NCBI RefSeq assembly: GCF_000812965.1
Contig: NZ_JSYN01000015.1
Span: 1 to 64,000, forward strand
Source: Pedobacter kyungheensis
Lineage (GTDB): Bacteria; Bacteroidota; Bacteroidia; Sphingobacteriales; Sphingobacteriaceae
Direction: 5' to 3'
DNA: 64,000 nucleotides
Each line of letters starts with the position of its first letter. Position 1 is the stretch's first letter. The notes under the pieces are model-generated. The model ran no database searches and was not told where the DNA came from. It was given only the letters and a program-made list of their open reading frames with translations. A program made the position numbers and the translations under genes. Of the stretch, positions 1-64,000 are shown piece after piece.

Positions 1-120
1 GGTGGCGGAATGGAGAAATCTATTTAGACAGATTTCTCGACTACGTTGCACTCCGCTCGAAATGACGCCCCAGGAAGGACCAGTCATTTATATTGGTTTT
101 TATACAATAAATTACCCTCA
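1..120. repeat. Dispersed intergenic repeat, copy cut by the window edge
   Basis: This stretch matches the element at about 33331-33480: both contain GGAGAAATCTATTTAGACAG, then CTCGACTACGTTGC, CGCTCGAAATGACG, and a shared tail TTTTTATACAATAAATTACC. This copy lacks the inner hairpin insert found in the 33 kb copy. It lies downstream of the hppD stop codon. No transposase is present, so it is a non-coding dispersed element. Confidence 0.75.
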
Positions 121-141
121 GGATCACATCCTAATGGGTTA

Positions 142-1272
142 TTACAAATTACCTCTCAACTCTTGTTCTCGTTCTAAAGACTCGAAAAGGGCTTTAAAGT
201 TACCTGCGCCAAAGCTTTGTGCGCCTTTACGCTGAATAATTTCAAAGAAAAGCGTTGGGCGGTCTTCTACAGGTTTGGTAAAAATCTGTAACAAATAACC
301 TTCTTCATCACAGTCTACCAAAATACCAAGACTTTCTAAAAGGGCAATTTCTTCATCAATTTTACCTACACGGGCCGGCATCATATCGTAATAAGCTTCT
401 GGCGGAGCGCTTAAAAACTCAACACCACGTGCTTTAAGTTCCTTAACGGTTTTAACGATATCTTTGGTGGCAACGGCAATATGCTGAACGCCTTCGCCTT
501 CATAATATTCAAGATATTCTTCAATCTGCGATTTCTTTTTGCCTTCGGCAGGCTCGTTAATCGGAAATTTTGAATAGCCGTTACCGTTACTCATTACCTT
601 ACTCATTAACGCAGAATATTCGGTATTGATTTGTTTATCATCAAAGGACAGGATATTTACAAAACCCATTACATCTTCATACCATTGCACAGCTTCGTTC
701 ATCCGGTTCCAGCCCACATTACCCACGCAATGATCGATGTATAAAAGACCAGCATCGGCAGGTTGATAATCGCTTTCCCACACCCGGTAACCCGGCATAA
801 ATGTTCCGGTATAATTTTTACGCTCAATAAACATGTGTACGGTTTCGCCATAAGTATAAATACCGCTCATTTTTACCTCACCATATTCATCGGTTAAGGT
901 TTTAGGCTCCATATAAGGCTTTGCACCACGTTTGGTGGTTTCATGGAAAGCGCTGTAGGCATCATCAACCCAAAGGGCAAGTACTTTTACACCATCGCCA
1001 TGTTTTTTTACATGCTCAGATATAGGGTGGTCTGATTTTAATGCGGTGGTTAAAATCAACCTGATTTTGCCCTGTTGCAATACATACGAAGCCCTGTCGC
1101 GCACACCAGTTTCGGGGCCGGCATAAGCCAGGCTTTGAAAACCAAATGCTGTTTTGTAGTAATGTGCAGCTTGTTTGGCATTACCCACATAAAATTCGAT
1201 GTAATCTGTTCCATTTATAGGCAGAAAATCCTGTGCCTTGGCTATCTTTTCTGCAAATGTTTGTGTTTCCAT
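142..1272 (-). CDS. hppD: 4-hydroxyphenylpyruvate dioxygenase
   Basis: Converts 4-hydroxyphenylpyruvate and O2 to homogentisate and CO2, the second step of tyrosine breakdown, in the cytoplasm. The 376-aa length fits the family. The protein has two vicinal-oxygen-chelate halves; the expected 2-His-1-Glu iron ligands are visible as His181 (LLYIDHCVGN), His264 (GVQHIAVATK) and Glu344 (LFFEIIQRKG). The conserved C-terminal stretch around FGAGNFKALFESLE is intact. It lies 103 nt downstream of hmgA on the same strand and is probably co-transcribed with it. The ATG at 1272 gives the full N-terminal domain. Identification is secure. Confidence 0.97.
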   Translation of the reverse strand: METQTFAEKIAKAQDFLPINGTDYIEFYVGNAKQAAHYYKTAFGFQSLAYAGPETGVRDRASYVLQQGKIRLILTTALKSDHPISEHVKKHGDGVKVLALWVDDAYSAFHETTKRGAKPYMEPKTLTDEYGEVKMSGIYTYGETVHMFIERKNYTGTFMPGYRVWESDYQPADAGLLYIDHCVGNVGWNRMNEAVQWYEDVMGFVNILSFDDKQINTEYSALMSKVMSNGNGYSKFPINEPAEGKKKSQIEEYLEYYEGEGVQHIAVATKDIVKTVKELKARGVEFLSAPPEAYYDMMPARVGKIDEEIALLESLGILVDCDEEGYLLQIFTKPVEDRPTLFFEIIQRKGAQSFGAGNFKALFESLEREQELRGNL

Positions 1273-1375
1273 TATTTTTTGTTGTTGTAAACGTTGTAAT
1301 GTTTTAAGGTTAAATGTTATGTAACCGTTAATTATTATATCTGATTCGACTCAAGACTCCAAACTCCCAACTCAG

Positions 1376-2536
1376 TTACCCTTCTTGCCAGCTCTTGTGG
1401 TAATTTTCATCTTCAATTGCCAGGGCATCTTCGGTAATCATTAAGGGCTGAAAAGGATCGATCATTACGGCCAGCTCATCGGTTTTTTCTTTTCCGATCG
1501 ATTTTTCTACCGTACCCGGGTGTGGGCCGTGAGGTATTCCTCCAGGGTGCAGGGTAATTTGTCCTTTTACCACACTTTTGCGGCTCATAAAATCGCCATC
1601 CACATAGTACAGTACTTCATCGCTATCTACATTGCTGTGGTTGTAAGGTGCTGGGATTGAATCAGGATGGTAATCGTATTTGCGTGGAACAAAAGAGCAG
1701 ACTACAAAATTATGTCCTTCAAAGGTCTGGTGAACAGGTGGCGGCTGGTGCAGGCGACCGGTAATGGGTTCAAAATCGTGTATAGAGAAGGCGTAAGGGT
1801 AATGGTAGCCATCCCAACCTACGTAATCGAATGGGTGAGTACCGTAGGTGTAGGGATAAATCAATCCCTGTTTCTTAATTAGTACTTTGTAGTCGCCATA
1901 TTCATCATGCGTTTGCAGGTTTTCGGGTAAGCGTAAATCGCGTTCGCAATAGGGGGCATGTTCCATTAACTGGCCATACTGGTTTAAGTATCTTTTTGGT
2001 GATCTTAAGGGACTAAAACTTTCTACAATAAAGAGGCGGTTTTGCTCAGTATCAAATTCCATCTGGTAAATGGTTCCACGGGGAATAATGAGATAATCGC
2101 CGTAACCAAACTTGATTTCGCCAAAGCCGGTTTTCAGCTTACCGGTACCCTCATGGATAAAGATCATTTCATCGGCCTGACTGTTTTTATAAAAATAATC
2201 AGTCATCGATTTTTTAGGCGCCGCCAGAACAATATGTAAATCGTTATTGACCAAAACCGGCTTTCTGCTTTTTAGAAAATCATCTTCGGGTTTAATGTTG
2301 AAACCAATTAAGCTGGTGTGTTTAAGGTGCTTTGCACGGGCAATTTTTGGCTCAACACTATAAGGTTCGCCCAGGTGTTTTACAATGGTTGGCGGGTGGC
2401 AGTGATAAACCAGTGAATATACACTCGAAAAACCTTCGGTTGATACCAATTCTTCGGCATAGAGATTCCCGTCAGGTTTGCGAAAAACCGTGTGTCGTTT
2501 AGCTGGAATCTGCCCCAATTTATGATAAACAGGCAT
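1376..2536 (-). CDS. hmgA: Homogentisate 1,2-dioxygenase
   Basis: Opens the aromatic ring of homogentisate with O2 to give maleylacetoacetate; a cytoplasmic non-haem iron enzyme. At 386 aa it is shorter than the roughly 430-aa proteobacterial and animal enzymes, which is usual for this branch. The cupin iron-site region is recognisable as YNHSNVDSDEVLYYVDG followed by HPGGIPHGPHPG, which would supply the His, Glu and His ligands. It is the first gene of a probable hmgA-hppD unit. The fumarylacetoacetase gene lies on the opposite strand about 0.8 kb away, completing most of the homogentisate pathway. Confidence 0.95.
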   Translation of the reverse strand: MPVYHKLGQIPAKRHTVFRKPDGNLYAEELVSTEGFSSVYSLVYHCHPPTIVKHLGEPYSVEPKIARAKHLKHTSLIGFNIKPEDDFLKSRKPVLVNNDLHIVLAAPKKSMTDYFYKNSQADEMIFIHEGTGKLKTGFGEIKFGYGDYLIIPRGTIYQMEFDTEQNRLFIVESFSPLRSPKRYLNQYGQLMEHAPYCERDLRLPENLQTHDEYGDYKVLIKKQGLIYPYTYGTHPFDYVGWDGYHYPYAFSIHDFEPITGRLHQPPPVHQTFEGHNFVVCSFVPRKYDYHPDSIPAPYNHSNVDSDEVLYYVDGDFMSRKSVVKGQITLHPGGIPHGPHPGTVEKSIGKEKTDELAVMIDPFQPLMITEDALAIEDENYHKSWQEG

Positions 2537-2628
2537 AATATATGATGTTATGGTTAGAAAAAAATCCTAAGAAATAAACAATTCAAACGGCAATGCGTTT
2601 CAATTAAAAAAAAGAAAAGGAGGATAAA

Positions 2629-2730
2629 TTACAGAGAATACTGAGCCATGATCAGCTTGGATAGCATCTTATAGCGACGGGCCGCAATTGCGTCGTTTAC
2701 TAAAGTAATATGTAATGCTTTTAAGATCAT
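2629..2730 (-). CDS. Possible 33-aa small protein upstream of hmgA
   Basis: An ATG at 2730 opens a 33-codon frame ending in TAA at 2629-2631; it encodes a basic peptide containing NDAIAARRYKMLSKL. It lies about 90 nt upstream of hmgA on the same strand, so it could be a small protein or a leader peptide of the hmgA transcript. The composition (helix-forming, Arg/Lys-rich, no low complexity) looks protein-like, but I recognise no family and a chance frame is possible. Confidence 0.3.
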   Translation of the reverse strand: MILKALHITLVNDAIAARRYKMLSKLIMAQYSL

Positions 2731-2812
2731 GGTTTTAATGCAGCCAAGGTAAGTATTTTATTTAAAATTTAAAATTTTAATTACCTTTAATTACTCAACA
2801 AATCTCCCGCAC

Positions 2813-3283
2813 ATGAAATTTATTTTTACGATCCTATGCTGCCTGGCCTTTGCTTTTGGCAGTTTTGCACAACAACAGCATCCAACACCAAAAGCAAAAT
2901 ATAAAATTAAAATAGTTGATCGTAAAGGAAAGGTAACCCGCGGATTGTTTTATGCGGCCTATGATGATGGGTTAACGTTAATTAAAAACCGCAGAGATAC
3001 TGTAAAATTAAGTGCCGATAGCATTTCTGCATTGTATATTCACCGCAGGGGTATTGTAGCTCCTTTGGCTATTGCGGGTGGTTTAACCTTTTTTGTACTG
3101 GGTGCAACAAGCGATAAGCTTGCCGAATCGTTTCTGCTCATTGCTGCAGGAGTGCCCGCCGGAGTGGCCGGAGGTTTACTTATTGGCGAACTTTTTGCCA
3201 ACAAAAAATATTATAAACAGCTGGAAGCAAAAGATTTTCCGCTAATCAAACCGAACCTTCAAAAATATACCGCGTTAAAATAA
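2813..3283 (+). CDS. Exported protein of unknown function
   Basis: 156 aa. A clear Sec signal peptide occupies about residues 1-19 (MKFIFTILCCLAFAFGSFAQ), followed by a basic region with VDRKGKVTRGLFYAAYDDGL, which looks like a short beta-strand segment reporting on an internal structure. Residues about 83-120 form a hydrophobic, Gly-rich stretch that may be one or two membrane segments. I do not recognise a family. It stands alone between the divergently transcribed hmgA and the co-directional fumarylacetoacetase gene, with a near-match -7 box (TACCTTTA) at 2782-2789. Confidence 0.75.
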   Translation: MKFIFTILCCLAFAFGSFAQQQHPTPKAKYKIKIVDRKGKVTRGLFYAAYDDGLTLIKNRRDTVKLSADSISALYIHRRGIVAPLAIAGGLTFFVLGATSDKLAESFLLIAAGVPAGVAGGLLIGELFANKKYYKQLEAKDFPLIKPNLQKYTALK

Positions 3284-3319
3284 TAGCGCTTAAATTTTAT
3301 TTTGAGCAGCCGAATTGCT

Positions 3320-3327
3320 TAGCTTTG
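3320..3327 (+). promoter_or_regulatory. Predicted -7 box for the fumarylacetoacetase-type gene
   Basis: TAGCTTTG is an exact match to the Bacteroidota TAnnTTTG element, 23 nt before the ATG at 3351. A TTTG at 3301-3304 could be the -33 element but its 15-nt spacing is short. Confidence 0.5.
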
Positions 3328-3350
3328 CCGGGTATTTAACCAAATGATAT

Positions 3351-4346
3351 ATGAAATTAGTATCCTATAAAACCGAAGACAGAGAGCATCTTGGCGTGTT
3401 TGTAAACGGACATATTTATAATCTGAACAGCTGCGATAAGCTGTTACCGGATAATATGAACGAGTTTTTGCAAGGTGGCGAAGTGTTAATGGAAAGGGCT
3501 AAAAGGGTAGACGACCAGATAAAGGAAGGTAGTTTACAGGCCAAGGAAGAAATTTTTTATGAACTTTTAGCACCTGTTCCACACCCTGCCAGTTGCCGTG
3601 ACGGATATGCTTTCAGACAGCATGTGGCTGCTGCCCGCAGAAACAGGAAGGTTGATATGATTCCGCAATTTGATGAGTACCCGATTTTCTATTTTACCAA
3701 TCATAATGCCATCCAGGGAACAGGCGAAATTGAGTGTATGCCCGATCATTTTGATAAACTCGATTTTGAATTGGAAATTGCCGTGGTTATTGGTAAAAAA
3801 GGTAGAAATATAACTGCAGCTGAGGCAGATAGTTACATTGCCGGTTATATGGTAATGAACGATATGAGTGCCCGCACTTTGCAAATGGAAGAAATGCTCC
3901 TGAACCTGGGCCCGGCCAAAGGAAAAGATTTTTCGACAGTTATTGGCCCATGGCTGGTAACACCAGATGAATTGTTGCCTTATAAAGTACCTGCAAAAGA
4001 TGGCCATGTTGGTAATGCTTACGATTTAAAAATGACCTGTAGGGTAAATGGTATCGAAGTTTCGAGAGGAAATGCCGCCGATATGGACTGGACCTTTGCC
4101 GAAATTATTGAGCGTTGTGCCTATGGGGTAGATATTCTTCCAGGAGATGTAATTGGTTCTGGTACAGTAGGCACAGGCTGTTTCTTAGAATTAAACGGCA
4201 CAGGTTTGCTTAACGATCCGAACTACAAAGTACAATGGTTGCAACCAGGTGATGTAGTAGAAATGGAAATTACGGGGTTGGGTGCACTTACCAATAACAT
4301 TACGAAAGCTGATACTGATTTTTCGATACTTGCGTTGAAAAAATAG
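3351..4346 (+). CDS. Fumarylacetoacetate hydrolase family protein
   Basis: Predicted to hydrolyse fumarylacetoacetate to fumarate and acetoacetate, the last step of homogentisate breakdown. 331 aa. The FAH fold is visible: DFELEIAVVIGKKG (metal-ligand acidic residues, about 143-156), a NDMSARTLQ motif near residue 169 (family form NDxSARD), a KGKDFSTVIGPW segment and a C-terminal GSGTVGTGC. It is close to hppD, hmgA and an aromatic amino acid hydroxylase, which supports this substrate over other FAH-family reactions such as acylpyruvate or catechol-pathway hydrolysis. No maleylacetoacetate isomerase gene is seen in the window. Confidence 0.88.
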   Translation: MKLVSYKTEDREHLGVFVNGHIYNLNSCDKLLPDNMNEFLQGGEVLMERAKRVDDQIKEGSLQAKEEIFYELLAPVPHPASCRDGYAFRQHVAAARRNRKVDMIPQFDEYPIFYFTNHNAIQGTGEIECMPDHFDKLDFELEIAVVIGKKGRNITAAEADSYIAGYMVMNDMSARTLQMEEMLLNLGPAKGKDFSTVIGPWLVTPDELLPYKVPAKDGHVGNAYDLKMTCRVNGIEVSRGNAADMDWTFAEIIERCAYGVDILPGDVIGSGTVGTGCFLELNGTGLLNDPNYKVQWLQPGDVVEMEITGLGALTNNITKADTDFSILALKK

Positions 4347-4385
4347 TTGAAACGTTTCTTAATAAATAGTTGAAAAGTTTTAACG

Positions 4386-4473
4386 TTGGAATGTTTTAAT
4401 GTTGCAAAGTGCATAATTAGCATTGCAACATTTTAAAGTTGGAAAGTTTTAATGTTGCAAATTGCATAGCTGG
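4386..4473. repeat. Intergenic hairpin with direct and inverted copies
   Basis: The segment TTTTAATGTTGCAAAGTGCA (from 4393) recurs as TTTTAATGTTGCAAATTGCA (from 4446), and an inverted copy GCATTGCAACATTTTAAAG lies between them (4419-4437). The first copy and the inverted copy can pair into a long AT-rich hairpin just after the fumarylacetoacetase-type gene. Related words (TTTAACGTTGGAATG) recur at 6558-6600. No coding potential is seen. Confidence 0.65.
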
Positions 4474-4544
4474 AATCGAAATGTTTTAAAGCGGAAGCTG
4501 TAGACTTTAAGCTAAATTTATATATTTAATTAAAAATTATATAA

Positions 4545-4952
4545 ATGGCAAAGGTTGAGCGGTTTGAAGATTTAGAAATATGGCAATTGGCTAAGCAGGT
4601 TGGTGTCGAGGCTTACCGGATTTCGGATACAGAACCGATGAGATCAGACTTTGGTTTAAAAGATCAGTTTCGCAGAGCTGCAATGTCAATGTCGGATAAT
4701 GTTGCAGAAGGCTTTGAATATAACAACAACGCTGACTTTATTCGGTTTCTTGTATATGCAAAAGGATCGTCGGGGGAGTTTAGAAATAAACTGATTATTC
4801 TGGAGGAGGCGGGGAAACTCAGCACTACAGATTATAAGTTACTTCACGAAAAATGCATCGAATTTTCGGCTAAAACTAAACGTTTCATCGATTATTTAAA
4901 GGATTTTGAACAGAAAAAGAAAGCACTTAAGAAGAGAAATAACTCCATTTAA
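4545..4952 (+). CDS. Four-helix-bundle protein (23S rRNA intervening-sequence-protein family)
   Basis: 135 aa, entirely helical in appearance. The family signature is clear: FEDLEIWQLAKQV at the N-terminus, LKDQFRRAAMSMSDNVAEGFEY in the middle and FIRFLVYAKGSSGEFRNKL after it. These proteins were first noticed inside 23S rRNA insertions and occur widely as orphan genes in Bacteroidota; their function is not established. This copy is not next to an rRNA operon. Its last codons form half of a transcription terminator hairpin. The ATG at 4545 follows a very AT-rich leader. Confidence 0.9.
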   Translation: MAKVERFEDLEIWQLAKQVGVEAYRISDTEPMRSDFGLKDQFRRAAMSMSDNVAEGFEYNNNADFIRFLVYAKGSSGEFRNKLIILEEAGKLSTTDYKLLHEKCIEFSAKTKRFIDYLKDFEQKKKALKKRNNSI

Positions 4953-4963
4953 GTGCTTTTAGC
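4920..4963 (+). terminator. Intrinsic terminator overlapping the end of the four-helix-bundle gene
   Basis: AAAGCACTTAA (4920-4930) pairs perfectly with TTAAGTGCTTT (4949-4959), followed by T-rich sequence. The 5' arm is inside the coding sequence and the stop codon (4950-4952) is inside the 3' arm. Confidence 0.75.
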
Positions 4964-5026
4964 TTTTCGCCAGGTGCACCCAAAACATTCCAACTTTCCA
5001 ACATTATATAAACAATTTTTTTACTT

Positions 5027-5914
5027 GTGCTAACTTTAAATACCTCCGATTTAACCCCCGTACAACTGCAAAACTATCTGCAGTACGCCATTGCGCCACG
5101 ACCGATTTGCTTTGCATCTACGATCGATGCCGAAGGGAATATTAATTTAAGTCCTTTCAGTTTCTTTAATATGTTTAGCACTAATCCGCCGATTTGTGTT
5201 TTTTCACCTTCAAGACGTGTGCGTGATAATACCACTAAGCATACTTTAGAAAATGTGCTCGAGGTTAAAGAATGTGTAATCAACATTGTTAACTACGATA
5301 TGGTGCAGCAAATGAGTTTGGCCAGTACCGAATATGCAAAAGGCGTAAATGAGTTTGAAAAGGCAGGTTTTACCATGTTGAAATCTGATTTGGTGCGGCC
5401 TCCGCGTGTAGCCGAGGCACCGGTTCAGTTAGAGTGTGTGGTAAATGAAGTAATTGCATTGGGTGATGGTCATGGTGCCGGAAACCTCATTCTGGTGGAG
5501 ATTAAACGCATACACATTAACGAAGCCATTTTAGATGCTGAAGGGAAAATAGACCAGCAGAAAATTGATTTAGTAGCCCGTTTGGGCGGCGACTGGTATT
5601 GCAGGGTAACTGCCGATAATTTGTTTAAAGTAGCAAAGCCTTTGGCTAAGCTGGGAATTGGTGTAGATAGTTTACCTCATGCGGTGCGTTACTCAAAAGT
5701 ATTAACAGGTAATGATTTAGGCATGTTGGGTAATGTAGAGGTTTTACCCAGCGATGAAGCGGTTGATTTGATTAGCAACCATGCAGAAGTTAAAGAAGTG
5801 CTGGATGCGACAATTGGCGATGCCACAAACCGCGAACGTGAACTGCACGAGCTGGCCAAAAAGTTTTTAAATAATGGTGAGGTAGAATTTGCTTTAAAAA
5901 TTGTTTTGCTTTAA
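5027..5914 (+). CDS. Flavin reductase family protein
   Basis: 295 aa with an N-terminal FMN-binding split-barrel domain of the flavin reductase-like type. The diagnostic segment is AIAPRPICFASTIDAEGNINLSPFSFFNMFS (about residues 21-51), followed by RVRDNTTKHTLENVLEVKECVIN. Proteins like this in Bacteroidota have an extra C-terminal helical region of about 90 residues, present here. It sits between the fumarylacetoacetase-type gene and a YdeI protein; a role in aromatic breakdown is possible by context but its substrate is unknown. The start is GTG at 5027; homologues begin at the same Met-Leu-Thr position, and no ATG fits. Confidence 0.88.
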   Translation: MLTLNTSDLTPVQLQNYLQYAIAPRPICFASTIDAEGNINLSPFSFFNMFSTNPPICVFSPSRRVRDNTTKHTLENVLEVKECVINIVNYDMVQQMSLASTEYAKGVNEFEKAGFTMLKSDLVRPPRVAEAPVQLECVVNEVIALGDGHGAGNLILVEIKRIHINEAILDAEGKIDQQKIDLVARLGGDWYCRVTADNLFKVAKPLAKLGIGVDSLPHAVRYSKVLTGNDLGMLGNVEVLPSDEAVDLISNHAEVKEVLDATIGDATNRERELHELAKKFLNNGEVEFALKIVLL

Positions 5915-5936
5915 ATTTAATTTAAGACTTTAAGCT

Positions 5937-6542
5937 ATGCATACAATTGTTCAGGTAGACCAGTACATTATTAAATCGGCCGAATTTGCGATTCCAATTC
6001 TGGATCATTTACGCAACCTGGTGCACAAGGCCGATGCCCGCATCGAAGAAAAAATAAAATGGGGTATGCCCAGTTTCGATTATAAGGGTATTGTATGCCA
6101 GATGGCGGCCTTTAAGCACCATTGTGTTTTCGGTTTTTGGAAAGCTTCTATCATGGAGGATGAATATGGCATTTTTAAAGATAAAGGAGATGCTATGGGC
6201 GGTTTGGGGAGGATTACCTCTTTTGATGATTTGCCAGCAGATGAAATCCTGATTGCGTATATTCAGCAAGCGATTAAGCTCAATGAGGATAATGTTAAAT
6301 TACCAGCAAAGCCAAAGCCAACTGAGAAAAAAGAACTGGTTGTACCTGAATATTTTATCGATGCCTTAAGTGAAGACCCAAGAGCGCTTGCCGTTTTTCA
6401 GAATTTTAGTCCATCGAACAAAAAAGATTATGTATTGTGGCTGGAAGAAGCCAAAACTGAAGCCACCCGCTTAAAAAGGTTAGCAACTGCTGTTGAATGG
6501 ATAGGAGAGGGTAAGAGCAGGATGTGGAAATACCAAAAGTAG
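5937..6542 (+). CDS. YdeI/OmpD-associated family protein with DUF1801-type N-terminus
   Basis: 201 aa. The first part (about 1-115) has the DUF1801/iron-chaperone-like fold, with RIEEKIKWGMPSFDYKGIVCQMAAFKHHCVFGFWK as its signature. The C-terminal part (about 135-200) is the YdeI/OmpD-associated motif, LSEDPRALAVFQNFSPSNKKDYVLWLEEAKTEATRLKRL. Cytoplasmic, no signal peptide. The molecular function of the family is not known; some members are linked by name to bacteriocin protection. It starts 22 nt after the flavin reductase gene and may be in the same transcript. Confidence 0.9.
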   Translation: MHTIVQVDQYIIKSAEFAIPILDHLRNLVHKADARIEEKIKWGMPSFDYKGIVCQMAAFKHHCVFGFWKASIMEDEYGIFKDKGDAMGGLGRITSFDDLPADEILIAYIQQAIKLNEDNVKLPAKPKPTEKKELVVPEYFIDALSEDPRALAVFQNFSPSNKKDYVLWLEEAKTEATRLKRLATAVEWIGEGKSRMWKYQK

Positions 6543-6623
6543 CTCTTGAAAGCGGGATTTAACGTTGGAATGATTGAAGGTTGGAATGATTTAATGTTTT
6601 AAGTCGGCAATTTATTCAATCAT

Positions 6624-7169
6624 TTAAAGTATACTCACCACTTTCATAAAACGGTTTTTATAGTGCCCGTTAAAATCGGTTATGGTTACGCCGTGTGCCT
6701 TACCTGAAGAAGCGTGGATAAATTTAATCCCATTCTCATCAATCGAATAAATAATGCCTACATGGCCAATTCTTCTAATGCGCGAGTTACTGCCGGTAAA
6801 TATCAATACATCGCCAACTTTGGCATTTTCGAGTGTAGTTTCTGTACCGGTATAGCTAAACTCTCTCGATGAGCGGGGTACCTTAAAGCCAAAATTGCTG
6901 AATACATAACTCACAAAGCCCGAACAATCGAAACCAACTTTTGGATTGCTGGTGGCATACCGGTAAGGAATACCGAGCATACTTTTGGCAAAATCGATCA
7001 AACTCTCGGTTTGTTTCTCAGGATCCTTATTAGTTGATTTATTTTCTTTTGGGAGGCTGGCAACCAGCTTTTTAACCAGCTCCTGGTATTGGGCCGGTAT
7101 TACTGTTTGGGCTTTTCCTGCGGTAGCAGACAAGATGAAAAACAAAATCGGGACTATTATTTTCTTCAT
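6624..7169 (-). CDS. NlpC/P60-family cell-wall peptidase (C40)
   Basis: Predicted secreted gamma-D-glutamyl-diamino-acid endopeptidase acting on peptidoglycan stem peptides. The signal peptide starts MKKIIVPILFFILSATAGKAQ. The catalytic Cys is in GFDCSGFVSYVF, the catalytic His in RIGHVGIIYS, and a third polar residue follows in KFIHASSGKAHG. The protein is 181 aa when started at the ATG at 7169; a longer frame to 7208 would run through the -7 box and destroy the signal peptide, so the shorter start is chosen. It is a stand-alone gene. Confidence 0.9.
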   Translation of the reverse strand: MKKIIVPILFFILSATAGKAQTVIPAQYQELVKKLVASLPKENKSTNKDPEKQTESLIDFAKSMLGIPYRYATSNPKVGFDCSGFVSYVFSNFGFKVPRSSREFSYTGTETTLENAKVGDVLIFTGSNSRIRRIGHVGIIYSIDENGIKFIHASSGKAHGVTITDFNGHYKNRFMKVVSIL

Positions 7170-7179
7170 AGGCTGGTGC

Positions 7180-7187
7180 CAAAGATA
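7180..7187 (-). promoter_or_regulatory. Predicted -7 box for the NlpC/P60 gene
   Basis: On the minus strand this reads TATCTTTG, an exact TAnnTTTG match, 10 nt before the ATG at 7169. It fixes the start at the signal-peptide methionine. Confidence 0.55.
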
Positions 7188-7284
7188 TAAAAAATATCTA
7201 AAGGCCATTAAAATGTTGAAAATGAGTGGAAATAAAAAAGTCTGGATAATTTTACCCAGACTTCAATTCATATATTTGGTTCGC

Positions 7285-7659
7285 TTAAATACCAGGGAAC
7301 ATGGTCTGTGCGCGATCGCCAATTAATGGGATGGCTTTTTTCTCACCTTGTGCAGCACCGATTAAGCCAATAATCCACAGTACAAAAAGCCCGATTTGTA
7401 TGATACGGAGAATATAATAACCTGTTTCGAAGCCTGTGGTAAACAGTAAAGGGATCAGGAATAAACTTAAGCCCCAGCTCAATACGGTTGATACCAAATG
7501 GAACAACAGTGTTTGCTTTAAATGATACCTGCTTAATTCGGTCTGGTTATCTTTATACATGGCAAAATAGGCGATTAACCAGCCAATAAACCAGAAATAG
7601 CTTACAATTGCCGCATTTTTTCCGCTGTCGGCTGTGCTGAAAGGGGTATTTGTTTCCAT
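7285..7659 (-). CDS. DUF4870-type small integral membrane protein
   Basis: 124 aa with three hydrophobic segments at about residues 18-35, 50-72 and 82-103. The sequence KNAAIVSYFWFIGWLIAYFA and SRYHLKQTLLFHLVS resembles the DUF4870/Tic20-like small membrane proteins, in which a conserved RYHxxQ motif lies between the first two helices. Function unknown. It stands alone between the NlpC gene and an SDR gene, all minus strand. Confidence 0.75.
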   Translation of the reverse strand: METNTPFSTADSGKNAAIVSYFWFIGWLIAYFAMYKDNQTELSRYHLKQTLLFHLVSTVLSWGLSLFLIPLLFTTGFETGYYILRIIQIGLFVLWIIGLIGAAQGEKKAIPLIGDRAQTMFPGI

Positions 7660-7701
7660 AGATTTTTAGTTTTTAATGTAAATTACTAAAAAAATAATAA
7701 C

Positions 7702-8403
7702 TTATGGAGTAGTTACTGCTACCGGTAAAATTTTTCCATTAAAGAATTTATGTCCTGTTTTAGCAAAATCGCATACATATTTGCCCATTTCGAAAGCCAT
7801 AACCGGACTTTGATAGCCTGGAAAAGCAGTTTCGAGCATTTCGGTTTGCGCAGAACCCAGGGCCAGGCAATTAATTTTGATACCTGTTTCGGCAAGTTCG
7901 AAAGCTAAGCATTCGGTAAGGGTATGTAATGCAGCTTTACTGGCCGAGTAAGCCGAAAGGCCAGGGAATTTAACGCTGCCCTGAAAACCACCCATACTGC
8001 CAATATTTACAATGTGGCTTCCGCTTTGCATTAAGGGGAGTACATTCTGGATCATCCTGAAATGAGAAATTACGTTGCTTTGCAGCATTTCGCCCAGGTC
8101 AACCTCGGTAGTTTCTAAAAAGGGTTTATTAACCAAAGCACCTGCGTTGTTAATGAGTATATCTATGTTGCCTAAACGCTCTTTTAAAAAAGGAACCAAT
8201 GCTGCGTAATCATCGTTTACAATGTCAAACTCAACAGGTAAAAGTGTACAATCAGGGTTAATGCCTCTGGCAATTTCTAAAAGTTTACGCAGTTTATCTG
8301 CCGAACGGGCAATGGCAACAATCTTATTTTCTTTCTGTAAGCTAAATTCTAAAGCAGCTTCGAAACCGATACCGCTACTTGCACCTGTAATTATAATGTT
8401 CAT
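7702..8403 (-). CDS. Short-chain dehydrogenase/reductase
   Basis: 233 aa Rossmann-fold oxidoreductase. The nucleotide-binding motif is GASSGIGFEAA (residues about 7-17), the NAG motif is LINNAGALV (about 85-93), and the catalytic Ser-Tyr-Lys triad is in IVNIGSMGG and YSASKAAL. The extended C-terminus of substrate-specific SDRs is missing, so it is on the short side. The substrate cannot be told from sequence. It is transcribed towards the DUF4870 gene. Confidence 0.9.
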   Translation of the reverse strand: MNIIITGASSGIGFEAALEFSLQKENKIVAIARSADKLRKLLEIARGINPDCTLLPVEFDIVNDDYAALVPFLKERLGNIDILINNAGALVNKPFLETTEVDLGEMLQSNVISHFRMIQNVLPLMQSGSHIVNIGSMGGFQGSVKFPGLSAYSASKAALHTLTECLAFELAETGIKINCLALGSAQTEMLETAFPGYQSPVMAFEMGKYVCDFAKTGHKFFNGKILPVAVTTP

Positions 8404-8444
8404 TAAAGTTGTTTAAAATTGTTGTAAAGTTAAAAGATAAAATT

Positions 8445-8630
8445 GTCCTCGTTTGTAACGAGGATTACTGAGAACGGCGATTTTATCGCTGAATATGAAA
8501 TGCCACACTATAAAATTGAAATATAGGCGCATTAAACATAATTCAAGTTTAATAAAAAAATCTTGTTTTAGAATAATATACACCACATTAAAAATGTGAT
8601 TCTCTGTTCATCCCCGTTACAAACGGGGAC
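8445..8630. repeat. Pair of facing REP-like palindromes
   Basis: TCCTCGTTTGTAACGAGGA (8446-8464) and TCCCCGTTACAAACGGGGA (8611-8629) are inverted copies of one short hairpin, about 147 nt apart. They differ at two positions that are paired in the stem (T-A versus C-G), so pairing is preserved. This looks like a REP/BIME-type element of the kind moved by IS200-like RAYT transposases, but no transposase gene is in the window. It fills the gap between the SDR and hydroxylase genes. Confidence 0.7.
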
Positions 8631-8636
8631 GATATA

Positions 8637-10418
8637 TCAATCTTCAATAATCAACTGGCTTACGGGGTTTTTAATTACATGTAATCCGTCGTTAATTAAT
8701 TTCGTATGATCGGATTCTTTACTGGCTTTTATTTCTAAATAAACCTGTATTTCCTTTGCTAACTGCTGATGGTTTTTTCTGTGATAAACTATTTCGAGTA
8801 CCTCCAAAGCACAAAGCCAGTCGTGCCTGTGGTTGAGTTTTAAATCCTCAAAAATACGGGCAAGCTGGTCATCATTTTCACCGCTTTCACGTATCTGGCG
8901 CACGGTTTGGTAAAGTTCATGCAGTTTCAGGGTTTTAGCATCATAGGTAAGCTGATGGGTTTTCTCTTCGCTCATGAGCGTAATGGCTTCAAAAGCATCT
9001 TTATCGGCAGCACCGTTAAAAACCGAAATAATTTTAGCACCCACTGCCATATCGTAAGTACCCCACTCCGGCCTGAATAAAATGTTGCCATTACTTTCGG
9101 TTACCGTACAGTTGTTAAAGGCAATTAAAATAACTTTGTCGTTTTCTTTTAAAATCGCTTTAACAAGGCCAACAACTTTAATTCCGCTATCGAACAGGAG
9201 TTCGGTTTGGTCGCCAACAATAATTCCTGCGTTTTCAAGGTCGGCAGGAGTAAAATCTTCTAAAAGCTGACTGGCATTTTTAAGCTTACCTACCGGCGAT
9301 GAAAAACCATCTGCATGGTAATCTTTGCCATGCTCTTGAAGCTGCTTACCATTAAAAGCCAAAGCAGATGGGCCTGTTGTTTTAATGAAAGTAACTTCAT
9401 CGGTGGCGCTAATGCCCATGTCGGTAAAAATACCACTCACTTGTAAGCCCGAACTGTAAACAGCTGTAGCAACATTTTTGCAGGCAATGGCTTTCATTAC
9501 ACTTTCTGTTCCACCCCGCCTGAACGCCATGGTATCGGCAAATTGTTCTAAAACATCAATCAGGTTTTGAAAGGTTTCGGTAACAAAAAGCTGTGGCTGT
9601 GGTTTGGTAATATCGTACTGGTAATTTACCGTATCGATATTGTACCAGAGCTTTTCTACATCTTTGTGCATGCAACTGGCACTTTCGCCAATAGAGGAAA
9701 GCAAACCTGCACCATAAATTTTAGGGTTTTCTAAGGTGCCAATGAGGCCATATTCTACCGTCCACCAGTGTAAACGGCCCAAAAGTGCCATTTCTGAAGG
9801 CTCGCCTATGTTCTCGCTGATGTAACGCAGATTTTTTTCGGCCTGGGCAATTTCTGCAGCATCTGCATCTACTGCTTCTTTTAAAATAGAAAGCTTCCTG
9901 ATGGCTTCATAAAGTTCGAAATCTTTTGCCGAGAACATGGCTTTAGCGCCAATTGAACCGAAGTAACTGAGGTAATTGTTGTAATCGGTATCGGCAATAA
10001 TTGGAGCATGTCCGGCGCTTTCATGTATAATATCAGGGGCAGGAGTATATTCAATGTGGTTAATCTGACGGATATCGGCCGCAATAACGAGTACGCGGTA
10101 AGCCTGGTATTCCATAAAAGCGGCAGGCGGAATAAAGCCATCAACGGTAACGGCACCCCAGCCAATTTTACCGAGATTATCATTCATGGTTTGCAAATCG
10201 GGAATATGCTCGATACTTAAACCTGCCCTTTGTAAGCCTTTTATGTAAGGATAGTAAGCTACATTTTTAAGGTAACTGTAGTTCTGACGCATTACATAAC
10301 GCCACACAGCCTGATCTATAGGGGTATATTTTTGGTAGTTCTGGGCTACAATAAATTGCTTTAAATGGTTGGGCAATTTAGCAACCTGCGCATTATTAAA
10401 ATCGTTAAAATGGCTCAT
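8637..10418 (-). CDS. Aromatic amino acid hydroxylase with long C-terminal extension
   Basis: Predicted pterin-dependent, iron-dependent monooxygenase turning phenylalanine into tyrosine, which would feed hppD and hmgA. The catalytic core covers about residues 1-335. Iron ligands are evident: His132 and His137 in IIHESAGHAPI and Glu222 in HWWTVEYGLIG, the counterparts of His285, His290 and Glu330 of phenylalanine hydroxylase. The protein is 593 aa, so about 260 residues lie beyond the core; this tail is not an ACT regulatory domain and I do not recognise it. A strong promoter precedes it. Tyrosine or tryptophan hydroxylation is less likely but not excluded. Confidence 0.9.
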   Translation of the reverse strand: MSHFNDFNNAQVAKLPNHLKQFIVAQNYQKYTPIDQAVWRYVMRQNYSYLKNVAYYPYIKGLQRAGLSIEHIPDLQTMNDNLGKIGWGAVTVDGFIPPAAFMEYQAYRVLVIAADIRQINHIEYTPAPDIIHESAGHAPIIADTDYNNYLSYFGSIGAKAMFSAKDFELYEAIRKLSILKEAVDADAAEIAQAEKNLRYISENIGEPSEMALLGRLHWWTVEYGLIGTLENPKIYGAGLLSSIGESASCMHKDVEKLWYNIDTVNYQYDITKPQPQLFVTETFQNLIDVLEQFADTMAFRRGGTESVMKAIACKNVATAVYSSGLQVSGIFTDMGISATDEVTFIKTTGPSALAFNGKQLQEHGKDYHADGFSSPVGKLKNASQLLEDFTPADLENAGIIVGDQTELLFDSGIKVVGLVKAILKENDKVILIAFNNCTVTESNGNILFRPEWGTYDMAVGAKIISVFNGAADKDAFEAITLMSEEKTHQLTYDAKTLKLHELYQTVRQIRESGENDDQLARIFEDLKLNHRHDWLCALEVLEIVYHRKNHQQLAKEIQVYLEIKASKESDHTKLINDGLHVIKNPVSQLIIED

Positions 10419-10447
10419 TGGGTCAAGAAGAATAAGTTGGTCGGTAA

Positions 10448-10478
10448 CAAAGTTAGGTTGTTGTTTTTACCTAAGCAA
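10448..10478 (-). promoter_or_regulatory. Promoter of the aromatic amino acid hydroxylase gene
   Basis: On the minus strand a TTG (10476-10478) is followed after 20 nt by TAACTTTG (10448-10455), an exact TAnnTTTG. Spacing fits the Bacteroidota -33/-7 pattern. The -7 box is 29 nt before the ATG at 10418. Confidence 0.65.
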
Positions 10479-10687
10479 GAATGCTGCCGATAAATTAACA
10501 GGTTAAGGTAATAAAGGAAAAACCAATTTTTGAGCGGCTTGCCCTAAAACGAAAATAGCAGCAGGTTAGCGGCAAAATAAACCCGACTTAGTGAAAAGCC
10601 CGTAAACCGAAGCATGAGGTGCGGACTTGTAACGGGGGCGGGAGCATACTAACCGAAAGGCTACCAATTTGCTTTCCGGATAAAAAA

Positions 10688-11191
10688 TCAGTGCTTTTTC
10701 TTTTCTTTTTTGCCTCCTATTTTTTTTACGCTAAAGGTAAAATAATGTTGATACATGTAACTGAAAAGGGCTATGCCGACCTGTACCACTAGTCTTGAAA
10801 TGGTAGGGTAAATGCCTAAGATTTCTACAAAAAACTTGAGCAAAACATAGTTTAATAACATGTTTATAAACTGCAGGTTTAAGAAACGAAACAGCTGAAC
10901 CCTTGATTTAACCTCGCTGTGGGTAAAAATTAGATATTTATTTAGGATAAAACTGTATGGAATAACTACAATGAACTCTACAGCCAGCGATATGGTATTC
11001 CGTTTTAAAGTAAAGAAGGATACTTTCACTTCTTCGGTGAGAAAAATGTAATTGTAAGCCACCCAAAACATCACCAGGCCTAAAACAAAGGTACTCCCAC
11101 CTGTAGCGAGATATCTGAAATTGTGTAGCGAAACAAACCTTTTAAAGGGGGGGTAGAAAAAGTCGATAAATGCTAAAATTGCTTTGCGCAT
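10688..11191 (-). CDS. GtrA-family membrane protein
   Basis: 167 aa with four predicted membrane helices, as in GtrA proteins that help move lipid-linked sugars across the inner membrane for glycosylation of surface polymers. Signature-like parts are FRYLATGGSTFVLGLVMFWVAYNYIF near the N-terminus and a second half with FRFLNLQFINMLLNYVLLKF. The C-terminus is very Lys-rich (KKIGGKKEKKKH). The start at 11191 is chosen because the longer frame begins with a TTG that is part of the -7 box. No glycosyltransferase is adjacent, so its substrate is unknown. Confidence 0.85.
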   Translation of the reverse strand: MRKAILAFIDFFYPPFKRFVSLHNFRYLATGGSTFVLGLVMFWVAYNYIFLTEEVKVSFFTLKRNTISLAVEFIVVIPYSFILNKYLIFTHSEVKSRVQLFRFLNLQFINMLLNYVLLKFFVEILGIYPTISRLVVQVGIALFSYMYQHYFTFSVKKIGGKKEKKKH

Positions 11192-11212
11192 TGAATTTTT
11201 GTAATGTTTGGG

Positions 11213-11220
11213 CAAAGGTA
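11213..11220 (-). promoter_or_regulatory. Predicted -7 box for the GtrA gene
   Basis: Reads TACCTTTG on the minus strand, an exact TAnnTTTG, 21 nt before the ATG at 11191. Confidence 0.5.
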
Positions 11221-11269
11221 GTTTTTTTAATAAAAAACTCTTCAGAAATTTTGCGGTACAGTTTTTAAC

Positions 11270-11962
11270 TTAATTGGTGCTATTTGCGGTATAGAATGGC
11301 TGGGCAACAAAATCGATTACGGTACAATAATTAAACGAGGGGTGGGGTTGTATGCTCACGCCAACAGTATTGAGTTTGTACTTTTGATCCAATATATTAA
11401 AACGATGCCCCAATGATGGCACGCCACAATCTAACAGCAGGTGACAAACAATATCTAAACTTTTGCTGTAGCCGAAATCAATGTTCTCGCTCATAGCCTT
11501 ATTGGGGAAATATCTGGAAAGGCGTTTGGAAAATTTGTCACCATTGCTGCTTTCGTGCGTATCGAGGTTGTTGCGGTTTAAATCTACAGCATGGCCGCGG
11601 CTTAAAGCGGTTAATCTTTCATCGGGGTAAAACATAGGCAGGTTTTTGATGCCTTGCAGATGTTTGTATAACGAGGTATAATAAGTATTATTTCGGGTAA
11701 TTTTTAGCTGGTTGTAATTGCGGTACTGCCTTACATTGTCGTTGTATTTATTGATGTAATCTTCTAAAAAGGTATTGTAAAACCTTGGGCCATCCAGGCG
11801 GATGAGGTTCATGAGCAGGATTACGTTTTTCTCTTCGTTAGTGAGGTAACTGGCATTTACAGCAGTATTGGCCTTTCTGATTTCGGCATCAGACCACTCT
11901 TGTGCCGAAATTTTGGTGTAGCATAAAACTGATAATAACAGTGCGAAAAAAAGGCGATGCAT
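11270..11962 (-). CDS. Secreted CAP-domain (SCP/PR-1) protein
   Basis: 230 aa with a signal peptide (MHRLFFALLLSVLCYTKISAQ). The CAP fold is seen in HAVDLNRNNLDTHESSNGDKFSKRL (first His region), MSENIDFGYSKSLDIVCHLLLDCGVPSLGHRFNILDQ (second His region, with the SLGHRxNIL motif) and a terminal VGVSIQPHPSFNYCTVIDF strand. The bacterial CAP family is extracytoplasmic with largely unknown roles. It is separated by about 80 nt from the downstream end of the GtrA promoter region; no clear operon. Confidence 0.85.
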   Translation of the reverse strand: MHRLFFALLLSVLCYTKISAQEWSDAEIRKANTAVNASYLTNEEKNVILLMNLIRLDGPRFYNTFLEDYINKYNDNVRQYRNYNQLKITRNNTYYTSLYKHLQGIKNLPMFYPDERLTALSRGHAVDLNRNNLDTHESSNGDKFSKRLSRYFPNKAMSENIDFGYSKSLDIVCHLLLDCGVPSLGHRFNILDQKYKLNTVGVSIQPHPSFNYCTVIDFVAQPFYTANSTN

Positions 11963-12040
11963 CCGGGTATGTTTGTCTGTGTAAGTGGATAACGCCGATT
12001 GAAACCTTTTATTTTTCGTAAAGAAAAATTTAAAACAAAT

Positions 12041-12102
12041 TTAACCGCAAAGTGAATCTCTACCCAATGTTTTGCTTCGGGTACATTTCACTTTGCGGTT
12101 AA
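12041..12102. repeat. Perfect 16-bp inverted repeat downstream of an SDR gene
   Basis: TTAACCGCAAAGTGAA (12041-12056) and TTCACTTTGCGGTTAA (12087-12102) are exact reverse complements around a 30-nt loop that itself contains the arms TACCC/GGGTA (12061-12065 and 12079-12083). It lies just past the stop of the SDR gene at 12115. It may act as that gene's terminator, since the minus-strand sequence beyond it is T-rich, or be a mobile intergenic repeat. Confidence 0.75.
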
Positions 12103-12114
12103 AAATAGCAGTAA

Positions 12115-12879
12115 TTATAAAAACATACCACCTGATGCTTCAATGCGTTGGGCATTGATCCAGCGCGCATCTTCGGTACATAAAAAGGCTATGATGCCAC
12201 CAATATCATCGGGTAAACCTACACGGCCTAACGCAGTGTTGGCGGCAATGCCAGCGTTTAGTTGCTCGTTATCGCGTACTACGCCACCCCCAAAATCGGT
12301 TTCGATAGCGCCTGGAGCTACAATGTTGGATCTGATTCCTCTGGCACCCAATTCTTTAGCCTGATATTTGGTTAAAGTTTCCATTGCACCTTTCATCGAG
12401 GCATAAGCAGCATAACCCGGAGTTGAGAAACGTGCCAACCCGCTTGATATGTTAATGATAGCCCCGCCATCGTTTAACACCGGAAGTGTTTTTTGGGTTA
12501 AAAAAAATGGACCTTTAAACTGGATATCTACTAAGGTATCAAACTGGTCTTCGGTGGTTTCGGCAAATGAAGCGTGGATGCCAATACCTGCATTATTGAT
12601 TAAAAAATCGAACTTATCGGTATTAAAGGTGTTTTTTAGGATTGCTTTTACTTCGGCCACAAAACTATCGAAGCTTTTGGCATCGGCTACATTAAGTTGT
12701 AGTGCTGCGGCCTGTACGCCAAGTTGCTTAATTTCGGATACTGTATTTTCTGCTTCTTCTTTTTTGGATTGGTAGGTAAGGATAACATCGATCCCTTTGG
12801 CTGCGATTTTTAAGGCCGCATTTTTTCCCAGTCCGCGGCTACCACCGGTTACCAGGGCAATTTTATTTTGTTTTTCCAT
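12115..12879 (-). CDS. Short-chain dehydrogenase/reductase
   Basis: 254 aa classical SDR. NAD(P) motif TGGSRGLGKNAA (about 11-22), LINNAGIG (about 88-95), catalytic Ser in IINISSGLA and Tyr/Lys in YAAYASMKGAMET. The end IRSNIVAPGAIETDF and a GRVGLPDDIGGIIAFLCT segment are typical of SDRs acting on small carbonyl substrates. Its specific substrate is unknown. The AraC-type regulator gene lies upstream on the same strand and probably controls it. Confidence 0.92.
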   Translation of the reverse strand: MEKQNKIALVTGGSRGLGKNAALKIAAKGIDVILTYQSKKEEAENTVSEIKQLGVQAAALQLNVADAKSFDSFVAEVKAILKNTFNTDKFDFLINNAGIGIHASFAETTEDQFDTLVDIQFKGPFFLTQKTLPVLNDGGAIINISSGLARFSTPGYAAYASMKGAMETLTKYQAKELGARGIRSNIVAPGAIETDFGGGVVRDNEQLNAGIAANTALGRVGLPDDIGGIIAFLCTEDARWINAQRIEASGGMFL

Positions 12880-12898
12880 TTTCTTTTAATTTGTTAAA

Positions 12899-12906
12899 CA
12901 AAATTA
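12899..12906 (-). promoter_or_regulatory. Predicted -7 box for the SDR gene
   Basis: Reads TAATTTTG on the minus strand, an exact TAnnTTTG, 19 nt before the ATG at 12879. It shows that the SDR gene can be transcribed apart from the regulator gene upstream. Confidence 0.5.
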
Positions 12907-12965
12907 GATCGAAAATGGCTGAAAAAATGGTGACTGCTTAAGTTAAAATGGTGACAGTTTAAGTT

Positions 12966-13370
12966 TTATATGGTGACAATTTCCTTATTGGCCAGCGAAG
13001 CGAAGTAAGTTTCGCGATATTGTTTGGGTGTTTGGCCAGAAAAGTGTTTGAAAAACTTGGTGAAATTAGAGGGATCGTAGGTTAAAATTCGTGCAATTTC
13101 GGCAATTGGCATGCTGATATTTTGTAACATCGATTTTGAAATATCCATTAAGCGTTCTTCAAAGAAATAACAGGGCGAATGACCGGTAGCCGATTTAATG
13201 GTATTGCTCAAGTGTGTAGGGTGCACATGAATCAATTCGGCAAAATCCCTAACCTCAAACATTTCTGTAGCACGACCAGATACCACATCATCCAGATGTT
13301 TGTCCAGTTCCCTTAAAAAATCGGCTGCAATTTCGTGTTGGCGGGCAAAAAATTTTTGTGGAATTTTCAT
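12966..13370 (-). CDS. AraC-family transcriptional regulator, short form
   Basis: 134 aa with little besides the DNA-binding domain: two helix-turn-helix units spanning about residues 50-125, with HPTHLSNTIKSATGHSPCYFFEERL and IAEIARILTYDPSNFTKFFKHFSGQTPKQYRE. The sensory cupin half of full-length AraC proteins is absent, so it may respond to no ligand or act with a partner. The start at 13370 leaves room for the -7 box at 13392; a longer frame to 13415 would run over it. It lies 87 nt upstream of the SDR gene. Confidence 0.88.
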   Translation of the reverse strand: MKIPQKFFARQHEIAADFLRELDKHLDDVVSGRATEMFEVRDFAELIHVHPTHLSNTIKSATGHSPCYFFEERLMDISKSMLQNISMPIAEIARILTYDPSNFTKFFKHFSGQTPKQYRETYFASLANKEIVTI

Positions 13371-13391
13371 GTCGTAGCTTTTGATGTTAAA

Positions 13392-13399
13392 CAAATATA
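13392..13399 (-). promoter_or_regulatory. Predicted -7 box for the AraC-type regulator gene
   Basis: Reads TATATTTG on the minus strand, an exact TAnnTTTG, 21 nt before the ATG at 13370. Confidence 0.5.
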
Positions 13400-13458
13400 A
13401 TATTGCAACAAACAAAATGGAAATTTGAGTGAGGCCTAAAGCTTTTATGACTTCGCTA

Positions 13459-14304
13459 TTATTTTATTTTTTTACCTGTACCCAGCCACATGAGGCTATT
13501 TATTATCAATTGGTTTTGATTTGCGTTTGCAAAGGAGTAAGAGAGTGTTTTGTTGGTGTTATCGTACTTGTGTTCGTAATCCATATCGTTATGGCCCATG
13601 TTTACGTAAACCATTTTGTAGTTTTTGTTGCCCCATACTACCGGATAATAGCCGTTGTGCCAAATCTCATGTGCTTTGGGGCCTGTACCCAACGGAAAGC
13701 TGGTAGAATCTATAGCCAGGAGGATTTGAATGTCGGGGTTTTTACGCAGATCGTTTTGCCAACGGTACCATTCGTTAGGTTGGGATTTAAAGGTTTGCGG
13801 CAGGTTTTTGGTAACCGGATGTTTGTTGTTTTCAACACGCAGTATTGCTGAAGTTGGTCGCCAGGTGTTGCTGCCGTAGCCACCTGAGCCTAAAAAAGTA
13901 TTGTGGTACCAATCCCAATTCTGATCGAAAGCCGATTTGGCTAATGCAAAAGCCGAAAAATGAAAGCCCATCCAGCCGCCGCCATTTTCCATGTATTTTT
14001 GGAAGGCTTCGCGCTGTTCAACTTTTTCAGGGCGGGTATCGAGAAACAAAACGACCTGGTATTTAGCCAGAAAAGCTGCATTCAAGTTATCCCAATTTGC
14101 GGTTGAATCGTAACTGAAATGGTATTTACTGGCCATTTCGGGGAACCATTTGTTGGCCTCGTGTACAAAGCTGATATGCGCCAGATCGCTCTTGGCGGTA
14201 TAAAATGCAATTACCCTGAACTTGGGCTTATGCTGTGCATTTACGGTAGCAGCGAAAAGCACGATTAAAAGAAAGGTAAGTACTGATTTTTTAAGACGAT
14301 ACAT
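13459..14304 (-). CDS. Secreted ThuA-domain protein
   Basis: 281 aa with a signal peptide (MYRLKKSVLTFLLIVLFAATVNAQ). The ThuA-like class-I glutamine-amidotransferase-like fold is recognisable from FRVIAFYTAKSDLAHISFVHEANKWFPEMA, VVLFLDTRPEKVEQREAFQKYMENGGGWMGFHFSAFA and a final NYKMVYVNMGHNDMDYEHKYDN block. ThuA proteins take part in disaccharide (trehalose, sucrose) or other carbohydrate metabolism, and secreted copies are common near sugar-use genes in this phylum. No sugar operon is adjacent here, so the substrate is open. Confidence 0.87.
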   Translation of the reverse strand: MYRLKKSVLTFLLIVLFAATVNAQHKPKFRVIAFYTAKSDLAHISFVHEANKWFPEMASKYHFSYDSTANWDNLNAAFLAKYQVVLFLDTRPEKVEQREAFQKYMENGGGWMGFHFSAFALAKSAFDQNWDWYHNTFLGSGGYGSNTWRPTSAILRVENNKHPVTKNLPQTFKSQPNEWYRWQNDLRKNPDIQILLAIDSTSFPLGTGPKAHEIWHNGYYPVVWGNKNYKMVYVNMGHNDMDYEHKYDNTNKTLSYSFANANQNQLIINSLMWLGTGKKIK

Positions 14305-14449
14305 TTGGTTAGATTTAGCGATGTAAATTAAATAATGTAACCTTAATTAAATGAACAGAAACTGCCCATAAAACCAAAAAGTGGCTTGATTAGGTATTCA
14401 AACGATTGATGTTTTTTGATTTTGCAGGTTAATTTTCTGAACCTGTGAG

Positions 14450-14482
14450 AAAATGAAAGCCGCTGATCTTTATCAACGGCTT
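14450..14482 (-). terminator. Intrinsic terminator of the duplicated-domain lipoprotein gene
   Basis: AAGCCGCTGAT (14457-14467) and ATCAACGGCTT (14472-14482) pair with one G-U on the minus-strand RNA around a 4-nt loop, followed by TTTCATTTTC. It lies 14 nt past the stop codon at 14496. Confidence 0.7.
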
Positions 14483-14495
14483 AGCAGTTTTGCAA

Positions 14496-15368
14496 TTATA
14501 ATTTACTAAAAGGTAAATCAAAAGTGCCCTCAGTAACATCTACTGATGTGTTGATCGTACCATTCTCGTTAGGTGCTTTAAATGCAAATGTTCCTTTTAA
14601 TTTGTTACCAGCTTCACTTGTAACCACTAGAGTGCCACTTGCAGCAGAAAATGAGCCGGTAGGACTTTGATCTTTCATGTATACGCCAGTTCCATCGTTT
14701 GCTAAATCGTAGGTACCTACGCCTTTATATCCGATAACAGAAAGTATCAGGCGCTTATCACCATTGATGGTTGTAATCGTGAGTAGTTTACCAAGAGGAG
14801 AATTAATAGAAGATGCCTCGCCGGTGAAGCCAATCTTGGTACCATCTATTTTGGCGCTTAAATTATTCGTACTGTTATTGGTTTCAGGTAGTTTTACCGG
14901 TACCAGGCTCACGCTAAATTGCCCCTCGGTAATGGTTTTGCTGGCTAAAGCAGCAATGTTTTCTCCTTTAAACTCAAAAGTGCCTTTAATGTATTTATCT
15001 GCTAAATAACTGGTTACTTTTATGGTTCCTGCCGAAGTGCCATAGTAGGCATCTTGCAAACTTGCAGCTCCTTCCATGTAAGTTGCAATATTATGATCAG
15101 CCACTTTGTAGGTACCAACGCCTTTAAAATTATCGATCGTTAAACCAAAGCCTTTTACACCTTTGTTGCCAATAATTTGAACAGTTGTTTTGTTATCTAA
15201 TGTGTAAAATTGAGTACTGGCAAGCGTGCATTCCAATAAATTGCCATCAATTTTACCACTCATGGTTGATAGGCTCCATTCAGGATGATAATCGATTTCT
15301 TTTTTACAAGATGAGGTAATGAAAAGGCAAAATACTGCCAGTAATGCGAATTTGAAAGTTGCTTTCAC
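14496..15368 (-). CDS. Lipoprotein with two DUF6252-like repeats
   Basis: 290 aa. The signal peptide ends in a lipobox (FCLFITSSCKK, Cys about residue 21). The mature part is two similar halves of about 120 residues: one begins MSGKIDGNLLECTLAS and contains FKGVGTYKV, the other begins LSAKIDGTKIGFTGEAS and contains YKGVGTYDL; both end in a KGTFxFK ... EGxF strand pair. This resembles DUF6252-type surface lipoproteins of Bacteroidota, function unknown. The start codon is GTG (15366-15368). It is monocistronic, with its own promoter and terminator. Confidence 0.82.
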   Translation of the reverse strand: MKATFKFALLAVFCLFITSSCKKEIDYHPEWSLSTMSGKIDGNLLECTLASTQFYTLDNKTTVQIIGNKGVKGFGLTIDNFKGVGTYKVADHNIATYMEGAASLQDAYYGTSAGTIKVTSYLADKYIKGTFEFKGENIAALASKTITEGQFSVSLVPVKLPETNNSTNNLSAKIDGTKIGFTGEASSINSPLGKLLTITTINGDKRLILSVIGYKGVGTYDLANDGTGVYMKDQSPTGSFSAASGTLVVTSEAGNKLKGTFAFKAPNENGTINTSVDVTEGTFDLPFSKL

Positions 15369-15402
15369 GAGGGTTAATTTGAAAGGTTAATTAATTAAGG
15401 GG

Positions 15403-15410
15403 CAAAGATA
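15403..15410 (-). promoter_or_regulatory. Predicted -7 box for the duplicated-domain lipoprotein gene
   Basis: Reads TATCTTTG on the minus strand, an exact TAnnTTTG, 34 nt before the GTG start at 15368. Confidence 0.5.
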
Positions 15411-15424
15411 TAGAATTTCGTCAG

Positions 15425-16102
15425 CTATAGAGAAAACACATGCAGTTTTTGTACAAACCTTTCACGCTGGTACCAGTCGTTGTAAACCAATTCAATTTGC
15501 TTTACCCCAAAGGTACCAAAATCAAAATCACGGTACTTTTCCATTAAGCTAACCAATGCAGCAGGATTTTGCAGCGGGTTGTTAAATCGCACAATAGTGG
15601 AATGTGCCGTTTGGATGGCATATCGCTTATCGATGCTTTGCTGTAAAGGTGACTTTTTAAATACTTTTCTCAAATCATCGCGAATCTCGTTCAGTGTTTC
15701 TGTTAAAAAGCCTTGCACTAAAATACACGATGGTGAGGCCGTAAGCCCTTTAAACTGAATTTTGAAACCCTGATGCCGCGTTAAAACTTCCTGAATAAGA
15801 CTGACATAATCCTGCACATGAATATCCTTTAAATCGAAACCAGTGTAGCAGGAAATGATAGACATGACTGTGATGTGGATATCACTGTTCTGGTAAAAAT
15901 ACTGATCGGGCTCAGTGGCTTTAACCTCAGTCAAAAATTGCTGGATTTGGATGTTGGTAGCCAGATCAGGTCTGATTACCAGGGTGATGCCAAAACGCTT
16001 GTCGGTTTCGTCATTTATTAAAGGGTCTGTTTCGTAATCGCCTAAAGCAATTTTTGTAATAGAATCGGTGTAAAGTTTATTGTAGTGTTCGGCTAAATTC
16101 AT
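15425..16102 (-). CDS. 2H phosphoesterase superfamily (2'-5' RNA ligase-like) protein
   Basis: 225 aa. The two H-x-T/S catalytic motifs that define the 2H superfamily are visible as DIHITVMSI (about residue 75) and TAHSTIVRF (about residue 168). The family includes RNA ligases, cyclic phosphodiesterases and tRNA-splicing-related enzymes acting on 2',3'-cyclic or 2'-5' linked phosphates. This protein has an N-terminal extension before the first motif. It is directly downstream of glyS but separated from it by a strong terminator, so it is likely an independent unit. Confidence 0.8.
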   Translation of the reverse strand: MNLAEHYNKLYTDSITKIALGDYETDPLINDETDKRFGITLVIRPDLATNIQIQQFLTEVKATEPDQYFYQNSDIHITVMSIISCYTGFDLKDIHVQDYVSLIQEVLTRHQGFKIQFKGLTASPSCILVQGFLTETLNEIRDDLRKVFKKSPLQQSIDKRYAIQTAHSTIVRFNNPLQNPAALVSLMEKYRDFDFGTFGVKQIELVYNDWYQRERFVQKLHVFSL

Positions 16103-16113
16103 TTTATTTTATA

Positions 16114-16142
16114 CAAAAAAGTCGCAGGTTTTAGCCTGCGAC
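16114..16142 (-). terminator. Intrinsic terminator of glyS
   Basis: GTCGCAGG (16121-16128) and CCTGCGAC (16135-16142) pair perfectly around a 6-nt loop; on the minus strand the hairpin is followed by six T residues. It separates glyS from the 2H phosphoesterase gene. Confidence 0.88.
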
Positions 16143-16154
16143 TCAGTATTCATT

Positions 16155-16188
16155 TAACTAAGGTGCCCTTAGATGTCTCAGGTGGTAA
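16155..16188 (-). repeat. Scrambled single copy of the CTTAGGTG array module
   Basis: Sequence between the glyS stop and its terminator reads CTAAGGTGCCCTTAGATGTC then CAGGTGGTAAAATTAA. It reuses the words of the array module (CTTAGGTG, CTAAGGTGGTAAA, ATTAAAA) in shuffled order. It is likely a degenerate relative of the repeat unit at 17.9-18.4 kb. Confidence 0.5.
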
Positions 16189-16190
16189 AA

Positions 16191-17834
16191 TTAAGCCAGC
16201 AAAGTTTTCCAGCTGGTTGCTTTACCAATAATATCGCCTAAATCGGCAATGGCAATACGCTCTTGCTCCATGCTATCCCTGTGGCGGATGGTTACCGTGT
16301 TGTCTTCTAAACTCTGGTGGTCTACCGTGATGCAGAAAGGTGTACCTACTGCATCCTGACGGCGGTAGCGTTTACCAATGGCATCTTTCTCTTCATAAAT
16401 ACAGTTGAAATCGAATTTCAGCGTATCCATAATTTCGCGTGCTTTTTCTGGCAGGCCATCTTTTTTCGTTAACGGGAAAATAGCCACTTTATAAGGTGCC
16501 AAAGCAGGGTGTAAGCGCAGCAAAGTACGGCTATCCTGTTTATCTTCGGTACTTAAATCCTGTTCTTCAAAAGCATTAATCATGGTTAAGAGGAACATAC
16601 GGTCTAAACCAATTGAAGTTTCGATTACATAAGGAACGTAATTGCCATAAGGTTTACCTTCTTCATTTAAGTCGTTATCGAAATATTGCATTTTCTTGCC
16701 TGAATATTCCTGGTGTTGCGTTAAATCGAAATCGGTACGGCTATGGATGCCTTCAACCTCTTTAAAGCCGAATGGGAATTCGAATTCGATATCGGTTGCA
16801 GCGTTGGCATAATGCGCCAGTTTAACGTGGTCGTGGTAACGGTATTTCTCCGGCGAAGTACCTAAAGCCCTGTGCCATTTTAAACGCGCTTCTTTCCAGT
16901 ACTCGAACCATTTTTTATCTTCACCCGGGCGAACGAAAAATTGCATTTCCATTTGCTCGAACTCGCGCATACGCATAATAAACTGGCGGGCAATTACCTC
17001 GTTTCTGAAAGCTTTACCAATTTGGGCAATACCGAAAGGGATTTTCATCCTGCCCGATTTTTGTACGTTCAAAAAGTTTACAAAAATACCCTGTGCCGTT
17101 TCCGGACGCAGATATACTTCGTCACTACCTTCAGCCATGGCACCAAACTGCGTGCTGAACATCAGGTTAAACTGGCGTACATCTGTCCAGTTTGATGTTT
17201 TAGAAATCGGGCAGATTACTTTATAATTTATAATTAAATCTTTTAGCTGTGCCAGGTTTTCAGATTTCAGCGCCAGGTTCATTTCTACCTCCAGGGCTAA
17301 ACCTTTTTTAACAAATTTCCAGCTTGCTTCTTCAACAAAAGGATATTTGGCATGATCTAAAATTGTTTCCTCATCTTTAAAACCCGGAACCCATGCAGCC
17401 TGGCCTTCATCGCTTAAACCCAGTATTTCTTGTTGAAATTCCTCAAATTTAGCTTTGTTTGTTTCGCTGAAATTGGCCAGTTCCGAATACAATTCATCAA
17501 TTTTATTTTCCAGTAACTGATCGGCACGGTAACGTTTTTTCGAATCCTTGTTGTCAATCATCGGGTCATTAAAACCATCTACGTGCCCGCTGGCTTTCCA
17601 TACTTTAGGGTGCATAAAAATTGCAGAATCGATACCTACAATATTTTCGTGCATTTGCACCATGGCTTTCCACCAGTAAGTTTTAATGTTGTTTTTTAAC
17701 TCGGCACCCAATTGGCCATAGTCATAAACGGCACTTAAACCGTCGTATATTTCGCTGCTCTGAAATACGAAACCGTATTCTTTAGCGTGTGAGATTACAT
17801 TTTTAAATTGTTCGTCGTTATTCTTTTGAGCCAT
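16191..17834 (-). CDS. glyS: Glycyl-tRNA synthetase (single-chain, dimeric type)
   Basis: Charges tRNA-Gly with glycine; cytoplasmic and essential. 547 aa, the eukaryote/archaeal-like alpha2 form. Class II motifs are visible: motif 1 with YGQLGAELKNNIKTYWW near residue 37, motif 2 in RPETAQGIFVNFLNVQKSGRMKIPFGIAQIGKAFRNEV, motif 3 in YVIETSIGLDRMFLLTMINAF. The C-terminal anticodon-binding domain starts near HPALAPYKVAIFPL. The ATG at 17834 lies 8 nt from an exact -7 box, and a tandem repeat array sits immediately upstream. A terminator follows it. Confidence 0.96.
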   Translation of the reverse strand: MAQKNNDEQFKNVISHAKEYGFVFQSSEIYDGLSAVYDYGQLGAELKNNIKTYWWKAMVQMHENIVGIDSAIFMHPKVWKASGHVDGFNDPMIDNKDSKKRYRADQLLENKIDELYSELANFSETNKAKFEEFQQEILGLSDEGQAAWVPGFKDEETILDHAKYPFVEEASWKFVKKGLALEVEMNLALKSENLAQLKDLIINYKVICPISKTSNWTDVRQFNLMFSTQFGAMAEGSDEVYLRPETAQGIFVNFLNVQKSGRMKIPFGIAQIGKAFRNEVIARQFIMRMREFEQMEMQFFVRPGEDKKWFEYWKEARLKWHRALGTSPEKYRYHDHVKLAHYANAATDIEFEFPFGFKEVEGIHSRTDFDLTQHQEYSGKKMQYFDNDLNEEGKPYGNYVPYVIETSIGLDRMFLLTMINAFEEQDLSTEDKQDSRTLLRLHPALAPYKVAIFPLTKKDGLPEKAREIMDTLKFDFNCIYEEKDAIGKRYRRQDAVGTPFCITVDHQSLEDNTVTIRHRDSMEQERIAIADLGDIIGKATSWKTLLA

Positions 17835-17842
17835 AATGGAGG

Positions 17843-17850
17843 CAAATATA
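17843..17850 (-). promoter_or_regulatory. Predicted -7 box for glyS, close to the start codon
   Basis: Reads TATATTTG on the minus strand, an exact TAnnTTTG, only 8 nt before the ATG at 17834. The implied mRNA leader is a few nucleotides at most. The repeat array begins 6 nt upstream. Confidence 0.55.
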
Positions 17851-17855
17851 ATAAA

Positions 17856-18357
17856 AAGGTGGAGGGTTTAAAGGTATAAGGCTTAAGGTTTTTGGATAAG
17901 GTGGAGGGTTTAAGGTGTAAGGCATAAGGCATAAGGTTTTTGATCAATGGTGAAGGAAGGATTGATTTTTTGCTTCCAACTCAGGTGAACTTAGGTGCCT
18001 AAGGTGGTAGATTAAAAAGATGGAGGGTTTAAGGTGTAAGGTATAAGGTTTTTGAATAATGGTGAAGAAAAGAGCGATTTTTAGCTTCCAACTCAGGTGA
18101 ACTTAGGTGTCTAAGGTGGTAAATTAAAAGGGCGGAGGGTTTAAGGTATAAGGTTTAAGGTTTTTGATCAGAGGTGAAGGAAGGAGTGATTTTTTGCTTC
18201 CAACTCAGGTGAACTTAGGTATCTAAGGTGGTAAATTAAAAGGGCGGGGGGGGGTAAAGGTATAAGGCTTAAGTTTTTTGATCAGCGGTGAAGGAAGGAT
18301 TGATTTTTTGCCTCCAACTCAGGTGAACTTAGTTGCCTAAGGTGGTAAATTAAAAAG
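17856..18357. repeat. Tandem array of about 111-bp units (four units plus a partial)
   Basis: This is the whole non-coding gap between glyS and the subtilase operon. Units begin near 17899, 18018, 18130 and 18243, with a truncated one at 17856. Each has module A (GGAGGGTTTAAGGTGTAAGG), a middle GGTGAAGGAAGG..GATTTTTTGC part, and module B (CTTAGGTGTCTAAGGTGG followed by TAAATTAAAA). Units differ by 5-15 percent by eye. There is no spacer pattern as in CRISPR and no open reading frame. Confidence 0.9.
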
Positions 18358-18379
18358 GCTTGGGTTTAATTAACGCATA

Positions 18380-18419
18380 AAAAAACCGGTACTGCTAAAT
18401 AATTTTAACAGCACCGGTT
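18380..18419 (-). terminator. Intrinsic terminator of the subtilase operon
   Basis: The minus strand reads AACCGGTGCTG, a 13-nt AT-rich loop, CAGTACCGGTT and then seven Ts. The arms pair over 11 bp with one G-U. It lies about 26 nt after the stop of the 67-aa gene at 18445. Confidence 0.85.
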
Positions 18420-18444
18420 AATTGAGAGACTTATTTTTTCGGGC

Positions 18445-18648
18445 TTAAATGCTGATATCCCTTTCCTCTTCAACACTTAACACGCCATCAATTTTCTTAA
18501 TATCTGCAATTTTATGATTACCCGGAACAATGAGGATTACACCAATTGAACTCAGGATTTCTACCTCTTGTATGCCTGTTTGCTTCAGTTTGCTTACAAC
18601 GGCATCCAAGGCACCATCCTGCACAGATATTAACCATTTTGTTTTCAT
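18445..18648 (-). CDS. 67-aa protein resembling a free-standing subtilisin propeptide (I9 type)
   Basis: Short protein with no signal peptide. Its pattern is that of the inhibitor I9/propeptide fold: a first strand (KWLISVQDGALDAV), helix (VVSKLKQTG), two strands (VEILSSIGVILIVPG), helix (HKIADIKKIDG) and a terminal VLSVEEERDISI, comparable to the V-x-x-VEED end of subtilisin prodomains that sits in the protease active site. Its ATG overlaps the subtilase stop as ATGA, so the two are translationally coupled. Likely role: folding helper or inhibitor of that protease. The assignment rests on the pattern and context. Confidence 0.7.
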   Translation of the reverse strand: MKTKWLISVQDGALDAVVSKLKQTGIQEVEILSSIGVILIVPGNHKIADIKKIDGVLSVEEERDISI

Positions 18649-20051
18649 CTTATTATTTTTTCTATTGGACCAATTGGATCGATAGGGAATTTTGGATTAA
18701 CCAAAATCGGAAGTTTATCAATCGGGAATTTAATCAATCTGTTTTTGGTAGGTGCCTGTACCAAGCCGGCACCTACATCCCTGCCAGGTAAAGGTAGTGC
18801 TTTTGCAGTTGAAGTTAATTTCCGCCATAAGTTAATTCCCCTAAGGCCCGATGCCTGTGCCCAAAGCGCAGCAATACCTGCAACATGTGGGGTAGCCATA
18901 CTCGTACCGTTCCAGCTGGCATATTTGGTTGGCAGCTTGGTTGACGAGTAAACATTAACACCTGGGGCAGCAATATCTACCGCGCCGTATGTTGGGTAAA
19001 GACCTCCGTTAGAGAAATTAGCTATATTCATGTTCACATCTACCGCACCAACAGCCATAATAGAAGGACAGTTTGCAGGGTGCATTACCTGTTTTACAAC
19101 ACCTGGACGGGCTGAATCATTTCCGGCTGCGGCAATAATTAAGGTACCCTGGGCCAATGCACGTGCTGCAGCAGTTTCGAACACGGCCGAATAGCCTGCA
19201 CCGGTTACATAACCTCTTAACGACATGCTTACTACATCGCAACGGTTGGCAATAGCCCAGTTAATACCGGCAAGAATGCCTCCGTCGCCACCAGAACCGC
19301 CATTGCTTAACACTTTGCCAATATAAATGCTTGCTGCATAAGCAATACCATATCTTTCAGATGCTGCGGGAGAGCTTAACGGACCACAGGCAGTACCAGT
19401 ACAGTGCATACCGTGGCCATGGCCATCTTGTGTGCTTTCGTCACTAATAAAACTCTGGTGAACGATGGGACGGCCAGCAAAATCAGGGTGGCTAAAATCG
19501 AAACCCGTATCCAGTATGGCCACTTTAATGCCGGCACCGTTGTAAGGGTTGTATCTTAAAAAGGTGGTAGGTACCACATTAGTGGCTTTTAAACCCCAGG
19601 TAGCGCCAACCGATTCTACTTCCGATTGTTGTTCCTGGTATTGGTAATCTTCAGTTTCAGTTCCCACCAGTGCATTTGTTAACTGGTTTACAGCATCTCT
19701 GTAGCCTTCTACGTAATTTTGGGTACTTTCTTCCAGCATACCGATGGCATAAACAACTCTTTCCTTTTCAACAATCATTTCGTTGTCGCCGAAACTGCTG
19801 ATCGAATTTTCGGCTTTGGGTTTTTCGTTTACAATGGCGATGCCCAGTTTATCTAGAACAATACCATCTGTTTTAGCCAGATCTTTATCTGTAAAAAATT
19901 CGTTTTCAAACTCTAAAGAGCTTTTTAAACTCAGACCACTAATGCTGTTAATCTGGTTAATCGAATCTGAGGTGTTAGATCCTTCTGGTAGCAGTACAAG
20001 GTATCTTCCGGTGTACTCTACTTTTTCTTCTTTTTTCAAGGTTTTTGACAT
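18645..20051 (-). CDS. S8-family subtilisin-like serine protease
   Basis: 468 aa. The catalytic triad is Asp181 (VAILDTGFDFSHPDF), His213 (GHGHGMHCTG) and Ser384 (NGTSMATPHVAGIAALW), with oxyanion Asn311 (IAAAGNDS). Residues about 14-103 precede the catalytic domain and have prodomain-like strands (GRYLVLLPEG, GIVLDKLGIAIVNEKP, EKERVVYAI). No signal peptide is seen, so the enzyme may be cytoplasmic or exported by another route. It is the first gene of a two-gene operon whose second product resembles a separate propeptide. The C-terminal tail is Pro-rich. Confidence 0.93.
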   Translation of the reverse strand: MSKTLKKEEKVEYTGRYLVLLPEGSNTSDSINQINSISGLSLKSSLEFENEFFTDKDLAKTDGIVLDKLGIAIVNEKPKAENSISSFGDNEMIVEKERVVYAIGMLEESTQNYVEGYRDAVNQLTNALVGTETEDYQYQEQQSEVESVGATWGLKATNVVPTTFLRYNPYNGAGIKVAILDTGFDFSHPDFAGRPIVHQSFISDESTQDGHGHGMHCTGTACGPLSSPAASERYGIAYAASIYIGKVLSNGGSGGDGGILAGINWAIANRCDVVSMSLRGYVTGAGYSAVFETAAARALAQGTLIIAAAGNDSARPGVVKQVMHPANCPSIMAVGAVDVNMNIANFSNGGLYPTYGAVDIAAPGVNVYSSTKLPTKYASWNGTSMATPHVAGIAALWAQASGLRGINLWRKLTSTAKALPLPGRDVGAGLVQAPTKNRLIKFPIDKLPILVNPKFPIDPIGPIEKIIR

Positions 20052-20311
20052 GGTTTAAGGTTTTAAAATTTTGCCTACTCTGTTCAGGATTTTCGGCTTC
20101 TTCCACTTTGTGTTTTGGTTTGAAACACTAAGCCAAAGTTGGAACAGTTGTGGCAGAAAAATCTTAGCTAAACCACTATAAACCAATAGTAAAAGCAACA
20201 AAATAAAACGCCGTAAAAACAACGGTAAAATATGGGGAAAACCCCATCTGCTTTAAGCGAAAGTTTTATCACATTTGGGAATAAAGCTTAACTTTAATAA
20301 AAATAAAAATT

Positions 20312-20947
20312 ATGGAAACACAACATTTACCTGTCTATGCCATTGTGTTTATATGTGGGGCGCTGGCATACTATCTTTTGCAAAAAATAATGGATCTCCT
20401 AAAGGGCAGCGAAAGGCGTGGTAAACCTACCACCATGGATCCGGCAATTATTCAGCAAATGGTAGATAATTATCGGAACAATCACCTGGAAGCCATTAAT
20501 AAGCTAATAGGTATAAAAGATGCACATTCAGTTTCGTTTGGTTTAAAAACCCTGAAAAAATTTGTTGGCGATATTGAATTTTATGCCAAAAAGGTAGATC
20601 CACGCATTACAGATGGTGCTTTAGGGGTTCGTTTCTACTATGCAGCCTACCCGAAAGAGAACGAATGGAGCGGCTTTGAAAACGAAATCGGAAAAGATTA
20701 CGCCCAAAGGCATACCCTGATTATGATCCCTACCTTAAAAAAGAAAGCCAGCAATGGGAGCTATCTCGATTATGATTTTAATCCTTTAGACAGGAGTACT
20801 TTCCCACTTAAAGAAAGAAGCAAAGAACAGCCGGTTACTTTAATGGCCATGAGTTCTGATACCAGCGGTGGCCAAACCCGCGAAGTAATGGCCCAAAACC
20901 ATGGCCAAACCATTCCGCCGGCCGATTCAGCAATAGAAAGTTATTAA
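20312..20947 (+). CDS. Membrane-anchored protein of unknown function
   Basis: 211 aa with one N-terminal hydrophobic segment (about residues 8-27, YAIVFICGALAYYLLQKIMDL) and a hydrophilic remainder predicted to face the cytoplasm or periplasm. It contains LKTLKKFVGDIEFYAKKVDP and LGVRFYYAAYPK, reminiscent of a small mixed alpha/beta domain, and a disordered C-terminus. I do not recognise the family. It is the first gene of a block with a second membrane protein, a histidine kinase and a response regulator, all plus strand with 12-nt to negative spacing, so it is probably regulated with them. Confidence 0.75.
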   Translation: METQHLPVYAIVFICGALAYYLLQKIMDLLKGSERRGKPTTMDPAIIQQMVDNYRNNHLEAINKLIGIKDAHSVSFGLKTLKKFVGDIEFYAKKVDPRITDGALGVRFYYAAYPKENEWSGFENEIGKDYAQRHTLIMIPTLKKKASNGSYLDYDFNPLDRSTFPLKERSKEQPVTLMAMSSDTSGGQTREVMAQNHGQTIPPADSAIESY

Positions 20948-20959
20948 TCCTTAAATAAG

Positions 20960-21607
20960 ATGAGTCCTGAACAGCAATTTCTGAGCGACAGCTTCCTCTG
21001 GGTAGAAGGAGGAGCAGCATTAATTGCGTTATATTATTTCAGACGCTTAAAAAGGCAGCATTGGCGTTATTTTATCTATTACCTGCTGCTTATTTTTGCC
21101 TGCGAAGTAATTGGTAAATGGGGCGGAGAATGGATCAGTTTTTCAAAAACCAAGTATTACAATTATATCGTTATTCCCTTTCAGTTTATCTTTTTTTACT
21201 GGCTTTATGCCGTAAAATCGTTCAGCAATAAAAAATTATTCTGGCTAATTGCTGCATTGTATGTGCTATCGTTTATGCTTAGCCGGCTATTTTTTAAAGA
21301 AAGTAAAGTATATTTTTCTTTCAACTATACGCTGGGCTGCTTATTACTTATGTTTTTGGTGATCAAGGAGTATTATAATCAGGTTAATTCTTTAGATATC
21401 CTGAATTTTCAGGCAAACCGGATGTTTTACATTAATCTGGGCGTTACCTTATTTTATATTGGCACATTACCCTTTTTTACTTTTTATTCGTTATTGCGGG
21501 CTTATATCCAGATTTGGGATATTTATTTCGATTATTTCCTGATTTCGGGCATTGTAATGTATATCTTATTCTCAATTTCATTTATATGGGGAAAACAGAG
21601 CTCTTAA
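20960..21607 (+). CDS. Multi-pass membrane protein upstream of a histidine kinase
   Basis: 215 aa with about seven predicted membrane helices (from 13-30, 36-54, 68-86, 90-108, 120-138, 156-182 and 188-208) and few soluble residues. Its 3' end overlaps the start of the histidine kinase gene by 22 nt, so the two are coupled in translation. The kinase itself has only one membrane helix and no sensor domain, which makes this protein a candidate sensory partner. I do not recognise a named family. Confidence 0.8.
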   Translation: MSPEQQFLSDSFLWVEGGAALIALYYFRRLKRQHWRYFIYYLLLIFACEVIGKWGGEWISFSKTKYYNYIVIPFQFIFFYWLYAVKSFSNKKLFWLIAALYVLSFMLSRLFFKESKVYFSFNYTLGCLLLMFLVIKEYYNQVNSLDILNFQANRMFYINLGVTLFYIGTLPFFTFYSLLRAYIQIWDIYFDYFLISGIVMYILFSISFIWGKQSS

Positions 21608-22371
21608 TTACGATTATCCTTTTTAACCTGTTTTTTGTGCTGTTTGTAGTAGCCATTATGGTTTACATTAAAAAATATAAGCAACGCAAAAGAGAATATT
21701 TGAATGAGATTAAAATTGCTAATGAAATACACCAAAAGGAGTTGTTAAATACGCAGCTTGAAATTCAACAGGCAACTATGCAACAGATTGGTCGCGAGCT
21801 GCACGATAACATCGGCCAGAAACTTACTTTGGTTAGCCTTTATGCGCAGCAGCTGGTACACGAAAATAAAGTGCCCCAGGCCAACAACCGGATCGAACAG
21901 ATTTATCAGATTATTAATTCATCGCTGCAGGATTTAAGAAGTTTATCTAAAAACCTGACAAATGATAATATAAATGAAAATGAAATTGTAACTTTAATAC
22001 AGGAAGAAGTAGACCATATTAATGCTTTAAAAAGATGTGAGGTAACTTTTGAGCATAATTTTGAACACATCGATCTGGAGTTTGTAAAAAAGAATGTTTT
22101 GTTGCGGATTACGCAGGAGTTTCTTCAAAATAGTTTAAAACATGCACAATGCAGTAACATTAGCATTCATTTAAAATCATCTGCAGCTGTTTTTTTAACC
22201 TTACAAATACAAGATGATGGAATAGGATTCGATTTTGCGCACATTACTTCTGACGGTATCGGATTAAAAAACATGAAAAAAAGAGCAGAAATTATTGGCG
22301 GAGCATTCAATTTAGCAAGCAGACCCAACTCAGGCACCACACTCACGATTATTTTAAACAGCCCGGCATGA
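21586..22371 (+). CDS. Sensor histidine kinase, NarL-pathway (HisKA_3) type
   Basis: 261 aa. One N-terminal membrane helix (about 5-27), then a basic coiled segment, the phosphoacceptor His73 in IGRELHDNIGQKLTLVS, and an HATPase domain with N-box FLQNSLKHAQCSNIS, DDGIGFDFA and GIGLKNMKKRAEIIGG. There is no periplasmic or PAS sensor domain. The start at the ATG of 21586 gives the shortest membrane-anchored form; the longer frame from 21514 lies inside the upstream gene. It is followed 87 nt later by its likely partner response regulator. Confidence 0.93.
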   Translation: MGKTELLITIILFNLFFVLFVVAIMVYIKKYKQRKREYLNEIKIANEIHQKELLNTQLEIQQATMQQIGRELHDNIGQKLTLVSLYAQQLVHENKVPQANNRIEQIYQIINSSLQDLRSLSKNLTNDNINENEIVTLIQEEVDHINALKRCEVTFEHNFEHIDLEFVKKNVLLRITQEFLQNSLKHAQCSNISIHLKSSAAVFLTLQIQDDGIGFDFAHITSDGIGLKNMKKRAEIIGGAFNLASRPNSGTTLTIILNSPA

Positions 22372-22458
22372 AACCATCATGATTTACCAAAACCCGCAGG
22401 GGAATGAATATTTAAAATCATAATAGCTTCATCACCTTTGAAAACAAACTCTATATTG

Positions 22459-23091
22459 ATGAAAAAAACGATAGTTATTGTTGATGATCATATCCTGATT
22501 GCGAAAGCACTTCAGGGCATTATCGATAATTTTGAGGCATTTGAGGTGATTTATGTCTGTGAAAATGGAAAGGAGCTGATGCAAAATTTCGAAAACAGCC
22601 ATAAAATTCCCGACATTTTACTCCTCGATATCAGTATGCCTGTTATGGATGGCTTTGAAACCGTAGCCTGGGTAACGGCAAACCATCCCGAAGTAAAAGT
22701 GATGGCCCTGAGCATGCAGGGCGAAGAAAAAAGTGTTATAAAAATGGTAAGCAACGGTGCAAAAGGCTATCTGCTCAAAAATGCCCATCCGGTTGAGCTG
22801 GAAAATGCATTGACCAAATTAGATATCAACGGATTTTTTTATCCCGATTGGGCATCAAAAATTATCTTTTCCAGTTTAAATAAGACGAAGGATGCAGAAA
22901 TCAAAATTTCCGACAGGGAAAAAGAGTTTCTAAAATATACCGTTACCGAGCTTAATTATAAAGAAATAGCCGATAAAATGTTTTGCAGCCCCCGCACGGT
23001 TGAAAGTTACCGTGATCAGCTATGCGAAAAACTGGAACTCAAAACACGTGTTGGTTTGGCTGTTTTTGCCATCAAGAATGGATTTGCATGA
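22459..23091 (+). CDS. LuxR/NarL-family response regulator
   Basis: 210 aa. The receiver domain has the acidic pair in IVDDH, phosphoacceptor Asp57 in DILLLDISMPVMDGFE, and a Lys in GAKGYLLKNA. The C-terminal HTH reads REKEFLKYTVTELNYKEIADKMFCSPRTVESYRDQLCEKLELKTR, a NarL/LuxR DNA-binding domain. It is paired with the HisKA_3 kinase just upstream. The ATG at 22459 is chosen; an earlier frame would start with TTG at 22438. Targets are unknown, though autoregulation of the operon is usual. Confidence 0.93.
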   Translation: MKKTIVIVDDHILIAKALQGIIDNFEAFEVIYVCENGKELMQNFENSHKIPDILLLDISMPVMDGFETVAWVTANHPEVKVMALSMQGEEKSVIKMVSNGAKGYLLKNAHPVELENALTKLDINGFFYPDWASKIIFSSLNKTKDAEIKISDREKEFLKYTVTELNYKEIADKMFCSPRTVESYRDQLCEKLELKTRVGLAVFAIKNGFA

Positions 23092-23094
23092 GTT

Positions 23095-23236
23095 GGTTAA
23101 CTGTTTAAATTGTAAAAACTGGTTAATTGAGGGAGTATGACAATTAGACGATTGGCACAATTAACCAATTTAAACAGTTAACCGATTAACCTCATAATCT
23201 GCAATTAAGAGATTTAAACAGTTAACCAATTAACCC
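23095..23236. repeat. Cluster of three GTTAAC-containing repeats
   Basis: GGTTAACTGTTTAAATTG opens a plus-strand copy at 23095-23129; inverted copies are at 23158-23183 and 23211-23236. All share the word GGTTAACTGTTTAAAT, with AACTGGTTAATTG nearby. They fill the gap between the response regulator and the glycerophosphodiesterase gene. Another copy is at 44478. No coding potential is seen. Confidence 0.75.
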
Positions 23237-23260
23237 ACTACAACGCTTCCCATTTTTTCC

Positions 23261-23268
23261 TACTTTTG
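23261..23268 (+). promoter_or_regulatory. Predicted -7 box for the glycerophosphodiesterase gene, leaderless geometry
   Basis: TACTTTTG is an exact TAnnTTTG, only 4 nt before the ATG at 23273, so the mRNA would start at or next to the start codon. Confidence 0.55.
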
Positions 23269-23272
23269 AAGC

Positions 23273-24193
23273 ATGAAATTCCATCATTTGCTATTTCTGG
23301 TTATTGCTGTGCTTTTTGCCTCATGCAAACCAGAAGAAAAGAAGCATCAGTATATTAAATTTAATACAACTCAAGAATTATATCAATTCTTAAACTGGTC
23401 GCCTGAGGGGCGTTTCCCATTAATCAGTGCCCACCGGGGTGGCCCCATGCCCGGTTTTCCGGAAAATTGCATCGAAACCTTTGCAAATGCTACCACCTAT
23501 AACCCCATGGTAATTGAGTTTGATATTGCGTACAGCAAAGATTCGGTAATGGTGATTATGCACGATGATAACCTGGACAGAACCTCGACAGGTAAAGGGC
23601 CAATTGGTAATTACACCTACGAGGAGTTAAAAGCTTTTAACCTTAAAGATGATGCGGGCAAGGAAACCAAATTTAAAATCCCGACTTTAGATAGCGTATT
23701 GAGCTGGAGTAAGGGAAAAGTGTTGTTAACCATCGATTTAAAAAAAGGGGTTTCTTACGCTAAAGTAATCGAAAAGGTAAGGCAGTATAAAGTAGAAAGC
23801 AATTCGATTATCATTACCTATACCGCTAACCAGGCTCAGGAAGTGCACCGTTTGGCTCCTGAATTAATGATTTCGGCTTCGGTACAGAAAAAAGCAGAAT
23901 TAAAACGCTTAAACAGCATGGGGATTCCAAACAACCGCATTGTAGCTTTTGTTGGCGTTACGGCACCAGATAAAGAGTTGTACCAGTACCTGCACAGTAA
24001 GGGCATTACCACCATTTTAGGTACCATGGGCAATATTGATAAGAGCTCGATTGCTAACCCGGCTAAGATGGTTTATTATCACATTACCAACAATGGCGCT
24101 GATATTTTATCGTCAGATAATATTGAACAGGCCGCAGAACAATTGGATAAGTTTAGGTACAATAAAAAGTTAAGTTCAACTTTCGTCTTTTAG
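23273..24193 (+). CDS. Glycerophosphodiester phosphodiesterase lipoprotein
   Basis: 306 aa. The lipobox (LFASCKPEEKK, Cys about residue 18) predicts a periplasmic or surface lipoprotein. It splits glycerophosphodiesters into glycerol-3-phosphate and alcohols. The GDPD motifs are present: SAHRGGPMPGFPENCIETFANA (catalytic His and Glu), VIEFDIAYSKDSVMVIMHDDNLDRTSTGKG (Asp and second His), and VLLTIDLKKG. It is monocistronic. No glycerol transporter is adjacent. Confidence 0.9.
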   Translation: MKFHHLLFLVIAVLFASCKPEEKKHQYIKFNTTQELYQFLNWSPEGRFPLISAHRGGPMPGFPENCIETFANATTYNPMVIEFDIAYSKDSVMVIMHDDNLDRTSTGKGPIGNYTYEELKAFNLKDDAGKETKFKIPTLDSVLSWSKGKVLLTIDLKKGVSYAKVIEKVRQYKVESNSIIITYTANQAQEVHRLAPELMISASVQKKAELKRLNSMGIPNNRIVAFVGVTAPDKELYQYLHSKGITTILGTMGNIDKSSIANPAKMVYYHITNNGADILSSDNIEQAAEQLDKFRYNKKLSSTFVF

Positions 24194-24253
24194 TTTAAGT
24201 TTACGCTTTGGTCTTTCCGCTTAGTCTTTAAGCTTTATTACAGATAACATATA

Positions 24254-24961
24254 ATGAGTATTTCAGTTAAAAACCTTTCCAGGCATTACGATAAACAAAA
24301 AGCAGTAGACTCGATTAGTTTTGAGGCCAGGCCGGGCCGTATTTTGGGTTTTTTAGGGCCAAATGGTGCAGGTAAGTCTACCACTATGCGCATGCTTACA
24401 GGGTACCTCGAGCCAACATCAGGTACAGCAGCTATAGCGGGTAAAAATATTTTAACCGAAGCCATTGCTGCGAAAAGGCAAATTGGCTACCTGCCAGAAA
24501 ATACTCCGCTTTATGCCGATATGTATGTAAAAGAATTTTTAACCTTTGTAGGCCAAACTTATGGTTTAAGCCATTTGGCTGCAAGGGTAGATGAAGTGGT
24601 TAAAATGGTTGGCCTTACGCCCGAACAGCATAAAAAAATCGGCATGTTATCAAAAGGGTATCGCCAGCGGGTAGGTTTGGCGCAGGCCATTATCCATAAT
24701 CCCGAAGTTTTAATTCTCGATGAGCCTACATCTGGTTTAGATCCGAACCAGCTGGTCGATATCAGGTTGCTAATCAAATCGTTGGGCGCTGCCAAAACAG
24801 TGGTAATATCGACACATATTATGCAGGAGGTTGAAGCCATTTGCGACGATATCATCATTATCAATAAAGGTAAAATTGTAGCCAACGATTCACTTGAAGG
24901 GATAAAGAAAACCTACGGCGGTCTTTCTTTAGAAGATATTTTTAGAAAACTTACTGCTTAA
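24254..24961 (+). CDS. gldA: ABC transporter ATPase, GldA type
   Basis: 235 aa. Walker A GPNGAGKSTTMRML (about 37-50), Q-loop QIGYLPENTPLY, signature LSKGYRQRVGLAQAI, Walker B VLILDEPTSGLDP and switch His VISTHIMQEV are all intact. In gliding Bacteroidota GldA drives an inner-membrane complex with GldF and GldG; similar genes occur in non-gliding members too. GldF and GldG genes are about 2.3 kb downstream on the same strand, separated by three outer-membrane protein genes, so the complex is probably functional but its genes are split. Confidence 0.9.
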   Translation: MSISVKNLSRHYDKQKAVDSISFEARPGRILGFLGPNGAGKSTTMRMLTGYLEPTSGTAAIAGKNILTEAIAAKRQIGYLPENTPLYADMYVKEFLTFVGQTYGLSHLAARVDEVVKMVGLTPEQHKKIGMLSKGYRQRVGLAQAIIHNPEVLILDEPTSGLDPNQLVDIRLLIKSLGAAKTVVISTHIMQEVEAICDDIIIINKGKIVANDSLEGIKKTYGGLSLEDIFRKLTA

Positions 24962-24965
24962 TTTC

Positions 24966-25514
24966 ATGCTTGTAACCAAAATCAAATTAACTTTAATTAT
25001 AGTATTGGGCTTGGTCCCTGCAGTATTAATGGCTCAAAATACCCCGAATATCGGTATTGGTGGCGAAATTGGCTTGCCCTCGGGTAACTTCGCTGGTGTA
25101 TCGGCAGTAGGATTGGGCGCATCTGTAAAGGCTGATTTGCCGCTTGCAAGCAATCTGGCCTTGAGCTTAAATGCCGGGTACATGAATTTTTTCGGTCGAC
25201 GAAACCAGATTCTCCAGGTTCAGGATTTAAGTTATGCACCTGCAAAAGTGGGATTAAAGTACTGGTTAAGTGAAGGTTTTTATGCCGAAGGTCAGTTGGG
25301 CGCCGCTTTACCCTTAAGTAGAGGCCTGAAAACATTATTTGCATGGTCGCCGGGTATTGGCACCCAGTTTAAATTATCGGGCGAAAATAAACTCGATTTG
25401 GGGATCAGGTACGAGGGCTGGTCGGGTAAACGGGATAGTAACTTGATTAATACAAGTTCTGTTAACACCAAAGGTTTTGCCGGACTAAGATTTGCTTACG
25501 TTTTCGGACTCTAG
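24966..25514 (+). CDS. Outer membrane beta-barrel protein
   Basis: 182 aa. A signal peptide ends around AVLMAQNTPNI. The mature part is alternating Gly-rich strands typical of a small OmpW/OprF-like barrel (IGIGGEIGLPSGNFAGVSAVGLGASVK) ending in an aromatic GLRFAYVFGL. It begins 4 nt after gldA, so co-transcription is likely. It is a diverged paralogue of the next gene: both have IG(A/G)E.GLP, a YFxGxFYAxGxLGAA strand and SxLDxGxRYExWSG. Confidence 0.85.
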   Translation: MLVTKIKLTLIIVLGLVPAVLMAQNTPNIGIGGEIGLPSGNFAGVSAVGLGASVKADLPLASNLALSLNAGYMNFFGRRNQILQVQDLSYAPAKVGLKYWLSEGFYAEGQLGAALPLSRGLKTLFAWSPGIGTQFKLSGENKLDLGIRYEGWSGKRDSNLINTSSVNTKGFAGLRFAYVFGL

Positions 25515-25742
25515 TGTGATTTTTTGAATTAAATCTCTATTTTTTTCTCAAAAATATACACTTAGACGTATCATTTAACCTAATTACAACTTTTTAGAAT
25601 AAAAATTATTGTTCTGTAAGTTGTTTGTTATTAGGTGTTTGCGTTTTGTTTTTCGCCTTTTTAAAATTGTTTGTAACGTTTTTGGCGTAATTATTGTCTA
25701 TAACAGCAAAATAATTAACGAACAAATAATCTAAAAAAACAC

Positions 25743-26273
25743 ATGAAAAAGTTATTACTTTCTTTAGTAATGGTTGCAGGCTTAGGCTTTGCAGCTTCAG
25801 CTCAAACAGAAGGAGCAGTTCAAAAATTAAGCATTGGTGCTGAGTTTGGATTGCCAACAAAAAAGAATTCAAATTCCTTAATTGTGGGAGGTTCATTGCA
25901 GTATGAGCATCCTGTAGCAAAATCTTTAAGTTTAACGGGGTCTGCGGGTTATTTATCTGTAATGCTGACAGGCGATGTTAAAGATGCTTATAAAGCGTTA
26001 GGGCTTCCAACAAGTGCAGGTGTAGTTCCATTAAAAGCAGGTGCTAAATATTATTTTGGCGGTAACTTTTATGGCGCTGGCGAATTAGGTGCAGCAATTA
26101 GCACTGAAACAGGCGGTAGTACATTATTTGCTGTTGCTCCAACCTTAGGTGCTTCGTTTTCAGTTGCCGATAAATCTAGCTTAGATTTTGGTTTACGTTA
26201 CGAAAACTGGTCAGGTAACGGTGGTTCAACAGGCTTTATTGGCTTACGCGCTGCTTTTGCATTCGGTTTGTAA
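25743..26273 (+). CDS. Outer membrane beta-barrel protein
   Basis: 176 aa. The signal peptide is MKKLLLSLVMVAGLGFAASAQ. The barrel strands are IGAEFGLPTKK, VGGSLQYEHPVAKSLSLTGSAGYLSV, AGAKYYFGGNFYGAGELGAAIS and SSLDFGLRYENWSGN, ending GLRAAFAFGL. It is paralogous to the gene upstream and probably arose by local duplication. An intrinsic terminator follows. No promoter match is obvious in the AT-rich 228 nt upstream. Role unknown. Confidence 0.87.
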   Translation: MKKLLLSLVMVAGLGFAASAQTEGAVQKLSIGAEFGLPTKKNSNSLIVGGSLQYEHPVAKSLSLTGSAGYLSVMLTGDVKDAYKALGLPTSAGVVPLKAGAKYYFGGNFYGAGELGAAISTETGGSTLFAVAPTLGASFSVADKSSLDFGLRYENWSGNGGSTGFIGLRAAFAFGL

Positions 26274-26293
26274 TAAAACCTTTAACGCATTTA

Positions 26294-26325
26294 AAAGCCT
26301 CCAAGCAATTGGGGGCTTTGTTGTT
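26294..26325 (+). terminator. Intrinsic terminator after the second barrel gene
   Basis: AAAGCCTCC (26294-26302) and GGGGGCTTT (26311-26319) pair with one G-U around an 8-nt loop, followed by T-rich sequence. Confidence 0.7.
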
Positions 26326-26457
26326 TATAGAAATTTATTCTGGTAAATATTTTAACTATTAAATTAGTTTGTTTATCATTGCAGCATTTTGTTTGTCAAT
26401 CAGGCAAATACACGGAAAATTAAAAACAATTCTAACAAACAATCTCAAAAAAATCAG

Positions 26458-27114
26458 ATGAAAAAATTAGTATTATCTTTATTAACAGTTGCAGCATTAA
26501 ATACTGCAGCTTTAGCTCAAAACAGTAATCCGGTTAAATTTGGTTTAAAAGCAGGTGTGGCTTTTCCAAATATGACTTTCTCGGCAGGTAGTGCATCATT
26601 TAGTTATGGTACAAAAACCTCGTATTATGTTGGTGGAACGGTAGAGTTCGACTTATCCGACCTGGTTTCAATTCAGCCCGGATTAACCTTTATTGATAAG
26701 GGAACAAAAATTAACAGCAGTAGCTTTGGTTTCAATAATGACGATTTTCTTACCGATGTTGATGCCACGCTAAACTTTAAATATCTTGAACTTCCGGTTA
26801 ACGCCCTTGTAAATTTCAAAGTGGCCGATGCAGGTAAAATATTTGTTGGCGCTGGTCCTTATTTTGCCTATGCTTTAAGTGGAAATGCTAAAATGGGATC
26901 GGAGAAAGAGAAAATAGAATTCAAGGATTCTGGTTTCAGACGTACCGATTTCGGACTAAATTTCCTGGCTGGTTTTCAATTAAATAATGGCTTAAATATT
27001 CATGCCGGTTATGGGCTGGGCTTAGGTAATATGGCTAACGACGAAGAAGCACAGGATTTTGATGCTTCAATTAAGCATAAAGTATTTACCGTTGGATTAG
27101 GTTTTTCTTTCTAA
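26458..27114 (+). CDS. Porin-family outer membrane protein
   Basis: 218 aa when started at the ATG of 26458, which gives a good signal peptide (MKKLVLSLLTVAALNTAALAQ); a longer frame from 26389 would add a 23-residue hydrophilic tail. The mature protein has the strand pattern of the OMP_b-brl_2 family: KFGLKAGVAFPNMTFS, YYVGGTVEFDLSDLVSIQPGLTFIDKGTK, KYLELPVNALVNFKVADAGKIFVGAGPYFAYAL and a C-terminal VFTVGLGFSF. Third of three barrel genes between gldA and gldF. Its function is unknown. Confidence 0.85.
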   Translation: MKKLVLSLLTVAALNTAALAQNSNPVKFGLKAGVAFPNMTFSAGSASFSYGTKTSYYVGGTVEFDLSDLVSIQPGLTFIDKGTKINSSSFGFNNDDFLTDVDATLNFKYLELPVNALVNFKVADAGKIFVGAGPYFAYALSGNAKMGSEKEKIEFKDSGFRRTDFGLNFLAGFQLNNGLNIHAGYGLGLGNMANDEEAQDFDASIKHKVFTVGLGFSF

Positions 27115-27132
27115 GCTGTAATAAAAAACGTT

Positions 27133-27163
27133 AAGCCTCTGATGAAAATCGGGGGCTTTTTTT
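27133..27163 (+). terminator. Intrinsic terminator after the porin-family gene
   Basis: AAGCCTCTGAT (27133-27143) and ATCGGGGGCTT (27148-27158) pair with G-U steps around AAAA-type loop, followed by seven Ts. Very similar in design to the terminator at 26294. Confidence 0.72.
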
Positions 27164-27289
27164 GTGCCTTATTTTTAGCAATCACGCTATTAACGATTAA
27201 CCATCAACTATTAACCACCATCCATTTACCATTCAAACGAAGCAGCCAACGAAAAAAATATTTCTTAACTTCGGCATTTAAATTTAACT

Positions 27290-28015
27290 ATGTACGCAGT
27301 TTTTAAACGCGAGTTATTCAGTTTCCTCAGTTCGATGGTGGCTTACATCACCATTGGCATTTTTTTACTCGTTTCTGGACTTTTATTTTGGGTATTTCCT
27401 GATACTTCGGTGCTCGAGTACGGTTATGCCGAACTTAATGGTTTTTTTAGCCTCGTGCCTTATCTGTTCATGTTTCTCATTCCGGCCATAACCATGCGTG
27501 CCTTTGCCGAAGAAAGAAGAGAAGGCACTTACGAGCTTTTGGTTACACGCCCCATCCAGCTCTGGCAGATTATTGCAGCAAAATACCTTTCCAGCTTGGT
27601 ATTGGTTCTTTTGGCGCTTATCCCCACTATAATTTATTACTACAGCATTAGCAAATTAGGCTTTCCTGAAGGTAATATTGATTCTGGTTCCGTGATCGGG
27701 TCGTATATTGGTTTGTTTTTACTTGGGGCGGCATTTACCGCCATTGGCATTTTTTCTTCATCGCTTACCAAAAACCAGGTCATTGCTTTTGTGATTTGTG
27801 CCGCTTTATGTGCGTTTGCTTTCCTGGGTTTCGATTACACCAGTCAGGTTAGTTTGTTTAAAGCTATCGAAAGCCCAATGATGAATTTGGGCATTAACCA
27901 GCATTACACTGCCATTAGCCGTGGCGTTTTAGATACCCGAGATCTGATTTACTTTATTACCTTCTCGGCTTTGTTCTTGTTTTTAACCAAATTAATGATG
28001 GGAGGGAAGCGATAA
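27290..28015 (+). CDS. gldF: GldF-type ABC transporter permease
   Basis: 241 aa with six predicted membrane helices. It starts MYAVFKRELFSFLSSMVAYITIGIFLLVSGLLFWVF, matching GldF, and has the family ITMRAFAEERREGTYELLVTRPIQLWQIIAAKYL cytoplasmic loop. It forms the membrane subunit of the GldAFG complex; in gliding species mutations here abolish gliding. It overlaps the next gene by one nucleotide (TAATG). Whether this organism glides cannot be read from the window. Confidence 0.9.
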   Translation: MYAVFKRELFSFLSSMVAYITIGIFLLVSGLLFWVFPDTSVLEYGYAELNGFFSLVPYLFMFLIPAITMRAFAEERREGTYELLVTRPIQLWQIIAAKYLSSLVLVLLALIPTIIYYYSISKLGFPEGNIDSGSVIGSYIGLFLLGAAFTAIGIFSSSLTKNQVIAFVICAALCAFAFLGFDYTSQVSLFKAIESPMMNLGINQHYTAISRGVLDTRDLIYFITFSALFLFLTKLMMGGKR

Positions 28016-29700
28016 TGGGGCTGAAAAATAAATGGATCTCTGCTGCTTTGTTTATTGCAGCATTAGTTGTTTTAAATGTAATTGGGCAATATGCTTTTAA
28101 ACGTTTTGATTTTACGGCCGATAAAAGATTTACACTAAGTGAAAAAACAAAATCGCTGCTGGCCAAAAATGATAAACCCGTTATCATCACCGTTTTTTTA
28201 AATGGCGAATTGCCACCTGCTTTTAAACGTTTGCAAAGTGCTGTAAGCGATATTTTATCTGATTACCAGGCCTATTCGAAAGCAGATGTAAAAGTGGTTT
28301 TTGTTGATCCGCTGGCGGGTTTAAGCCAGGCCGATCAGGATACGGTAGTAAACAATTTGTACGAAAGCGGGATTGAAGCCACCAATTTAAGTGTTAAAAC
28401 TGAAGCCGGACTTACGCAAAAACTGGTATTCCCGATGGCAATGATGGAGAGCGACGGAAAACAATTTCCCGTAAAACTTTTCCAAAATCTCGATACCCGC
28501 GGTAGTTATGAGGATAATATTAACCGTGCCATCGAAAACCTCGAATATATCTTTACTTCGAGCTTAAAAAAGGTAATTACAGGTAATAACCCCAGGATTG
28601 GTTTTTCAGAATCAAACGGGGAATTGTCTGATCTGCAGCTTAATGATGCTATGCATAGCCTGGCAAACAGCTATCTGGTAGGTCGTGTTGATTTAAATAC
28701 AATTGATAAGGCCGGGCTCGATAAATTAAAAATGCTGGTAATTGCGAAGCCAACCAAAGCCTTTACCGAGACGGAAAAGTACAAGATCAATTACTTTGTC
28801 ATGAACGGTGGACGCGTACTTTGGAGCATTGACCAGGTTCGTGCCGAACTGGATAGCCTTAGGGGGCAAAGCGGGCAAATGGCTACCAATAGCAACCTGA
28901 ACCTCGATGATATGCTCTTTATGTATGGCGCAAGGGTTAATTACAACATCATCGCCGACCCGGCAAACAGTGCCGAAATTCCGGTTTCAACCGGGGTAGT
29001 TGGCGGCCAGAACCAGATGCAGCTCATGCCCTGGATTTATTACCCCATCTTATTACCCGATACAACCGAAAGCGTAGTAAAGAAACTGGATGGCGTAAAG
29101 TCTGAATTTCCCAGTACAGTTGATACTATTGGGGCCAGAAACATTAAAAAATCGTATATTTTAACTACTTCTGCCTTTAACAAAGTATTTAATACGCCTA
29201 AGTTGTTTAGTCTGCAAATGGTTGGCGAACAATTGGATCCGCGTTCATTTCAAAGTCATCCGCAAAATGTAGGTTTAATGTTAGAAGGGAATTTTCCTTC
29301 GGTTTTTGCCGGCAGGCCTTTGCCAGCAGGTATTACACAACCCTACAGCGTAGAAAATGTGGGCAAAGCTGCTAAAATGATTGTAATTGGCGATGGTGAT
29401 ATTTTTAAAAATCAGGTATCAGCACAAAATGGTACGCCATTTCCGTTGGGTTACGACCGTTATTCGCAACGTACTTTTGGCAATAAGGCCTTGTTGTTAA
29501 ATATTGTTGATTATTTTACCGATGAAGATAATTTAATTGCCCTGCGCAATAAGGAAGTGAAGATCAGATTGCTCGATAAAGGCAAAATTAAACTCGAAAA
29601 AACTAAATGGCAGCTCATTAATGTTGCGGCGCCCATACTATTGTTAATATTCTTTGCAATTTTTCAACATTATTACCGCAAATACAAGTACGCTAAATAA
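28015..29700 (+). CDS. gldG: GldG-type ABC transporter accessory protein
   Basis: 561 aa. One N-terminal and one C-terminal membrane helix (about 8-26 and 532-552) with a long periplasmic domain, as expected of GldG. Recognisable parts are RFDFTADKRFTLSEKTKSLL, PVIITVFLNGELPPAFKRLQSAVSDIL and a VIGDGDIFKNQVS segment before PFPLGYDRYSQRTFGNKALLLNIVDYF. It is translationally coupled to gldF. The usual third component GldA is 2.3 kb upstream. Confidence 0.9.
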   Translation: MGLKNKWISAALFIAALVVLNVIGQYAFKRFDFTADKRFTLSEKTKSLLAKNDKPVIITVFLNGELPPAFKRLQSAVSDILSDYQAYSKADVKVVFVDPLAGLSQADQDTVVNNLYESGIEATNLSVKTEAGLTQKLVFPMAMMESDGKQFPVKLFQNLDTRGSYEDNINRAIENLEYIFTSSLKKVITGNNPRIGFSESNGELSDLQLNDAMHSLANSYLVGRVDLNTIDKAGLDKLKMLVIAKPTKAFTETEKYKINYFVMNGGRVLWSIDQVRAELDSLRGQSGQMATNSNLNLDDMLFMYGARVNYNIIADPANSAEIPVSTGVVGGQNQMQLMPWIYYPILLPDTTESVVKKLDGVKSEFPSTVDTIGARNIKKSYILTTSAFNKVFNTPKLFSLQMVGEQLDPRSFQSHPQNVGLMLEGNFPSVFAGRPLPAGITQPYSVENVGKAAKMIVIGDGDIFKNQVSAQNGTPFPLGYDRYSQRTFGNKALLLNIVDYFTDEDNLIALRNKEVKIRLLDKGKIKLEKTKWQLINVAAPILLLIFFAIFQHYYRKYKYAK

Positions 29701-29706
29701 TTTTTA

Positions 29707-29714
29707 TATTTTTG
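29707..29714 (+). promoter_or_regulatory. Predicted -7 box for dnaN
   Basis: TATTTTTG is an exact TAnnTTTG, 19 nt before the ATG at 29734, in the 33-nt gap after gldG. Confidence 0.45.
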
Positions 29715-29733
29715 AAGAAGACTAAAAGATATC

Positions 29734-30858
29734 ATGAGATTTATTGTATCCACATCAACGCTGTTAAAACACTTACAAACTGTAAATGGTGCTTCGAGCA
29801 GCAGTACAGTTTTACCCATATTAGAAAATTTCCTTTTCGAGATTAAAGATGGAAACTTAACTATCTCTGCTACCGATTTACAAACAAGCATGACAACTGC
29901 TTTGGCTGTAGAATCAAAAGAAGAAGGTAAAGTAGCTGTTCCATCCAAAATTTTATTAGATACACTTAAAACCCTGCCAGATCAGCCAATTGCATTTAAC
30001 ATTGATGACAGTACTTTTGCCATCGAGATTAGTGCAGGTGACGGTAAATATAAACTGAGTGGCGAAAACGGCGACGATTTCCCGAAGATTCCTGTTGTAG
30101 AAAACGCTTCTTCTGTTAATTTGCCAGCATCGGTTTTAACCGAAGCCATTACCAAAACTATTTTTGCAGTAAGTAACGATGAACTTCGTCCGGCAATGAC
30201 CGGTGTATTTTGCCAGTTATCGCCACAGCACATTACTTTTGTAGCTACCGATGCACACAAGCTGGTACGCTATCGCCGTATGGATAGCAAGGCTGATAAA
30301 GCAACTTCGTTTATCCTGCCTAAAAAAGCTTTAACGCTTTTAAAAGGTGCTTTGCCTTCTAACGATATCAATGTATCGGTTGATTATAATGCAACAAGTG
30401 CTTTCTTTAAGTTCGAAAATATCAATTTAGTGTGTCGTTTAATAGACGAACGCTATCCAGATTACGAGGCAGTAATTCCGACAAACAACCCGAACAAATT
30501 AATTATTGACCGGGTATTGTTTTTAAATACACTGAGAAGGGTTGTAATTTTTGCCAATAAAACCACACACCAGGTAAGGTTAAAAATCAGTGGCAGCGAG
30601 TTAAATATTTCATCAGAGGATTTAGACTTCGCCAATGAGGCACACGAGCGTTTAAGCTGCCAGTATGATGGCGAAGACCTCGAAATCGGCTTTAATGCCC
30701 GTTTCTTAATCGAAATGCTGAGCAATTTAAGTGGCGATGAGGTAACTTTAGAGCTATCTACACCGAACAGGGCAGGGCTTTTAATACCGCAAACCAACGA
30801 TGAAAATGAAGATGTTTTAATGCTGGTTATGCCGGTTATGCTAAATAATAGTTATTAG
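29734..30858 (+). CDS. dnaN: DNA polymerase III sliding clamp, beta subunit
   Basis: 374 aa, the expected length. Three clamp domains of about 120 residues each: the first starts MRFIVSTSTLLKHLQTVNGA, the second at ASVLTEAITKTIFAVSNDELRPAMTGVFCQ, the third at RYPDYEAVIPTNNPNKLIIDRVLFLNTLRRVVIFANKTTHQVRL; the end is ...EDVLMLVMPVMLNNSY. It encircles DNA and holds polymerase III. It is not beside dnaA in this window and lies 33 nt after gldG, with its own promoter and terminator. Confidence 0.97.
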   Translation: MRFIVSTSTLLKHLQTVNGASSSSTVLPILENFLFEIKDGNLTISATDLQTSMTTALAVESKEEGKVAVPSKILLDTLKTLPDQPIAFNIDDSTFAIEISAGDGKYKLSGENGDDFPKIPVVENASSVNLPASVLTEAITKTIFAVSNDELRPAMTGVFCQLSPQHITFVATDAHKLVRYRRMDSKADKATSFILPKKALTLLKGALPSNDINVSVDYNATSAFFKFENINLVCRLIDERYPDYEAVIPTNNPNKLIIDRVLFLNTLRRVVIFANKTTHQVRLKISGSELNISSEDLDFANEAHERLSCQYDGEDLEIGFNARFLIEMLSNLSGDEVTLELSTPNRAGLLIPQTNDENEDVLMLVMPVMLNNSY

Positions 30859-30888
30859 TCTACTAATTTTTTAGTTTTTATACAAAGA

Positions 30889-30918
30889 ATGGCTTGGTTT
30901 TTGACCGAGCCATTTTTG
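30889..30918 (+). terminator. Intrinsic terminator of dnaN
   Basis: ATGGCTTGGT (30889-30898) and ACCGAGCCAT (30904-30913) pair with one G-U around TTTTG, followed by five Ts. Confidence 0.88.
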
Positions 30919-30942
30919 TTTTCAACCAAATAACAACTAACC

Positions 30943-31623
30943 ATGAAAATCTTTAACAAGCTCTCAAAAGTGATCTTTCTGTTTTTTACTGTTTCTGTAC
31001 TGGCTTTATCGTCCTGTAAAAAAGATGATCCCGATGTGGTTGTTAAGGGCGAAGCAAAAATTAAGGTGGTTAATGCAACGTTGACAGAAATTGAGCAGGA
31101 TGTTTATTTAGATAATGTTAAGGTTACCGGTGTAGCGCTGGCCTTTGGCGAAACCAGCGATTATATTAAAATACCTTCCGGCAGTCGCAGTGTGGCCTAC
31201 ATTGGCTTAAATAGTGCCAATAATACCAATACCTCTTTTAATTTTACGCCTTCCATTACCTACACTGCTTTTTTGGTCGCCAATAAGAGTAATGTACGCG
31301 AAATTGTAAGCTACGAAGATAACCTTAGCACTACCGAGATGGATAAAGCGAAAGTGAAGCTGATAAACCTGAGCCCAAATTTCCCAACAGGAATAAATGT
31401 GAGTGTGCAGGCCGGTTTGCAGTTTGTTAATGGCCTGGCCTATAAAGAAGCATCAGGCTATTTTACAGTCGATGCCGGTTTGAATTTAAGGTATTCGGTT
31501 GTTGGTTCGGGCAACATTAAAACAATTGATAATTCGAATTTAGTGGCTGGTAAAATATACACCATTTGGTTTAGTGGCACAACAGCTGCAAACTTGGAGG
31601 CGCATATCATTACCGATAATTAA
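30943..31623 (+). CDS. DUF4397 lipoprotein
   Basis: 226 aa. The signal peptide ends with a lipobox (VLALSSCKKDDP, Cys about residue 25). The mature chain contains the DUF4397 repeat theme: AKIKVVNATLTEIEQDVYLDNVKVTGVALAFGETSDYIKIPSGSRSVAYIG and a second KVKLINLSPNFPTGINVSV block. These are putative surface lipoproteins of Bacteroidota with unknown function. It is followed 60 nt later by a clear paralogue and is preceded by the dnaN terminator. Confidence 0.88.
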   Translation: MKIFNKLSKVIFLFFTVSVLALSSCKKDDPDVVVKGEAKIKVVNATLTEIEQDVYLDNVKVTGVALAFGETSDYIKIPSGSRSVAYIGLNSANNTNTSFNFTPSITYTAFLVANKSNVREIVSYEDNLSTTEMDKAKVKLINLSPNFPTGINVSVQAGLQFVNGLAYKEASGYFTVDAGLNLRYSVVGSGNIKTIDNSNLVAGKIYTIWFSGTTAANLEAHIITDN

Positions 31624-31683
31624 TTTCGGTAAATTCATAAGCTTTCTGCTATCTTTACGTTTTATTAGCATCAGCAATTTTAT

Positions 31684-32394
31684 ATGAAAAATAGCAATTT
31701 TTTATGGCCTAAAATGTTTCTTCTTGTGCCGGTATTAATGATTTTTTCCTGCATCAAGAACGATAATTTTATTAAAGGAGATGCTAAGATCAGGTATTTT
31801 CATTCGGCAGTAACAGATACTATTCAAAATTTTTTCCTGCGCGGCGTTCAATCTGGCGCTTCTACAGCTTATGGTTCAAACAGTAATTATATTGTTGTGG
31901 CCGGCGATTCAAGCTACACCATTACCTCCAGAAATATAAATACAACTACAGATGTAGCCAGTACCACCAATAAATTTGATATTGGCGCCAATTATTCGAT
32001 ATTCTATACCCGTAAAACACTTACCGGTCCACCCGTTTTAACGGTTTTTCAGGATGATGTGAAGCAAAATTTAGATTCTGTAAAGCTAACCTTCTTAAAT
32101 CTCGGTTATACTTTAGGTTCTAACGTTATTGTAAAAGATGCCGCGGGAGCATTTGCACAATTTACAATGAAGTATGGCGACAGGGTAAGTCGTACGATTA
32201 AATTAACCAAGGCTACCAGGATTTCTTTTGCACTGGAAGCTCCCATTGCAACGCAACCAGATGTAAATGCATTAGATTCGCTTCCAACCAATACATCAAA
32301 ATCAATTGCCATTACAAAAGGATTGGTTTATACGGTTTTGCTTGATGGAACAAAAAAGAATGAGCTTCAAATGCGCCTGGTTTCTACCAACTAA
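31684..32394 (+). CDS. DUF4397-like lipoprotein, paralogue of its neighbour
   Basis: 236 aa. The lipobox is MIFSCIKND (Cys about residue 23). The start of the mature part, KGDAKIRYFHSAVTDTIQNFFLRG, and the later GSNSNYIVVAGDSSYTITSRN correspond to the KGEAKIKVVNATLTEIEQDVYLDN and GETSDYIKIPSGSRSVAYIG parts of the preceding gene. The two probably form a tandem duplication and a common transcript; a near-match -7 box TATCTTTA is about 30 nt before the start. Function unknown. Confidence 0.85.
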   Translation: MKNSNFLWPKMFLLVPVLMIFSCIKNDNFIKGDAKIRYFHSAVTDTIQNFFLRGVQSGASTAYGSNSNYIVVAGDSSYTITSRNINTTTDVASTTNKFDIGANYSIFYTRKTLTGPPVLTVFQDDVKQNLDSVKLTFLNLGYTLGSNVIVKDAAGAFAQFTMKYGDRVSRTIKLTKATRISFALEAPIATQPDVNALDSLPTNTSKSIAITKGLVYTVLLDGTKKNELQMRLVSTN

Positions 32395-32436
32395 TTATTA
32401 TTGCATTTTACTAGCATTTAATCCCTTTGATATTCA

Positions 32437-32444
32437 TACTTTTG
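32437..32444 (+). promoter_or_regulatory. Predicted -7 box for the DedA gene
   Basis: TACTTTTG is an exact TAnnTTTG, 15 nt before the ATG at 32460. Confidence 0.5.
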
Positions 32445-32459
32445 CCCAAAATTAGATAA

Positions 32460-33125
32460 ATGGAATTACTACAGCAGCTTTTAGACTTTATCCTTCACAT
32501 AGATGTCCATTTAGCCGAAATTGTTAAAGAATACAGTACCTGGACTTACCTGATTTTATTTCTGATCATCTTCGCTGAAACTGGTTTTGTGGTTACGCCA
32601 TTCCTGCCAGGCGATTCGTTACTGTTTGCAATGGGTGCTTTAATTGCAGGCGAGCATGAAACGGGTTTAAATATCTGGGTAATGATGGTTATTTTAATTG
32701 TTGCCGCTATTTTAGGTAATACCGTTAACTATAAATTAGGAAGTGTTTTAGGTGCAGGGGTATTTAAAGAAAAGAATAAAATCTTAAAGCTTAAATATTA
32801 CCACCAATCGCACGAGTTTTTTGAAAAACATGGTGGTAAAGCCATTATGTTGAGTAGGTTTTTACCTATTTTCAGAACAATTGCGCCTTTTGTGGCTGGT
32901 ATTGCCAAGATGCCTTTCGGCAGGTTTACCTATTATAATATTATTGGTGGTGTTACCTGGATTTTTGCTTTATTAATGGGCGGATACCTATTGGGCCAGA
33001 TACCGGTAATTAAGAATAACTTTGAACTGGTGATTATCTTTATTGCTGTGGTTACTTTTGTACCAGCGATATGGGCTGCCATTAAAAGCCGTTTACAATC
33101 AAAAAAAACTGAAGAAGTACTTTAA
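32460..33125 (+). CDS. DedA-family membrane protein
   Basis: 221 aa with about five helices, including two re-entrant segments. Diagnostic regions are ETGFVVTPFLPGDSLLFAMGALIA (the E-x-G-x-x-x-P-x-x-P-G-D-x-x-L motif) and HEFFEKHGGKAIMLSRFLPIFRTIAPFVAGIAKMPFGRFTYYNIIGGVTW (the F-x-R-x-x-P-x-x-R-x-x-x-x-x-x-A-G motif). DedA proteins scramble or flip lipids such as undecaprenyl phosphate and are linked to membrane homeostasis. It is monocistronic with a terminator directly after it. Confidence 0.95.
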   Translation: MELLQQLLDFILHIDVHLAEIVKEYSTWTYLILFLIIFAETGFVVTPFLPGDSLLFAMGALIAGEHETGLNIWVMMVILIVAAILGNTVNYKLGSVLGAGVFKEKNKILKLKYYHQSHEFFEKHGGKAIMLSRFLPIFRTIAPFVAGIAKMPFGRFTYYNIIGGVTWIFALLMGGYLLGQIPVIKNNFELVIIFIAVVTFVPAIWAAIKSRLQSKKTEEVL

Positions 33126-33149
33126 AAAGTAGTTTAAACAAGATAAATG

Positions 33150-33181
33150 AAAGAGACTTTAGCAATAAGGTCTCTTTTTTT
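33150..33181 (+). terminator. Intrinsic terminator of the DedA gene
   Basis: AAAGAGACTT (33150-33159) and AAGGTCTCTTT (33167-33177) form a stem with a G-U pair, followed by seven Ts. It overlaps a small spurious frame at 33147. Confidence 0.85.
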
Positions 33182-33228
33182 GTTTATAAAAGGTTTACAG
33201 CAAATAATAAATCAAGTCTATTATTATG

Positions 33229-33500
33229 TTTTTTTGGGCCTTCGACAACCTGTTCCGATTCATCGGGAGGCTATCATTGACAGACCTAATGATATGATCG
33301 TCATTTCGACTGGAGCCAGCCGGTTTTCACCGGTGGTGGAACGGAGAAATCTATTTAGACAGATTTAGCTTCGCTGAGCCTTCGGGTTCTCGACTACGTT
33401 GCCCCCGATAGCTATCGGGGCCGCTCGAAATGACGACCCCGGAAGGGGCTGTCACTCATATTTTTATACAATAAATTACCTCTCAGGGTGACAGTTATAC
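33229..33500. repeat. Dispersed intergenic repeat with terminal inverted repeats and inner palindromes
   Basis: This fills the gap between the DedA terminator and the phospholipase gene. TCGTCATTTCGA (33298-33309) is the exact reverse complement of TCGAAATGACGA (33425-33436). Inside is a perfect palindrome, CCCCGATAGCTATCGGGG (33403-33420). The segment GGAGAAATCTATTTAGACAG and the tail TTTTTATACAATAAATTACC are shared with the copy at 1-120. No open reading frame of substance is seen. Confidence 0.8.
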
Positions 33501-33522
33501 CGAGAATTCTTTAATATCTCCC

Positions 33523-34479
33523 CTAAATCTCTCTACCCAGCGGAATGCCTTTCTCAAATTTTCGTTCTGTATCAGCTTCGGCTTTCTTTTCATCTGGAGT
33601 TGGTTCTTGTTTTACCAGATTTTTAAGTACGGGTTGTCCGGCATCAACCCATGCCGAGTACCAGAAAGAACCAATTTGGAGGATAGCGCTGCGCATTTGC
33701 TTTTCTACCATATTATTCATCCTATCGTGGTAACTTTTTGAATATTCGATGGAGTATTGTTTTAAAATGGTGTTATTCCTTTCTGAGAAACTGTATTTCT
33801 GATCGGATGGAAAAGATGCGCTGAGGGCAGCTTCGAAGGTTAAAACAGTATCAACCAGGCTATGGGTATGTTTTACGATCCGCCATGCTGCTTTTAACGG
33901 ATTTTCGATATAATTGGCTTTGCCTACCACAAAATTGTAGCGGGTAGAAAAAAGCTCGGGCAAGCGGCTTTCCCAAAAAGCATGGATACCCACCTGGTTG
34001 GTGAGTTGTCCGTTATGGTTGGCTGTAGTATGTAGCGGAACATGTGCATCGCCAATGTAGTGGCCTAAATCGGCCGAGTATTTTAAAATTTTAACTGAAT
34101 CGCGGGTTTTAAAAGCTTTAACCAGGCTGTAATAAGTGCGCTGAATTTGCCAGGGTAAAATGCCATTCGTGTTGAGTTTTTTCAGGCCATATTTGTCCAG
34201 CGCATCGTTCCATTTTTCGGGAATGCTATCGATGTTTTTTTCGTAGTTTTCTACATCAAGATAATGCCTGGGTGCCTCTAAGGTATCAGCGTACCTGCGC
34301 TTATCGGGATCTACAGCATGCTCGGTAATGTATTTTACATTTTTTTTGTAAAACCCGATCATCTCAGCCGGAAGTGTAAAAATAGCAAGGTTATTGATTC
34401 TTTGATGTGCAAAGAACCCCCAGGAGGTACAAAGAAGAGTAGGGATGATTAACGCAATTAAAATCGTTAATCTTTTCAT
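33523..34479 (-). CDS. Zinc-dependent phospholipase C / S1-P1 nuclease-like secreted protein
   Basis: 318 aa with a signal peptide (MKRLTILIALIIPTLLCTSWG). The mature protein would begin with Trp-Gly-x-x-x-His (WGFFAHQRINN), the N-terminal Trp/His metal-binding pattern of this superfamily, and has LGHYIGDAHVPLHTTANHNGQ (a His-x-x-x-Asp-x-His... cluster) and HAFWESRLPELF. Predicted trinuclear zinc phosphodiesterase on phospholipids or single-stranded nucleic acids; the substrate is uncertain. The C-terminus is charged. A signal peptide means it works outside the cytoplasm. Confidence 0.85.
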   Translation of the reverse strand: MKRLTILIALIIPTLLCTSWGFFAHQRINNLAIFTLPAEMIGFYKKNVKYITEHAVDPDKRRYADTLEAPRHYLDVENYEKNIDSIPEKWNDALDKYGLKKLNTNGILPWQIQRTYYSLVKAFKTRDSVKILKYSADLGHYIGDAHVPLHTTANHNGQLTNQVGIHAFWESRLPELFSTRYNFVVGKANYIENPLKAAWRIVKHTHSLVDTVLTFEAALSASFPSDQKYSFSERNNTILKQYSIEYSKSYHDRMNNMVEKQMRSAILQIGSFWYSAWVDAGQPVLKNLVKQEPTPDEKKAEADTERKFEKGIPLGREI

Positions 34480-34558
34480 TGTTAAAAATATTTTCTGTTA
34501 GGAATTCCTCCTGATTACTATGTAGTCAGGAAGAATTCTTATTCAAGTTATGAAAAAT

Positions 34559-34984
34559 TTAAGCATTTTCCATTTTTTCTTTATCTAATTTTTTCATTTG
34601 CATCACTACGGCCATTACTCTTTGTGCCCTTTCAGGATCGGCCATTAACTCGCCAATGTTAGATGGGATGATTTGCCATGAAAGGCCAAATTTGTCTTTT
34701 AACCAACCACACATGCTTTCCTGACCACCATCTTTGGTTAACGTATCCCAGTAATAATCTATTTCTTCCTGGCTATCGCAGTTAACCATGAACGAAACTG
34801 CTTCATCGAACTTAAATTGTGGTCCACCGTTCAGGCCCATAAATTTACTTCCATTAATTTCGAAAGTAACTACCATGGGCGTAACCTGGGTAATTTTCGA
34901 ATCTTTAAAAACACTACAGTAATAATTTGCTGCTGCTTCGGCCTGTCCGTCAAACCAAAGGCATGTTACAAGTCCTTTTGTCAT
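34559..34984 (-). CDS. VOC-family (PhnB-like) protein
   Basis: 141 aa, one glyoxalase/VOC domain of the PhnB-like subtype. Signature parts: LVTCLWFDGQAEAAANYYCSVFKDSKITQVTP at the N-terminus and VSFMVNCDSQEEIDYYWDTLTKDGGQESMCGWLKDKFGLSWQIIPSNIGELM towards the end. Related proteins bind metals and small molecules, and none of this subtype has a firm reaction. It is a single gene of its own strand next to the phospholipase C-like gene. Confidence 0.9.
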   Translation of the reverse strand: MTKGLVTCLWFDGQAEAAANYYCSVFKDSKITQVTPMVVTFEINGSKFMGLNGGPQFKFDEAVSFMVNCDSQEEIDYYWDTLTKDGGQESMCGWLKDKFGLSWQIIPSNIGELMADPERAQRVMAVVMQMKKLDKEKMENA

Positions 34985-35105
34985 TTTGTTTTGTTATTGG
35001 GTTTTTGTTAGTACTAAGTTCGGCAACATATCCATAGCACATAGGGCGTAAAAGAGACTTTTTAAGGGGGCAATCATACCAAAGCTTAAAGGCTAAAGCC
35101 CGGTT

Positions 35106-35558
35106 CTAAACTCCAAATTGCGATAAATGATGGTCTAAATGTTTGTAAAACATATTGTTCCACTCGGTTTTGTTGAGTACTCCAAAAGAATGCGATTCTT
35201 TTCCATCGAAATGGTTTTCGCCCAATTGTTGTGTTTTATGCAGATATTCGATTAGGCGGGCTTTCTCTTTTTCAAAATTCCTTTCATCTTTAATAATGAA
35301 TTGGGGAGCCGTTGGGTTGCTTTTTGGATAGGGCTTTTCGCTTACCACTTTACTTTTAACCATGTTTTTTAAGATAAATTTCATAAACATACCTGGCTTA
35401 GGATGGATATTATCGTAAACCATTTCGTAGGTTACATTACAGTGCGCCAGCATTTGCACTACGTTCATTTTGCCCCAAAGCTGTGGTGTATTGGGGGTAA
35501 GGTGATTAATTCTGTCAATGATTTCGGCGGTTACTTCGGGTTGAAAAATGTTTTTCAT
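35106..35558 (-). CDS. DUF1569 (DinB-like) protein
   Basis: 150 aa, all alpha. It starts MKNIFQPEVTAEIIDRINHLTPNTPQLWGKMNVVQMLAHCNVTYEMVYD, as expected of the DUF1569 family related to DinB four-helix proteins, in which a His near WGKMNVVQMLAHC is a candidate metal ligand. A second His lies in HHLSQFG at the end. The reaction is unknown. The start at 35558 is chosen; a longer frame would run back over the DUF695 stop codon. It is 7 nt from that gene and probably follows it in one transcript. Confidence 0.85.
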   Translation of the reverse strand: MKNIFQPEVTAEIIDRINHLTPNTPQLWGKMNVVQMLAHCNVTYEMVYDNIHPKPGMFMKFILKNMVKSKVVSEKPYPKSNPTAPQFIIKDERNFEKEKARLIEYLHKTQQLGENHFDGKESHSFGVLNKTEWNNMFYKHLDHHLSQFGV

Positions 35559-35565
35559 GGTTTGT

Positions 35566-36657
35566 TTATTTAGATATATATCTATTAAATGACTGCCAGT
35601 ATTTATCTCTATAAATATCATAAGATATCTGAAATCTGTCAGCGTATTTTTTCATAATTTCATGCACTACTTTAGCAGGTTTTCTAAATTCTTTACAGGC
35701 AAATAAAACTTCTCTTGTACCGTTGGCGGTTTCTCTGCCAATGTTTAAATATCCATCTTTATCTTTTAATAATACGAGTATTTCATCTTCCAGATCATTT
35801 AGTTGATTGTATACAGCATTATTAGGCAAACCATTATTATCGGCAGAAAATCTAATTTCGATATTTAAAATCCATGGATGTGATGCTTTATTTACCCATG
35901 CCAATAAATCGGTGTTTATAACAGCTATCAACGGATTACCATTTTCTAATTCGGCTTCAAGCATGTTATAATTATCATTCTCGATACTGTGTCTAATGCC
36001 ATCGTATTTCTCTATAAATTCCTTTTCACGCCATGTTAGAAAATGTTTTAGTTTTTCTATTGGAATAAGTTCTTTTTCAATTTCTTCTTTCCCAACTATT
36101 TTCAAACGATCAATAGTTGTTGCAGAGTTTAGTTCTCCCAGATAATTATCAAGGAAAATGTATACACCGTTGGTAATCGTTTTGGCATTTTGTTTATTGA
36201 AATCGGGGTGAACAATAGTCAGGTCTATTTCATCTGGTAAGTTTGGATGTTCAGTATAATAAAAGTTTAAATTTTCTTTATTAAACTGAAAGTTACCCAT
36301 GCTAATGTTTACATTTTCTAAAGCTAATGGTTGTTTTAGGGCGGTAATGATCCAGCCCTCTATGTTTGGGGCAGAAGCAACGAGCTCTTCTACGAAAGCG
36401 ATATTTTTAATATTCCCATCAGCCGTAAGAACGAGCTCAGCGGTAGTATTATTAACCATTCCTGTTAAAAAGAAAAAACCATCTTTTAATTCAGCTAATT
36501 TTGGCGAAAGCTTATCGAAGAAGTCTTTTTCAAAATTTCCATTTGTTTTAACAACTTTGAAAAAATCCTTTTCATTTTTTCTGAACCATATCCAGAAATC
36601 TTCATTTGATTTAATTGGTTCTTCTTTTGAACAAAATATTTTTTTTAATAAACTCAT
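35566..36657 (-). CDS. DUF695-containing protein
   Basis: 363 aa with no signal peptide. The C-terminal third (about residues 210-363) fits DUF695: it contains GNPLIAVINTDLLAWVN, a DEILVLLKDKDGYLNIGRETANGTREVLFACKEFRKPAKVVHEIM block, and ends in WQSFNRYISK. The first 200 residues are mixed alpha/beta with no family I know (KLSPKLAELKDGFFFLTG, LTIVHPDFNKQNAKTI). It lies between the DUF3999 and DUF1569 genes, with 7-10-nt gaps, and may share a transcript. Confidence 0.75.
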   Translation of the reverse strand: MSLLKKIFCSKEEPIKSNEDFWIWFRKNEKDFFKVVKTNGNFEKDFFDKLSPKLAELKDGFFFLTGMVNNTTAELVLTADGNIKNIAFVEELVASAPNIEGWIITALKQPLALENVNISMGNFQFNKENLNFYYTEHPNLPDEIDLTIVHPDFNKQNAKTITNGVYIFLDNYLGELNSATTIDRLKIVGKEEIEKELIPIEKLKHFLTWREKEFIEKYDGIRHSIENDNYNMLEAELENGNPLIAVINTDLLAWVNKASHPWILNIEIRFSADNNGLPNNAVYNQLNDLEDEILVLLKDKDGYLNIGRETANGTREVLFACKEFRKPAKVVHEIMKKYADRFQISYDIYRDKYWQSFNRYISK

Positions 36658-36666
36658 TTTTTATAT

Positions 36667-37902
36667 TTAATTCCGCAACATTTTAAACGAAAACCAGCCC
36701 AGTAATACAATAATTACAGCCATTAAAACCCATAGCCAGGCTTTGTTTTCGAACAGAGGTTTGGTTATTTTGACTGTGTAGGCCGGATTTTGCTGCTCTT
36801 CGCCGATGGTAAGTGAACTTAAACCAGCAGGTATTTTATTTTCGAATTTATCGATTTCATAACTCGGGGCTGTCGCTTTTTCGTTGCCATAATATAAAGC
36901 ATAAGGTAGCTTTGGATCATCAAAACGGGCAATTAACTCGTATACATTGCCTTTCAGTGCTAAACCACTTAAACGTAATGGCTTATTATCATTGTTTTGA
37001 ATGGTAATCTTCAGTTTTGAAGTGATTGTATTAGGGAAGGTAAATACCGGTTTTTCTAAAGAACTGATGGTGCCGGTGTAAAGCTCCATGTAATTGTACC
37101 GGATGCCCTGATCGGTTTTAAAGCTATCGGTTACGTATTCGATTTTAAACGGGCGATAAAAATCAAAGTCGCTTTGGGCATTTAAACTTAATTGCGATAC
37201 CGGTACCGGATCGGTTAAATTAATATCGATAACCGTTTCTTTGTGTTCAGCATCATTTTTAATGTTGTACGATTGATATTTGATGTTTTGAAAAACACCC
37301 TTTACGGTATCTGCCTTTAAAATTTTCGTGGCTAAAAGTTCTGGCTGGGTATTACTTTTTACCGCAAGCCGAAAATAGCTGTACTTAGCATCCGGAAAAT
37401 TGAGTCTGGTAAAATGGTAGTCTGTGTACTGATTTTTGATTGATAAAATCCGGTAATCTTTTACGATGGTAAACCAGCTTTGGTTATCGTTGCTGCCTTC
37501 GAGGTTAACCTTCCAGTCGAAATTTTCTTGTTTGAAATTCAGGTTAATCTGGTTGATTACAGTTGCTGCCGAGGGCTGAAAGGTATAATAGTAAACCTGA
37601 TTTGCGTTGCTTTGGTTCAGTTGTTTAAAAGCAATTTCTTGCGTGCTAACCTGATCGCCACGTTGCTTTAACAGGTACGGCACTTCAACGGTATCTTTGC
37701 CGTTTACACCAAAAATACGCAGGTCTTCAAAGCCCGGTTTTAACTTTTGGTACATCGGATTAGGCAATACCAGGCTGTGCCAGTTGGTCTGTACTCCAGT
37801 AATCTCTCTTTTTAAGGTATAAGGAGCAGTTTGCGCATTTGCAGCTATTGTGCAAGACAAAAGCCAGAAAAGCATTTTATTTTTTAGTTTCAACATCATC
37901 AA
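36667..37902 (-). CDS. DUF3999 membrane-anchored periplasmic protein
   Basis: 411 aa. Signal peptide at the N-terminus (MLFWLLSCTIAANAQ within it), a long all-beta periplasmic region with a jelly-roll-like part (NLNFKQENFDWKVNLEGSNDNQSWFTIV), and a single C-terminal membrane helix (about 386-406, LWVLMAVIIVLLGWFSF). The family is usually encoded next to DUF2339, as here: the gene start overlaps the DUF2339 stop by 26 nt when the first ATG is used, or by fewer with the ATGs at 37896 or 37875. The pair probably forms one complex. Function unknown. Confidence 0.82.
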   Translation of the reverse strand: MMMLKLKNKMLFWLLSCTIAANAQTAPYTLKREITGVQTNWHSLVLPNPMYQKLKPGFEDLRIFGVNGKDTVEVPYLLKQRGDQVSTQEIAFKQLNQSNANQVYYYTFQPSAATVINQINLNFKQENFDWKVNLEGSNDNQSWFTIVKDYRILSIKNQYTDYHFTRLNFPDAKYSYFRLAVKSNTQPELLATKILKADTVKGVFQNIKYQSYNIKNDAEHKETVIDINLTDPVPVSQLSLNAQSDFDFYRPFKIEYVTDSFKTDQGIRYNYMELYTGTISSLEKPVFTFPNTITSKLKITIQNNDNKPLRLSGLALKGNVYELIARFDDPKLPYALYYGNEKATAPSYEIDKFENKIPAGLSSLTIGEEQQNPAYTVKITKPLFENKAWLWVLMAVIIVLLGWFSFKMLRN

Positions 37903-40246
37903 TAATTAAATGTTTGTACTTGTTGTAAAGGAAAGAAATGATGAGCAGCAACACGCCGAGCGATACAAAAACAATGGTTTTCGAAATGGTACTGAGGTAG
38001 GCAATATCGTAGACAAAAAGTTTGATGAGTGTAATGCCAAACAGCACCATTGCTCCAATACGCAGGTGTTTTTTGTTTTTGGCCAGGCCCAACCCAATCA
38101 AGAAAAGGGAGTAGGTACCCCAAAGGATGCTCAACCCCAACTTATAACTGCCATCCAAACGGGCAAGTTCTAAAATATTAATCAGCTCGCTGCTAATTAC
38201 CCACAAAGCGGAAATGTAAAGCAGGTAATCGAAAAGGGTTTTAAAGTTACTTTTAAACAGCTCGGAATTGATTAATTTGTAAAACATTACAATTAATAAG
38301 CTAAAGCAGGCAATAGCAACATAGCGGATTCCGATATTGAAAGCGCCAACTTTAAAGTAGTTATGGTCTGGAAATAAATATTCATCTCTAAGCTCGCTTA
38401 AATTATAAAGGCCATTGGTTAAAAATAAAGCAATAACCAACAGGTTAATGGCCAGGCAAGCAATGGCCAATTCGCTGCTTTTTAGTTTTTTCAAGTTGAA
38501 ATAAGACAAAGCTGCAGCAAAACATAAGGTATAGATATAAAGCCAGGCTATTTTTAATTTTTCGTAATTGTAGTTGTAGGAATAGTTGGCATAATCGGCA
38601 TTTGTTTTAGGGTGCGTATTAATTTTAGTGCTTTCGAAGAGGTTATTGAAGTGCTTCGAAATTTCCATGGCGAAGGTAATGTATACCACAAATAACAAAA
38701 TGGAAGGAATGCTATAACTCAATATCTGACGCATCCAAATCCACTCTGCTGGTTTTTCAGTTTCTTTTTTGCTAATGCTAAACATCCAGGCAAAGCCAGC
38801 TATGAAGATGATGGCAGTTAAGAAACCTACATTGAATATTGGTTTAACGATCAAATCGCTACCATAGTAACCTGAATAACTCATCCAGTCTTCTAAAAGG
38901 CTAAAAAAGGCCAGGAAAATGAGCGGAAACGAAAGCTTTTCGTAAATAGCAATCTGTTTAACCCTGCCCAGGTAAAAGAGTACAGCTGCCTCAACTGTCC
39001 AGAATATGGTTACCCAACCACCATCTAGTTGTACGGGTACGGCCATGGTAATAAAGGTAATCACCAGGGCCAGAATGAGGTAAAACAGGTTTTTATCTGC
39101 CAGTTTTCTTTTATAAATAATCAGGCTTACTATAAAGTGAATCACCCCGTTTACCAGTGTAAACAAGCCTAAAAATGCGGTGCTGTTTTTATTGTCGCCT
39201 ATAATTAAATAGCCAAGACCATAAAAAATGAAAGCGTTTAACAGTATAATCACCACATCGCTTAAGCCAAATACTTCGCGTTTAAGCACCTTATAAGCCA
39301 GATTGGTGATGTAAAAAGTGATGAAAAATATGGAAGCGAATAGCAAGGCTAAGCCAAAATACTGGTTATTGCTACTTAAATCTAAACGCCAGGCCGAAAA
39401 AATAAGCCAGCTTAGTCCGAAAGAAGCATAAAATAAAGGTTTCCAGTATTTTTTAAAGCTCAATATCAGAATGCCAATATTGATGATGGCCATGTAGCTA
39501 AATAAAACGCCCACTTTGCCTGAGCCATCGCTTAATAAAAAGGGCACGGCATAAGCACCTACCAGGCCAATGTGCGCAATAACCTGTTTATTGTATTGAA
39601 TAGCGGCAACCACCGTAAAAGAAGTGAAAATCACCATCAACCCAAAGGCCATGGCCTGAGGAATCAGGGCATAAAAATCGTAAGCGGCATAGGTGATAAA
39701 ATACATGATGGCAATGGCTCCACTAACCAAAACTGCCGAAAAGTTTTCGTACTTAGCCTTTAATTTGATGGCAAAGCCCATTAAACCAGCTCCTACAGCG
39801 TAACCCAATACAATCCGCGTTAAAGGACTAATCATATCGTGATCGATAGCATATTTGGCGCCAATGGCTACACCAATAATGAGAATCAGGATACCGATTT
39901 TACTGATCAGGTTTTCGCCAATAAATTTCTCGAAATCCGATTTAACCATATTCTCACGCTTAAAGCGGTCGGCAAAATTAGGTTGTACAGGACTTTGAGG
40001 TCTGGGAAAAGGTGAAGGAACCGGCTGCGGAGTAGCGGTATGCGCTGTCACAGGATTTGGAGGTGTATTTCTGGCTGGCGGTACAAAAGCAGGTGCTGCA
40101 ACTACCGGAGCATTTGTAGAGCCTGGCGATTGTAAAGCTTTAACTTCCTGTCTTAAAGCCTGAATTTCGGCTTCGAAGCTTTGTTGCCTCAGCAATAAAT
40201 TCTCGAGCTTAACTAAAAGCAGGTTTAATTTTTCCGAATTATCCAT
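37877..40246 (-). CDS. DUF2339 large multi-pass membrane protein
   Basis: 789 aa. The N-terminus is a short coiled coil (KLNLLLVKLENLLLRQQSFEAEIQALRQEVKALQ), then a Pro-rich linker (residues about 45-100), then more than twenty predicted membrane helices. The start of the membrane part, FEKFIGENLISKIGILILIIGVAIGAKYAIDHDMISPLTRIVLGYAVG, is the DUF2339 signature. Related proteins are poorly understood. Upstream on the same strand is nothing close; downstream it is translationally coupled to DUF3999. Confidence 0.88.
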   Translation of the reverse strand: MDNSEKLNLLLVKLENLLLRQQSFEAEIQALRQEVKALQSPGSTNAPVVAAPAFVPPARNTPPNPVTAHTATPQPVPSPFPRPQSPVQPNFADRFKRENMVKSDFEKFIGENLISKIGILILIIGVAIGAKYAIDHDMISPLTRIVLGYAVGAGLMGFAIKLKAKYENFSAVLVSGAIAIMYFITYAAYDFYALIPQAMAFGLMVIFTSFTVVAAIQYNKQVIAHIGLVGAYAVPFLLSDGSGKVGVLFSYMAIINIGILILSFKKYWKPLFYASFGLSWLIFSAWRLDLSSNNQYFGLALLFASIFFITFYITNLAYKVLKREVFGLSDVVIILLNAFIFYGLGYLIIGDNKNSTAFLGLFTLVNGVIHFIVSLIIYKRKLADKNLFYLILALVITFITMAVPVQLDGGWVTIFWTVEAAVLFYLGRVKQIAIYEKLSFPLIFLAFFSLLEDWMSYSGYYGSDLIVKPIFNVGFLTAIIFIAGFAWMFSISKKETEKPAEWIWMRQILSYSIPSILLFVVYITFAMEISKHFNNLFESTKINTHPKTNADYANYSYNYNYEKLKIAWLYIYTLCFAAALSYFNLKKLKSSELAIACLAINLLVIALFLTNGLYNLSELRDEYLFPDHNYFKVGAFNIGIRYVAIACFSLLIVMFYKLINSELFKSNFKTLFDYLLYISALWVISSELINILELARLDGSYKLGLSILWGTYSLFLIGLGLAKNKKHLRIGAMVLFGITLIKLFVYDIAYLSTISKTIVFVSLGVLLLIISFLYNKYKHLIIDDVETKK

Positions 40247-40319
40247 CCGATATCTGGTTTGCGTAACTTATTTGATTAAATATAGGAAATGAATTTTGAT
40301 CAGGTTAAGAAATTATTGA

Positions 40320-40883
40320 TCAGGCAGGTAACAGTTCTGTATAAAATGCGACAAATTCGCGGACAAGCGAATAACCGTCGCGCCATTCGAGATAGTTAGG
40401 ACTGGCACCAAACACCTTATCGAAGCCATTTTTCCTAAACAGCATCTTGCTGCGGGTAATGTGGTAATACTGCGAAACCACTATAATGCTCTCAATGTGG
40501 TAATCGCTTTTGAGCTTAGCTGTGTTTTGCACGGTTTTTAAGGTATTATCTCCCCGGTTATCGGTAATAATTGCATGGGCCGGAACGCCTTTTTTAATCA
40601 GAAAATCGCGCATTTTATCGCCTTCGTTAAAGCCTTCTTTGCCGCGTCCGCCACTTACCAATAACATTTTAACACGACCATCCTGATACAGGCTGAGGGC
40701 ACGCTCCAGTCTTTTTTGCAACCTGTCTGATAAGGTTCCGTCTTCGTTTACCTTATTGCCCAGCACAATGCCTAAATCAGCATTTCTTGGAGTATTATTC
40801 ATCCCATCGATAATGGTAACGCAGGTGTGGATGCTAAACCAAAGTACTAAAAGGATCAGGAACGCTTTGATAAGCAGCCTCAT
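40320..40883 (-). CDS. SanA/YdcF-like (DUF218) membrane protein
   Basis: 187 aa when started at the ATG of 40883. One N-terminal membrane helix (MRLLIKAFLILLVLWFSIHTC) anchors a DUF218 domain with ADLGIVLGNKVNEDGTLSDRLQKRLERALSLY, LLVSGGRGKEGFNEGDKMRDFLIKKGVP and VVSQYYHITRSKMLFRKNGF, the three conserved blocks of the SanA/YdcF family. E. coli SanA affects envelope permeability. Its ATG is two nucleotides past the stop of the upstream alpha/beta hydrolase, so they are coupled; a longer frame from 40928 overlaps that gene. Confidence 0.85.
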   Translation of the reverse strand: MRLLIKAFLILLVLWFSIHTCVTIIDGMNNTPRNADLGIVLGNKVNEDGTLSDRLQKRLERALSLYQDGRVKMLLVSGGRGKEGFNEGDKMRDFLIKKGVPAHAIITDNRGDNTLKTVQNTAKLKSDYHIESIIVVSQYYHITRSKMLFRKNGFDKVFGASPNYLEWRDGYSLVREFVAFYTELLPA

Positions 40884-40885
40884 TT

Positions 40886-41866
40886 TCAGTTTAGGGCTTT
40901 TAAAAACTGGTTGATGTCTTGTGTCCATTGGGGTTGATATTGCATTAGGTAGTTGTCGTGGCCAGCCAAAGGATAAGTGCGAAGTATTTTCTTTCCTTTG
41001 AGGTTGTTAAAAATTTCATCGATTTCGGCACGTGAAACCCTGCTGTCTTTTTCGCCGTATAATAACAAAACAGGGCATTTTATGCTTTTTGCATCATCAA
41101 CCGGGCGGAGGTTAAAACCATTAAACTGATGTTGAAAACCTCCCCAGAACACCAAAATATTGGCCAGTGGGAAACTGGGGAGATGTAAAATTTTAAACCG
41201 GGCCTCAGTAGTTTTCAACAGGCTACTGTATGGACATTCAATAATCAGTGCATCGGGATTGAGCTTAAAATCGTTAAGCGCTTTCATTGTCGCTACAGCG
41301 CCCATAGAAGTGCCAAACATAATGATTGGTTTCTTTTCCTTTTGTTTAATATACTGATAAACGGTTTTAACTTCTTCTGCCTCGGTAAAACCAATTGTGG
41401 TTTCATTACCTTCTGAGCCGCCAGAGCCCATAAAATCGACCAGCAGGGTACTGTAGCCTAACTGGTAAAAAATATTGGCCTTGTTTATCAATCCAGATTT
41501 GGACGCACTATAGCCGTGAAACATTATTACCGTGCCTTTTGCCTGGGGATGTTTAATGAACCAGCATTCTAATTTTTTATTGCTTTGTAATGTAATGGTG
41601 GTATAGGGTAAATCGGGTTTCTTTCTGTTTACCGGACGTGGATTGGATACACCTGTAAAAAGCGTCTTTATTTTCTCAGCCATCGAAAGTTGCTCTGGTT
41701 TAGCTGTTTTAATTACTTTTTGCGCAGAGTAATGCGTGAGTTGGTAGGCCTGATTATAAGCTATTACGTTTACGAGTATAAATAAGGTTAGCAGCACCCA
41801 AAACGAGACTTTGATTAGCTTAGGCAGTGGCTTTTTAGCCCGACGTTTTTTTGATTTAATGTACAT
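40886..41866 (-). CDS. Membrane-anchored alpha/beta hydrolase
   Basis: 326 aa. One N-terminal helix (about 19-40, KVSFWVLLTLFILVNVIAY) places the catalytic domain outside the cytoplasm. Serine hydrolase motifs are visible: GYSAS after the first strand, the nucleophile elbow in MFGTSMGAVATM, an acidic LLYGEKDSRVSR segment and a final His in LAGHDNYL. Substrate unknown; the family includes peptidase- and esterase-like members. It is encoded just upstream of the SanA-like gene (2-nt spacing). Confidence 0.85.
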   Translation of the reverse strand: MYIKSKKRRAKKPLPKLIKVSFWVLLTLFILVNVIAYNQAYQLTHYSAQKVIKTAKPEQLSMAEKIKTLFTGVSNPRPVNRKKPDLPYTTITLQSNKKLECWFIKHPQAKGTVIMFHGYSASKSGLINKANIFYQLGYSTLLVDFMGSGGSEGNETTIGFTEAEEVKTVYQYIKQKEKKPIIMFGTSMGAVATMKALNDFKLNPDALIIECPYSSLLKTTEARFKILHLPSFPLANILVFWGGFQHQFNGFNLRPVDDAKSIKCPVLLLYGEKDSRVSRAEIDEIFNNLKGKKILRTYPLAGHDNYLMQYQPQWTQDINQFLKALN

Positions 41867-41875
41867 GCGGTAGAA

Positions 41876-42796
41876 TTAAATTTTAATCAACGTTTTAAAT
41901 ACGCCATCAATTACTTTGGCCATCCGGTTTATATCAAGGGTTTCCATGGTATCGGTAACCTGATGGTAGTTTTTATTCCGGTAAAAAGAGGTATCGGTAA
42001 TCATTAAGGCGCTGTACCCAAATTTCCAATAGTTGAGGTGATCTGAAAAATCGATGCCTGGCAAGGAAGTGGGACCGCTAAAGGTTTTGGTAAGAATGGT
42101 ATTTGCTTTTTTAAAACCCGAAGTAAAGCTGTTGGCAAACTTGCCTGCGCCAAACTTCTTAACCATGGTAATGTAATCGCCTTTATTACCATAAAACCAT
42201 GATAAAATGCCTACTGGGTAGGATTGCGATTTCTTTTCCGTTTTAAAGTAGCCAATCATTTCTAAAGAAACCATGCCGTAAACATCAATTTTATTAAGTT
42301 TGAGCCATTTGGCATGCACATAGCTTCCCATGTATTCGGTACGGAAATAGGGTGGCTCTTCTAAAGTATAGGCCACTAAATCTATGCGGTAGTTTAACTT
42401 TTGATCTTTTAGCAGCCTGGCCAGCTCTAACAATCCCGTTACTCCACTTGCATTATCGTCAGCGCCTTCTTGTTCGCCGCAACTATCGTAATGTGCCCCT
42501 ACAATTATCCGCTTTGTGTGTGAGGTACCAAAAGAACAGATTACATTTTTATAAATTTTCTGATCGACAGTATATTCCTGTATGTACACGCTATCAGCAT
42601 ATTGCTTAAATATCGAACGGATATAATCGGCTGTTTGGTTCAGCTGATCTACATTTTGATGGGTACGATATTTAGGTGTTTTGGTTAAGGCTTTTAAATG
42701 CGCTTTTATAATGGCTGTATCGGGTTTCCCTGCAGCATTACACCAGCTTGCCAATAAGAAACAGAAACTGAAAACCAGGGTTTTTGAGCGCGTCAT
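41876..42796 (-). CDS. Secreted M28-family metallopeptidase
   Basis: 306 aa. The signal peptide is MTRSKTLVFSFCFLLASWCNAA; the start at 42796 is picked because the longer frame to 42826 would place eleven hydrophilic residues before it. The M28 dizinc site is recognisable: VGAHYDSCGEQEGADDNASGVTGLLELARLL (His, Asp), LEEPPYF (Glu), SLEMIGYF and SDHLNYWKFG (last His). Predicted exported aminopeptidase. It ends 10 nt before the alpha/beta hydrolase start. Confidence 0.9.
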   Translation of the reverse strand: MTRSKTLVFSFCFLLASWCNAAGKPDTAIIKAHLKALTKTPKYRTHQNVDQLNQTADYIRSIFKQYADSVYIQEYTVDQKIYKNVICSFGTSHTKRIIVGAHYDSCGEQEGADDNASGVTGLLELARLLKDQKLNYRIDLVAYTLEEPPYFRTEYMGSYVHAKWLKLNKIDVYGMVSLEMIGYFKTEKKSQSYPVGILSWFYGNKGDYITMVKKFGAGKFANSFTSGFKKANTILTKTFSGPTSLPGIDFSDHLNYWKFGYSALMITDTSFYRNKNYHQVTDTMETLDINRMAKVIDGVFKTLIKI

Positions 42797-42935
42797 TTGT
42801 TGAGTTATCGGATACGAATATAACAAATTCGGAAATTACCAGCAGGTATAATCACGCCTTTTATATAATGATATGACTTTAGCGAAACCTAATCGATATA
42901 GATTTTTAATATTTTTACGGCAAAAAACAGTTGCC

Positions 42936-43376
42936 ATGGAATTATCCTGCCCGATATCTGCCGAAAGAATAAACGAAAATGTGGTGCGCATTATAGCCTT
43001 TATGGTTGCCGTAATCGCTACCGCTTGTTTAATATTTGCCAATTATTGGGCCATATTATTTTTGATTTTCGATTTTGCCAGCAGGGCTTTTACTTCAGGG
43101 AAATTCAGTTTGTTGAAGTATGTCGCCCTAAAGATTGACCAGAAACTGGCACTGCCAAAACAAATGAAAGATCTGGCTCCAAAGAAATTCGCCGCAACCT
43201 TAGGCTTTGTATTTTGCCTGCTGATTACGGCGATGTTCTTATTCGATTTTCCTTTAGCAGCAATGGTTTTTACCGCAGTGATGGTGCTGTTTGCTTTGCT
43301 TGAAAGCCTGTTTGCTATTTGTGTGGGCTGTTATGTTTACAGTTTCCTGCAATTGTTAAAAGGCAACAAAGCTTAA
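42936..43376 (+). CDS. DUF4395 membrane protein
   Basis: 146 aa. Four hydrophobic helices follow a cytoplasmic-looking N-terminus with MELSCPISAERINENVVRIIAFMVAVIATACLIFANYW. The CPxSxERINE opening is the diagnostic DUF4395 part. The start at 42936 excludes a 21-residue N-terminal extension that lies over an AT-rich promoter-like stretch. It stands alone between divergent genes. Function unknown. Confidence 0.85.
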   Translation: MELSCPISAERINENVVRIIAFMVAVIATACLIFANYWAILFLIFDFASRAFTSGKFSLLKYVALKIDQKLALPKQMKDLAPKKFAATLGFVFCLLITAMFLFDFPLAAMVFTAVMVLFALLESLFAICVGCYVYSFLQLLKGNKA

Positions 43377-43377
43377 T

Positions 43378-44409
43378 TTATGGCTGTAAAGCTTTTCTAA
43401 CTGCCGGGGCAATCCGGGTACCATAAATTTCTATAGCTTTCATCATGGCCGCGTGCGATGGGCCACCAACATCCATGTGTGCTGAGAAACGGGTTAGGCC
43501 AAATGTTTCCTGCAAAGCCAGGATTTTATCAATGGCCTGGTTGGCATCGCCGATAATTAAAGCTCCGTCTTTGCTCATTCCGGCATCGAACTGGTTCCGT
43601 TGATAAGGCGCCCAGCCACGTGTACGGCCAATCCTGTTCATTTGAGCAGAATAAAGCGGATAATAATAATCTGCTATTTCGCTGGTGTCTTCTCCAAATA
43701 GGGAATGCATGTGTACGCCAACTTCAAATTTATTCATATCGTGACCGTAAGCCTGATATACTTTTTTGTAATAATCGAACAGGGGCTTAAACTGTATGGG
43801 CTGACCACCAATAATGGCAAACATAACTGGTAAACCTAGTCTGCCGGCGCGCTCTACCGATTCTGGTGTGCCACCTATGGCTACCCAGATTTTTAAGTTA
43901 TCGTTTACTGCGCGGGGTAAAATTTCCTGGTTATTGAGTTCCGGTCTGAATTTACCTTTCCAGTTAATTTTGGATGAAGCATTGATTTTCAAAAGTAAAT
44001 CCAGTTTCTCTTCGTAAAGCGCGTCGTAATCTTGCAGGTTGTAGCCAAACAACGGGAACGATTCGATAAAACTGCCGCGACCAGCCATTAATTCGGCCCT
44101 GCCATTCGAAATTAAATCGATAGTGGCAAAACTTTGGTACAACTTTACCGGATCTGATGAACTTAAAACAGAAACTGCACTGCCTAGCTTGATGTTTTTG
44201 GTTACAGTGGCTGCCGCTGCCAGAATAATTTCCGGGCTCGACACGGCATAATCTGGTCGGTGATGCTCGCCAATGCCATAAAAATCCAAACCCACTTCAT
44301 CCATGAGTTTAATTTCCGCTATAATTTCCTGAAGTCGCTGTTGGGCGGGTTGAATTTCTCCATTTGCGTTGATTTGCAAATCGCCGAACATGCCAATACC
44401 TAATTCCAT
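43378..44409 (-). CDS. LLM-class flavin-dependent oxidoreductase
   Basis: 343 aa TIM-barrel of the bacterial luciferase-like superfamily. Family features are MELGIGMFGDL at the N-terminus, DEVGLDFYGIGEHHRPDYAVSSPEIILAAAATVTKNIKLGSAVSVLSSSDPVKLYQSFATIDLISNGRAELMAGRGS, and FSAHMDVGGPSHAAMMKAIEIYGTRIAP near the end. Members use FMN or F420; FMN is likely here. The substrate is not predictable. It has its own promoter. Confidence 0.9.
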   Translation of the reverse strand: MELGIGMFGDLQINANGEIQPAQQRLQEIIAEIKLMDEVGLDFYGIGEHHRPDYAVSSPEIILAAAATVTKNIKLGSAVSVLSSSDPVKLYQSFATIDLISNGRAELMAGRGSFIESFPLFGYNLQDYDALYEEKLDLLLKINASSKINWKGKFRPELNNQEILPRAVNDNLKIWVAIGGTPESVERAGRLGLPVMFAIIGGQPIQFKPLFDYYKKVYQAYGHDMNKFEVGVHMHSLFGEDTSEIADYYYPLYSAQMNRIGRTRGWAPYQRNQFDAGMSKDGALIIGDANQAIDKILALQETFGLTRFSAHMDVGGPSHAAMMKAIEIYGTRIAPAVRKALQP

Positions 44410-44427
44410 ACGTTAAAATAATTTTAA

Positions 44428-44435
44428 CAAAGGTA
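44428..44435 (-). promoter_or_regulatory. Predicted -7 box for the LLM oxidoreductase gene
   Basis: Reads TACCTTTG on the minus strand, an exact TAnnTTTG, 18 nt before the ATG at 44409. Confidence 0.5.
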
Positions 44436-44477
44436 ATGGCTTTGTATTTGCCGGAATTTGATGTATGGTAAGAAAAT

Positions 44478-44511
44478 GGTTAACTGTTTAAATCGTTGAA
44501 CTGGTTAATTG
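44478..44511 (+). repeat. Single copy of the GTTAAC repeat
   Basis: GGTTAACTGTTTAAAT then AACTGGTTAATTG, the same words as the cluster at 23095-23236. It sits between the LLM promoter and the small membrane protein gene. Confidence 0.7.
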
Positions 44512-44625
44512 TTTGACTTAACACACCGTGCATACTGCGATGCTTTTTGGTATAGTTTAATTATTCAACGTGATTAACTGCAGGTTAAGAAAGGATATGT
44601 TTTTAAAAATTAGATTTTACAAACT

Positions 44626-45060
44626 TTAATCAAGCTTGCCTAACGATTTTAAGATTGAAGCCAGTTCCTCAAACTGATAATCGAAATTGGTAACATCGAT
44701 ATTGAACTGCTTTCCGCTTTTTAAGGAAACCGAAATGAAATAATAAGGATGCCTGGTATAAAAAGGGTTGTCGTCAACTGATTTAATGGTATCAATTTCT
44801 TTCCATTTAAAAGTGCCTTTATCCAGAAATGTTATTTCATTCTGATCAGCAACAATTGCATATTCATCTTGTTTCGAAATCAAATTTTTTAGGAAGAAAG
44901 TCATGAATATCACAAGTAATGCCAAAGCAATTAATACAGAAGCTGTTTCGCTTAAATTGGAATTAAAGATTATAAAAACCACAACTAATGGAAAAATACT
45001 AAAGCCAATAATTAATGGGGCCAGATTACTATTGTCTTTTACTTTAATAGATGTAACCAT
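44626..45060 (-). CDS. Small membrane protein with PH-like C-terminus
   Basis: 144 aa. Two hydrophobic helices (about 16-34 and 38-58) are followed by a soluble part with QNEITFLDKGTFKWKEIDTIKSVDDNPFYTRHPYYFISVSLKSGKQFNIDV, whose strand pattern resembles bacterial PH-like domains (bPH2, YdbT-type). A single gene; function unknown. It has no obvious -7 box immediately upstream. Confidence 0.72.
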   Translation of the reverse strand: MVTSIKVKDNSNLAPLIIGFSIFPLVVVFIIFNSNLSETASVLIALALLVIFMTFFLKNLISKQDEYAIVADQNEITFLDKGTFKWKEIDTIKSVDDNPFYTRHPYYFISVSLKSGKQFNIDVTNFDYQFEELASILKSLGKLD

Positions 45061-45120
45061 TTTTTGAGCGATTGAGTGGTTAATTTAGTAATTCTTTTTA
45101 GAAATAGCTAACCATTCATA

Positions 45121-45313
45121 GGTCAGATGGTAACATCTGACCTCACCTAAATCGGAATCGTTAAAGTTTTTTCATTATGGTTTGTCATCTTAAGCCTGCC
45201 GAAGGAATTTGGCAAACATATTTTTCCATTCCGCAAATAAAAATCTGCAATAAGCTGATGCAAATCCTGTGAGACCCTGAAACACCCGACCGTTCGGGCG
45301 GAGGTTCAGGGTG
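45121..45313. repeat. Intergenic mosaic of nested palindromes
   Basis: The non-coding region downstream of hscA holds GGTCAGATG (45121-45129) paired exactly with CATCTGACC (45134-45142) over a 4-nt loop, and a nested structure in which ACCCTGAA (45274-45281) pairs with TTCAGGGT (45305-45312) and CCCGA (45285-45289) with TCGGG (45294-45298). No terminator-like T tract is attached to either. The rest to 45376 consists of AAACTGAAAATTG-type low-complexity words. No gene is seen. Confidence 0.65.
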
Positions 45314-45376
45314 AAGACCGGCTCCACTGAAAATTGCCAGCTGAGAACTGCAAACTGAAAATTGTAAACTGAAAAA

Positions 45377-47233
45377 CTACTCTATCTTCTTGCCTTTCAT
45401 GGCTGTCGAAATAGCAGCATCCATTACGCGCTCGGCAAAGGGGCGGGTAAATTCGTTCAGTTCATCAGCTTTTTTAAGGATGGTATCTTTATCCTGACTG
45501 GCTAGAGCCGTTTTAAGTGCCTCAATATGTGTTTTAGTTTCTGCTATTTCTGCTTCGGTTAAGTGTTCAGCATGTTTTTCGATAAAGCGCTCAGCTGTAT
45601 ATTGCAGCTGTTCGCCTTCGCTTCTGGCTTCGATTAACATTCTTTGTTGTACATCACTTTGTGCGTGCTCAATACTATCTAAAAGCATTTTCTCTACGGT
45701 ATCGTCACTTAAACCGTAGCTTGGGGTAATTTCGATTTCCTGTTTTACACCTGAGCGGAGCTCAATAGCCTGTACCGTTAAAATACCATCGGCATTAAGC
45801 AGAAAATTGATATCTACTTTCGGTAAACCTGCAGGCATAGCCGGGATTCCTTTTAAGTCGAACTCAGCGAGTTTACGGTTTTCTTTTACCAGATCGCGTT
45901 CGCCCTGATAAACAGAAATTTTCATGTTCACCTGACCATCAACAGAAGTGGTGTACTGCCTGCCGGCTTTGGTCGGCACTTTGCTATTGCGCGCAATAAT
46001 CACATCCATTAGTCCGCCCATGGTTTCGATACCCAAAGAGAGGGGAGTAACATCAAGCAGTAAAATATCCGAACGGTTTCCGGCCAGTACATCGGCCTGG
46101 ATAGCTGCTCCTAATGCTACTACTTCGTCGGGGTTAATATTGTCTTGCGGGATTTTGCCGAAGAAATTTTGAACCTGCTGCTTTACATACGGTGTGCGTG
46201 TAGAACCACCCACTAATATCACTTCGTCGATATCAGCAGCTGTTAAATCAGCATCTTTTAAAGCATTTTTGCATGCCGTAATGGTTTCTTCAACTTTAGC
46301 AGCAATTAATTGTTCGAAAGTTTGCTTATCGAGTGTGCACCAGATTTCGCCAACTTTTTCATTGTACAAATTCTGGTTCGATAATGCTTTTTTTGCAGCC
46401 TCGGCCTGTAGCCTTAGCGTTTGCATCAATATATTATCCTGAGCCAGGGCAGTTACATCGAGTTTATTTTGAGCAATCCAGTAATCCAGAATTGCACGGT
46501 CGAAATCATCACCACCTAAATAGGTATTTCCGTTGGTAGCCAGCACTTCGAAAATTCCGTTCTGGATTTGCAGAATGGATACATCGAAAGTACCACCACC
46601 TAAATCGTAAACGGCAATGGTTTTCTGTTGCGTAGGATCTAAGCCTATGCCATAAGCCAAACTGGCTGCGGTAGGTTCGTTAACAATACGCATAACATCT
46701 AAACCTGCGAGTTTTCCGGCATCGCGTGTGGCCTGGCGCTGACTATCGTTAAAGTAAGCCGGAACGGTAATTACTGCACGGTTAACCGGCGTTTTTAGTG
46801 CGTGTTCTGCTCTGGCTTTAAGTTCTTTTAATATTTCGGCCGAAAGCTCAATAGGGGTATAGAAACGATCGCCTGCATGGATTTTTACCAATGCATCGCT
46901 ATCATCGTCGATAATTTTATAAGAAAAAGTAGCGGCATGATCGGCCACATCTTTATACGAACGGCCCAATAATCTTTTAACCGAAAATATGGTGTTCGAT
47001 GGATCGGTTGTTAAAAATTCTTTAGCCTCGTTACCTACAATGGCTTCGTTCTGGTTGTTGAAATAAACTACCGATGGCACCAATACGCCCTTGCCCGAAT
47101 CGTTAATTACCTGTGGGTTTTTATCAGGGTTAATAAATGCAACCAGGCTGTTGGTGGTACCTAAATCTATTCCGACGATAATTTCTTCCTTTTGAAACGA
47201 ACCTGTAGCAAGGTTAATCGATATTTTTGCCAT
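45377..47233 (-). CDS. hscA: HscA-type Hsp70 chaperone
   Basis: 618 aa Hsp70. It has DLGTTNS near residue 25, [17 protein letters not shown] and DEVVALGAA, typical of Hsp70 ATPase domains, and a substrate-binding domain with [17 protein letters not shown]. The C-terminus ends [15 protein letters not shown] without the acidic EEVD-like or GGM tails of DnaK, which with the N-terminal extension fits HscA, the specialist chaperone for iron-sulfur scaffold IscU. It is not beside isc genes here. The start at the ATG of 47233 is 5 nt from a -7 box. Confidence 0.88.
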
Positions 47234-47238
47234 AGCCG

Positions 47239-47246
47239 CAAATTTA
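47239..47246 (-). promoter_or_regulatory. Predicted -7 box for hscA, leaderless geometry
   Basis: Reads TAAATTTG on the minus strand, an exact TAnnTTTG, 5 nt before the ATG at 47233; implies an mRNA beginning close to the start codon. Confidence 0.55.
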
Positions 47247-47302
47247 CAATAATGTTGTAAGGTTTTAGAACCCGAATGTTTTTTAAAAGTCAATAGTTTT
47301 AG

Positions 47303-47660
47303 GTGGGAGTCGGAGGTCAGGAGACCGGAGTCGGAAGATCAGATGTGTTATTAGTTGGGGATTGGGAGTTTTAAGTTATGAGTTTTGACTGGAAGTTTTA
47401 TATCGTTATATCTTCGGACTCCTGACTTTCGGACCGCCGACTCATTTTGTCTTTTACCACCTTAGACACCTAAGAGCAGCAAAGAACTTAATCTTCTACT
47501 TCGATCTTTATATCGTTATATCTTCGGACTCCTGACTTTCGGACCGCCGACTCATTTTGTCTTTTACTACCTTAGACACCTAAGAGCAGCAAAGAACTTA
47601 ATCTTCTACTTCGATCTTTATATCGTTATATCTTCGGACTTCTGACTTTCGGACTCATTT
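47303..47660. repeat. Tandem array of 110-bp units sharing the CTTAGGTG core
   Basis: This fills the gap between hscA and the glycosyltransferase gene. Unit starts are 47401 and 47511 (two copies differing by one base over 110 bp), and a third, partial unit at 47621. Each contains TATCGTTATATCTTCGGACT, GACCGCCGACTC and CCTTAGACACCTAAG (the reverse complement of the 18 kb array core). The last partial unit runs into the stop codon of the glycosyltransferase gene (TGA at 47655-47657). A related inverted fragment (GGAGTCGGAAGATC) is at about 47327-47340. Confidence 0.88.
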
Positions 47661-48881
47661 ATTCTTCTCTTCAATCCAAAGACTCATGTATTTAGTGCTC
47701 TGAACAGTGTGGTGATTTAAAATCTGACCGATGAAATTGCTTTGGCGGTGTTTGGTTAAATCTGACAACAATTGGTTTACCTGTTGTATAAAAGCATCAG
47801 CAAAATCAGTGGAAGCATAACGTTCGTTAATAATTTGAACACCGTTTTGCTGTGCTGCCTGCCATGCGGTTTCGTTCTGGTATAGCTCAGCAGCCTGCTC
47901 CGCAAACAGGGTTAAGTCATCTTCAATAATGCCGTTCCAGGCTAGGTTACCTTTCATGGCTTCGGCGCCAACAGTTGTGGTTACCGATGGTGTACCGGTT
48001 TGCATGGCATCTATAAATTTGCCTTTAACACCTGCACCAAACTGGATTGGCGCAAGTAAAATTTTGTGGCAGGCAATGGTTTCCTGTGCGTTTACTGCCC
48101 TTCCTTTAATAAAAAAGCGTTCAGCTTTATTTTCGAGTTGCAGTACTTTTTGCGAAGGATAGGCACCATAAATATTCAGGCTGGCTTCGGGCAGTTTTTT
48201 GCGGAGCAAAGGCCATACCTTGGTTTTCAGGGTTTGAACGGTATGCCAGTTAGGTTCGTGCAGAAAATTGCCGATAAAAACGAAATCGGCCCTGTTTGCA
48301 AAAGGAATCCAATTTTGAATAGTATCTGCAGTGATTTCCTGCTCTAAAAATGGCAGATAATACAATAAGCTGGTACCAATTTTAAACTGTTTTTCGAGTA
48401 ATTTAATTTCTGCTTCCGAAATAATCAGAGACAGATCGCAACGAAGAATTGCTGCAATTTCGCGCTTGGCGGTATCAGAAAACAGGTTGAGTATTTCCTG
48501 CTTTTTAGTGCTTTGCTGGCGTGCCTGCCGTAAAAAATGTAAATCTTCAGTGTCTAAAATCCGCAAGGCACCGGGGCATTCTTGCTGCACGCGCCAACCG
48601 TATTGTTCTTCGATCATAAAACGATCAAACAGCACAATATCGGGGTTTAGCGCTTTTAAAAAAGTATTGAAACTTTCGTCGTTTAATTTAATCTCCTGTT
48701 CAACAACACTTGTGTTGCTAAAATCGTAACTGAAATCGCTTTTAGATGCTGCCGAGGCAAAGGTAATGTGATAGCCCTGAGTCAGAAATAAATCAACCAG
48801 CTGGATCATCCTGGTGCCTGCTGCCGATGAACCAGGTTCAGGCCAAACCAATCCGATAATCAATAATTTCTTAGCACTCAT
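47655..48881 (-). CDS. Glycosyltransferase, GT-B family
   Basis: 408 aa. The two-Rossmann GT-B pattern is seen: LIIGLVWPEPGSSAAGTRMIQLVDLFL at the N-terminus, the middle FVFIGNFLHEPNWHTVQTLKTKVWPLLRKKLPEASLNIYGAYPSQKVL, and the C-terminal nucleotide-sugar block ILLAPIQFGAGVKGKFIDAMQTGTPSVTTTVGAEAM. Likely a cytoplasmic sugar transfer enzyme for a surface polymer; donor and acceptor unknown. No polysaccharide cluster is adjacent. Its last codons overlap the edge of the 110-bp array. Confidence 0.85.
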   Translation of the reverse strand: MSAKKLLIIGLVWPEPGSSAAGTRMIQLVDLFLTQGYHITFASAASKSDFSYDFSNTSVVEQEIKLNDESFNTFLKALNPDIVLFDRFMIEEQYGWRVQQECPGALRILDTEDLHFLRQARQQSTKKQEILNLFSDTAKREIAAILRCDLSLIISEAEIKLLEKQFKIGTSLLYYLPFLEQEITADTIQNWIPFANRADFVFIGNFLHEPNWHTVQTLKTKVWPLLRKKLPEASLNIYGAYPSQKVLQLENKAERFFIKGRAVNAQETIACHKILLAPIQFGAGVKGKFIDAMQTGTPSVTTTVGAEAMKGNLAWNGIIEDDLTLFAEQAAELYQNETAWQAAQQNGVQIINERYASTDFADAFIQQVNQLLSDLTKHRQSNFIGQILNHHTVQSTKYMSLWIEEKNK

Positions 48882-48944
48882 GTTTTAAAATTTATGCAAA
48901 ATAAGCTGTTTTTAGCTCACAATTTTAAAAGCGGGGATTATTTC

Positions 48945-48952
48945 TAATTTTG
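48945..48952 (+). promoter_or_regulatory. Predicted -7 box for miaE
   Basis: TAATTTTG is an exact TAnnTTTG, 21 nt before the ATG at 48974. The TTG inside it opens a longer frame, which is why the real start is the downstream ATG. Confidence 0.55.
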
Positions 48953-48973
48953 CAGTTCGAAGAGAGAAACCAC

Positions 48974-49555
48974 ATGTTAGGATTAAAATTATTGACAGAC
49001 CCGCGTTGGGCAAATATTGCTGAATCGAATTTAGAAGAAATTTTATCTGACCATGCCTGGTGTGAACAAAAAGCAGCCAGTAATGCGATTACCTTAATTA
49101 CCCAAAACTCCGAGCACCAGGATCTGGTTGATGAGTTAACCGCTATTGCCATCGAAGAAATGCAGCATTTTCAGATGGTGATTAACATTATTAAAGAACG
49201 AGGCTATACTTTGAGTCGTGAACGTAAGGATGATTACGTAGGCCGGCTGGTAAAATTCAGCAAAAAGGATGGTAGCCGTAATCAGGCTTTTATCGACAGA
49301 CTTTTGTTTGCGGCCATGATCGAAGCCAGAAGCTGCGAACGTTTCCGGGTACTTTCTTTGAATATTAAGGATAAAGAGCTAGCTAAATTTTACCATGAAT
49401 TAATGGTTTCGGAGGCTGGCCATTATACTACATTCTTAAACTTTGCCCGTAAATACAGCACCGATGTAGATGTTGAAAAACGCTGGAAAGAGTGGCTGGA
49501 TTTTGAAGGTGAATTGATTCAGAGTTTCGGTACGAAGGAAGCGATACACGGTTAG
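48974..49555 (+). CDS. miaE: tRNA 2-methylthio-N6-isopentenyladenosine37 hydroxylase (MiaE)
   Basis: 193 aa diiron hydroxylase that hydroxylates the isopentenyl group of ms2i6A37 in tRNA. The E-x-x-H pairs of the ferritin-like four-helix bundle are visible in CEQKAASNAI / AIEEMQHFQMV and EARSCERF / SEAGHYTTFL. The N-terminal part MLGLKLLTDPRWANIAESNLEEILSDHAWCEQKAASNAI is typical. The ATG at 48974 is chosen over an upstream TTG frame that overlaps the -7 box. It lies divergent from the glycosyltransferase gene. Confidence 0.92.
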   Translation: MLGLKLLTDPRWANIAESNLEEILSDHAWCEQKAASNAITLITQNSEHQDLVDELTAIAIEEMQHFQMVINIIKERGYTLSRERKDDYVGRLVKFSKKDGSRNQAFIDRLLFAAMIEARSCERFRVLSLNIKDKELAKFYHELMVSEAGHYTTFLNFARKYSTDVDVEKRWKEWLDFEGELIQSFGTKEAIHG

Positions 49556-49608
49556 ATCAGTTTGCAATTTTCAGTTAACAATTTTTCATAGTAAACTGTT
49601 AACCGAAA

Positions 49609-49688
49609 ACTGTTAATTGCCAACTAATCAGTTTTCAGTGGGCTGTGCTAACTGGCAACTGCTTATTGTTAACTGTTAATTGCCAACT
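49609..49688. repeat. Repeated 17-nt word reaching into the DUF3810 gene
   Basis: ACTGTTAATTGCCAACT occurs at 49609-49625 and again at 49672-49688, 63 bp apart. The second copy overlaps the last four codons and stop of the DUF3810 gene. Similar words recur at about 45330-45370 and 54975-55005. No coding function is apparent. Confidence 0.65.
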
Positions 49689-50749
49689 GCCAGCTCTTTT
49701 TTATGAATGTTCCACAGCCAGATAACAATATCCTGGTAGCTGTTTATGCCTTTTTGCTGGTTGTTGAGTTTTAAGAAACGATCGAAAGCGGCATCCATGT
49801 AGCCGAACATTTGCCCGTTGTATTTGCGCCAAAACTCTTTTTCGGCTTTAAAATCGGCCAAAACCTGTGGCAGCAGCTTGTCGTGCAATATTTTGTAGTC
49901 ATCAGGCGATTTCATTCTGATTTCGAAAAGAATATACCTGAGCATTTCGTAATTTGCTGAATACTGGTAATTTAAATCAGGGCTGTTGCTTGCGGTCAGG
50001 TAACCTAAAAGATTGGCTTCATCTTCGTAAGCAATACCCAGCTGATGGGCAATTTCATGACAGGAAACGTAAGGTTTAACAAAATCAGGTAAATTGGTAT
50101 TCATATTGGCTTCGCCAGAAAGAGGCGCATAATAGCCTTCAATACCCACCTTGCTAATTACCCACGGGCTTAATACCGCCTTTAAACAGGGGTTTGAATA
50201 CCTGAACAAAGGGTTTTTCTTTTCCATTAAATTGTAGGCCTGGGCCGAAATTTTTTCGAGCTCGGCCACCTGATAAGCAGGAATCTTGCCCTGCTTTAGC
50301 TTTAAAGCATTTGTTTTATCTACAAAATAGTTGCCCAGCTGTACCAGTTCTTTAACATTGTATTTTTCATAGCCAATGCCCAGTTCTTCACTCACACTTG
50401 GCCGGCTGTAATTTAAGCCCCATACTATTTTGAAAATAATATACAGCAGCAAAAAGAAATTGAATACCCGTAAAGGAATAATAATGCGGTCTTGCTTTTT
50501 GAACGCTTTACGCTTTTTATAAAACCGCACAATTTTATACAGCACAAAACCAATCAAAATAGCGTAAATGATATCGCCTATGGCGAAAGGAAAAATACCC
50601 GAAATAAATCTTAAAGCGGATGAAATGTAGGGGTAAAAACCTGTTGAGTAAAGTTTTTGGACTGGAGTAGGGAAGAAGCCAAATAAGTATATGGTAATGG
50701 CTATGCCAAAAATAATCAGCGATTTTAATGATAATGAACGGGTTGTCAT
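49676..50749 (-). CDS. DUF3810 membrane protein with a zinc-peptidase-like motif
   Basis: 357 aa. Three hydrophobic helices in the first 110 residues precede a cytoplasmic or periplasmic domain containing CHEIAHQLGIAYEDEANLLGYL (HExxH with a downstream Glu, the gluzincin-like arrangement), then EMLRYILFEIRMKSPDDYKILHDKLLPQVLADFKAEKEFW. DUF3810 proteins are confined mainly to Bacteroidota; the metalloprotease activity is suspected but not proved. The gene starts 3 nt after the YoeB toxin stop codon on the same strand and so may be read from the toxin promoter. Confidence 0.85.
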   Translation of the reverse strand: MTTRSLSLKSLIIFGIAITIYLFGFFPTPVQKLYSTGFYPYISSALRFISGIFPFAIGDIIYAILIGFVLYKIVRFYKKRKAFKKQDRIIIPLRVFNFFLLLYIIFKIVWGLNYSRPSVSEELGIGYEKYNVKELVQLGNYFVDKTNALKLKQGKIPAYQVAELEKISAQAYNLMEKKNPLFRYSNPCLKAVLSPWVISKVGIEGYYAPLSGEANMNTNLPDFVKPYVSCHEIAHQLGIAYEDEANLLGYLTASNSPDLNYQYSANYEMLRYILFEIRMKSPDDYKILHDKLLPQVLADFKAEKEFWRKYNGQMFGYMDAAFDRFLKLNNQQKGINSYQDIVIWLWNIHKKELAVGN

Positions 50750-50752
50750 TAA

Positions 50753-51013
50753 TTATTTGTAGTGACCTCTTAATGAGTGGATATGCAAAGAATCGTCTAC
50801 TATTTGATAAATGATTCTATGCTCTTCATTTATTCTTCGAGACCAAAGGCCTGTTAAATCATATTTTAACGGTTCTGGTTTCCCAATCCCTGTGTATGGA
50901 TGTTCGAGGATATCAATTATTAATTGCTCAATTTTCTTTTGAATTGCCTTATTTCCTGATTTTTTCCAGAATTTGATATCAGCTAGTGCCTCATCATAAT
51001 ATATGATTTCCAT
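50753..51013 (-). CDS. YoeB/Txe-family toxin (endoribonuclease)
   Basis: 86 aa. The RelE/YoeB fold is recognisable from IIYYDEALADIKFWKKSGNKAIQKKIEQLIIDILEHPYTGIGKPEPLKYDLTGLWSRRINEEHRIIYQIVDDSLHIHSLRGHYK. Catalytic residues of YoeB are probably Arg in SRRINEEHRIIY (Glu46 and Arg65 counterparts) and the terminal His/Tyr of RGHYK. It cleaves mRNA at the ribosome when free of antitoxin. It is downstream of a 65-aa antitoxin-like gene (46-nt gap), in the usual order antitoxin-toxin. Confidence 0.92.
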   Translation of the reverse strand: MEIIYYDEALADIKFWKKSGNKAIQKKIEQLIIDILEHPYTGIGKPEPLKYDLTGLWSRRINEEHRIIYQIVDDSLHIHSLRGHYK

Positions 51014-51059
51014 ATGATTGAGCGTGTGGTAGATGCTTTGTTGTAGTACTATTCAAAGG

Positions 51060-51257
51060 TTATTTCCATAAGTCCTCAATCGCGATTTTGGTGCCTTTTC
51101 CTGAATTCATTTGCTCCTGACTTCTTTTTATCTTGGCAACAAATTCTGGATTATAGGTGTTTTTTTCGGTGGTGAAATCAATCTTTAGGGCTTTTATAAA
51201 TGCCTTTAAAGCGGATAGTTGTTCTTTATTTTTAGGATGTACTATTAATGTTTCCAT
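51060..51257 (-). CDS. DUF2683-type antitoxin for the YoeB-like toxin
   Basis: 65 aa. It starts METLIVHPKNKEQLSALKAFIKALKIDFTTEK, a common N-terminus of DUF2683 proteins found beside YoeB/RelE toxins in Bacteroidota, and ends in an acidic, probably disordered toxin-binding tail. No conventional Phd/RHH domain is evident. It lies 46 nt upstream of the toxin gene on the same strand. Antitoxin function is inferred from the gene pair and size. Confidence 0.8.
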   Translation of the reverse strand: METLIVHPKNKEQLSALKAFIKALKIDFTTEKNTYNPEFVAKIKRSQEQMNSGKGTKIAIEDLWK

Positions 51258-51276
51258 GTTATTTCATTGTGATATA

Positions 51277-51284
51277 CAAATATA
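51277..51284 (-). promoter_or_regulatory. Predicted -7 box for the toxin-antitoxin operon
   Basis: Reads TATATTTG on the minus strand, an exact TAnnTTTG, 19 nt before the antitoxin ATG at 51257. It sits just before the dihydroorotase stop codon at 51291. Confidence 0.5.
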
Positions 51285-51290
51285 ACAAAT

Positions 51291-52625
51291 CTATCTGGTA
51301 AAAGTTAAACGCTTGCCTATCTGGTCGGTAGTGAATTTGCCTTTAACATAGGCCAGGTTGCCTGATACGAAAGTGTGGGTAATACTGGCTTTAAAAGTAT
51401 CGCCATCAAAAGGGCTCCAGCCACATTTGTAAAAATTATTCAGTTTGGTTACTTTCCAGGGATCGTTTAAATCAACGAGTACTAAATCGGCCCAATACCC
51501 TTCGCGGATATAACCACGTTTCTCGATATCGAAGCATATAGCCAGGTTATGCGCTGTTTTTTCTGCGATTTTTTCTAAAGAGATTTTGCCTTGCAAATGC
51601 ATTTCCAATAAAGCTGGTAAAGCATGCTGTACCAGCGGACCACCCGAAGGTGCCTGAGCATAAGCTTGCTGTTTTTCTGCTAAAGTGTGTGGCGCGTGGT
51701 CGGTAGCAATTACGTCAATATTATCGTTTAAAACACCAGCCAAAACACCTTGCTGATCTGCTTCGGTTTTAACGGCCGGGTTCCATTTAATGAAATTGCC
51801 TTTTTGGGCGTAATCTTTATCATTAAACCAAAGGTGGTGTATGCAGGCTTCGGCCGTAATTTTTTTGTCTTTTAACGGAATGGTATTGTCGAACAATGCA
51901 ATTTCTTTAGCAGTCGAAATGTGGAGGATGTGCAAACGTGTCTGGTAACGTTTGGCCAGCTCTACTGCCAACGATGACGATTTATAGCAAGCTTCTGTAC
52001 TGCGAATCAGCGGGTGCATTTCGATGGTTAAATCGTCACCGTATTTAGCCTTAAACTCAGCCAGGTTATAACGGATCGTGGCTTCATCTTCGCAGTGTGT
52101 GGCCACCAGGATGGGTGCCTTGCTGAAGATGTGTTCAAGGGTTTTTTCGTTATCAACCAGCATGTTTCCGGTTGATGAACCCATGAAAACCTTGATTCCG
52201 CAAACATTTTTGGGATCGGTTTTTAAGACCTCTTCAATATTATCGTTACTGGCCCCCATATAAAACGAATAGTTGGCCAGCGAGGTTTGCGCTGCAATCT
52301 CGTATTTATCGGCAAGCAATTCTTGTGTTAAGGTATTGGGAACAGTGTTGGGCATTTCCATAAAAGAAGTAATGCCACCGGCAACAGCAGCCATACTTTC
52401 GGTAAAAATATCGGCTTTGTGTGTAAGGCCCGGTTCGCGGAAATGCACCTGATCATCAATCATACCTGGTAAAAGATATTGCCCCTCGGCGTTAATTTCC
52501 TGCGCACCGGGTGCACTAAGGTTTTGGCCAATTTTGGCAATAAATCCATCTTTAATTAAAACATCGGCAACAGTTTGCTGTCCTTCGTTTACAATTTTAG
52601 CAGCTTTTATCAGGTAAGTATTCAT
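51291..52625 (-). CDS. pyrC: Dihydroorotase
   Basis: Third step of pyrimidine synthesis: cyclises carbamoyl-aspartate to dihydroorotate. 444 aa, type of the multi-metal amidohydrolase branch. Zinc motifs are visible: DQVHFREPG near residue 60, a lysine-carboxylate region VFMGSSTGNMLVDNEKTLEHIF, HCEDEATI (His) and LHILHISTAKEI (His), IATDHAPHT (Asp). The ATG at 52625 is 5 nt from an exact -7 box. It could equally be of the allantoinase or PyrC-like class, but pyrimidine synthesis is most likely. Confidence 0.9.
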   Translation of the reverse strand: MNTYLIKAAKIVNEGQQTVADVLIKDGFIAKIGQNLSAPGAQEINAEGQYLLPGMIDDQVHFREPGLTHKADIFTESMAAVAGGITSFMEMPNTVPNTLTQELLADKYEIAAQTSLANYSFYMGASNDNIEEVLKTDPKNVCGIKVFMGSSTGNMLVDNEKTLEHIFSKAPILVATHCEDEATIRYNLAEFKAKYGDDLTIEMHPLIRSTEACYKSSSLAVELAKRYQTRLHILHISTAKEIALFDNTIPLKDKKITAEACIHHLWFNDKDYAQKGNFIKWNPAVKTEADQQGVLAGVLNDNIDVIATDHAPHTLAEKQQAYAQAPSGGPLVQHALPALLEMHLQGKISLEKIAEKTAHNLAICFDIEKRGYIREGYWADLVLVDLNDPWKVTKLNNFYKCGWSPFDGDTFKASITHTFVSGNLAYVKGKFTTDQIGKRLTFTR

Positions 52626-52630
52626 GGTTT

Positions 52631-52638
52631 CAAAGGTA
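52631..52638 (-). promoter_or_regulatory. Predicted -7 box for dihydroorotase, leaderless geometry
   Basis: Reads TACCTTTG on the minus strand, an exact TAnnTTTG, 5 nt before the ATG at 52625. Confidence 0.55.
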
Positions 52639-52861
52639 GTAATTTAGTGATAAGTAGCTAGTATCAAGTATCAAGATTTTGATGCTGTAGATAAGGAGAA
52701 TTGAGTTTTATGTTACTGTTTTTGGTTAAATAAACCTGATCGTAGTGGACACGGAGTGTAACGAAGTAAAACGGATAGCAGGATTGCCACAACCGAAGAA
52801 TTACTGAAATTGCTTTACTCCTAATTCTGATAAATGAAGTTTCGATTTTGCATGGGATTGA

Positions 52862-52900
52862 AACCTTCTGCCTTACACCTTCAAACCCTCAACCTTAATC
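52862..52900 (-). repeat. Single copy of tandem-array module A
   Basis: On the minus strand this reads GGTTGAGGGTTTGAAGGTGT then AAGGCAGAAGG, a diverged copy of the array module GGAGGGTTTAAGGTGTAAGG from 17.9 kb. It is in the promoter region of the DEAD-box helicase, directly before its -7 box at 52903. Confidence 0.65.
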
Positions 52901-52902
52901 AC

Positions 52903-52910
52903 TATCTTTG
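52903..52910 (+). promoter_or_regulatory. Predicted -7 box for the DEAD-box helicase, leaderless geometry
   Basis: TATCTTTG is an exact TAnnTTTG, 6 nt before the ATG at 52917. A TTG within it opens a longer, probably false frame. Confidence 0.55.
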
Positions 52911-52916
52911 TGCGCT

Positions 52917-54263
52917 ATGGCAAAATCGTTCGAAGACTTTAAATTAAACAGGCAAATTTTAAATGCTGTGGCCGATGCGGGTTACACCGTTGCAACGCCA
53001 ATACAGGAAAAAGCAATTGCGCCGATATTATCCGGACAGGATATTTTTGGCATTGCCGAAACCGGAACGGGAAAAACAGCAGCTTTTGTATTGCCGATTT
53101 TAATGCAGCTAAAGTATGCGCAGGGCGAAAATATTCGCGCGCTGATTTTATCGCCAACCCGCGAACTGGCCATGCAGATTGAGGAACAGGTAAAACTGTT
53201 TTCTACCTATACCGACTTGCGTTCGCTGGTGATTTTTGGTGGTATTGGTCCTAAAACACAGAAAGAACAACTGGCAAAAGGTGTCGATATTTTAATTGCC
53301 ACGCCGGGGCGTTTCCTTGAATTGTATTTAACGGGCGATATTAAAACCCAAAACTTAAAATTTTTGGTACTGGATGAAGCCGATAAAATGATGGATATGG
53401 GCTTTATTGGCTCGATACACCGCATTTTAGAAATTGTGCCCCGCAAACGGCAAAACTTACTGTTTTCGGCAACCATGAGCGATCTGGTTCAGAAAATTGC
53501 CGGCGATTTCCTGAAAAACCCAACCATTATTGAAACAGCACAGCAGGCAACTCCTGCAGCAAATGTAACACAAACGCTGTATTATGTGCCGAACTTTAAA
53601 ACGAAACTGAATTTATTGCAAACTTTGTTGAAGAATGACGAAGCATTTACACGTTTAATCATCTTCTGTAAAACCAAAACCGTTGCCGACAATATTTTTA
53701 GTTTCATGGAACGTAAATACGGTGCCGATAATGTTCGCGTAATCCACGCCAATAAAGGCCAGAATACGCGGATTAACTCCATTAATAGCTTTAAAGAAGG
53801 AAATGTAAGGGTTTTAGTGGCAACCGATGTAGCCAGCAGGGGGATAGATGTAAGTGATGTGAGCCATGTAATCAATTTTGATGTGCCGATTATCATCGAA
53901 GATTATGTGCACCGTATCGGGCGTACGGGTAGGGCTTTTGCCAAAGGCGATGCCATTACTTTTGCTACTGAAGGCGAAAAATACTATATCCGTAAAATCG
54001 AAAAACTGATCCGTCAATCCATTCCGGTTGAGACCATTCCGCAGGGTGTTTTTATTGAAGAAACACCTTATGAGGAACGCCAACAGATAGCCAAAGAAAT
54101 TGATTTGCAAAAACGTAAGGAAGACCCTGATTTTAAAGGTGCTTTCCATGAAAAGAAAAATGCAAAGGCTATTGAGCAAAAAGCAAGGGATAAGGCCAAA
54201 GCAAAATCGGGAAAAGAAGTTAAAAGCTTTAAAAAGGGTAAACGTTTCGATAAAAAGAAATAA
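52917..54263 (+). CDS. DEAD-box RNA helicase
   Basis: 448 aa ATP-dependent RNA helicase. All motifs are in place: Q motif ATPIQEKAIAP (about 28-38), motif I AETGTGKT, Ia PTRELA, Ib TPGR, II LDEADKMM, III SATM, IV LIIFCKT, V VATDVASRGIDV, VI HRIGRTGRA. A basic C-terminal tail (KAKSGKEVKSFKKGKRFDKKK) probably binds RNA. Likely roles are ribosome assembly or RNA decay, especially in cold. The start is the ATG at 52917. A small membrane protein gene follows directly. Confidence 0.95.
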   Translation: MAKSFEDFKLNRQILNAVADAGYTVATPIQEKAIAPILSGQDIFGIAETGTGKTAAFVLPILMQLKYAQGENIRALILSPTRELAMQIEEQVKLFSTYTDLRSLVIFGGIGPKTQKEQLAKGVDILIATPGRFLELYLTGDIKTQNLKFLVLDEADKMMDMGFIGSIHRILEIVPRKRQNLLFSATMSDLVQKIAGDFLKNPTIIETAQQATPAANVTQTLYYVPNFKTKLNLLQTLLKNDEAFTRLIIFCKTKTVADNIFSFMERKYGADNVRVIHANKGQNTRINSINSFKEGNVRVLVATDVASRGIDVSDVSHVINFDVPIIIEDYVHRIGRTGRAFAKGDAITFATEGEKYYIRKIEKLIRQSIPVETIPQGVFIEETPYEERQQIAKEIDLQKRKEDPDFKGAFHEKKNAKAIEQKARDKAKAKSGKEVKSFKKGKRFDKKK

Positions 54264-54265
54264 CT

Positions 54266-54538
54266 ATGAAACTGCGTGTTACTCCGTTAAATATTGTTGG
54301 TGCAATTGGTTTAAGCTTATTGGTGGTTGGTCTTTTTTCTGAAAAAAGTACTGCACCAAGGCAGATTAACCTTAGTGGTTTCTATTTACTTATTCTGGGT
54401 TGTCTGGTTGCTGTTACTTTTGTAACCGATCTTATTTTCCGTTTTACGTTAAAAGATATTAAACAAATCTGGATGGTAGAGCTGTTATTTATCGTTATTG
54501 CCGCAATCTTGATGCTAATATTACAAAAAGTAGTATAA
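54266..54538 (+). CDS. Small membrane protein
   Basis: 90 aa with three hydrophobic helices at about 6-24, 34-56 and 66-88 (LNIVGAIGLSLLVVGLFS; YLLILGCLVAVTFVTDLIF; WMVELLFIVIAAILMLIL). No family recognised. It begins 2 nt after the helicase stop codon, so it is probably translated from the same mRNA. Confidence 0.7.
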   Translation: MKLRVTPLNIVGAIGLSLLVVGLFSEKSTAPRQINLSGFYLLILGCLVAVTFVTDLIFRFTLKDIKQIWMVELLFIVIAAILMLILQKVV

Positions 54539-54637
54539 TACAAAGGCGAAGTATTTGGTAAAATCAGCATCTTTGCCCCGAATAAAATACCCATAAACCG
54601 GTATAATCCGTTTATCGGTGATATCCATTTTTAAAAT

Positions 54638-54973
54638 ATGAGAAAAGCAGAAATTAAAATTACCGTTGAGTTAGACGATAACAATATGCCAGAGAACATT
54701 CTTTGGGAAAGTACCGATGCACAAACTACAGATAAAGTGCCGGTTAAATCGATGTTTCTGGCCCTTTGGGATCACAATTACAAGAACTCAATGCGTATTG
54801 ATCTTTGGACTAAAGATATGCCGGTTGATGAAATGAAACGTTTTTTCTACGAAACCCTGCAAACCATGGGCGATAGCTTTTTAAAAGCAACAGGCGAAAC
54901 CCTGATTGTTGAAGATCTACGCGATTATTGTGCTCACTTTGCCGATAAAATGGGCATTATTGAAGGTCAGTAA
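54638..54973 (+). CDS. gldC: Gliding motility-associated protein GldC
   Basis: 111 aa cytoplasmic protein. The chain MRKAEIKITVELDDNNMPENILWESTDAQTTDKVPVKSMFLALWDHNYKNSMRIDLWTKDMPVDEMKRFFYETLQTMGDSFLKATGE matches GldC, whose loss only impairs gliding in Flavobacterium. The family name comes from motility, but GldC is also present in non-gliding members, so it cannot be taken as proof of gliding. It lies 30 kb from gldFG. Confidence 0.9.
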   Translation: MRKAEIKITVELDDNNMPENILWESTDAQTTDKVPVKSMFLALWDHNYKNSMRIDLWTKDMPVDEMKRFFYETLQTMGDSFLKATGETLIVEDLRDYCAHFADKMGIIEGQ

Positions 54974-55027
54974 TTTAGCTGGCAGTTTTCAGTTAGCAGT
55001 TTTTAAAATATTAACGCAAACAATAAG

Positions 55028-55432
55028 ATGTTAGTTGTAAAAAAAATAAATGCCTACATCGGCTTAATTCTGGGTGCCATTGCCATAACCATTGCACCAA
55101 TGTTAAAAGTACCTGTTAAGGGTAACTGGAATTTATACCAGGCAGATCCACGTTTGCTTTATATCTCTCTGGCTATTTTTGCCTTGGCTGCTTTATTTCT
55201 GTTTGTAAGGGCACTAAGCATGTTCAGGCTAATGGCTATTGTAGCGGTAATCTGGACTGCGGTAATGGCTGCTGCGGTTTGGTTTAAAGTAAACAATTAC
55301 TTTGGCTCTAAATTTTTTGATAAAATGCTTTCGAAAACCATCCATTTCCAGTGGGGCTGGATTGTGTTACTGGTCGCGGTAATTTTACTGGCCACCAGTG
55401 TTAAGAAAGAACGCCTGGAGATAAAACCATAA
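55028..55432 (+). CDS. Multi-pass membrane protein of unknown family
   Basis: 134 aa. Four predicted helices (about 9-25, 47-66, 71-90, 110-127) with short loops. The first loop is KVPVKGNWNLYQADPRLLYIS and the last helix is followed by a basic end (KKERLEIKP), suggesting the C-terminus lies inside. I do not recognise the family. It sits 54 nt after gldC with a strong terminator after it, so the two may be co-transcribed. Confidence 0.75.
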   Translation: MLVVKKINAYIGLILGAIAITIAPMLKVPVKGNWNLYQADPRLLYISLAIFALAALFLFVRALSMFRLMAIVAVIWTAVMAAAVWFKVNNYFGSKFFDKMLSKTIHFQWGWIVLLVAVILLATSVKKERLEIKP

Positions 55433-55440
55433 GAAACAAA

Positions 55441-55475
55441 ACGCCGGTTAACGATTAAGTTACCGGCGTTTTTCA
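55441..55475 (+). terminator. Intrinsic terminator after the gldC-region membrane protein
   Basis: ACGCCGGT (55441-55448) and ACCGGCGT (55462-55469) pair perfectly over a 13-nt loop, followed by six T-rich bases. Confidence 0.88.
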
Positions 55476-55549
55476 TTATTCAGGAAATTCTGAGTTATAA
55501 GACTTATTTTATCCACCTGTAGCGCGTAAGATTTGGTTTAAAACCACAA

Positions 55550-56059
55550 TTATGTCTTCAGGTGCTGCTGCGAGGTCAGTTTAGCTACTTCGTAACCCTT
55601 AGCCTTACACCTGGCAACAATTTCATCATAAGTTTGCTTTGGCATATGCTGATTTCGGCTCATGATGAATAAAAATTTGTGATCGGGATGGCCAACCACT
55701 ACGTACGAGTAATCATCAGCTAGCTCAATAATCCAGTAATCAACCTTTATGGGCCAAATAAACTGTGCCTGCAGTTCGCCATTATCTTTTTCTGTAGAAG
55801 GAAACATTTTTGAATTCCGCGAATAAACCTTTTCATCACCTGGCTTTTTATAGGTGGTTAATACATCGTAATAGCCAGCTTTGTTCAGGGTGTACTTTGT
55901 AGTGGTTTCGCGGCTGCCCTTATCGAAAATGGTCGGAATGGAATATAATGAATACCAGGTTCCGGCATACTTTTTCAAATCCACTTTGTTTACAGGTGTA
56001 TTTTTTTCTGCAGGTAAATAACTGAGTAATACAAGCAATAAGGCACAAATTGTTTTCAT
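55550..56059 (-). CDS. Lipocalin-family exported protein
   Basis: 169 aa with a signal peptide (MKTICALLLVLLSYLPAEK). It has the lipocalin first motif KKYAGTWYSLYSIPTIFDKGSRETTTKYTL (GxW), and the later FIWPIKVDYWIIELADDYSYVVVGHPDHKFLFIMSR resembling Blc. The family binds lipids or other hydrophobic molecules in the envelope. It is transcribed independently of the operon upstream, which ends 50 nt away. Confidence 0.88.
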   Translation of the reverse strand: MKTICALLLVLLSYLPAEKNTPVNKVDLKKYAGTWYSLYSIPTIFDKGSRETTTKYTLNKAGYYDVLTTYKKPGDEKVYSRNSKMFPSTEKDNGELQAQFIWPIKVDYWIIELADDYSYVVVGHPDHKFLFIMSRNQHMPKQTYDEIVARCKAKGYEVAKLTSQQHLKT

Positions 56060-56109
56060 GAATAAGCGGGTTTTATATAATTTACGAAACCCCTTGCAAA
56101 ACAGATTTG

Positions 56110-57174
56110 TTAGAACTTATTTTTAGCCTTCCAGATAAAACCATCCAGTACATAATGTGTAGCCTGTGGTAATGCCAATAGCGGAACGAGAAGCGAAAGG
56201 AGCTCGCTGCTGGTAATTTGTGGTAAAGTTGAAAATGGTTTAAATACAGCCTGGTGTTCTTTCCATACCAGTCCATCCCATAAACCTTCTTCCAGGTAGG
56301 CAAATAATATCAGAATTAACAGAAAGTAAAAGATTCCCCATTTGCCAAAGCTGAGGGCCATAATCTTACTTTTAACAGGGTTTCGGTCTAACTTCTTTTT
56401 TTCGAAAAACCAGATCAGGGCCATGTATGGGATACCATGCGAAACTACATTGAGTGTGGTAAAAGCCATGTCGCCATTAAAATAAACAATGCCAAAGTAC
56501 CAGGACAGGAATGTTCCGGCTACAAGTAAGTTACGCGGGATATTTATCCACCTTTGTTTAATAACGACCAGTATTTCTTTTACAAGATACAGGGCAATGA
56601 TAGCGATATATATGAGCGCTGAAATTTTTAATAAAGCATCGTTTTTGAAAGAAAAGAAATCGCCTGCTATAAACCAGTTAAAATGCCTTGCCGTGCTAAG
56701 GTGCCAGAAAAGCAGTGGATATAAGGTTGCGGTATAAATAGCCACTTTATCGATAAGCTGCCCGGCACGCGAAGCCTGCTCATTGCGCGAATACAAGCGC
56801 ATAAAGCCGTATTGCTGCCTGATGAAATGGTAAACGGCCAGGTAAGCCAGGATTCTCCAAAACCACAGGGCATCAAAATGGTAAACCATTACTCCTGCAA
56901 TATAACAGGCAAGCGGAATGGCAATGAGCAAAGTATATTGTTTTTTAAAATTACCAGGATTAAAATAGGTGCGGTACAAAGTGCTGTACACATGTGCAAC
57001 ATCGATAAAAACAATTAAAAATACCCAATAGGCCAAAGGAACACCCGCTGCATTTTGAAATTGTGACGGAAAGAGCAAAACGAGCAACAGCGCAAAAAAC
57101 GGAGGCGAAAGGATGAAAACAACATCACTTATACGCGAATTTAACCAGGGCTGATTTGGATTAGGATGTGACAT
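56110..57174 (-). CDS. Multi-pass membrane protein with conserved-looking intramembrane His motifs
   Basis: 354 aa, eight to nine predicted helices. Embedded polar motifs are striking: DVAHVYSTLYRTY (about residues 54-66), YHFIRQQYGFMRLY (about 105), NVVSHGIPYMALIWF (about 240) and LPQATHYVLDGFIWK at the C-terminus. His/Arg/Tyr pairs inside membrane helices suggest a metal-dependent or intramembrane enzyme, such as a desaturase-, Brp/Blh- or hydroxylase-like fold, but I recognise no family. The start at 57174 overlaps the FAD gene's end by 14 nt. Last gene of the polyamine-related operon. Confidence 0.8.
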   Translation of the reverse strand: MSHPNPNQPWLNSRISDVVFILSPPFFALLLVLLFPSQFQNAAGVPLAYWVFLIVFIDVAHVYSTLYRTYFNPGNFKKQYTLLIAIPLACYIAGVMVYHFDALWFWRILAYLAVYHFIRQQYGFMRLYSRNEQASRAGQLIDKVAIYTATLYPLLFWHLSTARHFNWFIAGDFFSFKNDALLKISALIYIAIIALYLVKEILVVIKQRWINIPRNLLVAGTFLSWYFGIVYFNGDMAFTTLNVVSHGIPYMALIWFFEKKKLDRNPVKSKIMALSFGKWGIFYFLLILILFAYLEEGLWDGLVWKEHQAVFKPFSTLPQITSSELLSLLVPLLALPQATHYVLDGFIWKAKNKF

Positions 57175-58822
57175 TGAGTACTTGTTTTGCTGCGTTGATG
57201 CCCTGATGAAAAGCTTCTTCAAAAATAGATACCCCACTTAAATCGCTATGGGCAAAGAAAATTTTATCATCAACAGGCAGTTTTGCTTTTGCCAGGTTTT
57301 CACTCCAGATAAAATCTTTTGCAGGTGCAATCATGCCATGCCCCCAAACCCAGAAATCGATATTTTCAATGGCTTTGCTAATACCAGGGTGTATAATTTC
57401 CAGTTCTGGAATGACGATATCCAGCCACTGTTCGTAATTTCTGGAATAAGCGGCCAAACGGGCAACTGCAGGCTCAAAATCGCAAAGCGGGAGATAATAG
57501 GTAATTACCTTTTTATCTTCAGAAAGGTTTAAATGTTGTTGCGCCGAGTTTACGTAACCAACTGATGGTGTATTGTAAGCCACATTATCCCAGCAAAGGC
57601 TTATTCCTTTCGATTCTGGTAATTGGTTGATAGTAATATTTGCAATAAGCCATGGCGAATAATTAAAAGCTTTATAATCGATATTGCGGTTAAAATTTTT
57701 CAGCAAGCGGTTGTTTACGAACTGCGGCGCGCATAAAATGATTTTTTCGGCCTCAATATTTTCAGTAAGTTGTGTTTTGGTGTTAAATACGGTTACCAAC
57801 GTATTGCCATTAGGCATAGGTTTCAAATCGTAGCACAGGCTTGAGGTTTTAATGTGATCTCTGAGCGGGCCTGCCAATTGTTTCATGATCCAGCCATTGC
57901 CTTCAGGCCAGGTTAAAATAGCGTTCTGCTCTGCATTGGCAGCTTTTCCCCTGCGTGAAGCGAAATAATGCAAGCCTGCCCAGGCCGATATATGTTTAAT
58001 TTTTTGACCGTAATCGTCTTTACTGGCATAATTTAAGTACCAGAGCAGATATTTGGAACGATAGCCCTTTTCTTCCAGATAAGCCTCAAAAGTTATTTTA
58101 TCCAGCCTTCTGTAGTTTTCATCAGCAGAAGAAGAACTTAAAGGTATATTGAATAAAAATTTACCATCGTTACCTCTGGTGTTTTTAAGCTGATCAACTT
58201 CTGATAAAAAACGCCTGATCTCTTTTTTATCGGCAACGGGCACACCAAAATCCGGAATTAAACCTTCCTGCCATTCGCCATTTATTAATAATCTTTCTTC
58301 AGGATCGAAAGTTAAATAGTAATCGTTGTAGTAGGGTAACTGCCCCTCAAAATGCGTGATGACGTCAATTTCCTTTAAAAAATCAATCAATAAAGCATCG
58401 TCATTATTGGCTATGGTGATATAATGAGCGCCCAAGGGATATGAAGCTATTTTGTTGCTGCCATAATAAGAGTTTCCGCCCGTATGGTTTTCTAGCTCCA
58501 GAATTTCGAAATCAGTTTCACCATTCTTTTTTAACCATCTCCCTGCCGACAAGCCGGAAATGCCACTGCCAACAATGAGTGTTTTTACTTTTCTGGTACT
58601 TTTCGCCGCGGGTAATTTTAGTTTATCGCGTAAAATATGTCCTGCTTTGGCATCAGGGCCCTGTAAGGTTCCCGGGATGTTATAGCGATTTGACCGCATT
58701 TTTTTATAACAACCATTTAAAAAGATGCCACCGGTAATTAATCCGATCCGCAACAAAAAAGAGCGACGCTTTAAATAAGCCGATAACTCATCCTTATAAA
58801 ACGTTTGCCCACTCATCTTCAA
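57161..58822 (-). CDS. Tat-signal lipoprotein FAD-dependent oxidoreductase (amine-oxidase-like)
   Basis: 553 aa. The N-terminus YLKRRSFLLRIGLITGGIFLNGCYKK combines a twin-arginine motif (RR at about 19-20) with a lipobox (LNGC, Cys about 38), predicting export of a folded FAD enzyme and lipid anchoring. The dinucleotide-binding motif is VGSGISGLSAGRWLKKN (about 84-100), followed by FEILELENHTGGNSYYG, typical of the NAD(P)/FAD amine oxidase class. Its place between a spermidine-synthase-like gene and a membrane protein suggests oxidation of an amine or polyamine. It overlaps the upstream gene by 29 nt. Confidence 0.82.
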   Translation of the reverse strand: MKMSGQTFYKDELSAYLKRRSFLLRIGLITGGIFLNGCYKKMRSNRYNIPGTLQGPDAKAGHILRDKLKLPAAKSTRKVKTLIVGSGISGLSAGRWLKKNGETDFEILELENHTGGNSYYGSNKIASYPLGAHYITIANNDDALLIDFLKEIDVITHFEGQLPYYNDYYLTFDPEERLLINGEWQEGLIPDFGVPVADKKEIRRFLSEVDQLKNTRGNDGKFLFNIPLSSSSADENYRRLDKITFEAYLEEKGYRSKYLLWYLNYASKDDYGQKIKHISAWAGLHYFASRRGKAANAEQNAILTWPEGNGWIMKQLAGPLRDHIKTSSLCYDLKPMPNGNTLVTVFNTKTQLTENIEAEKIILCAPQFVNNRLLKNFNRNIDYKAFNYSPWLIANITINQLPESKGISLCWDNVAYNTPSVGYVNSAQQHLNLSEDKKVITYYLPLCDFEPAVARLAAYSRNYEQWLDIVIPELEIIHPGISKAIENIDFWVWGHGMIAPAKDFIWSENLAKAKLPVDDKIFFAHSDLSGVSIFEEAFHQGINAAKQVLNVTS

Positions 58823-60305
58823 AATACTTGACCAAAATTTGGTTATTAAGCTTATTTACATCAGTTTCTACCTTGCCCATATCTTTCGGAAAGTAGAGCA
58901 TTAAATCTAAACTTTCTTTCGAAATGAATTTCAGACCCGGTAAATATTGCTGCGGTTTTTTATATACATTATCGGGTTCGGTAGCCATAATGTAGCCCCA
59001 CTCGCCAAATGATGGTACATAATTGTGATAGGGAATGGTTTTTAAGCCAACACTTTCTAAAGTTTTGTTTACAGTCCAGAAAGATTTTGGTGCAACGAAA
59101 GGCGAGGTAGACTGGATTACCATTAAGCCTTTTGGGGCAAGAATACCTTTCACCAACTTGTAAAATGCATTGGTGTAGAGTTTTCCGACAGCATAATTGG
59201 ATGGATCGGGAAAATCGATCACAATAAAATCGAATTTCTTCCGCTGTGCTTTTACCCAGCTAAATGCATCAGCATTAATTACCTTAACCTTTGGCGATAA
59301 GAGGGCGTTTTTATTGAGCCCAAGCAAAATCTTATTCGATTGGAACAGGCCTGTCATTCCTTTATCCAAATCAACCAGGGTTACCGAATCAACATTTGGA
59401 TATTTTAAAATCTCCCTAACAGCAAGTCCATCGCCACCTCCCATTACCAAAACGTGTTTGGCAAAAGGTAAAGCCTGTAATCCGGGGTGCACTAAAGCTT
59501 CGTGATAGCGGTATTCATCATCAGAACTGAATTGCAGGTTTCCGTTCAGGAAAAGCCGCAAAACCTTATTTTTTTTGGTTAAAATAATCCGTTGGTAAGG
59601 CGTACTTTTCGAGTAGATAATGGTATCGCTATAAGTCTGGCTCTCAGAAAAACTGGTTATTTTATCGGCATAAATAAAACCCGCAAGCAGGGCGATGATA
59701 CTGATGAAAGATGCACCCTGCAGATACTTTGAAGCCCTGATTTCCTTTTTAAAGTTCAAACAAACAATTAAGGCTACTGCAACGTTGAGCATCCCAAACA
59801 AATAGGCTGTTTTTACCAAACCCAGATGCGGAATGAGCAGTAATGGGAAAATTAAAGAGGCGAGTAAGGCTCCAATATAATCGAAGGTAAAAACTTTAGA
59901 AACAAGGTCTTTAAATTCATAGCGATCTTTAAGGATACGCATAAGTAAAGGGATTTCTAAACCAACAAGAATACCGGTTAAGCTTACAAAACCATACAGC
60001 ACAATCCTGAAAGAGGCAATACTTTCGAAAACGAGGAACAAAACAGTTGAACTGAAACCGCCGACCAGCCCAACCAGAATTTCGATTTGTATAAACCACG
60101 AAAGGATATTCTTCTCAAAATATTTGGATACCCAGGAGCCAATACCCATCGAGAAAAGGTAAACCCCAATTATAGTCGAAAATTGGGTAACCGAATCGCC
60201 AAGCAGGTAGCTGGCCAGGGTGCCGGCAATTAACTCGTAAATTAAGCCACAGGTTGCAACAACAAAAACTGAAATTAATAAAAGCGCAGGTAACTTTTTG
60301 TTCAT
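58794..60305 (-). CDS. Membrane-fused spermidine synthase-like aminopropyltransferase
   Basis: 503 aa. About seven membrane helices occupy residues 1-215. The soluble part has the aminopropyltransferase signature: LNGNLQFSSDDEYRYHEALVHPGL (about 254-276), GGGDGLAVREIL (289-300), TLVDLDKG, and FIVIDFPDPSNYAVG with the two catalytic Asp residues (about 364 and 367). This is a membrane form related to SpeE, expected to move the aminopropyl group of decarboxylated AdoMet to an amine. It begins 1 nt after the DUF350 stop codon. The true acceptor is not known. Confidence 0.87.
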   Translation of the reverse strand: MNKKLPALLLISVFVVATCGLIYELIAGTLASYLLGDSVTQFSTIIGVYLFSMGIGSWVSKYFEKNILSWFIQIEILVGLVGGFSSTVLFLVFESIASFRIVLYGFVSLTGILVGLEIPLLMRILKDRYEFKDLVSKVFTFDYIGALLASLIFPLLLIPHLGLVKTAYLFGMLNVAVALIVCLNFKKEIRASKYLQGASFISIIALLAGFIYADKITSFSESQTYSDTIIYSKSTPYQRIILTKKNKVLRLFLNGNLQFSSDDEYRYHEALVHPGLQALPFAKHVLVMGGGDGLAVREILKYPNVDSVTLVDLDKGMTGLFQSNKILLGLNKNALLSPKVKVINADAFSWVKAQRKKFDFIVIDFPDPSNYAVGKLYTNAFYKLVKGILAPKGLMVIQSTSPFVAPKSFWTVNKTLESVGLKTIPYHNYVPSFGEWGYIMATEPDNVYKKPQQYLPGLKFISKESLDLMLYFPKDMGKVETDVNKLNNQILVKYFEDEWANVL

Positions 60306-60306
60306 G

Positions 60307-60531
60307 CTAACTGTGAATGGCTGAGCTTATAATAATTGCAATGGCAATAATAAAGGCTGCAAAAACAATAGCTAAGGCTAAATTTTGTTTTTCGAGTATT
60401 TCTTTCCAAAGATTTTCTGGCGTAATTTTTTCTATAATCCAGAATGCGATAAAAAGTACAAAAATACCCAGGATAGAGTAAACTAATGATGCAATAATGT
60501 ACTTGATGTTAATTAGTTCGTTTAAGCTCAT
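60307..60531 (-). CDS. DUF350 small membrane protein
   Basis: 74 aa with two helices (about 13-34 and 50-72: YSILGIFVLFIAFWIIEKITPENLW, LALAIVFAAFIIAIAIIISSA). The family DUF350 (E. coli YjfL is a member) often accompanies PspA- or polyamine-related genes; its function is unknown. Here it lies within the tight operon between the 57-aa peptide gene and the membrane spermidine-synthase-like gene, with spacings of 6 and 1 nt. Confidence 0.87.
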   Translation of the reverse strand: MSLNELINIKYIIASLVYSILGIFVLFIAFWIIEKITPENLWKEILEKQNLALAIVFAAFIIAIAIIISSAIHS

Positions 60532-60537
60532 AATCTT

Positions 60538-60711
60538 TTATTTATGGTAAAATCTGTTTACATGGCCTCCGTGACGGCTGGATCCATTGAATTCGGTGTT
60601 TTTTTCTACATTATCCTGGTAATAGGCATGCCCGCGCAGGCCGCTGTAACCGTAAAAGCCCAAAATAACGAGTAATACAATGAGGTAATATTTAATTGGT
60701 TTCAAATCCAT
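60538..60711 (-). CDS. 57-aa single-pass membrane peptide in the polyamine-related operon
   Basis: This small gene is easily missed. ATG at 60711 is the base next to the stop codon of the DUF4178 gene (60712-60714), and its stop TAA (60538-60540) is 6 nt before the DUF350 start. It encodes one hydrophobic helix (YYLIVLLVILGFYGY, about 8-22) and a polar, His/Asn-rich tail (GSSRHGGHVNRFYHK at the end). Position, perfect packing between two real genes and no overlap with them strongly support a real gene. Function unknown. Confidence 0.82.
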   Translation of the reverse strand: MDLKPIKYYLIVLLVILGFYGYSGLRGHAYYQDNVEKNTEFNGSSRHGGHVNRFYHK

Positions 60712-62028
60712 TTAATCTCCGTTTACAAAGGGTGAAAAATCGCTGTTGTTCCATCTTCTTTTCTCATAATTGCGCATTAAATACCAGCAAATGGCCGGGA
60801 AGATGCAAAGCAGCAGTATGGTAATCAGGGTATTGCGGATCATGCTCACATTAGTAGTAGCCCTGATATACAGGTTGTTCCGGTAAATATCTCCCGATGA
60901 TGGATATACATTTAAGTGGTACTTGCCTTTCGGTATGTCTGATAAAAGAACCGATTCTCTGGTTGAACCTTCCGACCAGCTTTCGCCATCTTCTACACCA
61001 TGGTAATATTCTATACCCTTGCTCACTTCCCAGGTTCGGTTATCGGCCTCATTAACCAGTACAATGGTAGTTTCCAGCCAGTTGTTGTCAACACCAGAAG
61101 CAATATCGAATTCAATATTGGATGATTCATCTTCAATAACAAATGAAGGCGTAATGAAAGATTTGAAAGCATCAGCACCGGCCTTGGCATCGTAGGTAAT
61201 TAAAAAATCGTCGTTTATTAATTCTTTTTCAGGTTTTACAGCACCAAAAAGCAAATGCAAAAGCAACACCGCAACTATAGCTATGCCGGTTATTTTTAAA
61301 GAAGACATCCACCTGTCGTAAGCTTTAGATGGCTGATTGGCACCAATACCAATCTGTTCCGGAAGACTGCTTTTATCAAGATTAAATGCGGTAGCAATTT
61401 CATCCTTGCTCAGGTATTCGCCAATGTAGTAATTGGTAAGGTTTTGCGATTTATTAATCACCTCTTTTACAACCATAAATGGCGGTGCGATATATTCTGT
61501 AGCCTTAACCTTTTCATTTACCACATTCCAATCCACTTCGCCAAGCATGGCTGTTACTTTTGGACTGTACCTGTTAAAAAGCTTGTACTCTACCTCTTTG
61601 TAGTCTACACTTACACCGTACGATGTAGGTTGTTTATAATCGGGCAGAAAATCTTCGCCTGCGATGAAATTCCAATGGCCATTAAATTCGGCTAAGGTAA
61701 CATAGCCCTTATCGTGGCTGGTTAAAATATATTCTCTCCAGCAGTATATTGTTTCTGCTTCCTTTTTTTCGAGGTACGCAATTACTTTTAAATCGACACC
61801 GTGGATATTGGTTGTTGAGCCAAGTTTTAAAACCGGAGCATTTTTGGGCTTTTCTAATTTTCTGTTCAGCCTTGTTTCTGCCCGGGTAAAAATGTGTAAA
61901 TACGAGAAACAAGAAGGGCAAACCACGTATTCGCTTTTGGCCGGTTCGTACAGGACAATATTTTGCCTGCATACCGAACAAGCTATTGTTTCTGACAGTT
62001 TGAAAAATGATTGAACTGAATTTTCCAT
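60712..62028 (-). CDS. DUF4178 protein with zinc ribbon and two membrane helices
   Basis: 438 aa. A zinc ribbon at the N-terminus has Cys17 and Cys20 (CSVC) and Cys37 and Cys40 (CPSC). The DUF4178 part follows from about 50 to 200 (LKVIAYLEKKEAETIYCWREYILTSHDKGYVTLAEFNGHWNFI). Helices near 243-262 and 397-420 flank a periplasmic region. It overlaps the end of the SpeD-like gene by 1 nt (TAATG) and is followed without gap by the 57-aa gene. DUF4178 genes commonly co-occur with SpeD, DUF350 and polyamine enzymes; molecular role unknown. Confidence 0.85.
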   Translation of the reverse strand: MENSVQSFFKLSETIACSVCRQNIVLYEPAKSEYVVCPSCFSYLHIFTRAETRLNRKLEKPKNAPVLKLGSTTNIHGVDLKVIAYLEKKEAETIYCWREYILTSHDKGYVTLAEFNGHWNFIAGEDFLPDYKQPTSYGVSVDYKEVEYKLFNRYSPKVTAMLGEVDWNVVNEKVKATEYIAPPFMVVKEVINKSQNLTNYYIGEYLSKDEIATAFNLDKSSLPEQIGIGANQPSKAYDRWMSSLKITGIAIVAVLLLHLLFGAVKPEKELINDDFLITYDAKAGADAFKSFITPSFVIEDESSNIEFDIASGVDNNWLETTIVLVNEADNRTWEVSKGIEYYHGVEDGESWSEGSTRESVLLSDIPKGKYHLNVYPSSGDIYRNNLYIRATTNVSMIRNTLITILLLCIFPAICWYLMRNYEKRRWNNSDFSPFVNGD

Positions 62029-62381
62029 TAACGTACAATTTCAGTTTTCTGCATTTCTTTACCTTCAAAAAAGTGCAATACAGCGTCATAAATATCCCTT
62101 ACCTTTTGGGTATTGTCTTTCTGGTAATTGGATAGAAAAATATCGAAGGTAGCCAGTTTAAACTCCGGCCAGGTATGGATAGATAGATGCGATTCGGTTA
62201 AGCAGATAACGGCCGTAAAACCTCCGTTAGGGAAGTCGTGATAAACTTCGCCAACTTTTTCAAGGTTTTGATTGGCAATTAATCCGTTAAAAAGTGCTTT
62301 ACAAGCCTGAAAAGAAGAGAGTTGTTCCGTTTTTTCAGAAGAAAATTCAGCTAATATGTGTAATCCCGGTTTATAGGTCAT
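62028..62381 (-). CDS. SpeD-like pyruvoyl-dependent decarboxylase (AdoMetDC family)
   Basis: 117 aa from the ATG at 62381 (the longer frame begins at a TTG inside the -7 box). It has the SpeD signature TESHLSIHTWPE with the self-cleavage Glu63-Ser64 pair (which makes the pyruvoyl group) and His69. Aligned to T. maritima SpeD (Ser63, His68, Cys83), the Cys83 position is Ser84 in FDIFLSNYQ, so the proton-donor Cys is absent. It may have a changed substrate or rate. It is the first gene of the operon. Confidence 0.85.
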   Translation of the reverse strand: MTYKPGLHILAEFSSEKTEQLSSFQACKALFNGLIANQNLEKVGEVYHDFPNGGFTAVICLTESHLSIHTWPEFKLATFDIFLSNYQKDNTQKVRDIYDAVLHFFEGKEMQKTEIVR

Positions 62382-62399
62382 TGAGCGTTTAGTATCTTT

Positions 62400-62407
62400 C
62401 AAAATTA
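62400..62407 (-). promoter_or_regulatory. Promoter -7 box of the polyamine-related operon
   Basis: Reads TAATTTTG on the minus strand, an exact TAnnTTTG, 18 nt before the ATG at 62381. It is the only clear promoter before the whole seven-gene run. Confidence 0.6.
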
Positions 62408-62450
62408 GAAAAGTATTTCTAATGTAAGTTATAGCAAGCGAATTTTAAGT

Positions 62451-62846
62451 TCAGATATTTTTTTCTGCTATAAAATGATCTTCAACATCTTCTTCAAGCG
62501 GGATATAAATTCTTTCCCATTCGTTGCCATCTACAATTTCCCAGGTGTGCCCAACGCCAAGGGTATCGTTTGCAATTAAGATAATGCCTGGTTCAATGAT
62601 AAAAGTTTCACCATTGCTTACCGTAAAACGAAGTTTACCTTTCAAGGTAAGTACATATTGCCGGCGTGGGGCAGGATGGGGGATTTTTTCCAGCGTTGAT
62701 ACATCGGTTTGTGCAAAGAAATGACTGGCTTTGATGTGCTGGCGGATAGGGATTTTGCCTGTTTCAAATGAACATTGTTCGTTTGCTGTATTAATTAAGC
62801 GAATGGCTTTAAGGTAATTGCGGGTGTCGGCTATTTCGGTATTCAT
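62451..62846 (-). CDS. Cupin-like domain protein
   Basis: 131 aa. An all-beta sequence with features of a small cupin: ASHFFAQTDVSTLEKIPHPAPRRQYVLTLKGKLRFTVSNGETFIIEPGIILIANDTLGVGHTWEIVDG, with a few possible metal ligands (HPAPRRQY, Glu/His). No signal peptide. Start at the ATG of 62846; an upstream frame begins with TTG. It is separate from the operon by 69 nt and transcribed in the same direction; function unknown. Confidence 0.75.
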   Translation of the reverse strand: MNTEIADTRNYLKAIRLINTANEQCSFETGKIPIRQHIKASHFFAQTDVSTLEKIPHPAPRRQYVLTLKGKLRFTVSNGETFIIEPGIILIANDTLGVGHTWEIVDGNEWERIYIPLEEDVEDHFIAEKNI

Positions 62847-62868
62847 CTGCAAATAAAAGGTATTGATT

Positions 62869-63348
62869 TTAAAATTTTAATTCAGTTTGTCCACGTTGCA
62901 TTACTTCACTTTCGTGTTGTAGCAACCATTTTTTACGCCACAGGCCGCCTGCATACCCCACCAGCTTGCCATTACTGCCAATAACCCTGTGGCAAGGTAC
63001 TACAATGGCAATGTTGTTTTTGCCATTTGCAGCGGCTATTGCGCGGATAGCGAGTGGCTGATGTGCCGAGAATTTAGCATAGGATGTGGTTTCGCCATAG
63101 GGAATAGCCAATAAATTTTGCCAAACGCCCTGCTGAAATTCCGTTCCTTTCTGTTTCATCGGGAAATCGAAATGCTGTAATTTGCCATTAAAATAATCGG
63201 TTAATTGTTGGGCAACCTTTAACGTGAGCGGATTTTCGGTTAATCCTGTAATAGCTGTCTCGGCAAAAGTTACGGCATGTACAAATTCATCATCGGCAAG
63301 GATGGTAATCTGGCCAACAGGCGATGCAATAACTGATGCGTAGTTCAT
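62869..63348 (-). CDS. ogt: Methylated-DNA-[protein]-cysteine methyltransferase (Ogt type)
   Basis: 159 aa. Removes alkyl groups from O6-alkylguanine in DNA, in one suicidal step. The active-site block IVVPCHRVIGSNGKLVGYAGGLWRKKWLLQHE and the helix-turn-helix region FQQGVWQNLLAIPYGETTSYAKFSAHQPLAIRAIAAANGKN are complete. No AdaA or methylation-regulator domain is fused, so this is an Ogt-like enzyme. Ends 22 nt before the cupin gene start. Confidence 0.95.
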   Translation of the reverse strand: MNYASVIASPVGQITILADDEFVHAVTFAETAITGLTENPLTLKVAQQLTDYFNGKLQHFDFPMKQKGTEFQQGVWQNLLAIPYGETTSYAKFSAHQPLAIRAIAAANGKNNIAIVVPCHRVIGSNGKLVGYAGGLWRKKWLLQHESEVMQRGQTELKF

Positions 63349-63434
63349 ATTTTTTCTTTTTTGCCACAGATTTCTCTGATTAACACAGATTTTGGTTTAT
63401 TTTTCTGTATCTACTGTGCTTCCGTGGCTATTTA

Positions 63435-63600
63435 TGCAATTAAAAACTATCTGTGTTTATCCTTTTTATCTGTGGTTTTAATCTTTCTGCGCCTTCAGTG
63501 CCTCTGTGGCTAATAACGCTAGTTGCAATTAAATGCTATCTGTGTTAATCCTTTTTATCTGTGGTTTTAATCTTTTTCGATGTCTGCTGTGGCTAAATTG
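63435..63600. repeat. Approximate 89-bp tandem duplication
   Basis: The region between ogt and ccmB, 336 nt, holds two adjacent copies of TGCAATTAAA..CTATCTGTGTT..ATCC then TTTTTATCTGTGGTTTTAATC, starting at 63435 and 63524. Words such as CCACAGAT and CTGTGGC (its partner) appear several times from 63365 onward. It resembles other Bacteroidota intergenic repeats. No gene is seen. Confidence 0.7.
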
Positions 63601-63671
63601 TTAATGCCCCAGATCTCAAACAAAATTACAACAATACAACAATTTAAGCATGCAATATTTATCAATAAAAG

Positions 63672-63679
63672 TATCTTTG
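63672..63679 (+). promoter_or_regulatory. Predicted -7 box for ccmB, leaderless geometry
   Basis: TATCTTTG is an exact TAnnTTTG, 5 nt before the ATG at 63685. Confidence 0.5.
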
Positions 63680-63684
63680 CGGTT

Positions 63685-64000
63685 ATGCAATTGGCCAAAG
63701 AGGTTAAATATTTAATTCACAAGGAAGTATTGTTAGAGTGGCGCTCCAAATATACCATTAACGGTGTGCTGTTATACGTGGTTTCTACCATTTTTACCTG
63801 TTATTTATCGTTTGTGAGTTTAGGAGATAAATTAACGTGGAATGCGCTTTTTTGGATTATTATGCTTTTCGCCTCGATTAACGGTGTATCTAAAAGCTTT
63901 TTGCAGGAAACCAAAGGTCAACAGCTTTACAGTTATATTTTAGCAAGCCCGGCGGCGATTTTAATCTCCAAAACGGTATACAATACCTTGCTCATGCTTG
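63685..64000 (+). CDS. ccmB: Heme exporter CcmB, partial (cut by window end)
   Basis: The first 105 codons are present. They begin MQLAKEVKYLIHKEVLLEWRSKYTINGVLLYVVSTIFTCYLSF and continue with FWIIMLFASINGVSKSFLQETKGQQLYSYILASPAAILISK, which matches CcmB, the membrane subunit of the ABC transporter for heme delivery to cytochrome c maturation. Two membrane helices are visible so far (about 25-45 and 57-73). The rest is outside the window. Confidence 0.82.
   Translation, partial: MQLAKEVKYLIHKEVLLEWRSKYTINGVLLYVVSTIFTCYLSFVSLGDKLTWNALFWIIMLFASINGVSKSFLQETKGQQLYSYILASPAAILISKTVYNTLLML

Follow-up and report, generated by a model that had tools for sequence, protein, structure and literature searches.

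A seven-gene polyamine-type operon in Pedobacter kyungheensis encodes a small membrane peptide whose conserved C-terminal lysine is a candidate aminopropyl acceptor

Within the 64,000-nucleotide stretch of DNA analysed here (the window), an overlooked 57-residue peptide with a single transmembrane (TM) segment is the new element of a seven-gene operon, and its C-terminal lysine is the operon's most informative signal. A tail ending in lysine is encoded in 93 of 93 loci that contain both DUF4178 and speE (92 distinct loci, as L002 and L035 are one genome), and the peptide is the strongest candidate for the acceptor that the membrane-fused aminopropyltransferase still lacks. We read the operon, with a probability of about 0.5, as an envelope protein-modification system and infer a chemistry in which SpeD supplies the donor, SpeE aminopropylates the tail lysine and an FAD enzyme oxidizes the product.

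All seven open reading frames (ORFs) lie on the minus strand, as first annotated, and their coordinates bear out the tight spacing described at that time. The ORF of speD (62028..62402; AdoMet decarboxylase family) opens at a TTG, the ATG at 62381 being the likelier start, and overlaps by 1 nt the gene for the DUF4178 protein (60712..62028). The latter has a Cys-rich, zinc-ribbon-like N-terminus and membrane segments; the window protein gives no DUF4178 profile match, and its orthologue in locus L005 does (E 3.8e-14). With a gap of 0 follows the tail peptide gene (60538..60711), which ends in ...NRFYHK, the His-Lys codons occupying 60541..60546 and the lysine being, from sequence and conservation, the proposed modified residue. 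Gaps of +6 and +1 nt separate the peptide from the gene of a 74-aa DUF350 membrane protein (60307..60531; profile match E 1.4e-15) and the latter from speE (58794..60305). The gene for a protein with the amine-oxidase fold, a twin-arginine signal and probable lipoprotein character (57161..58822; the FAD protein) overlaps speE by 29 nt, or by 23 nt counted from its own first ATG. Last comes membrane protein 7 (MP7; 56110..57174, about ten helices), which overlaps the FAD gene by 14 nt from the ATG at 57174 and by 77 nt from the upstream GTG at 57237 to which its ORF reaches.

The -7 box TAATTTTG that the initial annotation had placed ahead of the genes is indeed present on the minus strand (62400..62407) and fits the Bacteroidota -7 consensus. 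However, the window contains 94 copies of TAnnTTTG where 92.4 are expected (s.d. 11.5), and within the operon, on its own strand, there are two besides this box (60459 and 57220); because this is the chance frequency, the box is no evidence of a promoter, and it was dropped as evidence for the operon. Scans for sigma-70 sites (19 versus 23.6 in shuffled sequences) and terminators (5 versus 8.4) found no excess of either.

The operon is real, and its gene order is conserved beyond chance: the order from DUF4178 through speE and the FAD gene to MP7 is kept in 78 of 80 named loci, which come mostly from Bacteroidota with a few metagenome-assembled genomes from other phyla. Median gaps in these loci are 1 nt (speD/DUF4178), 0 nt (DUF350/speE), -23 nt (speE/FAD) and -4 nt (FAD/MP7). 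Gene order outside this strain had been chosen beforehand as the refuting test for the operon; it proved conserved, and the proposal of one co-conserved unit is supported. A DUF350 match is absent from 11 named loci, ten of which have no room for the gene, since their DUF4178–speE interval measures just 175–301 nt.

The initial annotation had listed the 57-aa peptide and given it no role. In 90 of the 93 loci the tail is a separate ORF ending in HK; in two it is fused to DUF4178 (L013, ...SHK; L078, ...HHK), and in L016 a 76-aa ORF that overlaps its neighbour ends in ...GK. The tails vary in sequence and are Gly/Ser-rich in most loci, with the C-terminal lysine constant: positions -1 and -2 are fixed, and positions outward from -5 are variable (about 3 bits). 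The lysine is kept across different carriers, namely the TM peptide, a 240–254-aa lipoprotein-like protein and the DUF4178 fusions. An origin at the DNA level, for example in a ribosome-binding site for DUF350, was considered and dropped, because codons, stops and spacing at the HK end vary between loci and HK persists in all 11 named loci that lack DUF350.

Under a fixed rule (an ORF ending in HK or GK, at most 3 kb upstream of speE), 97 of 100 speE copies in the discovery set have a tail, the control counts being 8 (opposite strand) and 4 (downstream). Among loci fetched after the rule had been set, and thus independent of its discovery although not of ancestry (they come from the same class or phylum), the count is 24 of 34 copies (opposite strand 2, downstream 2), divided into 23 of 25 copies with DUF350/DUF4178 upstream and 1 of 9 without. 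A shape-based tail filter, too strict in that it missed known HK peptides, gave Lys in 105 of 143 windows, Glu coming next with 20, and 9 on the opposite strand.

Several speE copies have no HK or GK tail upstream: L015 and L017 and, in the later set, L138, L139, L142, L143, L145, L156 and the second copies of L148 and L151. The Burkholderia plasmids L113 and L117 likewise carry speE-FAD with no such tail, and in the later set L140 and L129 (genes in pieces) are tail-less despite DUF350/DUF4178. Presence of the tail thus follows the pairing of DUF4178 with SpeE rather than SpeE by itself, and DUF4178 could be its partner. A conserved end is also not unique to the tail, since the last residue of SpeD (R in 79 of 87) and that of DUF350 (G, S or H in 83 of 87) are conserved too.

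SpeE matches PF01564 (E 7.8e-37) and, well above its cut-off of 472, NCBIfam PRK03612 (E 7.8e-204, 677.9 bits). Profile matches and alignments, together with hydropathy and charge profiles over 141 aligned sequences, give a 7-TM domain fused to an aminopropyltransferase domain, with an N-in/C-out orientation in the charge profile. The decarboxylated AdoMet (dcAdoMet) site and catalytic Asp motifs are kept (GGGDG at 289–293, D364, D367 and others at least 95% conserved) and also align with solved enzymes. The tail peptide has a mean net charge of +1.4 before its TM segment and -0.9 after it, agreeing with N-in/C-out in 74 of 90 cases. As judged from these sequence patterns, the SpeE catalytic domain would lie outside the membrane, along with the tail and the Tat-exported amine oxidase; in that position it would need exported dcAdoMet.

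SpeD family enzymes decarboxylate AdoMet to provide the aminopropyl donor, and the initial statement that an amine is decarboxylated is not supported. Certain SpeD homologues act as decarboxylases on arginine or ornithine (PMC10407285). The window protein matches PF02675 (E 1.6e-21, 77.1 bits, cut-off 25), falls below the cut-off of NCBIfam TIGR03330 (71 versus 75.65) and retains the processing Ser of the ESH motif (ESHLSIHTWPE, aligned with the Thermotoga maritima enzyme and 2iii). It has Ser where the T. maritima enzyme has its active-site Cys; across 113 loci this position is Ser in 78, Cys in 29 and unread in 6, which leaves SpeD activity uncertain. Neither a second SpeD nor a second SpeE was found in the window's genome.

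In the FAD protein, the fold and FAD-binding motif of flavin amine oxidases are present (PF01593, E 3.7e-06), and its predicted structure fits putrescine oxidase and monoamine oxidase (MAO) best. The fold is common to spermidine dehydrogenase SpdH, monoamine oxidases and putrescine oxidase (VIA Z 28.8, r.m.s.d. 3.5, 418 aligned to 2yg7), SpdH matching from the N-terminal region on; however, identity is at most 15–17% among the best matches listed. A weak similarity to PigB extends over 66 residues. MP7 matches no Pfam family even at E 1, and four of its histidines (61, 116, 246 and 340) are invariant in 41 aligned sequences. It may be a transporter or an enzyme, as the initial annotation speculated. 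A di-haem cytochrome or another known metalloprotein was considered for MP7, and fold searches against the PDB gave no usable match (best Foldseek E 0.25; best VIA-align Z 6.9, r.m.s.d. 5.1 over 173 aligned, within the chance range for helical bundles), which is no proof of a new fold. Its distant relatives in L023–L029 have 22–32% identity, and ORF lists around five of these, judged by eye, contained nothing resembling a polyamine gene. The conserved FAD gene and MP7 would form an added oxidation module that is not described in the parts of the literature examined.

In the proposed sequence of events, SpeD would make dcAdoMet in the cytoplasm, and the donor would cross outward, for which the 7-TM half of SpeE is a possible route. 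Outside, the SpeE domain may place aminopropyl groups on the side-chain amine of the peptide's C-terminal lysine, a suggestion prompted by the conserved tail; with its amine on a chain of four carbons, lysine resembles one end of putrescine, which commonly serves as acceptor, and the flexible tail could reach the catalytic domain. Gene order and fusions suggest that DUF4178 presents or reads the tail, and DUF350 is probably accessory, given the 11 named loci that lack it. In what is the weakest step, the exported FAD protein would oxidize aminopropyl-lysine and pass electrons to MP7 or the quinone pool. The anatomy of the operon fits the initial proposal that an aminopropyl group is transferred at the membrane and the product then oxidized by the exported FAD enzyme.

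The earlier view that the set is no classical spermidine pathway agrees with the presence of an exported oxidase and a fixed-end peptide. For these reasons, and because fusion proteins of this kind reportedly did not restore spermidine in work by Li and colleagues in 2019, ordinary spermidine biosynthesis was dropped as the main reading. That reported failure and the occurrence of the peptide in every locus with DUF4178 and speE weigh against the initial annotation's own account, in which a small amine receives its aminopropyl group at the membrane and periplasmic oxidation turns it into an exported metabolite, with the peptide incidental or an assembly factor. This we consider improbable, even though the closest solved structures to SpeE are thermospermine synthase and a Thermus aminopropyltransferase, the FAD protein has the putrescine oxidase/MAO fold, and the genome holds an arginine-decarboxylase-like gene (L124, below equivalog cut-offs), so that putrescine could still serve as a free acceptor.

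Somewhat stronger, if still unlikely, is the case for SpeE acting on a lipid or small amine, with the tail serving in structure or docking and its lysine being only a binding contact for SpeE, DUF4178 or the FAD protein. SpeE is membrane-bound, the tail follows DUF4178 as well as SpeE, and the ends of SpeD and DUF350 are similarly constant; yet one would not expect an end used for docking to remain Lys across carriers while the remaining tail changes, or to be Gly/Ser in systems that have a ligase. It is very improbable that the tail is instead a sensory or regulatory part of an envelope-stress system, its unmodified lysine being read while the polyamine enzymes tune membrane charge: PspA-linked relatives are called envelope-stress systems (PMC11237479), but PspA (PF04012) has no match in the window's genome at E 0.001 and the tail is kept nonetheless.

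The clusters of SpeD, membrane-fused (MFS-type) spermidine synthase and DUF350 reportedly described by Li and colleagues, said to make no spermidine and to have no assigned acceptor, share the core of the window operon, which adds DUF4178, the Lys-tail peptide, the Tat FAD enzyme, MP7 and a named candidate acceptor. Amine chains on protein lysine side chains occur in silaffins (as polyamine chains) and in deoxyhypusine, in other proteins and places, whereas the present proposal would place one on the lysine that ends a bacterial envelope protein. The association of SpeD, membrane-fused SpeE, DUF350 and DUF4178 is already known (PMC11237479). The PspA/CesT-Tir operons described there (Ravi et al. 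2024) share 7-TM SpeE, DUF350 and DUF4178 with the window operon, which adds the FAD and MP7 genes, and include a 'novel lipoprotein (Ctha_1186)'; the portion available does not mention a C-terminal lysine (PMC11237479). In L018–L022, which have this layout, a lipoprotein-like protein, probably of the Ctha_1186 type, ends in GK.

Membrane-fused spermidine synthases occur widely among bacteria (PMC11237479), and the conserved tail lysine offers a candidate for their missing acceptor, reducing the question to one mass measurement. If correct, the proposal would entail a new protein modification and an extracytoplasmic use of dcAdoMet. Titles and abstract openings, with coverage outside bioRxiv and most subscription journals, yielded no report of a lysine, C-terminal or in a lipoprotein, aminopropylated by a spermidine synthase.

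The logic would be common with E. coli yjfL-yjfM-yjfC and ygiB-ygiC: in each, a polyamine group would mark the free end of an envelope protein. There, a Ser/Gly-tailed envelope protein (YgiB/YjfM) lies beside a polyamine enzyme, the peptide–spermidine ligases YgiC/YjfC reportedly described by Pederick and colleagues in 2023, and the yjf operon is, like that of the window, DUF350-linked (YjfL). However, YgiC/YjfC are ATP-grasp ligases with tails ending in Gly/Ser, whereas the window has an aminopropyltransferase and a tail ending in Lys; the ligase profile PF03738 (GSP_synth) has no match among the seven operon proteins. Tentatively, and with rather less assurance than for the modification system itself, these may be parts of an 'end code', Lys for an aminopropyltransferase and Gly/Ser for a peptide–spermidine ligase, with the window representing a new class of ribosomal-peptide modification (aminopropylation of a C-terminal lysine outside the membrane by a membrane-fused enzyme, then oxidation). 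In operons with GSP-synthase-type ligases, all 10 tails have Gly or Ser as their last residue and none has Lys; one Vibrio ligase operon encodes a 119-aa hypothetical protein that lacks a Gly/Ser tail and ends in GK.

Seven tightly packed ORFs lie on the minus strand between 56110 and 62402, spaced -29 to +6 nt apart given the ATG start for the last gene. In order, they encode SpeD (62028-62381), a DUF4178 protein (identified via its orthologue), a 57-aa peptide, a DUF350 protein (60307-60531), a 503-aa protein of the spermidine-synthase type that has membrane segments (SpeE), an FAD amine-oxidase-type protein bearing a twin-arginine signal followed by Cys (FAD), and a His-rich membrane protein (MP7), whose nearest named relative among the matches listed is from Pedobacter soli (97% identity). 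The 6.36 Mb host genome has one SpeE, one SpeD and one DUF350; it also has lysA and an arginine-decarboxylase-like gene, with scores below the equivalog cut-offs, and searches of it found no PspA, nor any carboxynorspermidine decarboxylase that exceeds the cut-off. The operon is flanked (55550-56059 and 62451-63348) by lipocalin (Blc-like), cupin and O6-alkylguanine-DNA methyltransferase-like genes; among the compared loci, these occur only here and in L002, from the same genus.

Across the loci fetched for comparison (L numbers), the gap between the DUF4178 and DUF350 genes holds short ORFs with a single hydrophobic stretch, a variable tail and a His-Lys end. On systematic reading, a separate ORF ending in HK is present in 90 of the 93 loci that have DUF4178 and speE (92 distinct loci, as L002 and L035 are one genome; SpeE is almost identical in L030, L031 and L032). 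L013 and L078 have the tail as part of the DUF4178 protein, which extends through a hydrophobic stretch to an SHK or HHK end, and in L016 an ORF of 76 aa ends in GK and overlaps its neighbour. Entropy among the 90 HK peptides is zero at positions -1 and -2, by selection of the set, and ~3 bits from position -5 outwards, with Tyr at -3 in 65 of them. The 144 HK/GK ORFs upstream of speE encode the final Lys by AAA (124) or AAG (20) and the His by CAT (63) or CAC (46), use all three stops and lie at 58 different distances from the next start. Because codons, stops and spacing all vary, the signal in this end sits in the protein.

The resulting rule, an ORF ending in HK or GK at most 3 kb upstream of speE, holds for 97 of 100 speE copies in the discovery set (opposite strand, 8; downstream, 4); the misses are L015, L017 and L106, the last of which has an HK peptide farther off. 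After the rule had been fixed, 35 further loci were fetched and 34 speE copies counted, of which 24 pass (opposite strand, 2; downstream, 2). No speE is identical between the two sets, the closest pair being L044/L126 (95% across the C-terminal 300 residues). Where DUF350 or DUF4178 lies upstream of speE, 23 of 25 copies pass, the misses being L129, whose genes are in pieces, and L140; where neither does, one of nine passes (L150). Left out of the count were L153 and L159, whose contigs end within speE, and L154, where speE is too close to the contig start; GK ORFs are present in L154 and L159. Three of eight plasmid loci pass; for the others, no such end was found in two Burkholderia plasmids, Tritonibacter has an RVK end, Novosphingobium resinovorum a THK end that was overlooked owing to the speE ORF start, and Alteromonas a GK end downstream.

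The C-terminal lysine is constant despite differing carriers, which include transmembrane peptides, lipoprotein-like proteins and DUF4178 fusions. At the place of the tail peptide, L018-L022 encode a 240-254-aa lipoprotein-like protein ending in GK, and most of these loci carry genes of the PspA-type layout. In L157, DUF4178 (E 1.8e-22) is fused to a lipoprotein-like part ending in GFGK, an arrangement shared by L155 and L158 as judged from both protein ends. Since DUF4178 is predicted to be intracellular in PMC11237479, such fusions would place DUF4178 and the tail across a membrane segment from each other. A second operon protein in L146, L147 and L152 (267-288 aa) has a membrane segment near its end and finishes in YFGK, so that these operons may have two acceptors. 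L148 and L151 each have two oppositely oriented speE copies. One copy is accompanied by DUF350 and a lipoprotein-like tail ending in GK and its counterpart by MP7 and FAD, an arrangement that would suit a need for two transfers in succession. One speE subgroup (L138, L139, L142 and L143) lacks both DUF350 and the tail; here the adjoining gene encodes a 715-747-aa protein, and that of L138, the one scanned against Pfam, is an M48 peptidase.

The gene set and its order, the conserved C-terminal lysine, the charge patterns and the fold of the FAD enzyme are shown by the data. Beyond these, we propose that SpeD would supply decarboxylated AdoMet to SpeE, which would modify the side chain of the C-terminal lysine of the tail, a four-carbon amine like that at one end of putrescine. 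Oxidation of the SpeE product would then fall to the FAD enzyme, and MP7 could accept electrons or act on that product. The core association was reportedly described by Li et al. in 2019. Added here are a candidate substrate set by one residue, the contrast with peptide-spermidine ligase systems and a conserved FAD-MP7 module; a literature search on the tail found nothing, and work elsewhere is possible. PMC11237479 likewise describes the core association.

SpeD has Ser at the position of the Thermotoga maritima AdoMetDC Cys in 78 of 113 loci (Cys in 29, among them Flavobacterium humi L107 and Verrucomicrobia L099; 6 unread); as this Cys is described as required for decarboxylation in PMC10407285, the decarboxylase activity of SpeD is putative. 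In 141 aligned SpeE sequences, which include the window twice, K/R clusters occur at the N-terminus and at 61-66, 121-137 and 185-194, with few such residues at 31-40 and 151-160. Seven hydrophobic segments are discerned by eye (five merged ones by automatic cut-off) and, given an N-in orientation, the catalytic domain is then predicted to lie outside the membrane. E24, E75, E117 and D142 in the membrane part are each at least 95% conserved and might fit a cation path. The tail peptides, 79 of 90 of which reach the hydropathy cut-off, carry a mean net charge of +1.4 on the N-terminal side of the hydrophobic stretch and -0.9 beyond it, a pattern supporting N-in in 74 of 90 (8 tied).

The FAD protein model (pLDDT 87.5) best fits monoamine oxidase (MAO) and putrescine oxidase structures (MAO A, Foldseek E 5.1e-23; 2yg7, VIA Z 28.8, r.m.s.d. 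3.5, 418 aligned). Renalase, phytoene desaturase and protoporphyrinogen oxidase follow with Z 27-28, which means that the substrate cannot be read from the fold alone. The MP7 model (pLDDT 89.8) gave no usable match in PDB searches. Its His61, His116, His246, His340, Asp58 and Asp344 are invariant in 41 aligned sequences (40 of 80 loci plus the window) and mostly retained in distant relatives. Such relatives, with the same His/Asp positions, occur in L023-L029, from other Bacteroidota genomes, outside any speE operon.

In contrast to the Lys-ending tails, those of ligase systems end in Gly (8 of 10) or Ser (2 of 10), and none in Lys. In E. coli, ygiB and yjfM, whose products end in MGG and WGG, adjoin ygiC and yjfC, named peptide-spermidine ligases in RefSeq. 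The other tails come from six annotated plasmid loci (Rhizobium, Vibrio, Sulfitobacter, Asticcacaulis, Paraburkholderia and Pseudarthrobacter), from a Methylobacterium ORF assigned by its position, and from L145, where the adjacent protein matches GSP_synth (E 1.9e-66). Eight plasmid loci were hand-chosen among 60 matches listed of 147 records; the eighth, from Azospirillum, lacks an annotated DUF1190 neighbour and is outside the ten. L145 (4999-9250) carries speE and speD and, on the opposite strand, a lipoprotein-like protein ending in SSGG beside the GSP_synth ligase. The Vibrio ligase locus also encodes a 119-aa hypothetical protein with a GK end.

Full membrane SpeE was matched in 22 of 296 genomes of the phylum (E ≤3.6e-102) and, in a class-wide draw, in 40 of 395 at E 1e-60. 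Strong MP7 matches occur in 9 of the 296 (E ≤1.1e-88), in all nine less than 2 kb from the genome's own SpeE. A scan of genome contigs gave at least 454 MP7 relatives, of which the best 80 were taken for order analysis. DUF4178, speE, FAD and MP7 follow in this order in 78 of the 80 (exceptions L101 and L095, where MP7 is close to the contig start), and the strict order speD-DUF4178-DUF350-speE-FAD-MP7 is found in 54; because MP7 was the criterion by which these loci were selected, the speE-FAD-MP7 frequency applies to MP7-bearing genomes. Among the names in the record titles are Pedobacter, Mucilaginibacter, Chitinophaga, Dyadobacter, Hymenobacter, Spirosoma and Flavobacterium, together with metagenome-assembled genomes named as Leptospiraceae, Verrucomicrobia, Cyanobacteria/Obscuribacterales/Melainabacteria and FCPU426. 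Among variants, L009 and L013 stop at FAD, L004 has FAD followed by speD, and the stretch of L014 contains neither FAD nor MP7.

DUF350 seems dispensable to the operon, because it has no match in 11 of the 80 loci (L040, L041, L042, L046, L048, L049, L056, L058, L067, L094 and L106), ten of which have only 175-301 nt between DUF4178 and speE, leaving no room for it (4517 nt in L106). All 11 retain the HK peptide, DUF4178, speE, FAD and MP7. The short DUF350 protein (60307-60531) and its orthologues have a conserved C-terminus of their own, mostly HG or HS.
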